A program made the position numbers and the translations under genes. This document shows positions 1 to 64,000 of a DNA stretch of 64,000 bases, one piece after another (position 1 is the stretch's first letter; each line of letters begins with the position of its first letter). This stretch comes from Bacteroidota bacterium (GTDB lineage Bacteria; Bacteroidota; Bacteroidia; Sphingobacteriales; Sphingobacteriaceae), in assembly GCA_013286565.1 (NCBI GenBank), contig JABDFM010000003.1, positions 36,678-100,677 on the forward strand, written 5' to 3'. The notes under the pieces were generated by a model. It was given only the letters and a program-made list of their open reading frames with translations, did no database searches and was not told where the DNA came from.

Positions 1-26
1 TTTCTTTTTAAAGAAATCAAACATCT

Positions 27-1079
27 TTAACGATTAGTATATTGTTCATTATAATATTGCTGGTAGTTACCGGAGGTGACATTATTCAGCCACTCTTCAT
101 TGGCAAGATACCAGTCAACGGTCTTCTCAAGCCCCTCTTCAAAAGTAATGCTGGGGGTCCATCCCAATTCATCTTTTATTTTGGTGGCATCTATCGCGTA
201 ACGAAGATCGTGGCCCGCCCTGTCGGTTACATAAGTGATCAGTTTCTCTGATTCCCCCACTTCCCTGCCTAATTTTTTATCTAAGATACGGCATAAATAA
301 AGGATCAAATCGATATTTTTCCATTCGTTATGGCCGCCTATATTATAGGTTTTACCTGCTTTTGCTTGATGAAATATAACGTCAATAGCACGGGCATGAT
401 CTTCTACCCACAACCAGTCGCGGATATTTTCACCCTTTCCATATACAGGAACGGGTTTGCTTTGTTTAATATTGTTAATGGCAAGCGGTATCAGTTTCTC
501 GGGAAAATGATATGATCCATAATTGTTTGAGCAATTAGAGATAACTGCGTTTAACCCATAAGTATCATGATAAGCCCTCACAAAGTGATCAGAGCCAGCT
601 TTTGAAGCTGAATATGGTGAATGTGGGTCATAAGCCGTTTCTTCTGTAAACATACCTGTTTCGCCCAGGCTGCCATATACTTCATCGGTCGAGACATGAT
701 AAAACCGGGTTTCATCATAGCGCCCTTTCCAATTATTTTTCGCGGCATTTAACAGGCTTACTGTGCCCACCACGTTGGTCATCACAAACTCAATGGGATT
801 TGTAATTGACCGGTCCACATGCGATTCGGCGGCCAGGTGTATGATGGCGTCAGGTTGTTCTTCTTCAAAAAGCTGATTGATAAAATCGGTATCAACTATA
901 TCTCCTTTTACAAAGCGATAATTTGGTAAATGCTCAATATCCCTCAAATTAGCCAGGTTACCAGCATAAGTCAATTTATCCAAATTGATAATGGTGTAAT
1001 CGGGGTAGTTCTTTACAAACCGGCGAACAACGTGCGAACCAATAAAACCTGCGCCACCTGTAATGATTATTTTTCGCAT
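27..1079 (-). CDS. rfbB: dTDP-glucose 4,6-dehydratase
   Basis: 350 aa, N-terminal GGAGFIGSHVVRR Rossmann motif, YSASKAGSDHFVRAYHDTYGL active-site region; typical RfbB. Confidence 0.95.
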   Translation of the reverse strand: MRKIIITGGAGFIGSHVVRRFVKNYPDYTIINLDKLTYAGNLANLRDIEHLPNYRFVKGDIVDTDFINQLFEEEQPDAIIHLAAESHVDRSITNPIEFVMTNVVGTVSLLNAAKNNWKGRYDETRFYHVSTDEVYGSLGETGMFTEETAYDPHSPYSASKAGSDHFVRAYHDTYGLNAVISNCSNNYGSYHFPEKLIPLAINNIKQSKPVPVYGKGENIRDWLWVEDHARAIDVIFHQAKAGKTYNIGGHNEWKNIDLILYLCRILDKKLGREVGESEKLITYVTDRAGHDLRYAIDATKIKDELGWTPSITFEEGLEKTVDWYLANEEWLNNVTSGNYQQYYNEQYTNR

Positions 1080-1096
1080 ACCGTGCAGATATTTAT

Positions 1097-2119
1097 TTAT
1101 AGAGGATTATTTGATATGTATTTTTCCCATTCCCAGGCTGATACCATCATGGTACCTATACCCCGTTCTGCTTTCCATTGTAATTGATCGGCTGATTTGG
1201 AAACATCGCCCCAAACCTTTACGATATCGCCACTGCGGCGCGGGCCTATTTGATAATTCAGCTTAACGCCCGTTTCCCGTTCAAAAGCGGCAATTATTTC
1301 AAGCACGGAATTACCCACCCCTGTGCCGATGTTAAAGACATCATAACCGGCGAAATTGTTTTTTTCCATCAGTTTCAACGCGGCAACATGTGCTTTTCCC
1401 AGGTCAACTACATGGATATAATCCCTGATACAACTGCCATCAGGGGTATCATAATCATCACCAAAAACAGTGATCTTTTCGCGTTTGCCAATAGCCGTTT
1501 GTGTGATAAAAGGCACCAGGTTTTGAGGTACGCCAATTGGCAATTCACCGATCAGCGCTGAAGAGTGCGCACCAACCGGGTTAAAATATCTTAATGCCAC
1601 TACTTTATAGCTGCTGCCAGATGCTACCAGATCGGTCAGTATTTCCTCGGCTATCTGTTTGGTGTTTCCATAAGGTGATTCCGCCTTTTTTGTTGGGGCC
1701 TTTTCAGTAACCGGCAATACATCAGGCTGGCCATAAACGGTGCAACTTGATGAAAAAACGAAATTTAATGGCTTGCCGTAATACGCATTCAATAAGTTAA
1801 TTAATGAATATATATTATTGCGATAGTACTTTAAGGGTAGCTCTACGGACTCTCCCACGGCTTTAAAAGCTGCGAAATGAATGATCCCCGTAATATCAGG
1901 CTCGGCCGTAGCCAGGTTTTTTACTTCATTATCGTCACTCAGGTCTATCTGGTAAAATACCGGCTTATGGCCCGTGATCTTTGTTATCTGATCTAATATT
2001 TTAGGGCTTGAGTTTGAAAGGTCGTCCACAATAACCGGCTCGTAGCCCGCATTGATCAACTCAACCACTGTGTGCGAACCTATGTACCCTAAACCACCCG
2101 TAACTAATATTTTTGACAT
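1097..2119 (-). CDS. galE: UDP-glucose 4-epimerase
   Basis: 340 aa, GGLGYIGSHTVVELI, SSSCTVYG, SPYGNTK motifs. Confidence 0.95.
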   Translation of the reverse strand: MSKILVTGGLGYIGSHTVVELINAGYEPVIVDDLSNSSPKILDQITKITGHKPVFYQIDLSDDNEVKNLATAEPDITGIIHFAAFKAVGESVELPLKYYRNNIYSLINLLNAYYGKPLNFVFSSSCTVYGQPDVLPVTEKAPTKKAESPYGNTKQIAEEILTDLVASGSSYKVVALRYFNPVGAHSSALIGELPIGVPQNLVPFITQTAIGKREKITVFGDDYDTPDGSCIRDYIHVVDLGKAHVAALKLMEKNNFAGYDVFNIGTGVGNSVLEIIAAFERETGVKLNYQIGPRRSGDIVKVWGDVSKSADQLQWKAERGIGTMMVSAWEWEKYISNNPL

Positions 2120-3105
2120 TATTGTTTATTGTAGTAAGTAAAATCTTTATGCAGAATTTCTTTTTCGGGAAGCGATTTAAAATACTCATAAGTGATCTTT
2201 AAACCCTCGCTTCTTGAAATTTTAGGCTCCCACCCTAATATACTTTTTGCTTTAGTAATATCTGGCCGTCGCTGTTTCGGATCGTCAACCGGAAGCGGCA
2301 AACTCACCAGCTTTTGATCTGTCCCTGTAAGCTTAATAATTTCTTCGCCAAACTGGCGTATGGTAATTTCATCGGGGTTGCCGATATTAACCGGCAACGC
2401 ATAATCGCTGAAAAGTAATCGGTAAATACCTTCTACCAGGTCGTCCACATAGCAAAACGAACGGGTTTGCGAGCCATCGCCAAACATGGTCAATGATTCG
2501 CCTCTTAAAGCCTGGCCTATAAAGGCAGGTAAAACACGCCCGTCATTCAGTCGCATACGCGGCCCGTAAGTATTGAATATCCTTACGATGCGCGTTTCGA
2601 GGCCATGAAAAGTATGATAGGCCATTGTAATGGCTTCCTGGAAACGCTTGGCTTCATCATAAACACCCCTCGGCCCGATTGGGTTTACATTACCCCAATA
2701 TTCTTCGGGTTGCGGATTTACATTTGGATCGCCGTAAACTTCGGATGTAGAGGCGATCAGCATCCGGGCTTTTTTTGAACGTGCCAAACCTAACAGGTTA
2801 TGCGTACCTAACGAGCCTACTTTTAAAGTCTGTATGGGTATCTTTAAATAATCTATAGGGCTTGCGGGCGATGCAAAGTGCAATATGTAATGCAGTTCAC
2901 CGGGAACATACACAAACTTTGAAACATCGTGATGGTAAAATTCAAAGTTCTCCAGTTTAAACAGGTGCTCAATATTACGCAGATCACCTGTGATCAGGTT
3001 ATCCATTGCAATAACATGGTAATCCTCTTTAATAAAGCGGTCGCAAAGGTGCGAACCTAAAAATCCGGCGGCCCCGGTTATCAATACACGTTTGCGGTTA
3101 GCCAT
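2119..3105 (-). CDS. UDP-glucuronate decarboxylase (UDP-xylose synthase-type SDR)
   Basis: 328 aa, [37 protein letters not shown] typical of UXS. Confidence 0.9.
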
Positions 3106-4415
3106 TATGCAATTACTTTTCTTCCAATACTATTATAGTAAAAACCGCAATCGATCATCTTTTCCAGATCATACAAATTACGACCGTCAAAAATAACCTT
3201 ATTTTTCAGGAATTTTTCAAGCAGATCAAAATCCGGCGTCCTGAAAACCGACCACTCTGTAACGATCAATAATGCATCGGCATCTTTTAACGCATCATAC
3301 TGGTCGGCAGCATAATTGATCTTATCTCCTAACAAAGTTTTTACATTGTTCATCGCTTCGGGATCAAAAACGCTTACGGTAGCACCTTCTTTTAGCAATT
3401 CATCAATTACATACAATGATGGCGCTTCGCGTATATCATCTGTTTCAGGTTTGAAAGCAAGGCCCCACAAGGCAAACTTTTTACCTTTAATATCTCCTTT
3501 AAAATATTTCTTCACTTTCTCAACCAGCACTTTTTTCTGAATTTCATTTACGCCCATCACTGCGTTCAGGATTTTAAAGTCATATTTATTTTCCTGAGCC
3601 GATTTAGCCAGCGCCTGCACATCCTTCGGAAAGCAACTGCCCCCATAACCTATGCCCGAAAATAAAAATCGTTTGCCAATACGGTCATCGGCCCCAATGC
3701 CGCGCCTCACCATATCCACATCAGCACCCACCAGTTCGCAAAGGTTAGCGATCTCATTCATAAAGGATATTTTTGTGGCCAGGAATGAATTGGCGGCATA
3801 TTTTGTTAACTCGGACGAACGTTCGTCCATATAAACAATAGGGTTACCCTGGCGTACATAAGGCGAATATATTTCGGCCATTAATTTACGAGCCCGTTCG
3901 TCAAGTGTCCCTATTACCACGCGGTCTGGTTTCATAAAATCATCTACCGCTACACCTTCTCGCAGGAACTCTGGGTTTGATACCACGGCAAATTCAACAT
4001 CAGTATGCTCCTCCAATACTGCCCTAACCTTATCAGCAGTGCCAACCGGAACTGTTGATTTGGTAACAATAACCTTATATTCTGTAATTATTTTGGCAAT
4101 ATCCTTTGCGGCGCCCAATACAAAGCTCAGATCAGCCGAACCATCTCCTCCAGGGGGAGTTGGCAACGCCATAAAAATGATTTTTGCATCAGTTATAGCT
4201 TCGGCCAGGTTAGTGGTAAAATGCAACCTGCCCTGGTTAATATTACGGTGAAACAAAAGCTCGAGCCCGGGCTCATAAATAGGAAGCTTACCCTCCTTCA
4301 TCATTTCAACCTTTTTTTCATTAATGTCAACACAAGTAACCTGGTTCCCGGTTTCGGACAAACAAGTACCGGTAACCAAACCCACATATCCTGTACCAAC
4401 TACAGCAATTTTCAT
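3105..4415 (-). CDS. ugd: UDP-glucose 6-dehydrogenase
   Basis: 436 aa, [16 protein letters not shown]-terminus, [16 protein letters not shown] catalytic Cys motif. Confidence 0.95.
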
Positions 4416-4553
4416 AGTATAATTTGTTTTTTAATGGATATGAAGCTATCATGGCTCTTTATTTTTTTAGGGGCAACCATGATGGTTTCATACGTATTTA
4501 TCTTTTTATTGTTATTACTTTTATCCCCGACGAAGGTAAGAATTTCAAATTCA

Positions 4554-5771
4554 ATGTTGCTGATTTATAACTTAGTAGTTAGATTTTATTTCATTCTGAT
4601 ATTTATTGCTTCTTTTTTTAATAAAAAAGCAAAATTTTGGATCAATGGGCGAAAAAAAGTCAATTACCAAAATTTCCAGAAAAGTGCTTGGTTTCATTTT
4701 GCCTCACTGGGTGAATATGAGCAGGGTTTGCCTGTATTAATTCGTTTCAGATCAGATCATCCCAACGTTAAAATCGTTATAACGTTTTTTTCACCATCTG
4801 GTTACGAGATCAGGAAAAATACACCTTATGCCGATGCTGTTTATTACCTGCCACTGGATACTGCCGCCAATGCCAGCCATTTTATTGACACTATAAATCC
4901 ATCCATAGCCGTTTTTACCAAATACGAGTACTGGTACCATTTTTTTAATGAACTGCACCGGCGCAACATTCCATTGTATATGATTTCAAGTATTTTCCGC
5001 CGCGGCCAGGTGTTTTTTAAATGGTATGGCGGCCTGCACCGCCGGATGCTGACTTTTGTATCCCACTTTTTTGTACAGGATGAGGATTCCAAAATTCTTT
5101 TGCAGCAATTAGGTATCACCCAGGTAACCGTTAGCGGCGATACCCGTTTCGACAGGGTGTGGGCAAATGCAAAGGAACCTAAATCAGTACCCGGCATCAA
5201 TGAATTTAAAAACGGGCGTAAGCTATTCATAGCAGGCAGCACCTGGCCCGAAGACGAGCAGTTGGTAGCGCAATTGGTAAAAGATCACCCTCACTGGAAA
5301 TTCATATTTGCCCCGCATGAAATCAGTGAAGAAAAGATAGCTAACTTAATCAGCTTACTACCCGCAAATACCATCAAATATTCACAACTCACTGCTGGCA
5401 ACTCACCAAACACCACTCACCAAACACTTATTATCGACAATATCGGCATGTTATCGTCTCTTTATCAATATGCTGATATCGCCTACATCGGTGGTGGCTT
5501 TGGTGCAGGCATACATAATACGCTGGAGGCAGCGGCTTTTGGGTTGCCAGTCATCTTCGGTCCCAATTACGATAAATTTAAAGAGGCGAAAGACCTGATC
5601 GCTTTACAAACCGGGTTCAGTATCAGCAATGAGGGTGAATTGAAGAAAATCTTTTCTTTCTTGGTTGAGGATGAAAAAAGGCATCATTCCATCAGCCAAA
5701 AAACAACAGATTATGTAAGAAATCATACGGGAGCTACGGAAACTATTATGGTTTATTTAATAAATTCTTAA
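4554..5771 (+). CDS. waaA: 3-deoxy-D-manno-octulosonic acid (Kdo) transferase
   Basis: MLLIYNLVVRFY start, FHFASLGEYEQGLPVL, AGSTWPEDE, GGGFGAGIHNTLEAAAFGLPVIFGPNYDKFKEA; the ORF-track start at 4221 lies inside ugd on the other strand and is not credible. Confidence 0.9.
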   Translation: MLLIYNLVVRFYFILIFIASFFNKKAKFWINGRKKVNYQNFQKSAWFHFASLGEYEQGLPVLIRFRSDHPNVKIVITFFSPSGYEIRKNTPYADAVYYLPLDTAANASHFIDTINPSIAVFTKYEYWYHFFNELHRRNIPLYMISSIFRRGQVFFKWYGGLHRRMLTFVSHFFVQDEDSKILLQQLGITQVTVSGDTRFDRVWANAKEPKSVPGINEFKNGRKLFIAGSTWPEDEQLVAQLVKDHPHWKFIFAPHEISEEKIANLISLLPANTIKYSQLTAGNSPNTTHQTLIIDNIGMLSSLYQYADIAYIGGGFGAGIHNTLEAAAFGLPVIFGPNYDKFKEAKDLIALQTGFSISNEGELKKIFSFLVEDEKRHHSISQKTTDYVRNHTGATETIMVYLINS

Positions 5772-5782
5772 TATTGCCAACT

Positions 5783-6619
5783 ATGGGTTTTTTACAAATT
5801 CCGGGTTTAGGCAAGGTGCATTTTCATGAATATGGCAGCGGTAAAAAACCGCTGCTGGCTTTTCATGGCTATGGCATGACCGGGAAACAGTTCCATGTAT
5901 TAAAAAACTCTGTCTTACCCGAGTATCATGTTTATGGCTTCGACCATTTTTTCCATGGCGAAAGTGACCTGGATGGTTGGACCGAACAGCAGATATTAGC
6001 CGGTATGCCTAAAGTTATGGTTCGCGCTTACCTGGACGAATGGTTTAAAATTCATGGCAAACAAAAGGTTTCGGTGATGGGCTATTCCATCGGCGCAAAC
6101 CTGGCGTTGATACTCGTTGAGGAATATCCTGAGATGATAGAAGACATCATTTTGATGGCACCCGATGGATTATCTGTTTACAAAGGCTTTCATTTCCTGG
6201 TGCATAAGCCTGTCGGTAAATACCTTTTTGGGTTGGCTACCAAAAGCAAATGGCTTGCCCCGTCGCTGCTTAAAAATTTGAGGAAAGTACGCTTTATTGA
6301 TGAAAGTCTTTATAACATCGCTTATAATGAAGTAGATACCGGAAAGAAAAGATTGGATGTTTATTATACCCTCAACATCATCAGGATGCTAAAGCCGGAC
6401 GCGAACAAAGTAGCAGGGATGATAAATCAGCATCAAATTAAGTGTATATTGATATTTGGCAGGGATGATAAATTATTCCCAAAATCAGCTGCGATGCCCT
6501 TTATTAATCAACTGGATAATGCCGAGGTGCATGAGGTGCCTTTAGGCCATTGGCTGGTTATTGCCACATTGGACGAGTATTTAGCACCCCAACCCCTCTC
6601 CAATGGAGAGGGGCCTTAG
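5783..6619 (+). CDS. alpha/beta hydrolase
   Basis: GYSIGANLAL nucleophile elbow, HGYGMTG oxyanion region; ATG at 5783 preferred over TTG 5774; C-terminal residues APQPLSNGEGP are encoded by an intergenic repeat. Confidence 0.8.
   Translation: MGFLQIPGLGKVHFHEYGSGKKPLLAFHGYGMTGKQFHVLKNSVLPEYHVYGFDHFFHGESDLDGWTEQQILAGMPKVMVRAYLDEWFKIHGKQKVSVMGYSIGANLALILVEEYPEMIEDIILMAPDGLSVYKGFHFLVHKPVGKYLFGLATKSKWLAPSLLKNLRKVRFIDESLYNIAYNEVDTGKKRLDVYYTLNIIRMLKPDANKVAGMINQHQIKCILIFGRDDKLFPKSAAMPFINQLDNAEVHEVPLGHWLVIATLDEYLAPQPLSNGEGP
6584..6617. repeat. CCCCAACCCCTCTCC-type palindromic repeat, family B (straddles two gene ends)
   Basis: caccccaacccctctccaatggagaggggcctt. Confidence 0.7.
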
Positions 6620-7268
6620 TTCATTATTTATTAGATTTGTCTGGATGATACCACAACGCCGCAGTACATTTATTACCAAATTGTTTGCACCATACCTGGC
6701 ATACAAGCTGCGCAAGGCATTCCATGTTTTTAAACACGACGGGGTGGACATCATGTCGGGGCATTCCATCCTGTTATTATGCAATCATTTTAGCTGGTGG
6801 GATGGATTCTGGGCCGGGCAATTAACGCATACTTACCTGCACCGCGATTTTCATATTATGATGCAAGAAGATCATATCAAAAAAAGGATGTTCTTTAATC
6901 GTTTGGGCGGGTTCTCGATCAATAGGAAATCAAAAGAAGTGATTACGTCTTTACAGTATGCCGCAACCCTGCTTGGTGATCCTAAGAACCTGGTTACCAT
7001 TTTCCCGCAGGGGGAATTGGTATCCAATCATACAGAAGAAATAAATATAGAGCGTGGTATCGATTATATCGTAAAAAAAATAAAAGGCGATTGCCAGGTC
7101 ATCTATTATTCGGCCTTCATCGAGTATTTTGAGAGCCTGAAGCCATCAGTGTATATTCATTTTTTAAACTGCGGTACCAACCATGATTTTGATTATGAAA
7201 AGGTAAAGGTTTTAATCAACGATCATCATAAAAAAGCGCTGAAAGAACAGGTAAATGTAAAACACTGA
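6603..7268 (+). CDS. lysophospholipid/1-acylglycerol-3-phosphate acyltransferase-like protein
   Basis: PlsC-like NHFSWWDG (NHxxxxD-type) and FPQGE motifs; alternative start ATG 6645 (MIPQRRSTF) lies outside the repeat. Confidence 0.75.
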   Translation: MERGLSSLFIRFVWMIPQRRSTFITKLFAPYLAYKLRKAFHVFKHDGVDIMSGHSILLLCNHFSWWDGFWAGQLTHTYLHRDFHIMMQEDHIKKRMFFNRLGGFSINRKSKEVITSLQYAATLLGDPKNLVTIFPQGELVSNHTEEINIERGIDYIVKKIKGDCQVIYYSAFIEYFESLKPSVYIHFLNCGTNHDFDYEKVKVLINDHHKKALKEQVNVKH

Positions 7269-7326
7269 GACCGGGTGTTAAAAACCTTGGTTCAAACCAT
7301 TTTTTTTGCCGTAAATTTGCAACGCA

Positions 7327-8178
7327 ATGAGCAAGTATAACTTACAGGTGAGTATTGACGCAGATTCGGGCTTTTGCTTTGGCGTGGTATATGCCATTGA
7401 CATGGCCGAAGAGATACTGGCCGAAGATGGCTACCTGTATTGCCTGGGCGATATTGTGCATAATGATGAGGAAGTGGAAAGGCTGAAAGCCAAAGGCCTG
7501 CGCATCATTGAGCATGACGACCTGAAAGACCTGCACAATGAAAAGGTACTGATCCGCGCGCATGGCGAGGCCCCGGAAACTTATCGTTTAGCTTTAGAGA
7601 ATAATATTATGCTGATAGATGCCTCTTGCCCGGTAGTTTTAAAGCTGCAAAACCGGATAAAGACCTCGCACGACAGCGACGAAAAAATATTGATATTCGG
7701 CAAGCATGGTCATGCCGAGGTGATTGGGCTTGCCGGGCAAACTAATAATGAGGCGCTGGTTTTCCAGGATATTGCCGAACTGGACAATGTTGAACTGCCT
7801 GAAAAGATCACCTTATACAGCCAGACCACCAAAAGCACCGAAAAATTCTACAATATCAAAAACGAATTGATATCAAGGGGATATGATGTAAGGGCGAATG
7901 ATACCATTTGCCGCCAGGTATCCAACCGGGATAAGGACCTGCCCGCATTTGTGACAAAGTTTGATAAGATCGTATTTGTATCGGGCCGTAAATCATCCAA
8001 CGGAAAAGTGTTGTTCGAGGTTTGCCGCAAACATAATCCCAACACTTATTTTATATCATCTTCTGATGAGCTCAATAGCTCCATGTTTACTCCCGGCGAT
8101 AAAGTGGGCATAGCCGGGGCCACATCCACCCCCATGTGGTTAATGGAAGAGGTTAAGGCTGAGTTGGAGAAATACTAG
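7327..8178 (+). CDS. ispH: 4-hydroxy-3-methylbut-2-enyl diphosphate reductase
   Basis: SGFCFGVVYAIDMAEE, DASCPVVLKLQ, NDTICRQVSNRD conserved cysteine motifs. Confidence 0.93.
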   Translation: MSKYNLQVSIDADSGFCFGVVYAIDMAEEILAEDGYLYCLGDIVHNDEEVERLKAKGLRIIEHDDLKDLHNEKVLIRAHGEAPETYRLALENNIMLIDASCPVVLKLQNRIKTSHDSDEKILIFGKHGHAEVIGLAGQTNNEALVFQDIAELDNVELPEKITLYSQTTKSTEKFYNIKNELISRGYDVRANDTICRQVSNRDKDLPAFVTKFDKIVFVSGRKSSNGKVLFEVCRKHNPNTYFISSSDELNSSMFTPGDKVGIAGATSTPMWLMEEVKAELEKY

Positions 8179-8194
8179 GCCCAAATACCCATCC

Positions 8195-8288
8195 TGTCAT
8201 TTCGACGAGGAACGAGGAGAAATCTTAAAGAAGCGAAAAGCGGGTCATGCAAGTTGTATAAGATTTCTCTCTGCCGTTCGAAATGACA
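8195..8288. repeat. long imperfect palindromic repeat, family A copy 1
   Basis: tgtcatttcgacgaggaacgaggagaaatctta...taagatttctctctgccgttcgaaatgaca. Confidence 0.8.
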
Positions 8289-8377
8289 AGTTTCTATTTT
8301 TTCATCAATTCGTAATAATTCCCCTGTTAGGGGGTTAGGGGCCAAAATTATTTTACTTTTGCCACCACAAAATTATT

Positions 8378-9400
8378 ATGGGTAAAAAGGGAGTTTTATT
8401 AGTCAATTTAGGCACACCTGATAGTCCTTCAACTGCGGATGTGCGAAAATATCTCAGGGAGTTTTTGATGGACCCGCGGGTGATCGACATTAATCCATTG
8501 TCGCGTACGCTATTGGTTAAAGGTATTATCGCACCAACCCGCGGACCGAAATCGGCTAAACTGTATCAAAAAATATGGGACGAAAAAACCGGCTCACCTT
8601 TATTGCATTACAGCCTTTTACAACAGCAATTATTACAACAGCGTTTGGGTGACGATTATACGGTCGAACTGGCCATGCGTTATCAAAGCCCTTCCATCGC
8701 TTCGGCACTGATCAGGCTAAAAGAGGCTTTGGTTGATGACATCAAAGTGATCCCGCTTTTCCCGCAGTATGCTTCGGCCAGTACGGGTTCTGTTTATGAT
8801 AAAGTGATGGAACTACTGATCGATTGGCCCACAAAACCCAATGTGTCTTTTATCAATTCATTCCATGATAATGAGCTGATGATCGAAACCTTTGCCGATA
8901 ACGCCAGGAAGTATGATCCCGAAAGTTTCGACCACATCCTTTTCAGTTTTCACGGTCTGCCACAAAGGCAGCTTATAAAATCGGATCATACCCATAACCA
9001 TTGCCTTAAAGTAAATGATTGTTGCGCTACCATTATTGATGCCAATAAATTCTGTTACTCGGCGCAATCGCATCATACCGCCAAACTGATTGCCGAAAAG
9101 TTAAATATCCCGAAAGAAAAATACACCATTTGCTTTCAATCACGCCTGGGCAGCGATCCCTGGGTGCAACCCTACACCAGTGAGATTGTAGCCAAACTGG
9201 CTAAAGAAGGGAAAAAACGCCTGCTAGTATTTTGCCCGGCTTTTGTAGCCGACTGCCTGGAAACGGTTTACGAAGTAACTGTTGAATACGGCGACGAGTT
9301 TAAAGCACTGGGAGGCGAGCATGTGCAACTGGTAGAAAGTTTGAATGATTCGCCCAAATTTATTGAGGCGCTGGAAAAAATGGCGAAGGCTCTATCTTAA
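8378..9400 (+). CDS. hemH: ferrochelatase
   Basis: KGVLLVNLGTPDSPSTADVRKYLREFL, LFSFHGLPQRQ, CFQSRLGSDPWVQPYT, VFCPAFVADCLETVYEV. Confidence 0.96.
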   Translation: MGKKGVLLVNLGTPDSPSTADVRKYLREFLMDPRVIDINPLSRTLLVKGIIAPTRGPKSAKLYQKIWDEKTGSPLLHYSLLQQQLLQQRLGDDYTVELAMRYQSPSIASALIRLKEALVDDIKVIPLFPQYASASTGSVYDKVMELLIDWPTKPNVSFINSFHDNELMIETFADNARKYDPESFDHILFSFHGLPQRQLIKSDHTHNHCLKVNDCCATIIDANKFCYSAQSHHTAKLIAEKLNIPKEKYTICFQSRLGSDPWVQPYTSEIVAKLAKEGKKRLLVFCPAFVADCLETVYEVTVEYGDEFKALGGEHVQLVESLNDSPKFIEALEKMAKALS

Positions 9401-9628
9401 TTTCCCTATCACGTCAAAGTGCTCAAATACCCATTCATCATGCGGTGCATCGGGTAACTCATGCGTAAGGTCCTGTCCTGCCCAATGCTCATAGTGCTTA
9501 CCATTGCGCCATAGGCGGCTCCGGCTCACATCATAGATCAATCCTTTGTAAGCTATCCATATTTCGGGCTTATCCTGCCCATTGCGTAATGCCAGTTGTG
9601 ATTTGGTATAAAGAGGTAAGTCGCTCAT
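9392..9628 (-). CDS. cytochrome b5-like heme/steroid-binding domain protein
   Basis: 78 aa MSDLPLYTKSQLALRNGQDKPEIWIAYKGLIYDVSRSRLWRNGKHYEHWAGQDLTHEL; the longer ORF start at 9820 runs through a repeat and a terminator and is unlikely. Confidence 0.8.
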   Translation of the reverse strand: MSDLPLYTKSQLALRNGQDKPEIWIAYKGLIYDVSRSRLWRNGKHYEHWAGQDLTHELPDAPHDEWVFEHFDVIGKLR

Positions 9629-9685
9629 TCTGCTATGCTTGTTTACCAGGGAAACAGCTTTGAAATATAGCATTAATTTATTTAA

Positions 9686-9720
9686 CTCCCTCTCTCCCGG
9701 AGAGGGCCGGGGTGAGGCCC
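9686..9720. repeat. family B palindromic repeat
   Basis: ctccctctctcccggagagggccggggtgaggccc. Confidence 0.7.
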
Positions 9721-9755
9721 ACAAAAAAAGAGGAACCAGTCGTAACGGGTTCCTC
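9721..9755 (-). terminator. intrinsic terminator of the ECF sigma gene
   Basis: minus strand GAGGAACC-...-GGTTCCTC then TTTTTTTG. Confidence 0.7.
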
Positions 9756-9779
9756 TCGGATATATGGTGTTTAATTGTT

Positions 9780-10316
9780 TTAATCCTCGGCGTAAACCGG
9801 CTTTTTGATACCATTATCATAGGCTTTCAAATTTTTCTTTAAAAGCTTGCGTGCTACGTGGATGCGTGTTTTAACGGTCCCGATAGGGATAATTAAATGG
9901 TCGGCTATCTCATGATATTTATGGCCTTCAAAATACATGGTGAATGGCACGTAATAATCATCCGGCAGCCTGTCTAAAGCTTTTTTGATATCATCCATTA
10001 CAAATTTTGATTCGCCGCTATTTTTAGTTGAGCTGAAAACCAGGTTGGCTGAAGATATCTCTTCCGACTTGGTTACGAATGTGCTCATCTTAACAAAACG
10101 ACGGTAATTGTTGATGAATGTATTTTTCATGATAGTGTATAACCATCCTTTTAAATTGGTTCCTTCTTTAAACTTATTATAATAAGTTATGGCTTTCAAC
10201 ATTGTATCCTGAACAAGGTCGTTAGCATCATCGGCGTCGCGGGTGAAGTGAAGTGCGTAAGACCTCAGTGAAGTCGCCTGACGTAGTACCATGGTGTTAA
10301 ACTCGATTGCTGTCAT
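9780..10316 (-). CDS. RNA polymerase sigma factor, sigma-70 family (ECF type)
   Basis: MTAIEFNTMVLRQATSLRSYALHFTRDADDANDLVQDTMLKA and region 4 HEIADHLIIPIGTVKTRIHVARKLL. Confidence 0.9.
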   Translation of the reverse strand: MTAIEFNTMVLRQATSLRSYALHFTRDADDANDLVQDTMLKAITYYNKFKEGTNLKGWLYTIMKNTFINNYRRFVKMSTFVTKSEEISSANLVFSSTKNSGESKFVMDDIKKALDRLPDDYYVPFTMYFEGHKYHEIADHLIIPIGTVKTRIHVARKLLKKNLKAYDNGIKKPVYAED

Positions 10317-10569
10317 ATTGTTAATGTTTGTATGTTGTAGTAGACAAACATGATACCGCTTTCTAAAAACACCAAAGCTGAACACTAAAAAGGACGATCA
10401 GAAAATCAAAAAAGCAGAGGGTAGATCGTGGATAGGAAAAGGTTCATAAAAACCTTAAAAACAACTGTTTATCATATTATTGTCAGCTTTTATGGAAATA
10501 AACCGGGAAGATTTTATGGAAAATACAAGGAGTATTTGAGGGCCGAAACCTGCCTTTAATGAAATAAAT

Positions 10570-11589
10570 TTAACTAATAATATTGACCTCTCTATCCAAC
10601 ACAATGCCAAATTTAGTGTACACACTGTCTATGATTTGCGACGAAAGACTGTACACTTCTTCGCCCGTTGCGCCTCCGTGGTTCACCAAAACCAGTGCCT
10701 GGTTCTTCCATGTTCCGGTGTGGCCAACTACTTTCCCCTTCCATCCACACTGTTCAATAAGCCATCCGGCAGCCAGTTTTACCAGGCCATCCCCTGCGGG
10801 ATAATGCACCACTTCCGGAAATTTTGATTGTACTTCGTGAAATTGCTCATCAGCAATAACCGGGTTTTTAAAAAAACTGCCCGCGTTACCAATGGTAGAT
10901 GGGTCGGGCAGTTTGGATACCCGGATATGGGAAACTACTTGTGATACCTCTTTAATGGTAGGGCTGCTGATATTGCGGTTAGCCAGCTCCTGCTCTATCG
11001 CCCCATATTTTAGATTAATGTTTGGAATAAGAGACAATTGGAATTTTACCGATACGATGATAAGCTTCTCTTTCAGTTCATTTTTGAATATGCTGTCGCG
11101 ATAGCCAAATTGGCAATCCTCCTTGCTAAAGGTTTTAAATTCACCGGTGGCTATTTCAAAAGCGCGGCAGCTGCGAAACACATCCTTCAGCTCCACCCCG
11201 TAAGCGCCGATATTTTGTATGGGTGATGCGCCAACTGAACCGGGGATCAGGCTCAGGTTTTCTATACCGGCATAATCACGGGCAACGCAAAAGTTAACCA
11301 GGTCATTCCAAACCTCGCCGGCGCCCGCTTCAATAAAAACCTCCTGGTGGTTAATGCGGTGCTCGATACCCCGGATGTTTATCCGGATCACCAATCCGTC
11401 AAAGTCCTTCACAAACAACATATTGCTGCCGCCGCCGAGGATAAGCCTTGGCATTTGCAGCCACTGCGGGTCCATAAATAGCTCAACCAACTCATCTTCG
11501 TGGTTGATCTCAACGAAATACCGCGCCGAAGCATCAATGCCAAACGTATTAAAGTTTTTCAGCGAAAAGTTTTCGAGTATCTGCAGCAT
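10570..11589 (-). CDS. murB: UDP-N-acetylenolpyruvoylglucosamine reductase
   Basis: LILGGGSNMLFVKDFDGLVIRI, IPGSVGASPIQNIGAYGVE, GNAGSFFKNPV, AAGWLIEQCGWKG. Confidence 0.95.
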   Translation of the reverse strand: MLQILENFSLKNFNTFGIDASARYFVEINHEDELVELFMDPQWLQMPRLILGGGSNMLFVKDFDGLVIRINIRGIEHRINHQEVFIEAGAGEVWNDLVNFCVARDYAGIENLSLIPGSVGASPIQNIGAYGVELKDVFRSCRAFEIATGEFKTFSKEDCQFGYRDSIFKNELKEKLIIVSVKFQLSLIPNINLKYGAIEQELANRNISSPTIKEVSQVVSHIRVSKLPDPSTIGNAGSFFKNPVIADEQFHEVQSKFPEVVHYPAGDGLVKLAAGWLIEQCGWKGKVVGHTGTWKNQALVLVNHGGATGEEVYSLSSQIIDSVYTKFGIVLDREVNIIS

Positions 11590-11655
11590 GCGGTTTTAAT
11601 TTCGGATTTCGGAGGTCGAATTTCGGAATTTATTTTTGGATTGGGTGCCTGGGAT

Positions 11656-12270
11656 TCAAATCAGCTCTATCTGCGGTGTTAGTCCTGCCCTAAAAGCATT
11701 CACAATTGACTTTGGTGTAAGCACGGTTACCATTTTCGTATCTGGAAGTCCTTCCCTTTCGGCATAACCAAACGGCGACCATTGAAAAACTGAACCGCTG
11801 TATAGTAAATAAGGCTTATCGTTCAGTTCGATAAAAGTGCCATCCGGGAGTGTAGCTAACCGATCTTCATACTTTACTTTTGATCCGTTTTTATCAATTC
11901 TTTCTTTATGTAGTACAGCGTCGATCTGCTGTATGGAAACATCGTCAGCAAAAGCATATTCCGTGTTTCCTTTTAACCAAAAGGATTTGAATTTGTTAAA
12001 ATCCGCTCGCCGGCACTCAAAACAAGGACGGTGGCCTGCGGCATAAGCGGTGGCCTCGTCGTAAAAAAACAGTTCGGTGTACCGCCGGGGAGCCATTACC
12101 GTTCTTCTTCGTCCCCTGAATTCGAGCAGGCAAGTAAGCCAGGCCTTTAATTTAAAGGAACCCAATATATGCTGGTCTTCATCATGTATTATTCCGCGGT
12201 TACCCATCCATGCGCCGCGAGCCGGAGTTTTAATAAGCTGACCATAAGGGGTTACACGGTTTTGAAGCAT
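11656..12270 (-). CDS. conserved hypothetical protein with CFEC(RR) putative metal-binding motif
   Basis: 204 aa uninterrupted ORF, AAGHRPCFECRRADFNKFK; coding-like composition. Confidence 0.7.
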   Translation of the reverse strand: MLQNRVTPYGQLIKTPARGAWMGNRGIIHDEDQHILGSFKLKAWLTCLLEFRGRRRTVMAPRRYTELFFYDEATAYAAGHRPCFECRRADFNKFKSFWLKGNTEYAFADDVSIQQIDAVLHKERIDKNGSKVKYEDRLATLPDGTFIELNDKPYLLYSGSVFQWSPFGYAEREGLPDTKMVTVLTPKSIVNAFRAGLTPQIELI

Positions 12271-12378
12271 GGGGGTTTTAATACGGATTGCGGAAGGTGA
12301 ATTTCGGAATTTAATTTGAAATTGCGGCTGTATTGAAACTTACGAAGTCTTAAAGACTTCGTAAGTTTTGTTAATCCC

Positions 12379-13215
12379 CTAAAACATCCCGTTCAAATCC
12401 TTATAAGGAATAGCGCTATTGGCAAACTGGAAAGTACCTTTAGTTTTAATCTCCTTCGCCGCGCTGATAAATGCCCTAAAAGCAGCGCGGGATAATGACG
12501 AGCCCAAACTTATACGTTTAACGCCCATAGCGAATAGGTCATCTACGGTCAGGTCGGTACCAGCGAGCCCCATGATCACATTAAGCGGACGATCGATTTC
12601 TTTCAATACCGATTCAATATCCTGTTTATGCCTGAGGCCGGGAGCGAACAGCACATCGGCCCCTGCTTCCTGGAAATGCTGGAGGCGCTTGATTGTATCT
12701 TTGAGATCAGTCCGGCCATAAAGAAAGTTTTCGGCCCTGCCGGTAATTAAAAATGGGAAGGATAGTTTCCGGGCAGCTTCAACAGCAACCCTTATCCGTT
12801 CTGTAGCTTCCGCCAGTTCATAAATCGGGGCGTTGGCTATTCCCGTTGCATCTTCTATAGAGCCTGCTACCAATCCTGCCTCAGCCGCTAAAGCGATCGT
12901 TTTCGCGATCCCTTCTGCAGAAACGCTGTAGCCGCTTTCGAGGTCAGCGCTCACCGGCAAATGTGTAGCTGCAATAATTTCTTTTGCATTATCAAGTACT
13001 TCCTGCAATGTCACCGAACCTGAGCTATCGCTTTTGGCTAATGAAAAGGCCAGTCCGGCACTGGTTGTAGCCAGCGCCTCAAATCCCATAGCAGCCAATA
13101 TTTTGGCTGTCCCCGCATCCCATGGATTGGGGATCACAAAACAACCGGGCCGCTCATGAAGCGATTTAAATAATTGTGCTTTATCAGATTGGGATACTAC
13201 TGAATTGTCATTCAT
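12379..13215 (-). CDS. isocitrate lyase/phosphoenolpyruvate mutase family protein
   Basis: IPNPWDAGTAKILAAMGFEALATTSAG, DLESGYS, GSIEDATG, ITGRAENFLYG. Confidence 0.85.
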   Translation of the reverse strand: MNDNSVVSQSDKAQLFKSLHERPGCFVIPNPWDAGTAKILAAMGFEALATTSAGLAFSLAKSDSSGSVTLQEVLDNAKEIIAATHLPVSADLESGYSVSAEGIAKTIALAAEAGLVAGSIEDATGIANAPIYELAEATERIRVAVEAARKLSFPFLITGRAENFLYGRTDLKDTIKRLQHFQEAGADVLFAPGLRHKQDIESVLKEIDRPLNVIMGLAGTDLTVDDLFAMGVKRISLGSSLSRAAFRAFISAAKEIKTKGTFQFANSAIPYKDLNGMF

Positions 13216-13308
13216 ATCGAAATGGTCTAACTGCCACTTAAAGCTGTCAATTTCAAAATCCCACACCCACATTCAATAATCTCGAAATCGTAAATCCGAA
13301 TTCCGAAA

Positions 13309-14712
13309 TCAAATATGTATCGGCCGGTTATCCGTAGCGGCCAAACAAGCCTCGCGGAATGCTTCAGTATAGGTTGGGTGTGCATGGCTCATTCTTGAAA
13401 TATCCTCGGCTGATGCACGATATTCCATCGCTACCACGGCTTCGGCTATCATATCCGCAGCACGTGGGCCGATCATGTGTACGCCTAATATTTCATCAGT
13501 TGTCGCGTCAGCTAAAACTTTTACAAAGCCGTCCATATCTCCGCTAGCTACCGCGCGTCCGCTTGCGCGGAAAGGGAACGAACCTGCTTTATATTTAGCG
13601 CCTTTTTCTTTCAATTGCTCCTCAGTTTGCCCAACTGCAGCAACTTCGGGCCAGGTATATACTACGCCAGGTATCAGGTTATAATCAATATGTGGTTTCT
13701 GGCCGACAATGCTTTCGGCTACCAAAGTACCTTCGTCTTCTGCCTTATGGGCCAGCATCGCGCCACGGATCACATCGCCGATGGCGTAAACACCTTTAAC
13801 GCTGGTTTCCAAATGCTCATTAACGGTAATTTTCCGTCCACGTTCTTCAACAGTAATGCCGATCTTATCTAAACCTAAATTATCGGTATAAGCTATACGG
13901 CCTACAGCAACCAGGCAATAATCGCCTTTCAATTCCTTTTTGTCTCCATTTGGAGCATCAAATGTTACGGTCACTTCTTTGCCTTTTACAGTCGCCCCGG
14001 TTACTTTATGGCCGGTGTAAAATTCCATGCCTTGTTTGGTCAGTACTTTTTGCAGCTCCTTGCCTAATCCCCTGTCCATAGTCGGGATGATGGAATCCAT
14101 AAATTCGATCACGGATACTTTAGCGCCCAACCGCGAGTACACCGAACCCAGTTCCAAACCGATCACGCCGCCGCCGATCAATATCAAATGCTTCGGTACT
14201 TCGGTTAAGGTTAAAGCCTCGGTCGAGGTAATGATGCGTTTTTTATCGATCTTGATAAATGGCAGGCTTGATGGTTTTGAGCCTGTAGCTATGATAATGT
14301 TTTTGCCGGTGATCTCCTGCTCTGTACCGTCAGCTTTTTTTATGATGATGGTATTTTTATCCTTGAATGAGCCGATGCCCTGGTAACCGTCTATCTTATT
14401 TTTCTTGAAAAGGAAGCTGATACCGCTGGTGTTTTTTGCCACCACATCCACTTTACGCTTCATCATCTGCTCCATATCAATCGACAAATTATCCAGGTTG
14501 ATACCATGCGTTTTGAAAGCATGGGAAGCATTATAATAATGTTCGGACGAATCCAGTAAAGCTTTGGAAGGGATACAGCCTACGTTTAAGCAAGTACCTC
14601 CATAAGTGGCATATTTTTCAATACAGGCGGTTTTTAACCCCAGTTGCGCGCAGCGAATAGCCGCTACATACCCACCTGGACCCGAACCGATAACGATAAC
14701 ATCATATTGCAT
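13309..14712 (-). CDS. lpdA: dihydrolipoyl dehydrogenase
   Basis: IGSGPGGYVAAIRCAQLG, GGTCLNVGCIPSKALL, IGGGVIGLELGSVY, HAHPTYTEAFREA. Confidence 0.95.
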   Translation of the reverse strand: MQYDVIVIGSGPGGYVAAIRCAQLGLKTACIEKYATYGGTCLNVGCIPSKALLDSSEHYYNASHAFKTHGINLDNLSIDMEQMMKRKVDVVAKNTSGISFLFKKNKIDGYQGIGSFKDKNTIIIKKADGTEQEITGKNIIIATGSKPSSLPFIKIDKKRIITSTEALTLTEVPKHLILIGGGVIGLELGSVYSRLGAKVSVIEFMDSIIPTMDRGLGKELQKVLTKQGMEFYTGHKVTGATVKGKEVTVTFDAPNGDKKELKGDYCLVAVGRIAYTDNLGLDKIGITVEERGRKITVNEHLETSVKGVYAIGDVIRGAMLAHKAEDEGTLVAESIVGQKPHIDYNLIPGVVYTWPEVAAVGQTEEQLKEKGAKYKAGSFPFRASGRAVASGDMDGFVKVLADATTDEILGVHMIGPRAADMIAEAVVAMEYRASAEDISRMSHAHPTYTEAFREACLAATDNRPIHI

Positions 14713-14824
14713 AGCTTATAATTTATTGACGGCAAAGGTAGGAAATTTAGAGATTAGAGATTGGTTAATTAGTGATTAGTTGACTTGCGAATTATAATGT
14801 TATCAGAAAGATTTGCGTTCTACT

Positions 14825-15286
14825 TCACTTAGCCAGCGATCTCGAAAACCACAGGCGGATCAGGGGGCTTAAAAATATAGCAATGTAGATCAGGCTGATC
14901 CAGGGTTGGTAGATAACATAAAATTCGTGCGGTGTTAGCGAGTAAGGGCTTTTGATCAATACAAAACCAACGAAATCGACAACCATAGCTGATATAAGCC
15001 ATAGAAAGGCAAGGTACCAGGTTTCTTCCGATTGCAGCAGTGGATTTTTCTGTTCGGGTTTTTTGAAATATATCCAGGCAAAAACGGGCCATACGATCAG
15101 CATAATTAATACATGATAGGGCACCGTTGCCACAAATACAGGCGCCTGTAAAGCACTTTGGCCGGGCGATGCCTCTGGCATTTTGAAGACCATTCCATAA
15201 GTTACTGTTGTGGCGACAGCCAGGATGGTTACAATAATGTATGCAACAAAAAATAATACGAGTGCACGTGTAAAATTCATTTTCAT
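14825..15286 (-). CDS. hypothetical integral membrane protein
   Basis: 153 aa with about 4 hydrophobic segments. Confidence 0.6.
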   Translation of the reverse strand: MKMNFTRALVLFFVAYIIVTILAVATTVTYGMVFKMPEASPGQSALQAPVFVATVPYHVLIMLIVWPVFAWIYFKKPEQKNPLLQSEETWYLAFLWLISAMVVDFVGFVLIKSPYSLTPHEFYVIYQPWISLIYIAIFLSPLIRLWFSRSLAK

Positions 15287-15461
15287 TTTAGAGCATTTTG
15301 TTTTTTAGACGCTGTAAGAAATTCATAGGTTACACTAAACGATATTCGATATTCATCATTCCCTACTCGGTATTCAAAACTATGCCATTTGTAACAGTAT
15401 TATCATCAATGACTTTATTAATGAATTACTTACTACATTAGAACTCTTTAATTAACTGATT

Positions 15462-17324
15462 ATGAAAAAAATTCTCCTCCTGATCGGGCTGGCGCTACTT
15501 TGCGGCAACCTTTATGCCCAAGACTCGCTTTACATCCGTCAGAATTATACCAAGATGGAAAAGTACATCACCATGCGTGATGGTAAGCGTTTGTTCACTT
15601 CCATTTATCTGCCTAAAGATCAGTCTAAAAAATATCCCATACTGATGACGCGCACGCCTTATTCTGTGGCCCCTTATGGCGAAAATGAGTATAAAAAAAT
15701 GCTTGGGCAGAATATGCTGTTTACAAAATCGGGCTTTATTTTTGTTTACCAGGATGTGCGCGGCCGCTGGATGAGTGAGGGCAATTTTATAGATGTGCGC
15801 CCGATCATCGATAACAAAAAAACCAATAATGATGTTGACGAAAGCTCGGATACTTATGACACGATCGATTGGCTGATAAAGAACCTGCCCAATAATAACG
15901 GGCGCGTGGGTATCGAGGGTATCTCCTATCCCGGTTTTTACTCCACCGCTTCGTTGCCGTATGCGCACCCGGCGCTTAAAGCTGTCTCGCCGCAGGCCCC
16001 GGTAACCGAATGGTTCATCGGTGACGATTTCCACCATAATGGCGCTCTTTTTTTAATGGACGCCTTCGCATTCATTACCAGCTTTGGCGTACCGCGCCCT
16101 GCACCACTGATGCGTTCGCAGTTTAAAAATGGCATCAAATTTCACGAAAAGGACAACTATAAATTTTATCTTGATATGGGTCCTCTGCCAAATTATAAGA
16201 AACGATATTTTGGTGATTCGGTGAAATTTTGGGATAATATGATGGCGCATCCTAATTATGATTCGTTTTGGCAGGGGATGAATATCCGCCCGCATTTAAA
16301 AAACATTACACCTGCCACAATGGTGGTAGGCGGCATGTTTGATGCTGAAGATTGCTTTGGCGCGTTGCATGTTTACAAAGCCCTCGAAGAGCAAAACCCA
16401 CAAACACATAAAAATATGCTGGTGATGGGGCCCTGGTACCACGGAGGATGGGAAGGCGAAGGTCAATTCTTCGGTGATCAAAACTTCGGACAAAAAACCG
16501 GCGAATGGTTCAGGGAAAATATGGAGCTGCCGTTCTTTAATTATTATTTGAAAGACGAAGGCGCTATGGATCTGCCGGAGGCTGCCATATTTGTTACCGG
16601 CTCAAACGAGTGGCACAAGTTTAACACCTGGCCTCCAAAAAACACAACGGAAAAAACAATGTATCTGCAGGCTAATGGCAAGCTATCATTTGAGAGTCCA
16701 AAAACCGCCGTTAGTTATGATGAATATGTGAGCGACCCCAACTCGCCGGTACCTTACCAGGATGGCATACAGGAGCGCCGGACCAGGGAATATATGCTGG
16801 ATGATCAGCGTTTTGCAGGTCGCCGCCCCGATGTTAAGGTTTACCAGACCGATACTTTAAAAGAAGATATTACTTTAACAGGCCCGGTACTGGCCGACCT
16901 GTTTTCGTCAACTACGGGCACTGATGCCGATTACGTGGTGAAACTGATCGATGTTTTTCCTGATAATTACCCTAATCCAAAACCAAATACCAAAAACGTG
17001 ACGATGGCCGGCTACGAAATGCTGGTTCGCGGCGAAATATTCAGGGGACGGTATCGCAACTCGTTTGAGAAACCTGAGGCCTTTGTGCCAGGTAAGGTAA
17101 CCGAAGTTAAATACAACCTGCCCGATGTGGCCCATACTTTCAAAAAAGGGCACCGCATTATGATACAGGTACAAAACTCATGGTTTCCTTTAGCCGACCG
17201 TAACCCGCAAAAATTCATAGATATTTATCATGCTACGGATGCTGATTTTCAAAAAGCAACCATCAGGATCTATCATGACACCAAGGCGGCTTCAAACGTA
17301 AAGGTTACTGTATTAGAACAATAA
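15462..17324 (+). CDS. CocE/NonD family hydrolase (X-Pro dipeptidyl-peptidase S15-like)
   Basis: signal peptide; MRDGKRLFTSIYLPKD, GIEGISYPGFYS nucleophile motif, C-terminal jelly-roll-like domain. Confidence 0.9.
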   Translation: MKKILLLIGLALLCGNLYAQDSLYIRQNYTKMEKYITMRDGKRLFTSIYLPKDQSKKYPILMTRTPYSVAPYGENEYKKMLGQNMLFTKSGFIFVYQDVRGRWMSEGNFIDVRPIIDNKKTNNDVDESSDTYDTIDWLIKNLPNNNGRVGIEGISYPGFYSTASLPYAHPALKAVSPQAPVTEWFIGDDFHHNGALFLMDAFAFITSFGVPRPAPLMRSQFKNGIKFHEKDNYKFYLDMGPLPNYKKRYFGDSVKFWDNMMAHPNYDSFWQGMNIRPHLKNITPATMVVGGMFDAEDCFGALHVYKALEEQNPQTHKNMLVMGPWYHGGWEGEGQFFGDQNFGQKTGEWFRENMELPFFNYYLKDEGAMDLPEAAIFVTGSNEWHKFNTWPPKNTTEKTMYLQANGKLSFESPKTAVSYDEYVSDPNSPVPYQDGIQERRTREYMLDDQRFAGRRPDVKVYQTDTLKEDITLTGPVLADLFSSTTGTDADYVVKLIDVFPDNYPNPKPNTKNVTMAGYEMLVRGEIFRGRYRNSFEKPEAFVPGKVTEVKYNLPDVAHTFKKGHRIMIQVQNSWFPLADRNPQKFIDIYHATDADFQKATIRIYHDTKAASNVKVTVLEQ

Positions 17325-17439
17325 TTATATTTTGATTACACTGATTTTGGAAAGATTACACCGATAACTCGGTATAGCGGCGGGTTTGAAACCCACCGCT
17401 ATATTTATTAATTTGGCCGTTCGAATTAAAAACCATAAT

Positions 17440-19107
17440 ATGAAGAAATTGATCGCTCTTGTGGCGGCGTTGGGCCTGTTCTGTAGCTATACTCAGGCGC
17501 AACTTTTAGAAGAGAAAACCAAATTTACCCATGCCGATACTTTGCGGGGCACTCTTTCGCCTTTACGCGCCTGCTACGACATTAATTATTATCACCTGGA
17601 TGTGAGGTTTGATATTGATAATAAATTGATCAGTGGCAGCAACCTGTTCAAGTTTACCGCAACACAGGATTTTACTAAACTACAGTTCGACCTGTTTGCT
17701 AATCTTACTGTTGATAAAGTAATTTATAAAGGTAAAGGCCTGATTTATAAACGTGACGGCAATGCAGTGTTTGTGACCTTCCCTAAAAAAATCAGTAAAG
17801 GCAGCAAAGAGGAATTTACCGTTTATTATTCCGGCCATCCTACCGTTGCAAAAAACGCACCCTGGGATGGCGGCATCAGTTATGCCAAAGATACATTAGG
17901 CAAGCCCTGGGTGGCTACCAGCTGTGAAGGCCTTGGGGCAAGTGCCTGGTGGCCAAATAAGGATCACTTATCCGATGAAGTGGATAGTATGATGATCAGC
18001 ATCAGCGTGCCTACTGGACTCAAAGATGTATCCAATGGTCGTTTACGTAAGGTAACCGACCTGGGCAATGGCTATACCAAATTTGATTGGTTTGTAGCCA
18101 ACCCTATTAACAATTATGACGTTGCCGCTAACATTGGCGATTATACCGAATTTAAGGATACCTATGATGGCGAGAAAGGTAAGCTTGATCTCGATTTCTG
18201 GGTGCTGCCGCAGGATCTGGAAAAGGCAAAGGCCCAGTTTGGGGCCAATGTAAAACCTATGCTGGCTTCGCACGAGCACTGGTTTGGGCCGTACCCGTTT
18301 TATGAGGATAGCTATAAACTGGTAGAAACCCCTTATTTGGGTATGGAGCATCAAAGCGCGGTGGCTTATGGCAATCATTTCCTGAACGGTTACCTGGGCT
18401 TTGATATGTCAGGTACGGGCTGGGGGGCAAAATGGGACTATATCATTATACACGAGAGCGGGCACGAATGGTTCGGCAATAGCATTACAGCGAAGGACCT
18501 GGCCGATATGTGGATACACGAAAGCTTTACCTGCTACTCTGAATCTTTATTTGTTGAGAGCCAGTTTGGTAAACAGGCCGGGCAGGAGTATGTGAAAGGG
18601 CTTCGCCAGGGGATTCAAAATAAAAGCACTGTCGTAGGTGTTTATGGCGTAAACAAAGAAGGTGCCGAGGATATGTACCCGAAGGGTGCTGTTTTACTCA
18701 ATATGGTTCGTACTATTATTAATGATGATGATAAATGGCGCAATATCCTGCGTGGTTTAAATAAAACCTTTTATCATCAAACGGTTACTTATGATGATAT
18801 CATCAATTATATCAACGCACAGGCTGGCATGAATTTATCACCGGTATTTGATCAATATCTGCGTTATAAAGGCCTGCCAACCCTGCAAGTTACCTGGCAG
18901 GATGGAAAACCTTATTGCAAATGGATAGCCGATGCCAAAGGCTTTGCTATGCCGGTACGGGTAAAGATAAAGGGTGGGGAATACAAATTCATCACCCCTA
19001 CAACCACCCTGCAACCGCTTGACCTGCCCGGAGCCGATAAGGATAATCTGGAAGCCGATACTTTCAATTACTATATCAAGCTTTCGGGTATTGGGAAAGG
19101 TGGGTGA
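17440..19107 (+). CDS. M1 family metallopeptidase (copy 1)
   Basis: start MKKLIALVAALGLF signal peptide; HESGHEWFGNSITAKDLADMWIHESF (HEXXH-X18-E), GMEHQS in GAMEN position. Confidence 0.9.
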   Translation: MKKLIALVAALGLFCSYTQAQLLEEKTKFTHADTLRGTLSPLRACYDINYYHLDVRFDIDNKLISGSNLFKFTATQDFTKLQFDLFANLTVDKVIYKGKGLIYKRDGNAVFVTFPKKISKGSKEEFTVYYSGHPTVAKNAPWDGGISYAKDTLGKPWVATSCEGLGASAWWPNKDHLSDEVDSMMISISVPTGLKDVSNGRLRKVTDLGNGYTKFDWFVANPINNYDVAANIGDYTEFKDTYDGEKGKLDLDFWVLPQDLEKAKAQFGANVKPMLASHEHWFGPYPFYEDSYKLVETPYLGMEHQSAVAYGNHFLNGYLGFDMSGTGWGAKWDYIIIHESGHEWFGNSITAKDLADMWIHESFTCYSESLFVESQFGKQAGQEYVKGLRQGIQNKSTVVGVYGVNKEGAEDMYPKGAVLLNMVRTIINDDDKWRNILRGLNKTFYHQTVTYDDIINYINAQAGMNLSPVFDQYLRYKGLPTLQVTWQDGKPYCKWIADAKGFAMPVRVKIKGGEYKFITPTTTLQPLDLPGADKDNLEADTFNYYIKLSGIGKGG

Positions 19108-19150
19108 AGCCTCACCCCAACCCCTCTCCGGGTGGAGAGGGGCTTTAAAA
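19108..19150. repeat. family B palindromic repeat
   Basis: agcctcaccccaacccctctccgggtggagaggggctttaaaa. Confidence 0.75.
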
Positions 19151-19153
19151 AAA

Positions 19154-19248
19154 TGTCATTTCGAACGAGGAACGAGGAGAAATCTTATAAAATTGAAATG
19201 CGGACTATGCATGTCGTTTAAGATTCCTCTCTATCGTTCGAAATGACA
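19154..19248. repeat. long imperfect palindromic repeat, family A copy 2
   Basis: tgtcatttcgaacgaggaacgaggagaaatcttataa...ttaagattcctctctatcgttcgaaatgaca. Confidence 0.8.
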
Positions 19249-19271
19249 TCGTGTTCAGTAATAAAACAAAA

Positions 19272-20930
19272 ATGAAAAAAAATCTCTTTTTAACCTTTTT
19301 ATTGGCAGCTCTTCTGAGCAATTATTCATTTGCCCAACTCGGCACCGACAAAGAAACCTTCACGCGCGCTGATTCGCTTCGTGGTTATTTATCGCCATTG
19401 CGTACCTGTTACGACATCAATTACTACCATTTGGATGTGAAGTTTGATATCCCAAATAAGTTCATCAGCGGCAACGTGCTGTTTAAGTTTACGGCTACAC
19501 AGGATTTTACCAAATTGCAGTTCGATCTTTTTTCAAACCTTAAAGTTGAAAAGATAATTTATAAAGGAAAAGAACTGACTTATACCCGCGAGTTCAATGC
19601 CGTATTTATAACTTTCCCGAAAACTATTGTTAAAGACAGCAAGGATGAATTCACCGTTTACTATTCCGGCAACCCAACCATAGCTAAACGCGCTCCCTGG
19701 GATGGCGGGGTAGAATATAATGTTGATTCATTAGGTCATTCGTGGGTGTCCACAGCTTGCCAGGGAATGGGTGCCAGTGTTTGGTGGCCCAATAAAGATC
19801 AGCAAGCCGACGAGGTGGATAGCGCCCTCATCAGTATCAGCGTACCAACAGGATTGAAAGATGTATCCAATGGACGCTTGCGTAAAGTGACTAAACTAAA
19901 AGATGGGTATACACGGTTCGACTGGTTTGTGGCTAATCCCATCAACAATTATGATATTGAAGCCAATATTGGCGACTATGCCCATTATAGTGATACTTAC
20001 GATGGTGAAAAGGGAAAATTGACACTGGATTTCTGGCCGCTAAGCTATAACCTGGACAAAGCCAAAAAGCAATGGGGCGAAAACACAAAACCCATGCTCA
20101 GCGCTTTTGAACACTGGTTTGGCCCTTATCCTTTTTATGAGGATGGCTATAAGCTAATAGAAACGCACCACCTCGGCATGGAGCACCAGAGCGGAACCGC
20201 TTATGGCAACCATTTTCATAACGGCTACTTAGGTAACGATCTTTCAGGCACGGGCTGGGGGTTGAAATGGGACTTCATCGTAGTGCACGAAAGCGGGCAC
20301 GAGTGGTTCGGTAATAACATCACCTCAAAGGACCTGGGTGATATGTGGATTCATGAAAGCTTTACCAATTATTCCGAATCGTTGTTTATCGAAAGCCGCT
20401 GGGGCAAACAGGCTGGGCAGGAATATGTGCATGGCACACGCACCAGGATCGCAAATGACCGCCCGATCGTCGGCCCATATAATGTCAACAAAGAAGGTTC
20501 TGGCGATATGTATTACAAGGGCGGTAACATGCTCAATATGATACGTACGATCATTAATGATGACGGAAAATGGCGCAATATCCTGCGTGGCCTCAACAAA
20601 ACCTTTTATCACCAGACAGTTACCTATGATGATATTGTAAATTATATCAACAAAGAAGCAGGTATTAATCTGTCGCCCTTGTTTGACCAATACCTGCATT
20701 ATAGAAATATCCCGATACTGGAATTTATAACCCGTGATGGAAAGCTTTATAGCCGATGGATAGCCGATGCTAAAGGCTTTAATATGGCTGTTAGGGTAAA
20801 ATTAAAGGGCGGGGAATACCAGTTTATCAGCCCTACAACCAAGTTTACACCCGTAAGTATCGAAGGTGCAACAAAAGATAATATTGAGGTAGATACCTTT
20901 AATTATTATATCGGGGTGCTGGTGGAGTAG
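19272..20930 (+). CDS. M1 family metallopeptidase (copy 2, tandem paralog)
   Basis: start MKKNLFLTFLLAALL signal peptide; HESGHEWFGNNITSKDLGDMWIHESF; near-collinear with 17440..19107. Confidence 0.9.
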   Translation: MKKNLFLTFLLAALLSNYSFAQLGTDKETFTRADSLRGYLSPLRTCYDINYYHLDVKFDIPNKFISGNVLFKFTATQDFTKLQFDLFSNLKVEKIIYKGKELTYTREFNAVFITFPKTIVKDSKDEFTVYYSGNPTIAKRAPWDGGVEYNVDSLGHSWVSTACQGMGASVWWPNKDQQADEVDSALISISVPTGLKDVSNGRLRKVTKLKDGYTRFDWFVANPINNYDIEANIGDYAHYSDTYDGEKGKLTLDFWPLSYNLDKAKKQWGENTKPMLSAFEHWFGPYPFYEDGYKLIETHHLGMEHQSGTAYGNHFHNGYLGNDLSGTGWGLKWDFIVVHESGHEWFGNNITSKDLGDMWIHESFTNYSESLFIESRWGKQAGQEYVHGTRTRIANDRPIVGPYNVNKEGSGDMYYKGGNMLNMIRTIINDDGKWRNILRGLNKTFYHQTVTYDDIVNYINKEAGINLSPLFDQYLHYRNIPILEFITRDGKLYSRWIADAKGFNMAVRVKLKGGEYQFISPTTKFTPVSIEGATKDNIEVDTFNYYIGVLVE

Positions 20931-21023
20931 TCTGAACCATGATTTACCTGATTTATAGATTACCTTGATTTATGATCTAAAATAATCATGAAAATCCTTG
21001 AATCGGGTAAATCATGGTTCAGA
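20931..21023. repeat. palindromic intergenic repeat, family E (18-bp perfect arms)
   Basis: tctgaaccatgatttacc (20931-20948) and ggtaaatcatggttcaga (21006-21023). Confidence 0.8.
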
Positions 21024-21026
21024 CAA

Positions 21027-21060
21027 AAAAGAGCGACAGGTTAACCCTATCGCTCTTTTC
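21027..21060. terminator. bidirectional intrinsic terminator between convergent M1 peptidase and PDH E2 genes
   Basis: aaaagagcga-caggttaaccct-atcgctctttt with A/T tracts on both sides. Confidence 0.7.
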
Positions 21061-21100
21061 TTATCTTGATTCTTGGCTCTTGATTCTTGGTTCTACAAAC

Positions 21101-22768
21101 CTACACCAGTAAACGTACCGGCTCTTCCAACAACGATTTCAGTGTTTGCAGGAATGCGGCACCTGTTGCGCCGTCAACCACGCGGTGATCGCAGGTAAGG
21201 GTTACTTTCATTACATTGCCTGGTACTACAGCGCCGTTCTTCACAACCGGTACCTGCTGGATACCGCTAACTGCTAAGATACATGAATCAGGCGGATTGA
21301 TAATGGCAGTAAACTCATCCACACCAAACATGCCTAAGTTAGATATGGTAAAAGTTGAACCTTCCCAATCAGATGGCTGCAACTTTTTGGCTTTGGCTTT
21401 TTGTGCATAGTCCTTCACTTCGGCAGATATCTGGCTTAATGATTTACCATCAGCAAAACGTACCACCGGAACCAACAAACCTTCTTCGACCGCTACAGCA
21501 ACGCCGATGTTCACGTGCTCATTGGTACGGATGCTTTCGCCCAGCCATGATGAATTTACGGCAGGATGTTGTTTAAGGGCAACCGCACAGGCTTTCAGCA
21601 CCAGGTCGTTAAAGGATATTTTAACAGGTGCATACTCGTTCATTTTAGCACGGGCAGCAACAGCCTGGTCCATATCTATCGATAGGGTAATATAAAAATG
21701 CGGGATAACAAAGCTTTCAGTCAAGCGGCGTGTGATGGTTTTGCGCATCTGGCTAACCGGCTTGTCGGTATATTTTTCCTGCCCGATGTATTGCGGGATT
21801 GGTTTAGCAGCAGGAGCTTCTTTAGCTGCAGGAGCGGAAGCAGTAGTTGCAGCAACGGCTGGTGCCGGAGCAGCAGCTTTAGCCGCAGGTGTATATTCTT
21901 CAACATCCTTTTTTATGATGCGCCCGCCTTCGGCAGAGCCTTTTACATCATTCAGGTTGATGCCTTTATCTTTAGCTATTTTACGTGCTAAAGGTGATGC
22001 CTTAACACGGCTGTCATCAGAAGATGTTGCAGCATGTGCTTCTTCCTTGGCGGGCTCAGCAGCCGCTTCTTTAGGTGCTTCTGCTTCAGCTGCCGGAGCA
22101 GTTCCTCCTTGCGCCTCGCCCCCTCCGTCTTGCAACAAAGGTGTAATATCAGTACCTTCCTTACCTACAATAGCGATGATACCATTCACAGGTGCGGCTT
22201 CTCCCTCTTTAGGGCCGATGTATAAAAGTGTACCTGTTTCGTAACCCACAACTTCCATAGTAGCCTTATCGGTTTCCACATCAGCTAATGAGTCATCAGA
22301 TTTTACTTTATCACCAACTTTAAAATTCCATTTATTGATCACGCCTTCCGTCATGGTATCACTCAGGGCAGGCATGCGTATTACGGTAGCAGGTATTTTA
22401 GAAGTATCAACTTTCGGAGCTGCAGTAGCAGCAGGCTTTTTATCTTCAACAGGTGCAGGGGCAGCTTCTTTCTTTTCTTCGGCGGCAGGTGCAGGGCTAT
22501 CAGCTGATAATGCTGCTTTATAATCCTCGCCTTCTTTACCTATCACCCCTATAACTGCGTCAACAGGTACCGATTTACCTTCTTCTACACCAATATATAA
22601 TAAGGTGCCGTCCTGGTACGATTCAAAATCCATCGTGGCTTTGTCAGTCTCGATCTCGGCCAATACATCGCCCGATTTTACCTTGTCACCCACTTTTTTA
22701 TGCCATTTCGCCAATACCCCTTCGGTCATGGTATCGCTCATTTTAGGCATTTTAACTACTTCGGCCAT
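21101..22768 (-). CDS. pyruvate dehydrogenase E2 component, dihydrolipoyllysine acetyltransferase, two lipoyl domains
   Basis: ETDKATMDF and ETDKATMEV lipoyl sites, Ala/Pro linkers, E3-binding domain, DHRVVDGATGAAFL catalytic region. Confidence 0.95.
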   Translation of the reverse strand: MAEVVKMPKMSDTMTEGVLAKWHKKVGDKVKSGDVLAEIETDKATMDFESYQDGTLLYIGVEEGKSVPVDAVIGVIGKEGEDYKAALSADSPAPAAEEKKEAAPAPVEDKKPAATAAPKVDTSKIPATVIRMPALSDTMTEGVINKWNFKVGDKVKSDDSLADVETDKATMEVVGYETGTLLYIGPKEGEAAPVNGIIAIVGKEGTDITPLLQDGGGEAQGGTAPAAEAEAPKEAAAEPAKEEAHAATSSDDSRVKASPLARKIAKDKGINLNDVKGSAEGGRIIKKDVEEYTPAAKAAAPAPAVAATTASAPAAKEAPAAKPIPQYIGQEKYTDKPVSQMRKTITRRLTESFVIPHFYITLSIDMDQAVAARAKMNEYAPVKISFNDLVLKACAVALKQHPAVNSSWLGESIRTNEHVNIGVAVAVEEGLLVPVVRFADGKSLSQISAEVKDYAQKAKAKKLQPSDWEGSTFTISNLGMFGVDEFTAIINPPDSCILAVSGIQQVPVVKNGAVVPGNVMKVTLTCDHRVVDGATGAAFLQTLKSLLEEPVRLLV

Positions 22769-22811
22769 ATACTATTGATGAATAGTTTGTTTAAATCTTT
22801 GTTATTATAAA

Positions 22812-23807
22812 TTAGCTCATGATAAAAGGGTAATCCTTTTCTACATACACATCAGTGTACAGTTCGGATGCCTCAGGCCATGGCGACTCTTCTGCAAATT
22901 TTACAGATTCATCTACTTCGGCCTTCACTTTTTCTTCTATCTGCTCAAACCATGCTTCGTCAGCATATTTCTCTGTTAATATGGTATGCTTAACGGCATC
23001 GATAGGGTCTTTCGCCTTGTAGCTTTCCAGTTCTTCTTTGGTGCGGTATTTCTGCGGATCAGACATCGAGTGCCCTTTATAACGATAAGTACGCATTTCA
23101 AGGAAAGTCGGCCCTTCACCTGCACGCGCACGTGCAACAGCTTCGTCCATGGCATTATGCACTGCTACCGGATCCATACCATCAACTGCTGATGAGGGGA
23201 TACCATAAGGTAAGCCCAGTTTATAGATATCGGTTTGTATGGTAGTACGTTCAACCGAGGTACCCATAGCATAACCATTGTTTTCGCAAACAAATATTAC
23301 CGGCAGTTTCCAAAGGGCAGCCATATTGAACGTTTCGTTCAGGGCTCCCTGGCGTACGGCTCCGTCGCCCATGTAGGCTACGTTTACAAACTCGGTGCCT
23401 TTATACTTTTCAGCAAATGCGATACCTGCCCCTAACGGGATCTGGCCGCCCACAATACCGTGGCCACCATAAAAATGTTTCTCTTTCGAGAACATGTGCA
23501 TGGAACCACCTTTGCCTTTTGAGCAACCGGTAGCCTTGCCATACAGTTCGGCCATAATGGAATTGGACGAAACGCCTTTGGCGATCGCATGGGCATGATC
23601 ACGATAAGCGGTGATCAAACTATCTTCGGGTTTAAGTACCGACATTGCACCGGCAAGCACTGCTTCCTGCCCTATATATAAATGGCAAAATCCGCGGATC
23701 TTTTGCTGGCCATATAACTGTCCTGCTTTTTCTTCGAACTTGCGCATCAGTAGCATCGACTCATACCACATCAGGTAGGTGTCTTTATTTATTTCGATTG
23801 AACTCAT
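22812..23807 (-). CDS. pdhA: pyruvate dehydrogenase E1 component subunit alpha
   Basis: FCHLYIGQEAVLAG, GKGGSMHMFS, MGDGAVRQGALNETFNMAALWKLPVIFVCENNGYAMGT (TPP motif). Confidence 0.95.
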   Translation of the reverse strand: MSSIEINKDTYLMWYESMLLMRKFEEKAGQLYGQQKIRGFCHLYIGQEAVLAGAMSVLKPEDSLITAYRDHAHAIAKGVSSNSIMAELYGKATGCSKGKGGSMHMFSKEKHFYGGHGIVGGQIPLGAGIAFAEKYKGTEFVNVAYMGDGAVRQGALNETFNMAALWKLPVIFVCENNGYAMGTSVERTTIQTDIYKLGLPYGIPSSAVDGMDPVAVHNAMDEAVARARAGEGPTFLEMRTYRYKGHSMSDPQKYRTKEELESYKAKDPIDAVKHTILTEKYADEAWFEQIEEKVKAEVDESVKFAEESPWPEASELYTDVYVEKDYPFIMS

Positions 23808-24035
23808 TTGTTAAACGATCAATTTCTGTTATGGAGAAAGCGCAAATCTAATTATATCCTTGAAAATATCGAAACTGCAACAAATTTGTTGTGAAGATTT
23901 ATTTTGGAGCGAGTCAAATGGTCACAATAAGGCTATTGTATTACAAAACAATTAGTTAATTTTTTTAATTGTGTAACCATTTTAATTTTCTCTTCGTATA
24001 AGGGATTACGATATTTTAAAAAAAGCTGTCATTAA

Positions 24036-24066
24036 TTTGTAATTCTAAAAAAATAGAATAGTTTTG
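24036..24066 (+). promoter_or_regulatory. Bacteroidota-type promoter TTTG-N19-TAGTTTTG upstream of the NlpC/P60 gene
   Basis: TTTG at 24036-24039, 19-nt spacer, TAGTTTTG (TAnnTTTG) at 24059-24066. Confidence 0.65.
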
Positions 24067-24139
24067 CAGCCAACGAAAGACAAAATGTCTTGTTTAATAA
24101 CACTCTGTTGTCCCTAACTCAACAAAGAAAAAAGATTAA

Positions 24140-24709
24140 ATGAAGAAAATTGTATTAGCCATTGTCCTTATCCTCAGTATATTTGTAGCGCAGGCTCAGA
24201 CAAAAAATGCACCGAGCCAGCCTGAAAAAACCACCGATGAACAGGACGGTTTAGTAAAAGACTACTTCTCTCAAATAATGGGTGTCGCTTTATCGACCAC
24301 CTCTAACGTAAAACTTTTTCAATTTGTATATGACTGGATCGGCACACCATACCATTTTGGCGGCGATTCAAGAAAAGGCATCGATTGCTCGGCATTTACA
24401 AAAGAATTGTACAGTAAAGTATTCAATCTTACCATCAAACGTAACTCACGCGATATTTTTAGTATGGTAAGCCCGGTTCGCAGGGAAGAGTTACAAGAAG
24501 GCGACCTGGTTTTTTTTAAAATACACAGCCGCAGTATAAGCCACGTAGGCATATATTTAGGCAACAACAGGTTTGCACATGCCTCGTTAAGAGGTGTGGC
24601 TATCAACAGCCTGGATGACGACTATTACGGTAAGCACTTTTATAAAGGCGGTCGATTGCTTGATGCTTTCAAAAAGCAGATAGAAGATTCGCCGGATGAC
24701 GCCCATTAG
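24140..24709 (+). CDS. NlpC/P60 family (C40) peptidase
   Basis: signal peptide; GTPYHFGGDSRKGIDCSAFTKELY catalytic Cys, SHVGIYLGNNRFAHAS catalytic His. Confidence 0.92.
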   Translation: MKKIVLAIVLILSIFVAQAQTKNAPSQPEKTTDEQDGLVKDYFSQIMGVALSTTSNVKLFQFVYDWIGTPYHFGGDSRKGIDCSAFTKELYSKVFNLTIKRNSRDIFSMVSPVRREELQEGDLVFFKIHSRSISHVGIYLGNNRFAHASLRGVAINSLDDDYYGKHFYKGGRLLDAFKKQIEDSPDDAH

Positions 24710-24742
24710 CCCCCTCTAAATCTCCCCCGGTAGGGGAGACTT
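24708..24742. repeat. family B' repeat (35 bp, identical to 62664-62698)
   Basis: agccccctctaaatctcccccggtaggggagactt. Confidence 0.8.
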
Positions 24743-24791
24743 TTTAATATATTATTCTATCCTTTCTAAACCGAAAGGATTTTTTTTTGTC

Positions 24792-25913
24792 ATGAAAATA
24801 CATTGGTTGCTTGTTGTTGGATTGACCCTGTGCCTGGCTTCATGCCAGCAACCTCAGCCTGTAGCAAATTATCATCCTGTTCATCATAAAAAATCCAATC
24901 CCCCCAAAGCAGTAATTGTTGCCCATGATAGTACCCGCGATACCCTATGTATTGCCGCGGTAGGCGATATCATGCTTGGCTCCTCTTACCCGGATAATAG
25001 CAAATTACCTCCTGATAGCGCAAAAGACAGTTTTAAACCGGTTTTAAAGTACCTGGATAAAGCCGACATCGTATTTGGCAACCTGGAAGGCACCCTCCTT
25101 GATTCGGGAACGCCAGCGTCCTATAAAAAGAAGCTCGAAACCGCTTATTTATTCCGTATGCCAACCCATTATGGGCAAGTTTTAAAAGATGCGGGCTTTA
25201 ACCTGCTAAGCATAGCCAATAATCATATTACTGATTTTGATACCGCGGGAAGCATCAGCACTACCAAAACATTGGACAGCTATGGTATTCATTATGCCGG
25301 GCTGGAAAGTTGTCCTACTACCATATTCGTGCGTAATGGCGTAAAGTACGGGTTCTGCGCATTTGCTCCCAATGCTCATACCGTGCCCCTGCTTGATCTG
25401 AGAAATTCCCGGCGCATTATCCGCGAACTAAAAAAAGAATGCGATATTTTGATCGTATCCTTTCATGGCGGGGCCGAAGGACCATTATATGAGCATATCC
25501 CCTTTAAAATGGAATCATATCTGAATGGCAAACGGGGAGATGTACATGTATTTGCACATTCGGCGATTGATGCCGGTGCGGATATTGTTTTAGGCAACGG
25601 TCCGCATGTGAGCCGGGCAATGGAACAATACAAAGGGCGTTTGATCGCTTACAGCCTGGGTAATTTTTGCACTTACAGAAGTGTAAGCGTGGCTGGTGTT
25701 TGCGGCATGGCTCCTTTACTTAAAGTCAACCTCAACAAAAAAGGCGAATTTTTGAATGGAAATATTATCTCCTTCAGGCAAACGCATGAAAATGGCTTGG
25801 TAAGGGATACGCTAAATCGTGTTGTAAAAAGGATCAAACTGCTCACCGAAAAAGATTTCCCTATATCGGGATTGGATATTGATGACGATGGGTTGCTGAC
25901 ACCAAGCAATTAA
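24792..25913 (+). CDS. CapA family protein (lipoprotein)
   Basis: LTLCLASC lipobox, AVGDIMLGSSYP, FGNLEGTL, NNHITDFD, GNGPHVSRAMEQYKGRLIAYSLGNF. Confidence 0.9.
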   Translation: MKIHWLLVVGLTLCLASCQQPQPVANYHPVHHKKSNPPKAVIVAHDSTRDTLCIAAVGDIMLGSSYPDNSKLPPDSAKDSFKPVLKYLDKADIVFGNLEGTLLDSGTPASYKKKLETAYLFRMPTHYGQVLKDAGFNLLSIANNHITDFDTAGSISTTKTLDSYGIHYAGLESCPTTIFVRNGVKYGFCAFAPNAHTVPLLDLRNSRRIIRELKKECDILIVSFHGGAEGPLYEHIPFKMESYLNGKRGDVHVFAHSAIDAGADIVLGNGPHVSRAMEQYKGRLIAYSLGNFCTYRSVSVAGVCGMAPLLKVNLNKKGEFLNGNIISFRQTHENGLVRDTLNRVVKRIKLLTEKDFPISGLDIDDDGLLTPSN

Positions 25914-25918
25914 ATATT

Positions 25919-25981
25919 GAATATCGAACAAGGAATAAAGAATGTTGAAGTATTAAATCGATATTCGGTGTTCGATATTCC
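25919..25981. repeat. GATATTCGATATTC-type palindromic repeat
   Basis: gaatatcgaacaaggaata...atcgatattcggtgttcgatattcc; partial relative at 15340-15379. Confidence 0.55.
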
Positions 25982-25987
25982 AGAAGT

Positions 25988-26182
25988 TTATTTAGTCTGG
26001 TCAGTATCGGTAGTTGTCTTTACCAGGCCGATCCCTGAAAAGAAAAACAATATAGCTATTATTCCTACAACTATCAGTGTAGTATAGTTGCCACCATGTT
26101 GTATAATCCCGATGCCGGTGTAGATCAGGCCAATAATACCTAATACGGTAAGTATAGCTCCGAAAGTGCGCTTTAAGTTCAT
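25988..26182 (-). CDS. small two-TM hypothetical protein
   Basis: 64 aa MNLKRTFGAILTVLGIIGLIYTGI... hydrophobic, plausible start. Confidence 0.6.
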   Translation of the reverse strand: MNLKRTFGAILTVLGIIGLIYTGIGIIQHGGNYTTLIVVGIIAILFFFSGIGLVKTTTDTDQTK

Positions 26183-26264
26183 GATGTGGTCGATTTTATA
26201 TATTTAAAACAAATAGCGAACCAAAAAAATAAAACCTATATTTATTACCTACAAACATTGAATT

Positions 26265-27203
26265 ATGGAAATTGGAATACCCGTATTGATCCTTGTCTTT
26301 ATAGGATTAGTTATACTATTTACCTCATTTGTGACTGTAAAACAGGGCACTATTGCCGTTGTTACGGTTTTCGGAAAATACCGCCGCATATTAGCGCCGG
26401 GTCTGAATTTTAAAATACCGCTGATTGAACAAGTGTATTCGCGCATATCCATCCAAAACCGCTCCGTTGAACTGGAGTTCCAGGCGGTTACTATTGACCA
26501 GGCCAATGTTTATTTTAAGGCGATGCTGCTCTATTCCGTGCTCGATCAATCGGAAGAAGCCATCAAAAATGTGGCCTTTAAATTTATCGACGAGCGTAAC
26601 CTGATGCAAGCTTTGGTGCGTACCATAGAGGGGTCCATCAGGGCCTACGTGGCTACCAAACGCCAGGCTGATGTACTGATATTACGCCGCGATATTGTGG
26701 ACCATGTAAAGGAGCAGCTCGACCAGGTATTGGAAACATGGGGATACCATTTAATGGACCTGCAACTGAACGATATTACTTTTGATGATGTGATCATGAA
26801 ATCGATGAGCCAGGTAGTGGCATCAAATAACCTGAAAGCCGCCGCTGAAAACGAAGGCCAGGCGCTATTGATCACCAAAACAAAGGCTGCCGAAGCTGAA
26901 GGTAATGCCATCAAGATAGCTGCTGAAGCTGAGCGCCAGGCTGCTCAATTACGCGGACAGGGTATAGCTTTATTCCGCGAGGAAGTAGCAAAAGGTATGA
27001 CTGCCGCTGCTAAGGAAATGGAAGGCGGCCACATGGATACTTCGGTTATCCTGTTTACTATGTGGACGGAATCTATCAAACATTTTGCTGAGAACTCGCA
27101 GGGCAATGTGATATTCCTTGATGGCTCGACCGCATCCATGGAGCGCACCATGAAAGAAGTAATGAGTTTAAACCTTTTGCAGCCTGAGAAAGTCAAAAAG
27201 TAA
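26265..27203 (+). CDS. SPFH/band 7 domain (stomatin-like) protein
   Basis: N-terminal TM, GTIAVVTVFGKYRRILAPGLNFKIPLIEQVY, AEAEGNAIKIAAEAERQAAQLRGQG coiled coil. Confidence 0.92.
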   Translation: MEIGIPVLILVFIGLVILFTSFVTVKQGTIAVVTVFGKYRRILAPGLNFKIPLIEQVYSRISIQNRSVELEFQAVTIDQANVYFKAMLLYSVLDQSEEAIKNVAFKFIDERNLMQALVRTIEGSIRAYVATKRQADVLILRRDIVDHVKEQLDQVLETWGYHLMDLQLNDITFDDVIMKSMSQVVASNNLKAAAENEGQALLITKTKAAEAEGNAIKIAAEAERQAAQLRGQGIALFREEVAKGMTAAAKEMEGGHMDTSVILFTMWTESIKHFAENSQGNVIFLDGSTASMERTMKEVMSLNLLQPEKVKK

Positions 27204-27224
27204 AATTTTTACTTAATTGATTTT

Positions 27225-27767
27225 ATGAAGATTAACTTAGGGCGGATATTGTGTGTGTGGATGATCTGTTTGGGAAGTATCCAGATGGCTTCTGCGCAAC
27301 CCTATCAGCAACTAACCATTGATGATTTTGAAGGCGCGCCCCGGTCACATACCGGGGTAATTGCCTATACCAATTGCAGTATTGATTTTCGCTACCAGGC
27401 TTTCCGCAAAAACGGTTATTACCTCTTAGATTTTGATATCAAACTGATGATGAACAGGGACAGATCATGGATGGATAAGAGCAGGGTTACCTCGCCCGAA
27501 ATGCTGGCCGAGATATTAAAGCACGAGCAGGGCCATTATATTATTGCTTATTTAGAACAACATGAGTTATTGCGCGAGGTAGGTAAAACCCGCTTCGGAG
27601 CCGATTACCAGCAACGCGCGCAGGAAATATTCGACCGTATTGATGCCAAATACAAACAGCTGAACCAGGATTACGACGAAGATACCGCCCATATGACCAA
27701 CCGCGCACAGCAACATAGCTGGGATGTGTATTTTAGCAGGAAGCTGGAGTTTATGCCGCCGAGTTAG
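27225..27767 (+). CDS. putative DUF922-like secreted metalloprotease-fold protein
   Basis: signal peptide; HEQGHY (HEXXH-like) motif; 180 aa. Confidence 0.6.
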   Translation: MKINLGRILCVWMICLGSIQMASAQPYQQLTIDDFEGAPRSHTGVIAYTNCSIDFRYQAFRKNGYYLLDFDIKLMMNRDRSWMDKSRVTSPEMLAEILKHEQGHYIIAYLEQHELLREVGKTRFGADYQQRAQEIFDRIDAKYKQLNQDYDEDTAHMTNRAQQHSWDVYFSRKLEFMPPS

Positions 27768-27774
27768 AGCTATC

Positions 27775-27850
27775 AGCGGATTGCAAATCCGCTATTTCTT
27801 AGTCCGGGATTATAAATCCGGACTAACTCGGGTTTAAATCCGGACTAACA
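27775..27850. repeat. palindromic intergenic repeat, family C copy 1
   Basis: agcggattgcaaatccgct and ttagtccgggattataaatccggactaa; second copy at 37481. Confidence 0.75.
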
Positions 27851-27874
27851 TGATATGTACATTAATAAACAAAA

Positions 27875-28108
27875 TTAATGTTTGAAATGAAGATAATCTA
27901 TAAAAGTTATAATAAATACAAATAGAATACCGATTATAGTACTAAAAGATTTTATTGAATCCGACAAGACAAACTGACTTTTAAATGACGGGATTTCTTT
28001 TCTTAGTATGTAAGAGCGCAGCGCCTTATAGAGATACAAAATTGCAATAATTATATAAATTATTATCAATCCCAAAAATTGAAACAACTGCCTCCCTGCG
28101 TATATCAT
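27875..28108 (-). CDS. hypothetical small membrane protein
   Basis: 77 aa, two hydrophobic stretches; no homology recognised. Confidence 0.4.
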   Translation of the reverse strand: MIYAGRQLFQFLGLIIIYIIIAILYLYKALRSYILRKEIPSFKSQFVLSDSIKSFSTIIGILFVFIITFIDYLHFKH

Positions 28109-28220
28109 ATTTTACTTATATGTTTAAAATTAAGAGTTCATCGAGTTTTTATATTGTTAGGATATAATTATAAGGATATTTTCTTGCATTATTGGCTTAA
28201 ATAGTTTCAACCTCCGCTCC

Positions 28221-28309
28221 GCTCCCGCAAGCGTCCCGCTTGTGGAAACCGTGACATTCAAACGATCACTTAACTAAATAGTTTCCACAAGCGGGACGCT
28301 TGCGGGAGC
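28221..28309. repeat. long inverted repeat (29-bp perfect arms, 31-nt loop), family D
   Basis: gctcccgcaagcgtcccgcttgtggaaac (28221-28249) is the exact reverse complement of gtttccacaagcgggacgcttgcgggagc (28281-28309). Confidence 0.85.
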
Positions 28310-28328
28310 CTCGCATTTATTACAGATG

Positions 28329-28949
28329 CTATTTCTTATAATCCGAAATATTCAACCGATGCTTGCAAAAGCTATATTCATGCTCCTGGTTGGAGCAGAT
28401 AATGGTTAGACGGTTAAGAGCGAATTTTTCTACCAGGTTTAAATACCAATCTACACCCTGGGTATCTAAATTGGATGTGGGTTCATCCAGCATCAGCATT
28501 GGGGTATCCGAACAAAAAGCCAGCGCCAATTTAAGTCTTTGCTTCATCCCGGAGGAGAAGTATTTGATGAGCTTATTTTTACTGCCATCCAGATTTAGCA
28601 GGGCGATCAGGCTTTCTTTATCCATACCTTGCAGGTAGGGTTTAAATTTGAAATGAAAGTCGGTCATTTCATCTAAACTAAACTCCTCGATCAATTCAAG
28701 GTACGGCGCCGCGAGGCTGAGCTGCTTAAAAATATCCTCCGCTTCTATCAGCTTATCATCCAGAGCATAACTGATACTGCCTATAGAGGGTGACAAACTA
28801 CCGTTTAAAACCTGTAGCAAAGTAGATTTACCCGAGCCATTGGGCCCAAGTATGGCATAAGTTTCGCCAGAGGTGAATGTGTAATCAATATTCCTGAAAA
28901 TCCAGTCGCGGTTAAAGCGGCGGCCAATATTTTGGAGGGTGATCTTCAT
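28329..28949 (-). CDS. ABC transporter ATP-binding protein
   Basis: GPNGSGKSTLLQ Walker A, FSSGMKQRLKLALAF signature, MLMLDEPTSNLD Walker B. Confidence 0.9.
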   Translation of the reverse strand: MKITLQNIGRRFNRDWIFRNIDYTFTSGETYAILGPNGSGKSTLLQVLNGSLSPSIGSISYALDDKLIEAEDIFKQLSLAAPYLELIEEFSLDEMTDFHFKFKPYLQGMDKESLIALLNLDGSKNKLIKYFSSGMKQRLKLALAFCSDTPMLMLDEPTSNLDTQGVDWYLNLVEKFALNRLTIICSNQEHEYSFCKHRLNISDYKK

Positions 28950-28950
28950 T

Positions 28951-29047
28951 CAGTTTGCAGTTTTGAGTGGGCAGTTTGCAGTTGTTTTATATATCAAATT
29001 AAATGTTTTCATTTTCGCTGCCAACTGGGAACTGCCTACTGCCAACT
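28951..29047. repeat. imperfect word-type palindromic intergenic repeat (GCAGTTTGCAGTTG / CAACTGGGAACTGC)
   Basis: agtttgcagttttgagtgggcagtttgcagttg facing ctgccaactgggaactgcctactgccaact. Confidence 0.55.
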
Positions 29048-29828
29048 AAATACCGAATCCCTTCATGATACCACGCTGCGAGTTGGATACAAAGTTAATG
29101 ATCTCGTCCCGTTCAACAGTGGGTGCAAATTCAGCCTCAATAATATCAAGGGCTTTGGTTACATTATATTTTTTGAGGAAGATGATGCGGTAAATTTCCT
29201 GTATCTCATTAATGGTGGTTGCTGAATAACCTCTGCGGCGCAAGCCTACAGAATTGATACCGATATAAGATAGCGGCTCGCGACCAGCTTTTGTAAACGG
29301 CGGAACGTCCTTACGAACAAGCGACCCACCGGATATCATACTATGTGTACCGATCTCCACAAATTGGTGCACGGCTGAAGTACCGCCGATAAAAGCATAA
29401 TCGTAAATATTGATGTGTCCGGCTAACTGAACAGAGTTGGCGATGATCACATTATCACCGATCACGCAATCGTGCGCTACGTGTACGTAGGCCATCAGCA
29501 AACAATTACTGCCGATAGTGGTGGTATTTTTATCAAGCGCTGTGCCCCTGTTAAGGGTAACACATTCGCGGATGGTGGTATTGTCACCTATGCTTACGGT
29601 ACTTTGTTCGCCGCGATATTTAAGATCCTGTGGCGGTGCGGATATAACCGCTCCAGGAAAAATACGGCAGTTTTTCCCGATACGGGCGCCATCCATTATT
29701 GTGGCATTTGAACCTACCCAGGTACCCTCGCCAATTTCCACATCCTTATGGATGGTGACAAAAGGCTCAATGGTCACATTGTCGGCTATCCTGGCCTGCG
29801 GATGTATATATGCTAAAGGCTGTATCAT
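29046..29828 (-). CDS. lpxA: acyl-ACP--UDP-N-acetylglucosamine O-acyltransferase
   Basis: left-handed beta-helix hexapeptides, AYVHVAHDCVIGDNVIIAN, HQFVEIGTHSMISGGS. Confidence 0.94.
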   Translation of the reverse strand: MIQPLAYIHPQARIADNVTIEPFVTIHKDVEIGEGTWVGSNATIMDGARIGKNCRIFPGAVISAPPQDLKYRGEQSTVSIGDNTTIRECVTLNRGTALDKNTTTIGSNCLLMAYVHVAHDCVIGDNVIIANSVQLAGHINIYDYAFIGGTSAVHQFVEIGTHSMISGGSLVRKDVPPFTKAGREPLSYIGINSVGLRRRGYSATTINEIQEIYRIIFLKKYNVTKALDIIEAEFAPTVERDEIINFVSNSQRGIMKGFGI

Positions 29829-29833
29829 GCTTT

Positions 29834-31246
29834 TTAATCTTTTGTTTTTCTTACGATCTGGGCCATCAGCTCAGCTTCAACTACTATTCTCGACCCAACC
29901 ATTCCCACGCCCTTCATCTGGGCAATACCCCTGCGGATGGGCGCTAACAGGCTGCAATGGAATATCAGCGTATCACCTGGCACCACTTTATCTTTAAACC
30001 TTGCATTCTCTATCTTCAAAAACAAAGTGATATAATTTTCAGGATCAGGCACGGTATTCAATACCAGGATACCACCGGTTTGCGCCATTGCTTCGATCTG
30101 CAATACACCAGGGAACAAGGGCTGACCAGGGAAATGCCCTGCAAAAAGATCCTCGTTCATGGTCACATTTTTCAAACCCACCACATGGCTTTTGCTCAAT
30201 TCCAATATTTTGTCGATCATCAGCATCGGCTGCCTGTGCGGCAATATCTTCATGATCTCCACCGTATCATATACCGGTTTTGCATTAGGGTCGTAAACTT
30301 TTATATGCTTCCGGCTTCTTTCTTTTTTGATCAGCGCCTTTATCTTTTTGGCAAAAGCAACATTAGCAGCGTGGCCGGGCCTTGCCGCCATTATGTGACC
30401 CCTTAAAGGCACACCAACCAATGCCAGATCGCCTATCATATCCAGCAGTTTATGCCTGGCTGGTTCGTTCTGGTGGCGTAATTCAATATTATTTAATATC
30501 CCCTGCGGGGCTACTTTAATATCTTTACGGTTAAATATTTTTGCCAGGTGAGCCAACTCTTCCTCATCTACCTCTTTATCCACTACAACGATGGCATTGT
30601 TCAAATCGCCCCCTTTTATCAGGTCGTGCTTTAACAGCATTTCCAGTTCGTGCAAAAAGCAAAAGGTGCGGCACGATGCTATTTCTTTATAAAACTCCGA
30701 AATGGTTGAAATACTGGCGTGCTGGCTGCCCAATACCTGCGAGTTATAATCAACCATACAAGTAAAGCGGTAATCATCCAATGGCATAGCCACCATTTCT
30801 ACCTTACGATCAGGTTCAGAATAATGAATATTGTAAGGGATATGATAGTATTCACGGTCAGCATCCTGTTCGATAAAACCAATTTTGGTAATTGCATCAA
30901 CAAACTGCACAGAACTACCGTCCATTATCGGGGTTTCGGGCCCATCCATATCTATCAGCACATTATCAACTTCCATCCCAACCAAAGCAGCAAGTACGTG
31001 TTCAATAGTGCTTACACTTGCGCCGTTTTGTGATATGGTAGTACCGCGCGAAGTATCGGTTACATTATCAACATCAGCATCTATAACGGGAGACCCTTCT
31101 ATATCAACCCTTCTGAATTTATACCCGTGGTTTTCAGGCGCCGGGTTAAAAGTCATGGTCACTCTTTCGCCGGTATGTAAGCCGGTACCTGAAACAGAAA
31201 CAGGCGCCTTAATTGTTTTTTGTTTTACATTCATAATAAATTCCAC
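29834..31246 (-). CDS. lpxC/fabZ: bifunctional UDP-3-O-acyl-N-acetylglucosamine deacetylase / 3-hydroxyacyl-ACP dehydratase
   Basis: LpxC half (GTGLHTGERVTMTF, STIEHVLAAL, RHKLLDMIGDLAL) fused to FabZ half (ILPHRQPMLMIDKI, GHFPGQPLFPGVLQIEAMAQ). Confidence 0.95.
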   Translation of the reverse strand: MEFIMNVKQKTIKAPVSVSGTGLHTGERVTMTFNPAPENHGYKFRRVDIEGSPVIDADVDNVTDTSRGTTISQNGASVSTIEHVLAALVGMEVDNVLIDMDGPETPIMDGSSVQFVDAITKIGFIEQDADREYYHIPYNIHYSEPDRKVEMVAMPLDDYRFTCMVDYNSQVLGSQHASISTISEFYKEIASCRTFCFLHELEMLLKHDLIKGGDLNNAIVVVDKEVDEEELAHLAKIFNRKDIKVAPQGILNNIELRHQNEPARHKLLDMIGDLALVGVPLRGHIMAARPGHAANVAFAKKIKALIKKERSRKHIKVYDPNAKPVYDTVEIMKILPHRQPMLMIDKILELSKSHVVGLKNVTMNEDLFAGHFPGQPLFPGVLQIEAMAQTGGILVLNTVPDPENYITLFLKIENARFKDKVVPGDTLIFHCSLLAPIRRGIAQMKGVGMVGSRIVVEAELMAQIVRKTKD

Positions 31247-31282
31247 TAAATTCCCACTAACAGATGAAATTCAGATGATTTT

Positions 31283-32317
31283 TTACTTCTTAAATTCAGC
31301 AATTATTTTTTCTAATTCTATTATTCTTTTTTCCAGATCAGGCAAACGGGTAATAATGATCTGCGACCTCTGGTTTCCAAGATAGGAAACCGCAGGCGCA
31401 CCGGCCCATCTTTTTCCTTCTTCTGTAATGGTGCGGCTTACGCCGGATTGAGCCTGTATTTGTGACCCTTTGGCGATGCTGATATGGCCCACTAAGCCCA
31501 CCTGACCGCCTATAATACAGTTCTCGCCTATTTTGGTACTGCCGGATATACCGGTTTGAGCCGCTACTACCGTGTTAGCCCCGATCTCCACATTATGCGC
31601 CACTTGTATCAGGTTATCCAGTTTTACACCTTTTCGGATGATGGTTGAACCCATAGTGGCCCGGTCTATCGTAGTATTGGCACCCACCTCTACATCTTCC
31701 TCTAAAATAACGTTCCCTATCTGGCTTATTTTGCTGTAGGTGCCGTCAGGTTTAGGTGCGAAACCAAAGCCGTCGCTGCCAATTATCGCACCCGAATGTA
31801 CGATCACATTATTACCGATCACACAATCAAAATATACCTTTACTCCCGGAAACAATGTCACATTATCACCAATAGTTACGTTATCGGCGATATAAGTATG
31901 CGGATATATCTTACATCCCTTACCCACCTTAACACCGGGGCCGATATAAGCAAATGCACCGATGTAACAATCATCACCCACCTGGGCCGATGGATGTACA
32001 AAGTTTGGCTGCTCTATCCCTGTTTTATTTAATTTTATGGTATTATATTGTTCCAACAGAACCGAAAATGCGCTGTAGGCATTTTCAACCCGGATGAGTG
32101 TAGCTTTCACAGGCTCAGCAAGAACGAGGTCATTGTTAACAATGACGATGGATGCACCTGTAGTATATAAATACTGCTCATATTTTGGGTTAGCCAAAAA
32201 AGAAAGCGAGCCCGCTGATGCTTCTTCTATCTTAGCCAACTGGTCAACTATTGCCTGGGGGTTACCCTCAACAGTTCCGTTTAGCAGAAAACTAATATCC
32301 TGAGCAGTAAATTGCAT
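31283..32317 (-). CDS. lpxD: UDP-3-O-(3-hydroxymyristoyl)glucosamine N-acyltransferase
   Basis: hexapeptide repeats, SDGFGFAPKPDGTYSKISQIGNVILEEDVEVGANTTIDRATMG, NLIQVAHNVEIG. Confidence 0.95.
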   Translation of the reverse strand: MQFTAQDISFLLNGTVEGNPQAIVDQLAKIEEASAGSLSFLANPKYEQYLYTTGASIVIVNNDLVLAEPVKATLIRVENAYSAFSVLLEQYNTIKLNKTGIEQPNFVHPSAQVGDDCYIGAFAYIGPGVKVGKGCKIYPHTYIADNVTIGDNVTLFPGVKVYFDCVIGNNVIVHSGAIIGSDGFGFAPKPDGTYSKISQIGNVILEEDVEVGANTTIDRATMGSTIIRKGVKLDNLIQVAHNVEIGANTVVAAQTGISGSTKIGENCIIGGQVGLVGHISIAKGSQIQAQSGVSRTITEEGKRWAGAPAVSYLGNQRSQIIITRLPDLEKRIIELEKIIAEFKK

Positions 32318-32369
32318 CGGGCAAATTTAAGTGTTAATATTAAAGTGGCAAATTATATATAAGTCGTTA

Positions 32370-32441
32370 GTTCTGAGTCTTAAGTCCTGAGTAATAGATT
32401 TTATAGCTCTTTACTCAATACTCTCTGCTCAAAACTCATAA
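32370..32441. repeat. word-type palindromic repeat (TTCTGAGTCTTAAGTCCTGAGT / ACTCAATACTC...CAAAACTC)
   Basis: read directly; related layout at 63787-63861. Confidence 0.45.
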
Positions 32442-33662
32442 CAAGTTTTTTGCATAACAAAGTATATACTTCTTCACAGTCTTAGCCAATACTTCCAGGT
32501 TTGAATTGTCGCTGGCGGTGGTAATATCCTGTATGGTGCCATCCTTCATCAAAATGCGTATACTGCCATCACCCGATTTATAGGCGTTATTCCTGATCGT
32601 ACTGGTAAAAACAAAGTAGCTTACTTCCTCTTTACTTACCGGGTATTTCTTCCGGGCATTTTCAATTAAGCGATTCACCAGCTGCTTATCGGTAGGTTTA
32701 TTGGTGATATCTACCTGGTAAAGATTTCTTTGCATCAGCATCCGGCATAAATGTGAAAGGACAAAATCATCGTCATCAGCCCAAACTTTTATAGCCGAAA
32801 TAATATCGGTATCGTCCAACCTGGCAAACGTTTCGATGTGATGGTCGTCATTCATAAACGCTTCTTTGCTGATTTTATTTACCAGGAAATGATTTAACGC
32901 CGGGGTTGCAAAAAGCACCTTGCCATTAAGCGACAGCTCGCGGGCTCGTTTGAGGATTTTGGCTAACAATTGCTCGGCAGCGATTACGGTTTTATGCAGA
33001 TATACCTGCCAGTACATTAACCGGCGGGCTATTAAAAATTTCTCGATGGAGTATATGCCCTTTTCTTCAACCGCAATATGGTCATCCACTACATTCAGCA
33101 TTTTGATAATGCGGTCGAAACTGATCACCCCTTCTGATACACCGGTAAAAAAGCTGTCGCGGTTAAGGTAATCCATCCTATCCATATCCAGCTGACCTGA
33201 AACCAGTTCGTGCAAAAACACTTTGTGATAAGTACCATTAAATATATCGATCGCCATTGATAATCGTCCACCGAACTGGATGTTCAGCTTGGTCATGATC
33301 AGTATAGAAATATCTTCGTGCGGGATACCATCAACAATAGTTTGCTCCAAAGCGTGCGAGAATGGTCCGTGGCCTATATCGTGTAAAAGAATGGCAATCG
33401 TTACCGCTTCCTCTTCTTCGGGAGTGATATGGTGACCTTTGCTCTTCAGGGTTTCGATAGCCAGGCCCATCAGGTGCATAGCGCCCAGGGCATGATGGAA
33501 ACGGGTATGCAAGGCACCAGGGTAAACCAGGTGAGTAAGCCCCAGCTGCTTAATATACCTTAGACGCTGAAAATACGGGTGCTCGATCAAATCGAATATC
33601 AGTTCGGTAGGAATACTGATAAACCCATATACCGGGTCGTTTATGATTTTCTTTTTATTCAA
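32436..33662 (-). CDS. HD domain-containing phosphohydrolase
   Basis: TRFHHALGAMHLM, LLHDIGHGPFSHALE HD motifs; 408 aa. Confidence 0.92.
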   Translation of the reverse strand: MNKKKIINDPVYGFISIPTELIFDLIEHPYFQRLRYIKQLGLTHLVYPGALHTRFHHALGAMHLMGLAIETLKSKGHHITPEEEEAVTIAILLHDIGHGPFSHALEQTIVDGIPHEDISILIMTKLNIQFGGRLSMAIDIFNGTYHKVFLHELVSGQLDMDRMDYLNRDSFFTGVSEGVISFDRIIKMLNVVDDHIAVEEKGIYSIEKFLIARRLMYWQVYLHKTVIAAEQLLAKILKRARELSLNGKVLFATPALNHFLVNKISKEAFMNDDHHIETFARLDDTDIISAIKVWADDDDFVLSHLCRMLMQRNLYQVDITNKPTDKQLVNRLIENARKKYPVSKEEVSYFVFTSTIRNNAYKSGDGSIRILMKDGTIQDITTASDNSNLEVLAKTVKKYILCYAKNLL

Positions 33663-33796
33663 TGTGTGTTGTGGTCTGCAAAAATGTCAAATTATAGTAA
33701 CAATGCCGCTTACAATTGTTAATTTTTGTTAATTACCTTTATTAATCAGTAACAAAACCCTTGCTTTGAGGTTATAACGGGGTAAGATAAATTATT

Positions 33797-35350
33797 ATGC
33801 AGGAAACGACAATATTATGGGCTGATGACGAGATTGACCTGTTAAAACCACACGTACTTTTTTTAAAGGAAAAAGGCTACAATGTAACCACGGTTACCAA
33901 TGGCAATGATGCCGTTGATGCCTTCAAAGGTAGCTATTTTGACCTTGTGTTCCTGGACGAGAATATGCCGGGATTGACGGGATTGGAAACACTTTCGCAA
34001 ATTAAAAATATCAATAACGAAGTCCCCATCGTGCTGATCACCAAGAACGAGGAAGAATATTTGATGGAGGATGCTATCGGGTCTAAAATTGATGATTACC
34101 TGATAAAACCTGTAAACCCAAGGCAGATACTACTCACCATAAAAAAGCTGACTGAAAATAAACGCCTGGTAACCGAGAAAACCACCATGGCCTACCAGCA
34201 GGATTTCAGAACGCTGGGTATGACGCTGAATGATAACCTGAGCTACCAGGAATGGGTTGATGTTTACAAAAAGCTGATCTATTGGGAGCTGGAGTTAGAG
34301 CAACTGGAGGATGAAGGCATGCACGAGATATTGACCCTGCAAAAAGCGGAGGCCAATGTGCAGTTCTGTAAGTTTATTGAAAAGAACTATACCAAATGGA
34401 TACAGAACCCTGATGCTGCGCCTACCACTTCGACACAATTATTTAAAAAGAAGGTTTTCCCGAAACTGGATGGTAAGGGCCCGGTATTTTTTATCCTGAT
34501 TGACAATTTAAGGTTCGATCAGTTTAAGATCATTAACCCGATCATCTCTGAATATTTCAGGATGGAGGAAGAAGATACCTATTACAGTATTTTACCAACT
34601 GCCACGCAATATGCGCGTAACGCCATCTTCTCAGGTTTGATGCCTTTGGATATGGAAAAACGTTTCCCGGATATGTGGCAGAATGATGAGGATGAAGGCG
34701 GAAAGAATTTATATGAAGAGAAGTTTTTAGGCGATCATCTTAAACGTGTTTTAAAGAGGGATATTAAATATTCCTACCACAAGATATTAAACATCGACGA
34801 AGGCCGCGCGCTGAATGACTCGGTGAGCAACCTGATGAATAATGAGCTGAACGTGGTGGTGTATAACTTTGTGGATATGCTGTCGCACGCCCGTACCGAT
34901 ATGCAAATGATACGCGAGCTGGCCAGTGATGATGCGGCCTACCGCTCATTAACTTTATCCTGGTTCGAGCACTCGCCCTTATTCGATCTGCTTAAATTTT
35001 TGGCCCAGAAACAGGTACGGGTGGTTATTACTACAGACCATGGTACCATCCGCGTTAAAAGCCCAAGCAAGATCATAGGCGACCGCAACACCAATACCAA
35101 CCTGCGCTACAAACAAGGCAAAAACCTCAACTTTAACCCTAAGGAGGTGTTCCACGTACGTAACCCGCACGATATTATGCTGCCGAAGCTGCATGTGAGC
35201 TCGAGCTTTGTATTTGCGAAGGGGGATAGTTATTTTGTTTATCCAAACAACTACAACCACTTTGTTAATTTCTATAACGAAACTTTCCAGCATGGGGGTA
35301 TCTCACTTGAGGAAATGATCATACCGATAGTTACTTACGGGCCTAAGTAA
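33797..35350 (+). CDS. porX: bifunctional response regulator / alkaline-phosphatase-superfamily (PglZ) protein, T9SS regulator PorX
   Basis: CheY-like receiver (WADDEIDLLKPH, FLDENMPGLTGLE, KPVNPRQ) plus PglZ-type domain (LIDNLRFDQF, VVITTDHGTIRV). Confidence 0.9.
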   Translation: MQETTILWADDEIDLLKPHVLFLKEKGYNVTTVTNGNDAVDAFKGSYFDLVFLDENMPGLTGLETLSQIKNINNEVPIVLITKNEEEYLMEDAIGSKIDDYLIKPVNPRQILLTIKKLTENKRLVTEKTTMAYQQDFRTLGMTLNDNLSYQEWVDVYKKLIYWELELEQLEDEGMHEILTLQKAEANVQFCKFIEKNYTKWIQNPDAAPTTSTQLFKKKVFPKLDGKGPVFFILIDNLRFDQFKIINPIISEYFRMEEEDTYYSILPTATQYARNAIFSGLMPLDMEKRFPDMWQNDEDEGGKNLYEEKFLGDHLKRVLKRDIKYSYHKILNIDEGRALNDSVSNLMNNELNVVVYNFVDMLSHARTDMQMIRELASDDAAYRSLTLSWFEHSPLFDLLKFLAQKQVRVVITTDHGTIRVKSPSKIIGDRNTNTNLRYKQGKNLNFNPKEVFHVRNPHDIMLPKLHVSSSFVFAKGDSYFVYPNNYNHFVNFYNETFQHGGISLEEMIIPIVTYGPK

Positions 35351-35378
35351 ATTTCATTAATGTTTTAACTTTGGCACC

Positions 35379-35795
35379 ATGAATTTGCCTGTTAAAAGCA
35401 TTAATGAACTAAAATACGCTTCCCAAAAGTTGATCGACTTTAGTGGGGCTGATAAGATATTCCTTTTTTATGGCGAAATGGGCGCGGGTAAAACCACGCT
35501 TATCAAATCGCTGTGCGAATGTTTAGGTGCAGAGGAGAATGTTACCAGCCCTACATTCTCCATCGTAAATGAATATGAGGGTGCGACTAATAAAATCTAT
35601 CACTTCGACTTTTACCGGCTTAAAAATGAGACCGAGGCGCTGGATATGGGTTACGAGGAGTACTTTTATTCGGGAAATTACTGTTTGATCGAGTGGCCCG
35701 AAAAGATCGCCGGGCTATTGCCTGAGCATTATATCCGCGTTGATATACAGGTATTAAACCATGACGAACGCTTATTAACTTTTGAAAAAATTTAA
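35379..35795 (+). CDS. tsaE: tRNA threonylcarbamoyladenosine biosynthesis ATPase
   Basis: FYGEMGAGKTTLIKSLCECLG, TSPTFSIVNEYEG, HFDFYRL. Confidence 0.94.
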   Translation: MNLPVKSINELKYASQKLIDFSGADKIFLFYGEMGAGKTTLIKSLCECLGAEENVTSPTFSIVNEYEGATNKIYHFDFYRLKNETEALDMGYEEYFYSGNYCLIEWPEKIAGLLPEHYIRVDIQVLNHDERLLTFEKI

Positions 35796-35846
35796 TTCGA
35801 CATCATTTATTTTTTGTCTATCTTCAACACTCGGAAAAATAGACAA

Positions 35847-37073
35847 ATGAGTTCGGAGTTATACAGTGGATTTTCTGATGTTGCCAAGCAGGCGATGATG
35901 CAGACCCAGGAGTCGATGCTGGAGGTCAAAAACAAAAAAAACAAGCTATATATTGGTATCCCAAAAGAGGTTTCGTTCCAGGAAAACAGGATCGCTTTAA
36001 CCCCTTTATCCGTAGCGCTGTTGATCAATAACGGGCACGAGGTAATACTGGAAAGCAACGCGGGCCAGGCTGCTAATTTTAAAGATAAAGATTACAGCGA
36101 GCAGGGCGCACGCATTGTATATGATACCAAATCTGTTTACGAAGCCAATATTATTATAAAGATCGCTCCGCCGACCTTGCAGGAGATCGAACTGATGAAA
36201 CCTCACCAGATATTGATCTCTGCTTTGCAATTATCAACGCTGAAAGCGGACTGTCTGCATGCCCTGATCAATAAAAAGGTCACTGCACTTTGCTTTGAAC
36301 ATTTGCAGGATGAGGGAGGCTCGTTAAGCGTAGTGAGGGCCATGAGCGAGATCGTAGGCGCAACCTCTATCCTGATAGCTGCGGAGTACCTGAGCAACAT
36401 ATTTGACGGCAAGGGTCTGATGCTTGGTGGTATCACAGGCGTACCCCCTACCGAAATTGTGATACTGGGCGCCGGTACCGTAGGCGAATATGCTGCAAGG
36501 ACAGCCATATCCCTGGGTGCCGAAGTAAAAGTTTTTGATCCTTCGATCTATAAACTGCGCAGGTTACAAAATAATATTGGCAGCAGGGTTTTTACATCCG
36601 TAGTGCAGCCAATAGTTTTAGAGAAAGCTATCACTACCTGCGATGTAGCTATCGGCGCTATGCGTGCGGCTGATGGCCGCAGCCCTTGCATTGTTAGCGA
36701 AAGCACCGTAAGCCGAATGAAGCCGAACTCCGTAATTATTGATGTGAGTATTGATCAGGGCGGCTGTTTTGAAACATCCGAAGTAACTAACCATACCCAC
36801 CCGGTTTTTCGCAAATATGATGTGATCCATTATTGCGTACCCAACATTGCCTCACGCGTGGCACGTACGGCTACCTATTCGCTGACCAACATTTTTACCC
36901 CGATATTATTAGATATTGGCGAACAGGGTGGTCTTAAAAATGTGATATGGCAGAAGTCGGGAGTGCGTAATTCGGTGTATATTTACGAGGGACAGCTGAC
37001 CAGTAAGTACATTGGCGAACGTTTTGGTATCCCCTGTAAGGACCTTGATCTGCTGATCGTCTCTCACCGTTAA
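35847..37073 (+). CDS. ald: alanine dehydrogenase
   Basis: IGIPKEVSFQENRIALTPLSVALLINNGHEV, VILGAGTVGEYAARTAISLGAEVKVFD; ATG 35847 preferred over TTG 35814. Confidence 0.88.
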   Translation: MSSELYSGFSDVAKQAMMQTQESMLEVKNKKNKLYIGIPKEVSFQENRIALTPLSVALLINNGHEVILESNAGQAANFKDKDYSEQGARIVYDTKSVYEANIIIKIAPPTLQEIELMKPHQILISALQLSTLKADCLHALINKKVTALCFEHLQDEGGSLSVVRAMSEIVGATSILIAAEYLSNIFDGKGLMLGGITGVPPTEIVILGAGTVGEYAARTAISLGAEVKVFDPSIYKLRRLQNNIGSRVFTSVVQPIVLEKAITTCDVAIGAMRAADGRSPCIVSESTVSRMKPNSVIIDVSIDQGGCFETSEVTNHTHPVFRKYDVIHYCVPNIASRVARTATYSLTNIFTPILLDIGEQGGLKNVIWQKSGVRNSVYIYEGQLTSKYIGERFGIPCKDLDLLIVSHR

Positions 37074-37132
37074 CCTGTAAACAGGTAAAAATCAACGGGT
37101 TTCTGCCTTTCCCAATAAGATTGAAAAAAAAC

Positions 37133-37163
37133 ATTGCGGATTGAAAAATGCTGACTATATTTG
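37133..37163 (+). promoter_or_regulatory. promoter for tRNA-Asp: ATTG-N19-TATATTTG
   Basis: ATTG 37133-37136, TATATTTG 37156-37163, 11 nt before the tRNA 5' end. Confidence 0.65.
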
Positions 37164-37174
37164 CCATCCCAAAC

Positions 37175-37248
37175 GGAGTGGTAGTTCAGCTGGTTAGAAT
37201 ACATGCCTGTCACGCATGGGGTCGCGGGTTCGAATCCCGTCCATTCCG
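37175..37248 (+). tRNA. tRNA-Asp (anticodon GTC), CCA not encoded
   Basis: GGAGUGG/CCAUUCC acceptor stem, CUGUCAC anticodon loop, GCGGG-UUCGAAU-CCCGU T-arm. Confidence 0.96.
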
Positions 37249-37261
37249 CAAATCAATTAAT

Positions 37262-37286
37262 GCCCGCGATAGCGGGTATTTTTGTT
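37262..37286 (+). terminator. intrinsic terminator downstream of tRNA-Asp
   Basis: CCCGC-gata-GCGGG followed by tatttttgtttt. Confidence 0.7.
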
Positions 37287-37400
37287 TTAGGGCATTTTTC
37301 AGACTTGTATGAAAAAATGACTTAAAATAAAAATACAAGTGAGTGAAACGAACGGCAGTGATTGGTTTGAAGGCTCCCCCAAAAGGGATCAATTAAATTA

Positions 37401-37417
37401 ATCCCGTCCATTCCGCA
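37401..37417 (+). repeat. 17-bp direct repeat of the tRNA-Asp 3' end (att-like)
   Basis: atcccgtccattccgca identical at 37234-37250 and 37401-37417. Confidence 0.85.
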
Positions 37418-37427
37418 GAAGAATAAA

Positions 37428-37458
37428 AGAGTCGCATCAAAAGTGTGGCTCTTTTTTT
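37428..37458 (+). terminator. second intrinsic terminator, just after the tRNA 3'-end copy
   Basis: agagtcgca-tcaaaag-tgtggctct with G-U pairs, then ttttttt. Confidence 0.6.
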
Positions 37459-37480
37459 GTTTGTGATCTCCTGCCTTACT

Positions 37481-37531
37481 CGGATTGCAAATCCTATTTC
37501 TTTTTAGTCCTGGATTATAAATCCGGACTAA
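37481..37531. repeat. palindromic intergenic repeat, family C copy 2
   Basis: cggattgcaaatcc...ttagtcctggattataaatccggactaac, nearly matches 27777-27826. Confidence 0.7.
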
Positions 37532-37569
37532 CGTGTAAAACCTAATTAAAATCGCCCCAGCGAATTAAT

Positions 37570-37719
37570 ATGTCAAAGAACAATGCGAATCAGTTATCGC
37601 AACTGATCCAATATATGATAGAATGCCAGCCACCCGATGGTGGGGCATGTAAATGTTGGTGGTATATACAAATTTACGCAAGCTGCTTGATGAAAGTACT
37701 GACACTGTTTTGTCAGTAG
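37570..37719 (+). other. candidate small ORF (49 aa) overlapping three hairpins
   Basis: ATG TCA AAG ... CAG TAG: MSKNNANQLSQLIQYMIECQPPDGGACKCWWYIQIYASCLMKVLTLFCQ; not in supplied track (below length cutoff). Confidence 0.25.
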
Positions 37720-37730
37720 CCTTACCCTAT

Positions 37731-37764
37731 AACAAAAAAGCCCCCTGATACAATACCAGGGGGC
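37731..37764 (-). terminator. intrinsic terminator of the DUF2911 gene
   Basis: minus strand: gccccctg-gtattgtat-cagggggc followed by ttttttgtt. Confidence 0.75.
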
Positions 37765-37786
37765 TTCCATAAAATTAGATTATAAA

Positions 37787-38371
37787 TTATTTGCTAACCT
37801 TTATTGGTACGGCCAGGTTATCCCAAAGCAGTATAACGCTGCTTTTGGTCAGTTTAAAAACCATGCGTTCGTTAGACATTTTTGATTTCATTGGCGTTAC
37901 GGAGGTTACCAAAACATCTTTTGATGCATCGTCAGTTGTTGATCCATCTTCTTTTATTCCCCATTGCCCAGTTTGAGAATTAAAGATCACTTTCCATTCT
38001 TTTTCGCCAGGGATAGTATATAAACTGTATTTACCGGCAGGTAAAGTTTTTTCACCGATCTTGATGGCTTGGCTGGTTGTGAATATCGTGGCTTCGTTGG
38101 CGCCGGTTCTCCAAACTTTGTCGTAAGGAACTAATCCGCCCCAAATTTTTCTGCCCTTAACGCTCGGGCTTCCGTAATTAACTGTGATCATTGAACCTGC
38201 AACCGTTCCGCTCACGTTCTCGCGGGGGCTTGCTTGACCGAAGGCTGTTGTTGATACTAAAAAGGCCAACGCAAGCAGCGATAATGCCTTTAATTGAAAT
38301 AACTTTCTCATAATAAGTTTAATTGGTTTTTTAATAAATGTAAATTGAAATCGGATCTGACGGTTAGACAC
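37787..38371 (-). CDS. DUF2911 domain-containing protein
   Basis: ASPRENVSGTVAGSMITVNYGSPSVKGRKIWGGLVPYDKVWRTGANEAT; probable start at MRKLFQLKALSLLALAF (signal peptide). Confidence 0.85.
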   Translation of the reverse strand: MSNRQIRFQFTFIKKPIKLIMRKLFQLKALSLLALAFLVSTTAFGQASPRENVSGTVAGSMITVNYGSPSVKGRKIWGGLVPYDKVWRTGANEATIFTTSQAIKIGEKTLPAGKYSLYTIPGEKEWKVIFNSQTGQWGIKEDGSTTDDASKDVLVTSVTPMKSKMSNERMVFKLTKSSVILLWDNLAVPIKVSK

Positions 38372-38501
38372 AAAAGTTACCCTTTTATTACAAACTATCG
38401 ACGAAAATAAAAACCAAGTGGCAGGCGAATTGTTTTAGCTTCCAGATTCACATTGCAGTTAGGAATTGACCGTAAAAGGTTAAACAATTGTTGTGAGTTG
38501 G

Positions 38502-38533
38502 GCCCCTGCTGTAATGGCGGGGGCTTTTTTATT
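38502..38533 (+). terminator. plus-strand intrinsic terminator with no upstream plus-strand gene
   Basis: GCCCCTGC-tgtaatg-GCGGGGGC then TTTTTT. Confidence 0.6.
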
Positions 38534-38610
38534 AATTTTTAGGTTATGCGTTTTTTTCACAACCTATTTCCCTTCAAAAACGTATCACGATCGATAGCAA
38601 TTGCGTTCTA

Positions 38611-38640
38611 ATTTAATTAATAGTTAATTATTAATTAAAT
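38611..38640. promoter_or_regulatory. AT-rich near-perfect 30-bp palindrome abutting a TATATTTG box (38646-38653)
   Basis: ATTTAATTAATAGTTAATTATTAATTAAAT, symmetric except one central pair. Confidence 0.4.
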
Positions 38641-38687
38641 ATGGCTATATTTGACAAATAATATAAATATCTATTTAATTTTTAAGC

Positions 38688-38915
38688 GTGGATCTGGAAA
38701 TTTTTAAACTACTGAGGGACCAGGCAATTGTTGTATGTACCTTTTTATTGGTTACCCGCAAATTTGCTTCGATATATGATATGCAAAATGATGTTGAGAA
38801 AATAGACCATGCCCTTACGGAAAATCAATATGTACTCATATTGGCAAACAGTCAGTTGTCAGAGCTGACCAATCTACCAACACAAAACAGGAAAGGTCTG
38901 TTCGATACGATCTGA
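38688..38915 (+). CDS. hypothetical protein (GTG start)
   Basis: 75 aa ORF preceded by TATATTTG box; no homology recognised. Confidence 0.35.
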   Translation: MDLEIFKLLRDQAIVVCTFLLVTRKFASIYDMQNDVEKIDHALTENQYVLILANSQLSELTNLPTQNRKGLFDTI

Positions 38916-39223
38916 TTATCCTGCTGAATAACCCGGGCTCCCGTCACGGGTTTGTTACAATTAAAATTACCTGCTCAAATAAACTGGCATAGATGTTGAA
39001 TGTCTATCTATGTAGTAGAGTAAACAATCGCCCTGCAAATGCAAAATAGATTACTCTCTCTATAATAAATTCAGCTTTTTAAAATTGTGTTAGAAAATTA
39101 TGTTGATAAAATGGGGTAATTTATACCCCGAAGTGTATGAGAGAATACACGTCGCCGTAGTATATTTGTACGTAATGCCGATTGAATTTGTTACTCTTAA
39201 TAATTTAACCTAATACTGATAAT

Positions 39224-39640
39224 ATGTCAAAGCTTGTAATAATTGACGACGACCCCATTCACCACAAGATCGTGCAGTTTATGCTGACAAAGAATGAGCT
39301 GGCAAAAGAAACCACTTATGTTTTTGACGGCAACCTTGTTCTGGATTACCTTACAGAGAACCGCATGAAAATAAGCGCGCTTCCTGATTTTATTTTTCTC
39401 GACCTGTATATGCCTAATAACAGCGGCTGGGATTTTTTGAACGGGTTCCAGAAGATCTATAAAACGCTTAAAAAAGATATACAGATCTATATCGTTTCGT
39501 CCTCTATTTTCCAGATGGACATCAATCGCTCAAAAGGGTACCCATTTGTTACTTCGTACATTACCAAGCCTTTGATGAAGAACGTTTTTGAAAATATCAA
39601 AAGAAAAACGCTACAGTTAACCCTTGCACAGTTAAACTAA
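39224..39640 (+). CDS. single-domain response regulator (CheY-like)
   Basis: VIIDDDPIHHKIVQFML, FLDLYMPNNSGWDFL, YITKPL. Confidence 0.88.
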   Translation: MSKLVIIDDDPIHHKIVQFMLTKNELAKETTYVFDGNLVLDYLTENRMKISALPDFIFLDLYMPNNSGWDFLNGFQKIYKTLKKDIQIYIVSSSIFQMDINRSKGYPFVTSYITKPLMKNVFENIKRKTLQLTLAQLN

Positions 39641-39805
39641 GTAATCATATTAACGCATCCTGTAATTTGGCCTGCTTTGTATTGACCAATAAACAACTCC
39701 TTACGGAATTGCTTCCGCTTTAGAATGATCCCGTCATTCGTCAATTGTTCCTTTATAATTATATCTTAACGGTAAACAATGTACCTTTGGCTCTAAGGCC
39801 AGGCA

Positions 39806-41464
39806 TTGCTATTAATGAAAGAAAAAAACAAGCTATTCTACATCCTGTTGTTTGTGCTTGCGCTTGCCGTCAATTTCGCGGGGATCAATGTGAAATTCTT
39901 TACCGATGATCCCGGTTTGTACGCGTCCATCTCCAAAAACTTACTTTACCGCAAAGATATTTTTGAATTATTTACTTATAACCAGGACTGGCTTGATAAA
40001 CCGCATTTCCCCTTCTGGATGGCGATGCTGAGCTTTAAAATATTCGGTATCAGCGTATGGGCTTACCGCTTGCCCGCGTTGCTTTTCTTTTTGCTGGGTT
40101 TGCTTTATACCTGGCTTTTCACCAAAAAACATTATGGGGCCGAGATAGCATGGATAGCCGTGTTGATACTGGCAACCTCGCTGCACGTGATGATGTCAAA
40201 TACTGATGTGCGGGCCGAACCTTACCTGGTGGGCTTGGTGATCGGCAGTATCTATCACACCAGTCGGCTGGAGGAACGTTTTTCCTTTTTCGACCTGTTA
40301 TTAGCCGCCCTGCTGACCGCCTGCGCCATCATGACCAAAGGGATATTTTTAATAGTGCCCATTTATGGGGCATTATTGGGGCAAATGATTTTTCAAAAAA
40401 AGTTTCTTCATCTGTTCCAGGTAAAATGGATTGTGCTGGTGCTGCTTACCCTCCTATTTACCCTGCCTGAGTTTTATGCCTTATATATCCAGTTTGACCT
40501 GCACCCGGAGAAATTGGTTTTTAACAAACATCATGTATCGGGTATCAAATGGTTTTTGTGGGACAGCCAGTTCGGTCGTTTTGCCAATAGCGGGCCCATT
40601 AAAAGGCAATCGGGCAGTTTGTTTTTTTACCTGCATACCATGCTCTGGAGCTTTGCCCCCTGGTGCTTACTTTTCTATTATGCTATTTATGAAAACATCA
40701 AAGAGATCGTATTAAAAAGAAAGCTGACTGAATATTACACCCTTAGCGGCGGTCTTTTACTGCTGCTGCTTTTTTCCTTATCGGGTTTCCAGCTGCCTTT
40801 TTATACCAATAGTATTTTTCCACTGTTTGCCATTATTACAGCGCCATTTTGCTATAAACAACTAAGTCGTTTTGGAACATCTTACCGGCAGTTGGGTTTA
40901 TGGGCCTATATCATTTTATTGCCCTTAGCTATCCTGGTGGTTAACTATTTCTTAAAACCAGCAAACGTTTTATTTTTTGTGATCGATTGCGTGATATCCG
41001 GCTTGATCGTCGTTCTCATTGCGGTCAAGGTGCAAACACCTCAACTAAAGGTTTTCTTGTTGACCTGCACTGCCGCCATCTTTGTGAATTTTTACCTCAA
41101 CACCGTTTTTTATGATGAAATTGTAAGTTATAAAGGTGAGATAAAAGCTGCTGATTATATCAACCAAAAGGCTTTTGATCAATACCATATTTATACTCTG
41201 CGGGCCGAGAATAATGTGTTCCAGTTTTATACCCAGAAACCGATAGATTTTATCCCGCTTAATACCTTTGCCGCGTTTAAACCTGCAAGCCCATCGGCTT
41301 TTTATGTGAACCACCGCTCAATGGATTCGCTGGTAGCCTCGCATGCTGATTTTAAAGTGCTCAAAGCGTTTCAAAACTATCCACAGGAAAACATCCTACC
41401 TGCATTTGTAAACAAGGCAACAAGAAGCAAGGCATTGGATAGCGTTTATCTGATCACTAAATAG
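39806..41464 (+). CDS. ArnT-like/GT39-family membrane glycosyltransferase
   Basis: 552 aa polytopic; FFTDDPGLYASISKNLL, KPHFPFWMAMLSFKIFG, ADVRAEPYLVGL-type motifs; probable ATG 39815 (MKEKNKLF). Confidence 0.85.
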   Translation: MLLMKEKNKLFYILLFVLALAVNFAGINVKFFTDDPGLYASISKNLLYRKDIFELFTYNQDWLDKPHFPFWMAMLSFKIFGISVWAYRLPALLFFLLGLLYTWLFTKKHYGAEIAWIAVLILATSLHVMMSNTDVRAEPYLVGLVIGSIYHTSRLEERFSFFDLLLAALLTACAIMTKGIFLIVPIYGALLGQMIFQKKFLHLFQVKWIVLVLLTLLFTLPEFYALYIQFDLHPEKLVFNKHHVSGIKWFLWDSQFGRFANSGPIKRQSGSLFFYLHTMLWSFAPWCLLFYYAIYENIKEIVLKRKLTEYYTLSGGLLLLLLFSLSGFQLPFYTNSIFPLFAIITAPFCYKQLSRFGTSYRQLGLWAYIILLPLAILVVNYFLKPANVLFFVIDCVISGLIVVLIAVKVQTPQLKVFLLTCTAAIFVNFYLNTVFYDEIVSYKGEIKAADYINQKAFDQYHIYTLRAENNVFQFYTQKPIDFIPLNTFAAFKPASPSAFYVNHRSMDSLVASHADFKVLKAFQNYPQENILPAFVNKATRSKALDSVYLITK

Positions 41465-42131
41465 TTTCGCTGCCCCCATTGATCATATCCGAAACGATGC
41501 CCTTGCTATCCTTCCTTTCAGCTAAAAATACACCAGCTAAATGAACAACTATAAAGGCGATTATCAGGTACATGCAAAATCCATGTATCTCTCGTATCGC
41601 ATGTATGGCCTTCAAAGCCGGAACATCATCCTCAAAGGCCAGGCATAAGCCGGTGACAGCCATGATGGTGAGTAAAATATAAAACGTTGCATATAACAAC
41701 TTAACCGCCAGTTCGTGCCGTGCAAGCTCTCTATCTTTTTTAATGATATGATACTGATGGTAGGCACTTTTTATTCTGCGTATCAACTTTTGATCTGCAA
41801 GCTGAAAAAATTCAACGATCAACCGGAAAAGCAGTAAAGCCGCCAGCGTATAACCAAACCAGGTATGCACTGTCCACACTTTATCACTTATTTCGTGGGC
41901 TGCCTGGCGCGCCTGGTCGTTGGTGACCGAAACTTTATTGTCTGCCAGTTGCGCTTTTATGATCCCAGCATTAGTATGGCTATTAGTTAGTGTGCTATCC
42001 AGCAACACAGTGAGCAACGAGCCCGTGATAACCGCTGCGCTTAGCCAATGCCACAAACGCAAGGGGGCCGAATATTTTTTGTTACGCTTTGGGTTTTGTA
42101 TATCCTTAATTGGGGGTTCAATAACTGCCAT
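41457..42131 (-). CDS. cytochrome b/b6-type (cytochrome b561-like) membrane protein
   Basis: LRLWHWLSAAVITG, VHTWFGYTLAALLLFRL, IREIHGFCMYLIIAFIVVHLAGVFLAER histidines. Confidence 0.85.
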   Translation of the reverse strand: MAVIEPPIKDIQNPKRNKKYSAPLRLWHWLSAAVITGSLLTVLLDSTLTNSHTNAGIIKAQLADNKVSVTNDQARQAAHEISDKVWTVHTWFGYTLAALLLFRLIVEFFQLADQKLIRRIKSAYHQYHIIKKDRELARHELAVKLLYATFYILLTIMAVTGLCLAFEDDVPALKAIHAIREIHGFCMYLIIAFIVVHLAGVFLAERKDSKGIVSDMINGGSETI

Positions 42132-42297
42132 GTTTTTTTGGGGTTAGCTTTCAGATATCGGAAAGTAAAGATAAATACTGTTATAAATCTGAAAAGTTTT
42201 AAAATTCATATCATTAAAAACAGCAACAGATTTATTACAAAGATTTCTTAAACATCTCCTGATTTTATTTTTTAGGTTTGGGTTAACAAGCTACCGT

Positions 42298-43062
42298 ATG
42301 TGCAAAACAATATTATTAAGTTTTTTATTGTTAATCGCATTTACCGGCCTCAGGGCGCAGGATAATTACGAGATACAAGTATATGGTTCTGAAACTGTTG
42401 AACCGGGCCGCACCATGCTGGAGCTGCACAGCAATTACACCCTGGATGGCAGCAAATCCATTATTGACGGGCAATTACCAACCAACCATGTTTTTCATGA
42501 AACGATAGAAATCACCCACGGGTGGACGCCCTGGTTCGAGACTGGTTTCTATTTTTTTAATACGATAGGCAACGACGAACGCACAGCTTATGTAGGCTCG
42601 CACATCAGGCCGAGGTTTGCCGCACCTGCCGACTGGCACTGGCCGGTTGGCGTAAGCATATCCACAGAGTTTGGTTTTCAAAAAAGCGCCTACTCTGCCA
42701 ATACCGCTACGCTGGAGATCAGGCCGATAGTAGATAAAAAATGGGGAAAATGGTACGTATCCTTCAACCCCACATTAGATCAGAGCTTTGCAGGGCCCGA
42801 CCAAAACCGCGGGCTGATCTTTTCGCCTAATTTAAAAGAAAGCTACGATGTGACAAAAGTGGTGGCATTGGGGTTTGAATATTACGGCAGTACCGGGCCA
42901 TTTTTTCATTACGATCCCATACAACAGCAGCAGCACCAATTATTTATTGCCACCGATCTTAATTTTAACCCCGACTGGGAATTTAACGGTGGCTTTGGCC
43001 TGGGGCTAACAAATGCTACAGACCGCGCCATCTTAAAGATCATTATTGGCAGGCGGTTTTAA
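42298..43062 (+). CDS. hypothetical secreted/outer-membrane beta-barrel protein
   Basis: signal peptide; amphipathic beta-rich 254 aa ending in GRRF. Confidence 0.65.
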   Translation: MCKTILLSFLLLIAFTGLRAQDNYEIQVYGSETVEPGRTMLELHSNYTLDGSKSIIDGQLPTNHVFHETIEITHGWTPWFETGFYFFNTIGNDERTAYVGSHIRPRFAAPADWHWPVGVSISTEFGFQKSAYSANTATLEIRPIVDKKWGKWYVSFNPTLDQSFAGPDQNRGLIFSPNLKESYDVTKVVALGFEYYGSTGPFFHYDPIQQQQHQLFIATDLNFNPDWEFNGGFGLGLTNATDRAILKIIIGRRF

Positions 43063-43086
43063 AAATGTCCTCTAAACGGCGCAACC

Positions 43087-43284
43087 CTATTTAACCTCAT
43101 CCTTTTCTTCTTCCCAGTAAATGGTCGCCAGGTAAATACCGTTTTTGATGGCTACCTGCGCCTTTACTTTTTCCAGTTCCTCTTTGATCTTTTCCGCCTC
43201 CAGGCTTTCATCCAGCGAATGGTAATTGATAATATTGCCGGTAGCGCTATTAATAAACTTGTAATGTTTAACAGCTTTTTTCAT
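43087..43284 (-). CDS. hypothetical small protein
   Basis: 65 aa MKKAVKHYKFINSATGNIINYHSLDESLEAEKIKEELEKVKAQVAIKNGIYLATIYWEEEKDEVK, protein-like composition. Confidence 0.6.
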   Translation of the reverse strand: MKKAVKHYKFINSATGNIINYHSLDESLEAEKIKEELEKVKAQVAIKNGIYLATIYWEEEKDEVK

Positions 43285-43390
43285 TTGGGAGGGGCCTCTT
43301 CCCCGGTTATGCTTACATAACCAAAAAAAGTTAAAAAGGTTTACAGTTGCGTATAGATTCCGCAGCTATAATGGATGAGCCTACCTGTTT

Positions 43391-45880
43391 TTATTTACCG
43401 CCGCCGCCGTTACTATCAGCTGGAGCAGCGTTATCGTTATTGTTATCTTCTTTTTCCTTTTCCTTCTTAAATTCAAGCTTTCCAAACCTATAGCTCAACG
43501 TGATACCAAAAGAACGGAACGGTACCTGGCGCAGATTGGTCTGCGTAAAATTGGTACCGCTGGTGGTGGTGGTTTGATTGATGTATTTGCTAAACGGATC
43601 GGCAGCAGTTAGGCCAATACTGGCCTTTTTGTTCATAAACTGTTTGCGCAGTGCCAGGTTGTAAAATGCAAATACCGGCCTGGTTCCCTGTATGGTGCGT
43701 TGTGAGGAATTGTAGTTACCAAATACCTCGGCAGTCAGGTTATGCGGAAAATCGTAGGTAGCATTTAAATTGATACGATATGTAAATCCGCTTACCGTTG
43801 GGTTGCCGGGGTTGGTGGTTATCCTGTCGCCAAGCATGATGTTGGTGCGCAAATTTAATTTTTGAGTAAGCGGTAATGAAGCGAACAAGCTTACCCCTTC
43901 TGTGGTTTCAGTGCCGATATTGGAGCGCAGGGTGAGGTTAACATTATTGTACACAACGCTATCAATGGTTTTGGTATCATAATGCTTGGTATATGATTGT
44001 ATATCATTGGTATTATATCTATAAAATGCCGCTACATAAATATTAGCGCCCTGTGCAAAATTCTTATTATAACCAAACTCATAATTATGACCAATCTCCG
44101 GGCTTAAGTTCGGGTTACCTGCGCTTATATTGTGCGGGTCGCTGATATTGTAAAAGGGGTTGATGTCGCGATACTCGGGGCGTTCAATCCGGTAAGTGTA
44201 ACTCAGCTTAAATGATTGCGTTTCGTCAATTTTGTGAGAGAGCACCATCGAGGGAGCAATGGTGTTATATCCCGGAATACGCGTATTCGGAAAATCAGTA
44301 GTAGTTGAAGTATATTCGTCCCTTAAACCTGCTTTACCATCTATAAAGTTGTTAAATAACGAGAAAGTTGCCGACAAGTAATAAGCATACACCTTACGGT
44401 TATAGTCGAACCCATAAGTTTGATTAGAGTTGGGCACAAATACCCTGTTCAAAAGCGTATCTGTAACCACGGTATTATTGATGTTTTCCAGTACGGTTTT
44501 AGCGCCTGTTTCCAAAGTGAAATTCTTGCTTATCGGCTGGGTATAATCTATGGAGATCTCTGTTGAATGGTCTGTTCCGGGGTTTGTGCTTTGTGAACCC
44601 GAATAAGGGTAAACGCTATTCTGGTAATTCTGCTGGAAAGAGGTGGAGTAGTTATTACCATAGCTGGAAGTGAACAACACATCCAACTCCTGGCCTTCTT
44701 TATCAAATGTTTTTTTGTAGCCCAAGCTGTAATCGAAATATTTCCCGGTGAAACGGCTATCTGATTGACGCAAGCTGCTTGTATCTGATATCATTTTGTT
44801 ATTCGGGATATCAAAAACGCTTGTTTGCTGGTTGGTTGGGCCATAATTGTGGTTCTCAAAATGATTGTAACCGAACGATGCCGTCAGCTGATCTTTTTTG
44901 GTAATGTCCCAGTTAAAACTGATGCCCGATTGATAACCACCCCTTGTAAACGAGCTATTTCCTTTTTGAAATAAATTAGTTGAAGTATCACCGGTTTTAT
45001 TGTATGACAGGGTATTCGTCGTATTAATAGTAGTGCTGTTGATCTGCTCGCCACCGTTAAAAAAAGCATTCACGCCGAAGTTACCTTTACGTATATTCAG
45101 ATTAAGCGAGCCGTTTTCGCGCCTTGTTCCTGCTGAAAGGTTAAAGCTGCCGTTTACTCCCTGTATCTTACTATCCTTTAAAATAATATTGATGATACCG
45201 CCGGTTCCGTTGGCGTCATACTTTGCGCCTGGGCTGGTGATCACTTCGATGCTTTTGATCTGGCTGGCCGGGATAGATTGCAAGGCGTCGGCTATACTGG
45301 CGCCAAATATGCTGGATGGCTTACCATTGATGAGGAAACGGATATTGGCATTACCCTGCAGCTCCACGTTACCGTCAATATCAACGGTTACCTGCGGTAC
45401 TTTTTGCAGCACTTCTGATGCGGAGCTTCCCTGCGAGGTAAGGTCATTGGCTACATTGTAAACCATTTTATCAATTTTATTTTCAACAACCGGCGCTTTG
45501 CCAACTATATCAACAGTTTTTAGTTGATTTTCAATGGGTGTAAGCGCTACCGTACCTAATGAGGCGTTGGGGATGGTGCTGCTGATCACCACATGGTCAA
45601 TACTTTTCTTTTGGTAACCTATAAAATCAATAGTGATGCGATAATTACCAGGGTTTAGGTTACTGATCACAAAGTTTCCTTTAGGGTCAGTAACCACACC
45701 GTTAAACGGGCTTTTACTGCTATCTCTGAATATACTGATGGTGGCGTAATCGACAGGCAATTTGGTAGCTGCATCGGTAACTTTACCGGTGATCTGGCCC
45801 TTGGCGGCCACTCTGTTTGGTTGGGCTTTTAAACACAGGGTCGAGCCCAATAATAAAAAAATAATCAAAAAATACTTCAT
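43391..45880 (-). CDS. TonB-dependent receptor-like outer membrane beta-barrel protein with N-terminal carboxypeptidase-regulatory-like domain
   Basis: start MKYFLIIFLLLGSTLCLKAQ; GKVTDAATKLPVDYATISIF; plug ASEVLQKVPQVTVDIDGNVELQGNANIRFLINGKPSS; C-terminal SYRFGK. Confidence 0.9.
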   Translation of the reverse strand: MKYFLIIFLLLGSTLCLKAQPNRVAAKGQITGKVTDAATKLPVDYATISIFRDSSKSPFNGVVTDPKGNFVISNLNPGNYRITIDFIGYQKKSIDHVVISSTIPNASLGTVALTPIENQLKTVDIVGKAPVVENKIDKMVYNVANDLTSQGSSASEVLQKVPQVTVDIDGNVELQGNANIRFLINGKPSSIFGASIADALQSIPASQIKSIEVITSPGAKYDANGTGGIINIILKDSKIQGVNGSFNLSAGTRRENGSLNLNIRKGNFGVNAFFNGGEQINSTTINTTNTLSYNKTGDTSTNLFQKGNSSFTRGGYQSGISFNWDITKKDQLTASFGYNHFENHNYGPTNQQTSVFDIPNNKMISDTSSLRQSDSRFTGKYFDYSLGYKKTFDKEGQELDVLFTSSYGNNYSTSFQQNYQNSVYPYSGSQSTNPGTDHSTEISIDYTQPISKNFTLETGAKTVLENINNTVVTDTLLNRVFVPNSNQTYGFDYNRKVYAYYLSATFSLFNNFIDGKAGLRDEYTSTTTDFPNTRIPGYNTIAPSMVLSHKIDETQSFKLSYTYRIERPEYRDINPFYNISDPHNISAGNPNLSPEIGHNYEFGYNKNFAQGANIYVAAFYRYNTNDIQSYTKHYDTKTIDSVVYNNVNLTLRSNIGTETTEGVSLFASLPLTQKLNLRTNIMLGDRITTNPGNPTVSGFTYRINLNATYDFPHNLTAEVFGNYNSSQRTIQGTRPVFAFYNLALRKQFMNKKASIGLTAADPFSKYINQTTTTSGTNFTQTNLRQVPFRSFGITLSYRFGKLEFKKEKEKEDNNNDNAAPADSNGGGGK

Positions 45881-45994
45881 AAGATGGCAACATTGATTTT
45901 TAAAATCATGCGAAGTTGGACAGAAACTTTGGATTAAAACTGAATTTTGGATCACAGTAGTGTTATTGTTACACAACTGTTATGCAGACAATTA

Positions 45995-46408
45995 TTAAAA
46001 AATCAGCACCAATGTGCCGGCAATGATCAGTAAAGCGCCGGAGGCCGATTTGAGGGTTAGCGGCTCTTTCAAAAAAACCACGGATAAAATAATAGCCAGT
46101 GCAACACTCAGTTTATCAACAGGTTGCACTTGCGACACTTTGCCAAGCTGCAAAGCTTTAAAGTAAAATATCCACGAAAAACCCGTGGCAAGGCCCGAGA
46201 GTACCAGGAATATCCAATTGGTTCTATTTAGCGCGCCCATGTTCTCCGCGCTTCCTTTAACCAGGGCTATCCCCCAGGCAAGTATCAAAATAATTACAGT
46301 GCGTATGGCCGTGGCCAGGTCACTATCGACCCCCTTAATGCCAACCTTTGCAAATATTGCGGTAAGTGCTGCAAACACTGCCGATAGTAAAGCGTATATC
46401 CACCACAT
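45995..46408 (-). CDS. EamA family transporter (single EamA domain)
   Basis: 137 aa, WWIYALLSAVFAALTAIFAKVGI...SGALLIIAGTLVL. Confidence 0.88.
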   Translation of the reverse strand: MWWIYALLSAVFAALTAIFAKVGIKGVDSDLATAIRTVIILILAWGIALVKGSAENMGALNRTNWIFLVLSGLATGFSWIFYFKALQLGKVSQVQPVDKLSVALAIILSVVFLKEPLTLKSASGALLIIAGTLVLIF

Positions 46409-46551
46409 TTTTTTAATTATTGAATTAGTGAATGATTGAGTTAGTGATTATTGAATGTTTATATTCGCTAAGGTAGGCACACATCCTGTATAAAATCTAT
46501 AATACAAAATGTTTACAAAATTGAGTTTGTACATTTATTGAAAATATTCTG

Positions 46552-47229
46552 ATGAAGATACTGATAGTTGAAGATGAAAAAGGTTTAAGGGAAAGTATTG
46601 AAGAGTATTTTATGGAGGCCGGCAATATTTGTGAAACGGCATCCAGTTACCCCGAAGCTATTTCGAAAGTAAATCTTTACCGCTACGATTGCATCCTGCT
46701 GGATATTACGCTGCCCGGTGGTAGCGGTATTGATATACTAAAAACTATTAAAGAAAATAATCATGCCGATGGGGTTCTGATCATTTCAGCAAAAAACTCA
46801 TTGGACGACCGCTTGCAGGGCCTCGACCTTGGCGCTGATGATTACCTGGTAAAACCTTTTCACTTATCCGAACTTAAAGCAAGGGTATCGGCTATTATCA
46901 GGCGTAAAACTTTTAACGGCAGCAACCTGCTCCAGTTTAATGAACTCGCTATCGACCTGCTTGCCAAAACAGTGAAGGCCAACAATCAGCCCATCAAACT
47001 AACCCGTAAGGAGTATGCCCTGCTGCTTTATTTTATAGCGAATAAGGGCAAAGTAGTTTCCAAAAATGCCATTGCCGAACACCTTTGGGGCGATGGCATC
47101 GACATGGCCAATAATTTTGATTTTATTTATTCGCACATCAAAAACCTTAGAAAGAAAATGATCGAGGCCGGCAGTAACGATTATATACAGGCATCATACG
47201 GCATGGGCTATAAGTTTACCGACGAATGA
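46552..47229 (+). CDS. response regulator transcription factor, OmpR/PhoB family
   Basis: receiver motifs (VEDEKGLRES, LLDITLPGGSG, KPFHLSELKARV) and winged helix (TRKEYALLLYFIANKGKVVSK). Confidence 0.94.
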   Translation: MKILIVEDEKGLRESIEEYFMEAGNICETASSYPEAISKVNLYRYDCILLDITLPGGSGIDILKTIKENNHADGVLIISAKNSLDDRLQGLDLGADDYLVKPFHLSELKARVSAIIRRKTFNGSNLLQFNELAIDLLAKTVKANNQPIKLTRKEYALLLYFIANKGKVVSKNAIAEHLWGDGIDMANNFDFIYSHIKNLRKKMIEAGSNDYIQASYGMGYKFTDE

Positions 47230-48512
47230 AGCTATTAGCCCGTTACAACCGCGTAAACCTGGTAACCACCATTGTAGTGATGTTGATTACCGGCATCATT
47301 TATTACCAGGCAATCAGCCTGATACTGACCAAACAGTTGGACAAGGACCTGGCAGTTGAAGAAAATGAGATATTTGAATCAGTTGGCCTTAATCATCAAC
47401 TGCCGCAGGTTTTTGAATCTAATGATCAGCAGATCACCTTTACAGAAGCAAAACGGGGGTCGGTAACACGGCATTTTATTAATACCGTTTACCGTAACAA
47501 AAAGGACGATGATGACCGCCCCAGGAAACACAGGCACAGGCATGAAGAATATGAATCAGGCCGGGGGCTGATCAGTTCCATTACAGTCGGCACCAAATAT
47601 TACCAGATACTAATAGTTGAGTCGAAAGTAGAAACCGAGGATCTTATCCAAATCATTTTCGCCATCACAGCAGGGCTTATTTTATTATTGCTGATCACTT
47701 TATTTGTAACCAACCGGCTGCTGCTAAACCGCTTATGGCAACCCTTTTATAACCTGTTAAAAGAGCTGCGCCTATTCAATGTAGCCGACAGCAAGGATAT
47801 CCCGGTGGTAAGCACAACCATTGATGAGTTTGAGGAATTGAACCAAGCTATCATATCCATGTCGTCGAGGGTAAAAAGCGACTATAAGGACCTGAAAACA
47901 TTTACCGAGAATGCCTCGCATGAGTTGCTTACGCCCATAGCGGTCATTAATTCGAAGTTAGATACACTGATACAAACCGACAACTTCAGTCAGCAGCAAA
48001 GTAAATTACTGAATGATCTGTACAGCGCGGTTTCCAGGCTGACCAGGCTAAATCAATCCCTGCTATTATTGGTTAAAATTGAGAACCGTTTGCTGGAGGG
48101 CGGCCAGCTGATCAATTTGCGCGAATCTGTAGAAGAAATGCTAATACAGTTTGAGGAGATATTCCAGGATAAAGAATTAAAAACAAGCTGCGAACTGGTT
48201 GATAAGGAATTAAATGCGAGCCCATACCTGGTAGATGTATTACTGAATAATTTATTGAGCAATGCCATCAGGCATAACCACAAGGGTGGCGAGATACGCA
48301 TAAAACTGACTAATGAGCAGTTGATGATCCAAAATACCGGCGAAAGCGATCCCTTGCAGAACGACCAGATATTTACCCGTTTCCATAAGTCATCCGGCTC
48401 GGAAGGAAGCGGATTGGGCCTAACTATTTCGCGGCAAATATGTGAGAATTTAGGATTTACGCTTCAGTATAATTTTGAGGATGGTTATCATAGTTTTATC
48501 ATTACGTTTTGA
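47226..48512 (+). CDS. sensor histidine kinase
   Basis: two TMs, NASHELLTPIAVINSKLD H-box, NLLSNAIRHNHKGG N-box, GSGLGLTISRQI G-box; ATGA overlap with upstream regulator. Confidence 0.93.
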   Translation: MKLLARYNRVNLVTTIVVMLITGIIYYQAISLILTKQLDKDLAVEENEIFESVGLNHQLPQVFESNDQQITFTEAKRGSVTRHFINTVYRNKKDDDDRPRKHRHRHEEYESGRGLISSITVGTKYYQILIVESKVETEDLIQIIFAITAGLILLLLITLFVTNRLLLNRLWQPFYNLLKELRLFNVADSKDIPVVSTTIDEFEELNQAIISMSSRVKSDYKDLKTFTENASHELLTPIAVINSKLDTLIQTDNFSQQQSKLLNDLYSAVSRLTRLNQSLLLLVKIENRLLEGGQLINLRESVEEMLIQFEEIFQDKELKTSCELVDKELNASPYLVDVLLNNLLSNAIRHNHKGGEIRIKLTNEQLMIQNTGESDPLQNDQIFTRFHKSSGSEGSGLGLTISRQICENLGFTLQYNFEDGYHSFIITF

Positions 48513-48585
48513 TTTCTGCATCCTAAATTTATCCAGAATTAAATTTTTACTTTAGCAAAGCAAACCGCATAATACCGAATACTTA

Positions 48586-49821
48586 ATGAAGTGGCTCTTT
48601 AGCGTTATCCTGTGCACATTTTTCTACTCTGCTTCGCTGGCTCAAACCAACACATTAGATCATTACCTTGAATTGGCGAAAAGCAACAGTCCTTTATTAA
48701 AAGATCTGCGCAACCAGGTAGCATCAAACCAATTGGATAGCCTGCGGTTGAAGGCTGGATTTAAACCACAGGTGAATGCCACAAGCGCCGGCATTTACGC
48801 CCCTATTGTCGGTGGATATGGTTATTCGGAGCCTATTTTGAACGAGCATACCTTAAACGGTTTAGTAGCGGTGAACCAGGCTATAGTGAGCAAAAGAAAT
48901 GTTAACGCACAGGTGGAGGCCATCACTTTACTATCGCAATCGGTAAATAACGCCGCCAAAATTTCTGAACAGGACCTTAAAAAAGCGGTTACCAATCAAT
49001 ACATCACGGCTTATGGCGATCTGCAGCAAGTGAAGTTCAGTCAAGAAATTGTTAACCTGCTAATCACCGAAGAAGATGTACTCAAAAAACTAACCCGTGC
49101 CAATGTGTACCGTCAAAGCGATTACCTTACTTTTTTGGTGACGCTAAAACAACAACAATTGCAATTGGCCCAGGCACGCCTGCTCTATAAAAATGATTAT
49201 GCCACACTAAATTACCTGGCCGGAGTAGCAGATACCAGCATAGTTGAGCTTTCAACACCCGATCTGCAAACTGCCATGCCGCCGGGTATAAACAGCAGTA
49301 TTTTTTTTGCCCAGTACAGGTTGGACAGTCTTAAACTGATCAACAGCCGCAAGCAGATAGATTTCAGTTATAAACCCAAAACCAATGTTTTTGCCGATGG
49401 TGGTTACAACAGCGATTTTATGGGACAGGCTTATAAAAACTTTGGCGCCAGTGTAGGGTTCAATTTATCCATACCGATATATGATGGTGGGCAACGTAAA
49501 TTGCAGTACCGCAAAATCTCGCTTGAGGAAGAAACGCGGCAGAATTATAAAGCCTTTTTTAATGTACAATACCGGCAGCAACTGGCACAGCTGAACCAGC
49601 AGATCAGCGAGAACGACAAGCTGATGCCGCAGATAGACGACCAGATAAAATACTCGGAGAGCCTGATCAAAGTAGATACCCAGCTTTTGCAAACAGGCGA
49701 TGTAAAAATAGCCGACCTGATACTGGCCATAAATAATTACCTTACTGTCAGGAATCTGAAAACACAAACCATTATCAGCAAATTACAATTGATCAATCAG
49801 TTAAACTACTGGAACAGGTAA
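48586..49821 (+). CDS. TolC family outer membrane protein
   Basis: signal peptide, coiled-coil OEP repeats, FGASVGFNLSIPIYDGGQRKLQ. Confidence 0.88.
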   Translation: MKWLFSVILCTFFYSASLAQTNTLDHYLELAKSNSPLLKDLRNQVASNQLDSLRLKAGFKPQVNATSAGIYAPIVGGYGYSEPILNEHTLNGLVAVNQAIVSKRNVNAQVEAITLLSQSVNNAAKISEQDLKKAVTNQYITAYGDLQQVKFSQEIVNLLITEEDVLKKLTRANVYRQSDYLTFLVTLKQQQLQLAQARLLYKNDYATLNYLAGVADTSIVELSTPDLQTAMPPGINSSIFFAQYRLDSLKLINSRKQIDFSYKPKTNVFADGGYNSDFMGQAYKNFGASVGFNLSIPIYDGGQRKLQYRKISLEEETRQNYKAFFNVQYRQQLAQLNQQISENDKLMPQIDDQIKYSESLIKVDTQLLQTGDVKIADLILAINNYLTVRNLKTQTIISKLQLINQLNYWNR

Positions 49822-49823
49822 AC

Positions 49824-50774
49824 ATGAAAACATTAATTACCAGATACCCGGCTATCAGATACCTGTTCTTTATTGCAGGAATTTCTTTGTGTCTATGCTC
49901 GTGTAAAAGCAATAAGGCAGCAGATGATGAAGATACATCGGATGTAAAAGCACAGACGCCGGTTACCGTAACCACGATCGATCAAAACACCATGGCCGAT
50001 TATATCGACTTGAATGCTACCTCTGTTTTTTTGCAAAAAAACTATATCAAATCAAATGCTATCGGTTACGTGCATCAGGTGAACGCACAACAGGGTCATT
50101 TCGTAAGCAAAGGCGAGCTGCTGTTCACCATTAAAACCAAGGAAGCGCAAGCCATTGGCAACAGCATCAATGTTTTGGATACCACGTTAAAGTTTACAGG
50201 TGTGAACCGAATCAATGCACCGGGGCCAGGTTATATTTCCCAGTTAAACCACCAGACGGGTGACTATGTACAGGACGGCGAAGCGCTGGCTACTGTAAGT
50301 GACCGATCAAGCTTTGTATTTGTAATGCAGCTGCCTTATGAGCTGAAGCAATATGTAAAAGCCGGTCAAAATGTACAGCTTACACTGCCAGGCGGGCAAA
50401 AGCTGGATAGCCGTGTGGCCTCATTTATGCCATCTGTTGATACCGTGGCCCAAACCCAGGGTGTGGTATTAAAAGTGAGCAGCGAACAGCAGATACCCGA
50501 AAACCTGGTTGCCAAAGCACGGATCGTCAAATCAGAAAAAAGCAATACGGCATCCCTGCCAAAAGCTGCGCTGCTGGCTAATGAAACCCAGACTGAGTTT
50601 TGGGTGATGAAACTCATCAACCCCACTACGGCAGTTAAGGTAGCTGTTACCAAGGGCATTGAATCGGGCGACAGGGTGGAGATATTATCGCCCAAGTTTT
50701 CGGCGCAGGATAAGATCATTGTAACCGGTAATTATGGATTGCCCGATACGGCTAAAGTAAAAATTGTACAATAA
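49824..50774 (+). CDS. efflux RND transporter periplasmic adaptor subunit (lipoprotein)
   Basis: SLCLCSCKS lipobox, biotinyl-lipoyl-like hairpin, co-directional with RND permease. Confidence 0.9.
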   Translation: MKTLITRYPAIRYLFFIAGISLCLCSCKSNKAADDEDTSDVKAQTPVTVTTIDQNTMADYIDLNATSVFLQKNYIKSNAIGYVHQVNAQQGHFVSKGELLFTIKTKEAQAIGNSINVLDTTLKFTGVNRINAPGPGYISQLNHQTGDYVQDGEALATVSDRSSFVFVMQLPYELKQYVKAGQNVQLTLPGGQKLDSRVASFMPSVDTVAQTQGVVLKVSSEQQIPENLVAKARIVKSEKSNTASLPKAALLANETQTEFWVMKLINPTTAVKVAVTKGIESGDRVEILSPKFSAQDKIIVTGNYGLPDTAKVKIVQ

Positions 50775-53700
50775 TGAAACGGCCTCTTCAGGATTTTTTC
50801 ATCTCTCATAAAAAGCCACTAAGCCTGGTGCTGACGCTTATTATTGTAGGCGGCCTGTTTTGCTATTCAAAATTGCAAACCTCGCTGTTCCCCGAGATCA
50901 CCTTCCCTAAGATCAAGATCATTGCTGATGAGGGTTTGCAGCCCGTAAATAAAATGATGGTAACGGTAACCAAGCCGCTCGAAAACGCCATCAAACAAGT
51001 TCCCGACCTGAAAACCGTGCGCAGCACTACCAGCCGCGGCAGCTGTGAAATATCAGCCTATATGAGTTGGGATGCGGATATCGACCTGTCGCAACAACGC
51101 ATTCAAACCAGTATCGACCAGATCAAAAACGATCTGCCTGCTGATGTGAATATCACGGTAGAGAAGATGAACCCCTCTATCCTGCCGGTGAGCGGCTATA
51201 CGCTTGAAAGCCATAGCCGTACCCCTATCGAATTGCGACAGCTGGCAACTTATACGGTAAAACCATTTCTTTCGCAGGTGGATGGTGTATCTGAAATAAG
51301 GATCATCGGTGGTAAAGTAAAGGAATACTGGCTCACGCTGAACAAGCAAAAGATGAGTTCGCTCGGCCTCACACCTGATATTATCAATACCACGCTGAGC
51401 AACACCAATTTTGTAAAATCAGAAGGCTACCTGTCTGATTATAAACGGTTTTACCTCACCGTTACGGATGCCACCATTAATGCTAAGGATCAACTGGCAA
51501 ACCTGGTGATCAGCAACAATAAAAAGAGGGTAGTACGATTAAAAGACTTTGCCGATATAGCGGTAAATGAGGGCATTGAATATATTAAAGTAAATGCCAA
51601 CGGGCGCGATGGTGTACTGATCGCAGTGATCAAACAGCCAAATGCCAACCTGGTTTCGCTCTCGGCTGACATGGACGCGAAAGTGGCCGACCTAAAAAAA
51701 CTGCTCCCGAAGGATGTTACTATTAAACCCTATTATATCCAGGCTGATTTTGTAAACGATTCGATAAAAAGTGTGAGCGACAGCCTGTGGATAGGCTTGT
51801 TGCTGGCCATTATTGTCGCCATTATTTTCTTGCGCTCACTAAAGGCCAGCGCTACTATTTTGATCACTATCCCGGTTACGCTTTGCCTGACGCTGATCGT
51901 GCTTTATTCCATCGGTTACACTTTTAACATCATGACGCTTGGCGCCATCGCTGCAGCCATAGGCTTGATCATTGACGATGCTATTGTGGTGGTTGAGCAG
52001 ATACACCGCACGCATGAAGAAAACCCGGAGGAGCATACGTTAAAGTTGCTTCAAAAAGCGATAGACTACCTTTTCCCGGCAATGGTGGGTTCATCTATCA
52101 GCACCATTGTAATATTTATCCCTTTTGTTTTGATGAGCGGGGTTGCGGGCGCTTATTTTAAGGTATTGACCAATACCATGATCATTACGCTGGTATGTTC
52201 GTTTTTTGTTACCTGGATAGGCTTGCCTGTAATTTATTTATTGCTTACCAAACGTAAGCATGTCATTAAAGATAAAAAAGAAGAGGTACACCATGTTAAA
52301 AAACAAAAATGGGTGTCCTGGTTTATACTTCGCCCATGGTTAAGTTTAGTGATCATGGCTGGGTTAGTTGCCGTTATTGTAATTATACCCAAGTTGTTGG
52401 ATACCGGTTTCCTGCCCGAAATGGACGAAGGCAGTATTGTGCTGGATTATGCTTCGCCGCCCGGAACCTCATTGGAAGAGACCGACCGTATGCTGCATGA
52501 AGTTGAAAAGATCATCGCCAAACAGCCGGAGGTTGAAGCGTATTCGCGGCGGACAGGGACGCAGATGGGATTTTTTATTACTGAACCCAACACCGGCGAT
52601 TACCTGATACAATTAAAGAAAAAACGCGATAAAACGACTGAAGAAGTGATCAGCGAACTGCGTAAAGAAATAGCGGAAGACCAGCCGGTATTAACCGCAC
52701 AAAAAGTAGAATTTGGCCAGGTGATCACAGATATGCTTGGAGATTTGACCACTTCTGCCGAGCCTATCGAGATCAAGCTTTTTGGCGACGACCCGCAGAA
52801 ACTGCAAAGCTTATCCAAACAAATTGCTGATGCCGCACGCGCTGTAAAAGGCACCGCTGATGTGTTGGACGGCATAGTTATAGCGGGCCCATCAGTAAGT
52901 ATCGATCCGCAATACAGCAAACTGGCGCAATATAATATCACCCCAACCAGCCTTCAGTTCCAATTGCAAACGGCTTTGCAGGGGAATATTATTGGCAATT
53001 TATTAGAGCGCGAACAATTGTCGCCCATCCGTATGGTTTACCCCGGCAACAACAACCTTCGTGTTAATGACATAAAAAACCAGAACATATTTACACCAAC
53101 CGGTAAATTGATACCTATCAGCGAACTGGCCACCATTGACCTGAAACCCGGCGAGGCCGAGATCAACCGCGAAAACCTGCAATCAATGGGTATTATTACA
53201 GCAAGACTGGATAATGGGAGTATTGGAACTGTAATACCCCAGATCCAAAAAAGCATCGCCCAAAAAGTAAGCCTGCCACAAGGATATCATATTGAATACG
53301 GCGGCGATTATGCACAGCAGCAACAATCGTTCAAAGAGCTTATGATGATATTGATAACTGCGAGCCTGCTGGTATTTGGTGTGATCCTGTTCCTGTTCAA
53401 ACAATTCAGGATAGCGATACTCATTTTAATTATTGCTGTATTGGGAACCAGCGGCAGTCTGCTGGCCTTATTTCTTACTCACACACCACTTAATGTGGGC
53501 AGCTATACCGGGCTGATCATGATCGTAGGTATTATTGGTGAAAATGCCATATTTACCTTTTTACAGTTTAAACAAAGGGCACTGGAGAGTATAGCCACTG
53601 ATCCCGATAATATAAAGGCGTGCGTCAATGAAGCCATTGTATTCTCCATATCTACCCGGCTTCGCCCCAAATTAATGACGGCCATAGGCGCTATTGTGGC

Positions 53701-53890
53701 TTTGATGCCATTGGCATTAGGAATAGGCGCCGGGGCACAGCTTCACCAACCTTTGGCCATAGCTGTTATAGGCGGTTTTATTATAGCATTACCACTTTTG
53801 CTGATCGTTTTACCAAGTATGATGCGAATAGCGTACCGCTCGGGTAAGTTCCACCAGGTACAAGACAATATTGTGAATAAACCAGCATAA
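50774..53890 (+). CDS. efflux RND transporter permease
   Basis: 1038 aa, ISAYMSWDADIDLSQQRIQ, IAAAIGLIIDDAIVVVEQI, GLIMIVGIIGENAIFTFLQF, ALMPLALGIGAGAQLHQPLAIAVIGG. Confidence 0.95.
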   Translation: MKRPLQDFFISHKKPLSLVLTLIIVGGLFCYSKLQTSLFPEITFPKIKIIADEGLQPVNKMMVTVTKPLENAIKQVPDLKTVRSTTSRGSCEISAYMSWDADIDLSQQRIQTSIDQIKNDLPADVNITVEKMNPSILPVSGYTLESHSRTPIELRQLATYTVKPFLSQVDGVSEIRIIGGKVKEYWLTLNKQKMSSLGLTPDIINTTLSNTNFVKSEGYLSDYKRFYLTVTDATINAKDQLANLVISNNKKRVVRLKDFADIAVNEGIEYIKVNANGRDGVLIAVIKQPNANLVSLSADMDAKVADLKKLLPKDVTIKPYYIQADFVNDSIKSVSDSLWIGLLLAIIVAIIFLRSLKASATILITIPVTLCLTLIVLYSIGYTFNIMTLGAIAAAIGLIIDDAIVVVEQIHRTHEENPEEHTLKLLQKAIDYLFPAMVGSSISTIVIFIPFVLMSGVAGAYFKVLTNTMIITLVCSFFVTWIGLPVIYLLLTKRKHVIKDKKEEVHHVKKQKWVSWFILRPWLSLVIMAGLVAVIVIIPKLLDTGFLPEMDEGSIVLDYASPPGTSLEETDRMLHEVEKIIAKQPEVEAYSRRTGTQMGFFITEPNTGDYLIQLKKKRDKTTEEVISELRKEIAEDQPVLTAQKVEFGQVITDMLGDLTTSAEPIEIKLFGDDPQKLQSLSKQIADAARAVKGTADVLDGIVIAGPSVSIDPQYSKLAQYNITPTSLQFQLQTALQGNIIGNLLEREQLSPIRMVYPGNNNLRVNDIKNQNIFTPTGKLIPISELATIDLKPGEAEINRENLQSMGIITARLDNGSIGTVIPQIQKSIAQKVSLPQGYHIEYGGDYAQQQQSFKELMMILITASLLVFGVILFLFKQFRIAILILIIAVLGTSGSLLALFLTHTPLNVGSYTGLIMIVGIIGENAIFTFLQFKQRALESIATDPDNIKACVNEAIVFSISTRLRPKLMTAIGAIVALMPLALGIGAGAQLHQPLAIAVIGGFIIALPLLLIVLPSMMRIAYRSGKFHQVQDNIVNKPA

Positions 53891-53949
53891 ATCAAATTTC
53901 CTACAGAATTATAAGTGATATTTATCAATCAATTATTTACAATAAAACC

Positions 53950-54954
53950 ATGAAAAAGAAGATCATTCTATCTGTTATTTGCTTATTAAGCATCGGGCTA
54001 ATTCCCGGCATTTTACATGCACAAACTTATGTATTAGATAAAAAAATACCCCTTACCGGTGATGGCGGTTATGATTATGTGTCTATTGACCATGTAAATC
54101 ACCGTCTATATGCTTCGCACGGCACTTCGGTAAATGTAGTTGACCTGGAGACCGAAAAACAGGTTGGTATAATCGAAGGTATGAAAGGCGTACACGGCAT
54201 TGCCATAGCCAACAAATGGAACAGGGGCTTTATAAGTGACGGAAGAGCAGACGCTGTAGTGGCTTTCGATCTGAAAACGCTTAAAATAATTGCCACTATA
54301 CCTGTAGATGCAAAAGGCCCGGATGCTATTATATACGATCCATATACTGACCGTATATTTAGCTTCAATGGCGAAAGTAACAACTCATCTGTGATCAATC
54401 CAGAAACACTGAAACAGGTAGGAACGGTTGCACTTGGCGGCGGCCCTGAATTTGCAGCTGCCGATGGCAAAGGAAAAATATACAACAACCTGGAGGATAA
54501 AAACAGCCTGAACGTGATTGACAGCAAAACTCTTAAAGTGGTAAAAAACTATTCATTATCACCATGCGGCGGACCAACCGGAATAGCATTGGATGAGAAG
54601 AACCAACGTGCATTTTCTGTGTGCCGCGAAAATAAAGGAATGAGCGTGGTTGATATTAATACTGGCAATGTGGTTGCTACCGTACCAATCGGCGCAGGGG
54701 TTGATGCGGTTGCCTACGACCCGGAAACCCACCTGGTGTTTTGCTCAAACGGCGATGCAACTACCACTATAATTAAACAGGAAAGTGCCGATAAATATAG
54801 CGTTATACAAACTTTGCAAACCCAAACCCGTGCAAAAACATTGGCATTGGATACCAAAACGCACAAAATATATTTAAGTGTTGCCCAAATGGAGCCAGGC
54901 ACACGTAAAGCCCTGCCAAATACGTTTACTATCTTAGTGTATAAGCAACAATAA
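53950..54954 (+). CDS. YncE-like beta-propeller secreted protein
   Basis: signal peptide; repeated SIDHVNHRLYASHGTSVNVVDLETEKQVG / SVVDINTGNVVATVPIGAGVDAVAYDPET blades. Confidence 0.88.
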   Translation: MKKKIILSVICLLSIGLIPGILHAQTYVLDKKIPLTGDGGYDYVSIDHVNHRLYASHGTSVNVVDLETEKQVGIIEGMKGVHGIAIANKWNRGFISDGRADAVVAFDLKTLKIIATIPVDAKGPDAIIYDPYTDRIFSFNGESNNSSVINPETLKQVGTVALGGGPEFAAADGKGKIYNNLEDKNSLNVIDSKTLKVVKNYSLSPCGGPTGIALDEKNQRAFSVCRENKGMSVVDINTGNVVATVPIGAGVDAVAYDPETHLVFCSNGDATTTIIKQESADKYSVIQTLQTQTRAKTLALDTKTHKIYLSVAQMEPGTRKALPNTFTILVYKQQ

Positions 54955-54969
54955 AATTTTCAAATACAC

Positions 54970-55010
54970 GATATTTTCAATATTAATTTTTAATATTGAA
55001 AATATCTTTT
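54970..55010 (+). terminator. AT-only-rich perfect hairpin after the YncE gene
   Basis: gatattttcaatattaa-ttt-ttaatattgaaaatatc (17-bp perfect arms) followed by tttt. Confidence 0.55.
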
Positions 55011-55078
55011 ACAGATTATTTAACCCGGACAGCAATAGAAAGACGCAAAACGGGTTATTAATTTAACAATATATTAAC

Positions 55079-56083
55079 ATGGCAGTCAAAACCGATTTTA
55101 TACACTCAACAGAATCTGAACCGCACCGGATAAGAACGAAGAAGATTTTAAAACAGTTTCCAGAGACAAGGGGTCTGATCGGTAAAAATCCACTAACCTT
55201 TTTAGTTATTTTGGGCATCGTAGGATCGATGATTGGCATATCGTGGTTGGTTCGCGATCAATCATGGTGGATTATTTTTGCAGCTGCATACTTGTATGGC
55301 GCCTTTGCCAATCATGCGCTGTTTGTGATGATACACGAGTGTGTACACCAGCTTTTGTTTAAGAACGCATTGGCCAACCGTTGGGCGGGCATGATCGCCA
55401 ATTTGCCTCACATCATACCGGGCGCCATTTCATTTGAAAGGTATCACATCAAACACCATTCTTTCCAGGGGATCCATGAACTTGATGCCGACCTGCCTAA
55501 CAAGTGGGAAGCTAAACTCATCAATAATTATTTCCTGGGAAAAGTACTTTGGCTCTTTTTCTTTCCGGTGTTCCAGGCAACGCGTGTATCACGATTAAAA
55601 GAGATCAAATTTTATGATGGCTGGCTTTTAGTTAACATCCTGATGCAGATCGCCTTCACAACTGCTATCTGGTATTTCTTTGGGATCAAGGCTGTCGGGT
55701 TTATGTTTATTAGTTTCTGGTTTTCGATAGGTCTTCACCCTGTTGGTGCCCGCTGGGTACAGGAGCATTACATGACTTTTGAAAGTGAGCAGGAAACATA
55801 CAGCTACTACGGCCCTTTGAACACCGTTGCTTTTAATGTGGGCTATCACAATGAACACCATGATTTTCCATCGATTCCGTGGAACAGGCTGCCCCAGTTA
55901 AAAAAGGCCGCTCCTGAATATTATGATACCTTATTATATCATGGTTCATGGTTCAAGCTGTTCTTCCGTTTCCTTTTTGAGCGCGAAATATCACTTTTTA
56001 ATCGCATCGTGCGAAAGGAACGCGGCAAAGTTGCATTAACTGACGTATCAAAACCTGATGTTGAAGTAAATGTATTGGTATAA
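55079..56083 (+). CDS. fatty acid desaturase family protein resembling sphingolipid delta-4 desaturase (DEGS/DES1)
   Basis: three His boxes HECVH, HIKHH, HNEHH; ETYSYYGPLNTVAFNVGYHNEHHDFPSIP; N-terminal ESEPHRIRTKKILKQFPETRGLIGKNP resembles the lipid-desaturase N-terminal domain. Confidence 0.85.
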   Translation: MAVKTDFIHSTESEPHRIRTKKILKQFPETRGLIGKNPLTFLVILGIVGSMIGISWLVRDQSWWIIFAAAYLYGAFANHALFVMIHECVHQLLFKNALANRWAGMIANLPHIIPGAISFERYHIKHHSFQGIHELDADLPNKWEAKLINNYFLGKVLWLFFFPVFQATRVSRLKEIKFYDGWLLVNILMQIAFTTAIWYFFGIKAVGFMFISFWFSIGLHPVGARWVQEHYMTFESEQETYSYYGPLNTVAFNVGYHNEHHDFPSIPWNRLPQLKKAAPEYYDTLLYHGSWFKLFFRFLFEREISLFNRIVRKERGKVALTDVSKPDVEVNVLV

Positions 56084-56087
56084 AACT

Positions 56088-56095
56088 TATATTTG
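56088..56095 (+). promoter_or_regulatory. -7-like box TATATTTG upstream of the hydroxylase gene
   Basis: TATATTTG, 21 nt before ATG 56117; no good -33 box seen. Confidence 0.35.
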
Positions 56096-56116
56096 TGTCC
56101 TTAATTGATTTTCACT

Positions 56117-56959
56117 ATGGCAAACCTGCATAGTTTTTTTTCGGTACATGAAGATGCGGCACAGGTAATTTTGTATGCCGGTATAATAACCTCTTTATGG
56201 GTTGCAGAAGTACTTGTTTCAACTGACAGTTTAAAAACAAAGTTTAAACACTCATCAGTTAACATGCTGTTTATTTTCACAGCACTGCCTATACAGCTCT
56301 TACTCACTACTTTTATTATCATTGCCTCTAAATGGGACAATAGTCACCACTGGGGCCTGCTCAATTTAATGCCATGGCATGGTAAGGGGGTGGCGTATTA
56401 TATTGTCGCATTTGTATTGCTTGATTTTTGCGAATATACCTACCATGTGATCATGCATAAAGTTGATGCGCTGTGGAAATTCCACCTGGTGCATCACAGC
56501 GACCTTAAAGTTGATGTATCAACTACGATAAGGGAGCATCCGGGCGAAACAGTTATACGCACCACATTTTTAATACTTTGGGTATTTTTACTCGGCCCTG
56601 TTATTGGTGTTTTAATAGTACGGCAAATATTTCAATCATTCTCCAACATTGTAGCGCATACCGAATTCAGGCTATCAAACACTGCCAATAAGATCATCGG
56701 GTTGATTTTTATCACCCCAAACCTGCACCATGTACACCATCATTACAAACTGCCTTATACCGATTGTAATTATGGCGATGTGTTGAGTATATGGGATAGG
56801 ATGTTCGGTACGTTTAATGAGTTGGAAAGAGAGGATACTCATTTCGGTATCGATACCCACATGGACGAAAACATCAACTGCAAGTTTGCAAATATCGTTA
56901 AGATACCATTTCAAAAACTGGAACGTAATGGTTATGGGGACGACCATCCCTCAAATTAA
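56117..56959 (+). CDS. sterol desaturase / fatty acid hydroxylase superfamily membrane protein
   Basis: HVIMHK, HLVHHSD, HHVHHHY histidine clusters in a polytopic protein; ATG 56117 preferred over 56105. Confidence 0.88.
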   Translation: MANLHSFFSVHEDAAQVILYAGIITSLWVAEVLVSTDSLKTKFKHSSVNMLFIFTALPIQLLLTTFIIIASKWDNSHHWGLLNLMPWHGKGVAYYIVAFVLLDFCEYTYHVIMHKVDALWKFHLVHHSDLKVDVSTTIREHPGETVIRTTFLILWVFLLGPVIGVLIVRQIFQSFSNIVAHTEFRLSNTANKIIGLIFITPNLHHVHHHYKLPYTDCNYGDVLSIWDRMFGTFNELEREDTHFGIDTHMDENINCKFANIVKIPFQKLERNGYGDDHPSN

Positions 56960-56965
56960 TACTTT

Positions 56966-57583
56966 ATGCTATCCAAAAGAGGCATTGTTTTATTAATTGT
57001 TATTGTTCGTATTTCGATCTCAGCAGCTTTTGCACAAACCGAGGATGTAGCTTCGAGATTTTATTTCCCGGGTTCGTTGGGTATAAGCCTCCCTTTTAGA
57101 AATATCCATACCCATTTAAACGACGGGCTTGTGGTTAATACAGCCATTGAATACCGGCCCACTTATATCAACGATATATTCTACAGACTTGATTATGACG
57201 CCTTAAGCAATAATTATATAAGTTATGTACCTACCATACCTACCAATATTATAAAGGGCAAACTATCAACTGATTTCATAGTAATAGGAGCCGGGTACCG
57301 TAAGAAATTTAATAAATGGGGATTTTATGGCTTAATACAACCCGGCCTTGGCATACACTCGTTTGAACGGGCCACTGTAAGCCAGGGTGGTGTTACATTG
57401 AATAACGTGACAAGCAGCAGCTTAGCTGTAAAAGCCGATATCGGGATCGAGTATTATATCACCAAACATTTTGCAGCAGTTTTTGATCCCTCATATTATA
57501 AACTGTACTCCAACAAAGGCTTTAACACATCCCATTCGCGATTCGCGGGTTTTAATATCGGTATCACCACCACTATTTTGTAG
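56966..57583 (+). CDS. hypothetical secreted/outer-membrane protein
   Basis: signal peptide SISAAFAQ, beta-rich 205 aa. Confidence 0.65.
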   Translation: MLSKRGIVLLIVIVRISISAAFAQTEDVASRFYFPGSLGISLPFRNIHTHLNDGLVVNTAIEYRPTYINDIFYRLDYDALSNNYISYVPTIPTNIIKGKLSTDFIVIGAGYRKKFNKWGFYGLIQPGLGIHSFERATVSQGGVTLNNVTSSSLAVKADIGIEYYITKHFAAVFDPSYYKLYSNKGFNTSHSRFAGFNIGITTTIL

Positions 57584-57651
57584 TAAAAAACTACCATTCC
57601 TATTGCATGTTTGATATTTGTTTCTTTATATTTGCTAATATATTTAGTAAT

Positions 57652-58092
57652 ATGGAACAAGTAAAAGCAGCAGAGCAGTTAATAATTTTCAGTCGGTACA
57701 TCGGTCAGCAGGTAGTAGTGAAAAGCTTATTGAATAATGATAACGAGGTTATTGGCACGTTGATGGGCATCAGGCAAAATGCCTTGCTTATTGATATTGA
57801 TGGTGTAAACCGCTGGATACCCCTTAATGATAATTTTAGGGTTTGTGAGATACGATTGATACTAAAACCCCTCAAGAGGCTTACTACCGCCATTATTAAA
57901 ACCGCTAATAATTTACCTGTGCAAGCATTTATTACCCCTTATTATCAGCAATTAGGCTTTGATATGCCCGTATTTATAGCGCCGGGTAGTAGCTGCAATT
58001 GTAAATACGTGTATGAGCTTGACCTTGCTGACTACAGAACCCCCGCTGAAATATTAGGCAGTCAACTAATTTTGGCAGCCCAGGGAATATGA
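57652..58092 (+). CDS. conserved-looking hypothetical protein
   Basis: MEQVKAAEQLIIFSRYIGQQVVVKSLL...; TATATTTG box at 57627-57634 argues for ATG 57652 over 57607. Confidence 0.6.
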   Translation: MEQVKAAEQLIIFSRYIGQQVVVKSLLNNDNEVIGTLMGIRQNALLIDIDGVNRWIPLNDNFRVCEIRLILKPLKRLTTAIIKTANNLPVQAFITPYYQQLGFDMPVFIAPGSSCNCKYVYELDLADYRTPAEILGSQLILAAQGI

Positions 58093-58271
58093 TTTTAATT
58101 TTTTCTATAACATATCACCATTGTTAATCGTTTCAATGTCAAGTCTGGCAATAATTGATAAAACGTCATGTTTTTTGGTTTTCTTTGCCTGATTTTACAA
58201 GGTTTTGAGTTTAAATTTCTTAGGGTTTAGATTTTAGAGCTTAGAATTTAAGATTTGAATGAAGCTATAAC

Positions 58272-59183
58272 ATGAGCCGGTCAAAAAAAATAAAGATCAT
58301 ATTACCCATCGTAATCATTCTCTTTTTTGGGGCCTATGCCGAACACAGGTATGTTCAGCAAAAATGGAATATAACAGGCCATCTGCAAAATAAAGAGATG
58401 GACGAGATATCGGGCATCGCGGCATCGGGAATACATAATGATATTTATTATGTAGAAAATGACAGCGGGGATACCAGCCGTTTTTTCGCTATAAACCCCC
58501 AGGGGGAAATAAAATCCGTAATTTATTATAAAGGCGATCCCAAAATCAGACTTGGTGTACATGATTGCGAGGACATAGCCGTAGGAATTGGCCCGGTTAA
58601 AGGGAAAAGTTATGTGTATGTAGGCGACATAGGCGATAATAATGCAAAGTATCCATACATCACCGTTTACCGGCTGGAGGAACAAAAAACATGGATAGGT
58701 AAGGATAGCATCATAAAGGCCAATGCTGTACCTATACACCTCAAATATCCCGACGGCCCGCGTGATGCCGAATCGCTGATGATCGACCCTATTGAAAAAC
58801 TGATCTATATTGTTTCAAAACGCACTGACTCGGTAACCGTATATACCACTCCTTTAAATTTCAAAGCTAACGATACCCTGATGCTTACTAAGCGCTGCAA
58901 ATTGTATTTTAATGGTTTCAGGCCCTTTAAATGGATCACTGCCGGGGATATTTCAAAGGATGGGCAGCAGGTGCTTTTGAAGGATTATGTTAAAGTATAT
59001 TACTGGAAACGCAAGAATAATGAGCCTATATGGAAAACCATGCAAAGAAAGCCCACCGAGCTCCCTTACGAGGCGGAAAAACAAGGTGAGGCCATTGGCT
59101 TCACTCCTGATGGCAAAGGTTATTATACCACCAGTGAGGGCGTTTTCGCACCTATTTACTATTATAAAATTCCGGGGAATTAA
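58272..59183 (+). CDS. hypothetical N-terminally anchored beta-propeller-like protein
   Basis: N-terminal TM, EMDEISGIAASGIHNDIYYVENDSGDTSRFFAIN, repeated strand pattern. Confidence 0.65.
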   Translation: MSRSKKIKIILPIVIILFFGAYAEHRYVQQKWNITGHLQNKEMDEISGIAASGIHNDIYYVENDSGDTSRFFAINPQGEIKSVIYYKGDPKIRLGVHDCEDIAVGIGPVKGKSYVYVGDIGDNNAKYPYITVYRLEEQKTWIGKDSIIKANAVPIHLKYPDGPRDAESLMIDPIEKLIYIVSKRTDSVTVYTTPLNFKANDTLMLTKRCKLYFNGFRPFKWITAGDISKDGQQVLLKDYVKVYYWKRKNNEPIWKTMQRKPTELPYEAEKQGEAIGFTPDGKGYYTTSEGVFAPIYYYKIPGN

Positions 59184-59186
59184 TAT

Positions 59187-61211
59187 CTACTTTATAATAG
59201 TTACTGCCCCTGCGTGTTTTTTTCTGCCATCTTTCAGGTCAATAACATAATAATAAGTGCCTGTTGGTAGTGGGTTACCGTTGTAAGTTCCACTCCAGGG
59301 TTTACCGTAGCCAACGGAGTGAAAAACTAATTGCCCATTACGGCTAAATACATCCACTGTGCAGGCAGGGTATTCGCTTAAATTTGCAATATTCCAAAGA
59401 TCATTGACCCCATCCCCGTTTGGGGTAAAAACATTGGGGATCGTAATCTGTTCAAGCACATTAACTGTTACATTTGCGCTTGCTGTACACCCCCCGGCCA
59501 GGGTAACTGTCAATGTATAAGTTGTTGTAACCGATGGATTAGCTATTGGGTTTTTACTACCGGCATCACTCAGACCAATAGCCGGCGACCAGCTATACCC
59601 TGTTATATCACCGTTTATTGCGGGGTTTAATCGCACACCGCTTCCTGCAAATATCGCCGGGTTATTATTAAAAGTCAACGGATTATTAGTTGAGTTTACC
59701 ACATTTACATTGAAAGTGACATTTGCCGTACCGCCCGAAGCGTCAGTAGCAGTTAAGCTGACATTTACAGGAACGCCTACCGTTAAAGAGGTCCCTGCAA
59801 CCGGTAACTGGGTAAATGTAATGGCGCTGCTTTTGCAGTTATCGCTCGTAGTAGCGCTCGTAGCATAATCAGGGAGTGTTGGGGTGCAATCCTGGTAAGC
59901 AGAAACAGTAATATTGTTGTAGGAAGAGGTGATAACAGGCTGGCTCAGCACACTTACAGTAACCGGTAAGCTTGCTGATTGGGTATTTGTACCATTAACA
60001 CCAGCTAATTGCAGCGTAGTTACAACGCCGTCAGGCGTTATCTTCCTGATCTTATCATCAGGGGCGTCCGTTACATATAAATTTCCTGCTGCATCTAAAC
60101 AAATACCAATTGGAGCATTAAAATAGGCCGCGGTTCCTTTGCCATCGATCGAATTAATAGCGCCATTACCGGCAAAGGTGGTTACTATAGCATCAGGGGT
60201 CATCTTTCTTATCATATTATTGCCCGTGTCGGTAATGTATAAGTTACCAGCAGCGTCAATAGCGATCTCGTTTGGAAAATAAAAGCTGGCCGCAGTACCT
60301 ATCCCATCATTATGCCCTGAACCATTGCCGGCAATTGTGGTTACTGTACCAATCGGGCTGATCTTCCTGATCCTGTTATTTCCATCAGCTATATACAAGT
60401 ACCCCGAACCATCAATAGCGATACCATGCGGGTCATAAAAGCCCGCTATTGTACCATATCCATCTAATGAGCTATATTGACCGTTACCTGCAAAAGTTAA
60501 AACATATCCGCTGGATTGAATCTCCCTGATTCTGTTGTTGTCGGAATCTACCACGAAAATATCCCCCAAAGCATCAACCGCAACACCTGATGGGTTATTA
60601 AAACTGACGACAGACCCTATACCGTCATGATAGCCTTTGGTGCCATTGCCTGCTACGGTGCTCACCTGCCCGGATGGGGTAATTTCCCTGATCTTATTAT
60701 TACCTGCGTCGGCAACATAAATATTCCCTTTTGCATCAATGGTCATACCCCAGGGCCGGTTAAAACTGGCGGCTGCACCGGTGCCATCTACCGAGCCTAT
60801 TGTTCCCGAACCGGCAAAAACGGTTACCACACCTGCCAGGGTGATCCTTTTAATTTGGTTATTGCCTGCATCAGCCACATAAATATTCCCGGAAGCATCA
60901 GTAACTATCCCGTAAGGGTAATTTAATTTTACAACCGGATCGGTACCAGTAGAATTGCTTGCATTAACAATTACAGCTTGCGCGCCCGTGCTTGAACAAT
61001 TGAAACTGGAAGGCGAAACGCTGACCGAATTATAAGTACCGCTTACAGTAGCCACATCACTTACCTGTACCTGGTAATTACCCGTAGCATCCAAATGCAA
61101 TACAATGGGGCCGGGTTTAGGAGTGATCACCGGGGCCTGCGCATGACAAACAGGTACACCCAACAAGCATATTAAGATCAGTAACAAAAAAATCAGCCGG
61201 TACGCTTTCAT
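59187..61211 (-). CDS. NHL-repeat protein with gliding-motility-associated (T9SS type B) C-terminal domain
   Basis: about six repeats IYVADAGNNKIREITPSGQVSTVAGNG...; C-terminus ITIPNVFTPNGDGVNDLWNI...VFSRNGQLVFHSVGYGKPWSGTYNGNPLPTGTYYYVIDLKDGRKKHAGAVTIIK. Confidence 0.92.
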   Translation of the reverse strand: MKAYRLIFLLLILICLLGVPVCHAQAPVITPKPGPIVLHLDATGNYQVQVSDVATVSGTYNSVSVSPSSFNCSSTGAQAVIVNASNSTGTDPVVKLNYPYGIVTDASGNIYVADAGNNQIKRITLAGVVTVFAGSGTIGSVDGTGAAASFNRPWGMTIDAKGNIYVADAGNNKIREITPSGQVSTVAGNGTKGYHDGIGSVVSFNNPSGVAVDALGDIFVVDSDNNRIREIQSSGYVLTFAGNGQYSSLDGYGTIAGFYDPHGIAIDGSGYLYIADGNNRIRKISPIGTVTTIAGNGSGHNDGIGTAASFYFPNEIAIDAAGNLYITDTGNNMIRKMTPDAIVTTFAGNGAINSIDGKGTAAYFNAPIGICLDAAGNLYVTDAPDDKIRKITPDGVVTTLQLAGVNGTNTQSASLPVTVSVLSQPVITSSYNNITVSAYQDCTPTLPDYATSATTSDNCKSSAITFTQLPVAGTSLTVGVPVNVSLTATDASGGTANVTFNVNVVNSTNNPLTFNNNPAIFAGSGVRLNPAINGDITGYSWSPAIGLSDAGSKNPIANPSVTTTYTLTVTLAGGCTASANVTVNVLEQITIPNVFTPNGDGVNDLWNIANLSEYPACTVDVFSRNGQLVFHSVGYGKPWSGTYNGNPLPTGTYYYVIDLKDGRKKHAGAVTIIK

Positions 61212-61403
61212 TGCCGTTGGTATCCAACTAATTGGTTATTGGAGTAAAAACGCAGGATCTAAATCCCTATCAATATTACTCAAAAAAAGTCATGTTGTGA
61301 TACACCAGTACATACGGGAATAATGGGCGATCAGTGGCCTGATTGCAGGTGAATTTTTTAGGCGACAGGCCTTGATAGATACCGGTATTTTTTAAAAGCC
61401 CTG

Positions 61404-62657
61404 CTATTGGAATCTTTGTACTGAAAACGGGGTGATATTCATAGCCGTTTTGGTTCCGTTCAACACCTCGTCGATCAATTTACCGGTTGCCGGGCCAAGG
61501 CTTAACCCGATCATGGCATGACCAGTAGCAATAGCCAGGTTTTTATATTTATCAGAAAGACCGATATAAGGCATACCATCCGGCGATACCGGGCGGAAGC
61601 CAAACCAAATATCTTTTTTCTGCGGAACATCCGGCTTAAAATCAGGGAAGTATTTGGGCACCGATTCTACAATACCTTTAACCCGGTTCATATTAATCTG
61701 GTCGTTGATCTTTCCCACCTCCATCGTACCACCATAGCGTATGCTGCCGTTCATTGGGGTAACGGCTACCCTCGCTTCGCATAATATGGAGGGGATGGTC
61801 ATTTGTTTTGACGGATCCTGCTTCACCATAAATGAATAGCCTTTGCCCGGCATCAATGGCACTTTCAACCCGGTCAGCTTCGCGATCCCCGGCGACCAAG
61901 ACCCCCCGGCAAGTACAAAAGCATCGCCCTTAAACTCTTTTTCAGCACTGCTAACCGAGGTTATTTTATTACCCTCATGATCTATTTTCACAACTTCCGT
62001 ATTTGGGTGGATATTGATACCCTTGGCATTATCCAGGTATTTGATTAATCCGGACATTAATTTATTAGGGTACAGATGCGCATCGCAATGGTAATGCACC
62101 GCGCCTAAAATATCCAACTCAACACCGGGCTGCAGTTTACTACATTCCTCAGGGCTCAGATATTGAGCGTCAAGACCGAGGTTGGTGGCCTGCTCGGCCA
62201 GATGCTGTTCTTCTTCCACCATCTTAGGCGTTTTAAAAAGCATCAGGATACCTTTATCTTCTAAACCAAAATCGATGTTAGTATCCTGCTCAAACTCTTT
62301 AAATAGTGTTTTACTCAGCATGGATATATCCCTCAATGCTCCCGCCGACCTATCCACATGTTTTTTGGTAGCGCTTTTTAGAAACTTCAACCCCCAGCCA
62401 AAAAGTTGGGCGTCCAATGATGGCTTTACATAGAACGGGCTTTTACTATTGAACATCCAGCGGATACCCTGCTCCACCATGCCCGGTGCGGCCAGCGGCA
62501 CAAAATGGCTCGGGGTGATCATACCTGCATTGCCATAAGAGCAATTGTCTAACAAGTCGCCCTTGTCCAATATTTCTACTTCCCAGCCTGATTTGTGCAG
62601 GTAGTAGGCTGAGAATAGACCGATAACACCACCACCAATTATAATTACTTTGCTCAT
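61404..62657 (-). CDS. NAD(P)/FAD-dependent oxidoreductase, DadA-like (candidate D-hydroxyproline dehydrogenase)
   Basis: IIGGGVIGLFSAYYLHKSGWEVEILDKGD, RPVSPDGMPYIG, ATGHAMIGLSLGPATGKLI; next to 4-hydroxyproline epimerase. Confidence 0.85.
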   Translation of the reverse strand: MSKVIIIGGGVIGLFSAYYLHKSGWEVEILDKGDLLDNCSYGNAGMITPSHFVPLAAPGMVEQGIRWMFNSKSPFYVKPSLDAQLFGWGLKFLKSATKKHVDRSAGALRDISMLSKTLFKEFEQDTNIDFGLEDKGILMLFKTPKMVEEEQHLAEQATNLGLDAQYLSPEECSKLQPGVELDILGAVHYHCDAHLYPNKLMSGLIKYLDNAKGINIHPNTEVVKIDHEGNKITSVSSAEKEFKGDAFVLAGGSWSPGIAKLTGLKVPLMPGKGYSFMVKQDPSKQMTIPSILCEARVAVTPMNGSIRYGGTMEVGKINDQINMNRVKGIVESVPKYFPDFKPDVPQKKDIWFGFRPVSPDGMPYIGLSDKYKNLAIATGHAMIGLSLGPATGKLIDEVLNGTKTAMNITPFSVQRFQ

Positions 62658-62663
62658 GAGCCC

Positions 62664-62698
62664 AGCCCCCTCTAAATCTCCCCCGGTAGGGGAGACTT
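62664..62698. repeat. family B' repeat (35 bp, identical to 24708-24742)
   Basis: agccccctctaaatctcccccggtaggggagactt. Confidence 0.8.
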
Positions 62699-62732
62699 AG
62701 TATTTTTTATTATTGAATTTATTAATTGTCCT

Positions 62733-62775
62733 TTTAAAGCCCCTCTCTACCGGAGAGGGGTTTGGGGTGAGGCTG
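62733..62775. repeat. family B palindromic repeat
   Basis: tttaaagcccctctctaccggagaggggtttggggtgaggctg. Confidence 0.75.
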
Positions 62776-62778
62776 TCT

Positions 62779-63780
62779 TTATATCACCTGGAACCCATAC
62801 GCATACGGATCCTCATCATCTATCTTGATGGTGTTGTAGCCATACACCCTTGCCCAGCCTTCTATGCTTGGTATAATGGCCGGTATTTCACCAATTTGTA
62901 CCTCATCCTCCACCCTGCCAATAAACTGGCTTCCTATAATACTTTCGTGTATAAATGTATCGCCTTTTTTCAACTTACCTTTTGCGTGCCATTGCGCCAT
63001 TCGGGCTGATGTGCCTGTTCCGCAGGGTGACCTATCAATAGCCTTATCACCATAAAAAACTGCGTTGCGGGCAGTAGCCTCCGGTGATATGGTAGCACCA
63101 TCCCAAAGTATATGTGTACATGTATTGATGGTTGGGTTTTCAGGATGGACGAAAGTATATTTTTCGTTGATCCTTTGTCTTATCACCCTGCTCCACGAGA
63201 TCAGTTGATCTGCACTGTAATTTTCCAGGCCCGTAAAGTTCGGTTGCGGATCGACAATGGCATAAAAATTACCGCCGTAGCTTACATCAAAGCTGAGCAT
63301 TCCCAAATCAGGGCATTCTACTTCTAAATTTTCGGCTGCAAGGTAAGCTGGTACATTAGTCAACTTAACGGATTTTACTTTAGCTCCTTCTTGTTTGTAT
63401 TCGATCATTACTAAACCGGCGGGCGCTTCCATACGCACTATACCGGATGTTTTTGGAATGATCAGCCCTTCCTCAATAGCAATGGTAATCGTGCCGATGG
63501 TACCGTGCCCGCACATGGGCAGACAACCACTGGTTTCGATAAACAATACGGCCACGTCATTTGCGGGATCATGAGGTGGATACAATATACTGCCCGACAT
63601 CATATCGTGCCCTCTCGGTTCAAACATCAGGCCTTTGCGTATCCAGTCGTACTCCTTTAAAAAGTGCTGGCGCTTTTCGCTCATGTTGTTACCCGTCAAA
63701 TTTGGACCGCCACCGGCTACCAGCCTTACCGGGTTACCGCAAGTATGCGCATCTATGCAGAAAAAAGTTTTACTCGCCAT
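62779..63780 (-). CDS. 4-hydroxyproline epimerase (proline racemase family)
   Basis: MCGHGTIG and SPCGTGTSA catalytic cysteines; IDAHTCGNPVRLVAGGGP N-terminus. Confidence 0.92.
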   Translation of the reverse strand: MASKTFFCIDAHTCGNPVRLVAGGGPNLTGNNMSEKRQHFLKEYDWIRKGLMFEPRGHDMMSGSILYPPHDPANDVAVLFIETSGCLPMCGHGTIGTITIAIEEGLIIPKTSGIVRMEAPAGLVMIEYKQEGAKVKSVKLTNVPAYLAAENLEVECPDLGMLSFDVSYGGNFYAIVDPQPNFTGLENYSADQLISWSRVIRQRINEKYTFVHPENPTINTCTHILWDGATISPEATARNAVFYGDKAIDRSPCGTGTSARMAQWHAKGKLKKGDTFIHESIIGSQFIGRVEDEVQIGEIPAIIPSIEGWARVYGYNTIKIDDEDPYAYGFQVI

Positions 63781-63786
63781 TTTTTT

Positions 63787-63861
63787 GAGTATTGGGTTTT
63801 GAGTTTTAAGTTTTGAGTAAGAATCAGGTACTGACTACTCAAAACTCACCACTCACTACTC
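63787..63861. repeat. word-type palindromic repeat (GAGTTTTAAGTTTTGAGTA / TACTCAAAACTC)
   Basis: read directly. Confidence 0.5.
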
Positions 63862-64000
63862 CTTAATATATTTACCATCAACCAAAAGCCATATTTCAAG
63901 CGGGTTATCATTTTTCAATTCATCAGGCAACAGCTCATGACTCCAGTTTTGCCAGCTTACCGGTCTAACAAAACGTTTGATGGCGCCTGTGCCGACAGAA
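63856..64000 (-). CDS. partial aldehyde dehydrogenase (NADP+)-like protein, C-terminal 47 aa
   Basis: manual translation ...SVGTGAIKRFVRPVSWQNWSHELLPDELKNDNPLEIWLLVDGKYIKE* resembles 2,5-dioxovalerate dehydrogenase C-termini; runs off the window. Confidence 0.6.
   Translation of the reverse strand, partial: SVGTGAIKRFVRPVSWQNWSHELLPDELKNDNPLEIWLLVDGKYIKE

Follow-up and report, generated by a model that had tools for sequence, protein, structure and literature searches.

Sphingolipid delta-4 desaturases are distinguished by an N-terminal Lipid_DES domain that is specific to these enzymes. DEGS2, a member of the same family as DEGS1, is bifunctional (delta-4 desaturase/C4-hydroxylase), a change of few residues can turn a desaturase of this fold into a hydroxylase or the reverse, and enzymes of the DEGS1 family can have some acyl activity. 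In bacteria, the ceramide pathway described in Caulobacter and Bacteroides comprises SPT, a bacterial ceramide synthase and CerR, and as described ends at dihydroceramide, without a desaturation step (PMC10191378). According to the same review, published in 2023, the bacterial product is dihydroceramide and not ceramide, a statement that counts against the reading preferred below. The sulfonolipid pathway initiated by SulA/CFAT proceeds through a parallel 2-amino-3-hydroxy base, and the paper on SulA does not mention a desaturase (PMC9304779). The polyketide-type sphingolipid synthases SgaAB combine a PKS with an alpha-oxoamine synthase (AOS) (PMC12134224). No report of a bacterial DES (DEGS1-family desaturase), and none of a DES in the sulfonolipid pathway, was found in the literature searched.

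Here, we analyzed a 64,000-nucleotide stretch of DNA (the window) that is part of contig 3 of a Mucilaginibacter genome (Sphingobacteriaceae; 3.2 Mb, 72% complete). An earlier note on this DNA had interpreted one of its genes as a sphingolipid delta-4 desaturase and had correctly pointed to Sphingobacteriaceae. This interpretation is supported by a match to Lipid_DES and by the grouping observed in a quick tree, with substrate and regiochemistry standing as predictions. From sequence comparisons and genomic context, we consider that the enzyme probably introduces a delta-4 double bond into the sphingoid base of dihydroceramide-type lipids. What is new is a bacterial branch within an enzyme family already known, and not the kind of enzyme. 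Such proteins are surely present in databases already, under the name 'fatty acid desaturase'; the gene itself is not unknown, but its meaning appears to be undescribed in the literature searched.

A DEGS1-like desaturase in Mucilaginibacter

The FA_desaturase domain of the window protein was detected with Pfam (7e-27, 95 bits vs a cut-off of 29.7). The three histidine boxes reported earlier (HECVH, HIKHH and HNEHH) are all present in the ORF and correspond to the HX3H, HX2HH and HX2HH di-iron boxes within the FA_desaturase core. The Lipid_DES-like N-terminus, for which the earlier note proposed a Pfam search, indeed scored above the cut-off of the model (Table 1), and the likeness of the C-terminal block to DEGS1 held as well, ETYSYYGPLN...FNVGYHNEHHDFP being common to both proteins.

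Table 1. Coordinates of the desaturase gene, its motifs and related features. Locations without a handle are positions in the window.
Feature	Location	Strand	Details
DEGS1-family (Lipid_DES + FA_desaturase) membrane desaturase	55079..56083	+	ATG start, 334 aa
Lipid_DES N-terminal domain, aa 4-38	55088..55192	+	PF08557 6.4e-10, 38.8 bits, cut-off 23
His box 1 HECVH, aa 86-90	55334..55348	+	H86, H90 invariant in 45 relatives, same in DEGS1
His box 2 HIKHH, aa 123-127	55445..55459	+	H123, H126, H127 invariant in 45 relatives
His box 3 HNEHH, aa 257-261	55847..55861	+	H257, H260, H261 invariant in 45 relatives
ETYSYYGPLN block, aa 239-248, family signature	55793..55822	+	E239, T240, S242, Y243, Y244, G245, N248 invariant, same in DEGS1
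FA_hydroxylase-superfamily (PF04116) hydroxylase directly downstream of desaturase	56117..56959	+	PF04116 7.4e-27; weak OlsE likeness
303-aa protein near desaturase	58272..59183		No Pfam match
Genes directly upstream of desaturase	46552..54954
Host SPT	G000:C42:15985-17166		744 bits vs NF047600 and 616 bits vs solved bacterial SPT
Host SulA/CFAT	G000:C24:10165-11391		First enzyme of sulfonolipid synthesis
Compact Legionella cluster (AMP-ligase/ACP/alpha-oxoamine-synthase fusion, PAP2, CDP-alcohol transferase, FA_hydroxylase, SDR, DES)	L109 1305-8915; L117 1092-8915		Legionella gratiana (L109); Legionella sp. PC1000 (L117)
Second DES-like paralogues	L209 9816-10823; L210 8795-9802; L211 9342-10349; L212 9039-10046

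The strong resemblance to DEGS1 proposed earlier was recovered by BLASTP, which aligned the window protein end to end with human DEGS1 (236 bits; over 322 aa, 40% of the residues are identical and 60% positive). A working version of the human sequence rather than a database record was used here; as a control, it scored 74 bits against Lipid_DES. The window protein shares with DEGS1/DES1 of animals, fungi and plants the Lipid_DES domain, the FA_desaturase core, the three histidine boxes and the ETYSYYGPLN...NVGYHNEHHDFP block. Across 45 diverse bacterial relatives, 66 positions are at least 90% conserved, 61 of which are identical in the working version of DEGS1; the remaining five (G35, L92, W182, S212 and Q238) have another residue in the human protein. 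Identity to DEGS1 is highest, up to 48%, for a Balneolaceae member (L021/L051). Unlike its human counterpart, the window protein lacks Gly2 and belongs to a host without an ER, where its activity is predicted.

The gene was found in 139 of the 150 Mucilaginibacter genomes (115 of the 118 good genomes), and comparison with a 91%-identical relative (L002) revealed strong purifying selection (dN 0.057, dS ~2.1). Therefore, the desaturase gene is not a chance ORF. In addition, a second DES-like paralogue (~36-40% identity), with neighbors that are unrelated, is encoded in no fewer than nine Mucilaginibacter genomes. The names CrtW, DesA and GntB suggested by NCBIfam for the window protein were rejected, as their scores lie far under the cut-offs. 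A viral origin was likewise dismissed: no relative was found in IMG/VR, and the BFVD fold matches are distant giant-virus desaturases only.

A sequence search of the PDB returned no homologue among solved structures; in this respect, a bacterial DES family would be a source of DEGS1 homologues. AlphaFold2 modeling with a 45-sequence alignment produced a model with pLDDT 92 and pTM 0.90. Foldseek matched this model to chains of the Ycf2/Orf2971-FtsHi motor complexes, to the alkane monooxygenase AlkB and, more weakly, to human stearoyl-CoA desaturase (SCD), matches that are consistent with a membrane di-iron fold.

The protein is a desaturase of the DES/DEGS family, of the integral-membrane di-iron type and with a predicted membrane location. 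Two irons would be bound by its histidines, and catalysis would depend on O2 and on an electron donor provided by the cell. Its most likely reaction is the removal of hydrogens at C4 and C5 from a saturated long-chain base, either in dihydroceramide or in a complete dihydroceramide lipid, which in Mucilaginibacter is probably of the inositol-phosphate type. This would yield a 4-unsaturated base of the sphingosine type, of predicted double-bond position and geometry.

Residues that separate DEGS1 from DEGS2

DEGS2 has its family and domain in common with the window protein and is bifunctional, which raises the possibility that the latter is a C4-hydroxylase making phytosphingosine-type bases instead of a desaturase. 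In a working version of human DEGS2, the boxes read HDxxH and HVEHH, with an aspartate in box 1 and a valine in box 3. In contrast, the window protein and at least 90% of the bacterial members have HExxH and HNEHH, as does the working version of DEGS1. The box 1 glutamate (E87) and the box 3 asparagine (N258) would thus favor a desaturase over a hydroxylase outcome. Furthermore, the host carries separate FA_hydroxylase genes, both in its sphingolipid cluster and beside the desaturase, and we regard a DEGS2-like hydroxylase as improbable.

Phylogeny and distribution of bacterial DES

In a quick tree using as outgroup ordinary desaturases, mostly of the DES carriers' own genera, the bacterial DES and human DEGS1/2 fell on one side of a branch that excluded the ordinary desaturases (97% SH-aLRT). 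In a careful tree, the long-branched outgroup was split, and DES plus the human proteins as one clade was not rejected (p-AU 0.41). The position with DEGS1/2 and away from ordinary desaturases, the outcome on which the earlier note had staked its interpretation, was therefore obtained in the quick tree, and the careful analysis did not reject it. Altogether, these comparisons support the assignment of the window protein to the DES/DEGS family.

The FA_desaturase domain and the histidine boxes are common to all such enzymes, and some acyl activity is possible within the DEGS1 family, so that an ordinary acyl-lipid or acyl-CoA fatty-acid desaturase with a mere resemblance to DEGS1 has to be considered. 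We find this very improbable, as Lipid_DES occurs in the window protein and, together with FA_desaturase, in all 45 diverse bacterial relatives scanned, the DEGS-specific ETYSYYGPLN and HNEHHDFP blocks are invariant or nearly so, and the tree groups these proteins with DEGS1/2, not with DesA/DesC-type enzymes. The ordinary desaturases found in the window's genus are only distantly related to it.

When each species was represented by a single genome, at least 582 bacterial loci encoding a relative were returned. The 80 loci inspected bear names from Bacteroidota, Balneolota, Ignavibacteriota, Myxococcota, Bdellovibrionota, Legionella and Nitrospinota; a few of them sit in MAGs that may be misbinned. 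For instance, in MAGs labelled Thermoanaerobaculia, Verrucomicrobia and Rickettsiales (L062, L075 and L087), DES is nested among Bacteroidota sequences, likely as a result of misbinned contigs or recent transfer. Lipid_DES was detected in 30 of the 296 genomes of a phylum sample and in none of 14 control genomes.

Human DEGS1/2, the only eukaryotic sequences in the trees and both working versions, grouped with Myxococcota and a Bacteriovoracaceae member (96% in the quick tree, 89/93 in the careful tree), and a tree with all bacterial DES as a single clade was not rejected (p-AU 0.21). A speculative scenario, possible but not the one that we would expect to hold in all its parts, is that the DES family has most of its depth in bacteria rather than eukaryotes, that ceramides with true sphingosine-type unsaturation, and possibly also 4-unsaturated sulfonolipids, are produced by hundreds of bacterial species, and that the animal and fungal enzyme goes back to a Myxococcota/Bdellovibrionota-type bacterial gene. 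In that case, eukaryotes would owe the final step of their ceramide synthesis to bacteria, despite the convergent rise of ceramide synthases.

DES and sphingolipid genes

Like the bacteria in which the ceramide pathway was described, the host possesses an SPT gene scoring over the cut-off of the model and an adjacent gene coding for a ceramide-synthase-like GNAT, i.e., the pathway to the predicted substrate. The label 'bacterial ceramide synthase' given to this type of GNAT is one that we take from position and known biology, not from a curated model. On contig C42, SPT is followed by genes encoding this GNAT, myo-inositol-phosphate synthase (MIPS), PgpA, a CDP-alcohol transferase, an FA_hydroxylase and PAP2, and this gene set is an inositol-phosphoceramide-type cluster, also found in G022, G041 and G060. 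The desaturase gene lies outside the SPT cluster in Mucilaginibacter, and in the host it is on another contig. The FA_hydroxylase of C42 differs from the one located directly downstream of the desaturase.

In other genomes, DES is located inside the ceramide cluster itself. In L087, L081 and L091, DES is clustered with SPT, a ceramide-synthase-like GNAT, an SDR, FabA/KAS-like genes and a CDP-alcohol phosphotransferase; SPT of L087 scored 641 bits against NF047600 (cut-off 640). The L081 and L091 clusters also contain genes for PEP mutase, phosphonopyruvate decarboxylase and 2-aminoethylphosphonate (AEP) transaminase, as named by NCBIfam in L091, a gene set that would point to ceramide aminoethylphosphonate. 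In Bacteriovorax L098, an SPT-like AOS, a GNAT and an epimerase are encoded ~5-8 kb from DES. Overall, SPT neighbors DES at 4 of the 80 loci, in two lineages, vs ~0.3 expected by chance. The AOS near DES in L073 was left out of this count, as it looked BioF-like when judged by eye from its start. G005 and G140, with DES ~15 kb from SPT, were also discounted, unrelated genes standing in between and close relatives lacking the arrangement.

Beyond the four SPT-linked loci, an AOS fusion was found near DES at two Legionella loci. There, DES follows SDR and FA_hydroxylase genes, near genes encoding PAP2, a CDP-alcohol transferase and an AMP-ligase/ACP/AOS fusion. This compact cluster looks like an undescribed sphingoid-lipid pathway. 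The AOS domain is fused to an acyl-activating enzyme and ACP, instead of the PKS plus AOS found in SgaAB, and the fusion is possibly another non-canonical sphingoid-base synthase. The module formed by the CDP-alcohol transferase, FA_hydroxylase and PAP2 is found on C42 too, with 38% identity between the FA_hydroxylases, thereby tying the arrangement of the host SPT cluster to that of the Legionella DES.

At the scale of the phylum sample, DES was present in 7 of the 11 genomes with a strict SPT vs 23 of 285 (Fisher p 1.4e-5), and the association persisted more weakly without the genus of the window (p 0.017), both tests being uncorrected for phylogeny. Co-occurrence is not strict, as 4 of the 11 SPT+ genomes lack DES. 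We also observed that, beyond Bacteroidia, an AOS-family gene (~475-525 bits vs the SPT model, under the cut-off) adjoining a ceramide-synthase-like GNAT recurs across many families of the phylum, whether DES is present or not.

Given that the DES family is widespread in bacteria and partly located in sphingolipid clusters, the lipids of some bacteria probably include sphingosine-type or other 4-unsaturated species. If true, this would affect lipidomics assignments of such lipids to host or microbe, claims about host signaling, and the evolutionary history of the ceramide pathway.

Sulfonolipids as a possible alternative substrate

The main rival substrate is N-acylcapnine, on which the enzyme may act as well as or instead of ceramide, converting its capnine base into that of a 4-unsaturated sulfonolipid. 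N-acylcapnine and dihydroceramide have one 2-amido-3-hydroxy-alkyl core, and the host genome carries a SulA/CFAT gene, the family being identified by PDB entries 7u7h and 28eh (593-596 bits vs 240 for SPT). Moreover, several DES+ Bacteroidia without a strict SPT (G294, G298, G396, Aquirufa and Filimonas) have a SulA/CFAT-like gene, in Aquirufa and Filimonas as a second AOS, and for this reason sulfonolipids are a live alternative. However, SulA is no predictor of DES: among the sampled Bacteroidia, with or without DES, SulA occurs in 70/73 genomes and DES in 10/73. In families f16 and f34, outside Bacteroidia, the DES+ genomes gave no SulA match at the threshold used and have instead an SPT-like AOS adjoining a ceramide-synthase-like GNAT. 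Furthermore, clusters that contain DES hold SPT-type genes, not SulA. We therefore consider a sulfonolipid desaturase, or an enzyme acting on both classes, to be unlikely, and retain dihydroceramide-type lipids as the preferred substrate. The target core would be a 2-amido-3-hydroxy long-chain base; because the amide and the 3-hydroxyl are common to dihydroceramide and N-acylcapnine, such a core would explain both genomic associations.

Immediate neighborhood of the desaturase gene

The FA_hydroxylase gene directly follows the desaturase gene in 4 of the 25 Mucilaginibacter loci examined (the window and L018-L020). This low occurrence rules out the hydroxylase as an obligatory operon partner; it is possibly an optional one. 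Upstream of the desaturase, regulator- and sensor-like genes precede apparent outer-membrane, adaptor and RND efflux genes and a gene coding for a YncE-like beta-propeller; the RND and propeller genes recur upstream in many relatives. The 303-aa protein is encoded near the desaturase in most Mucilaginibacter loci examined, with ~53-77% identity among loci, and stays even where other neighbors change.
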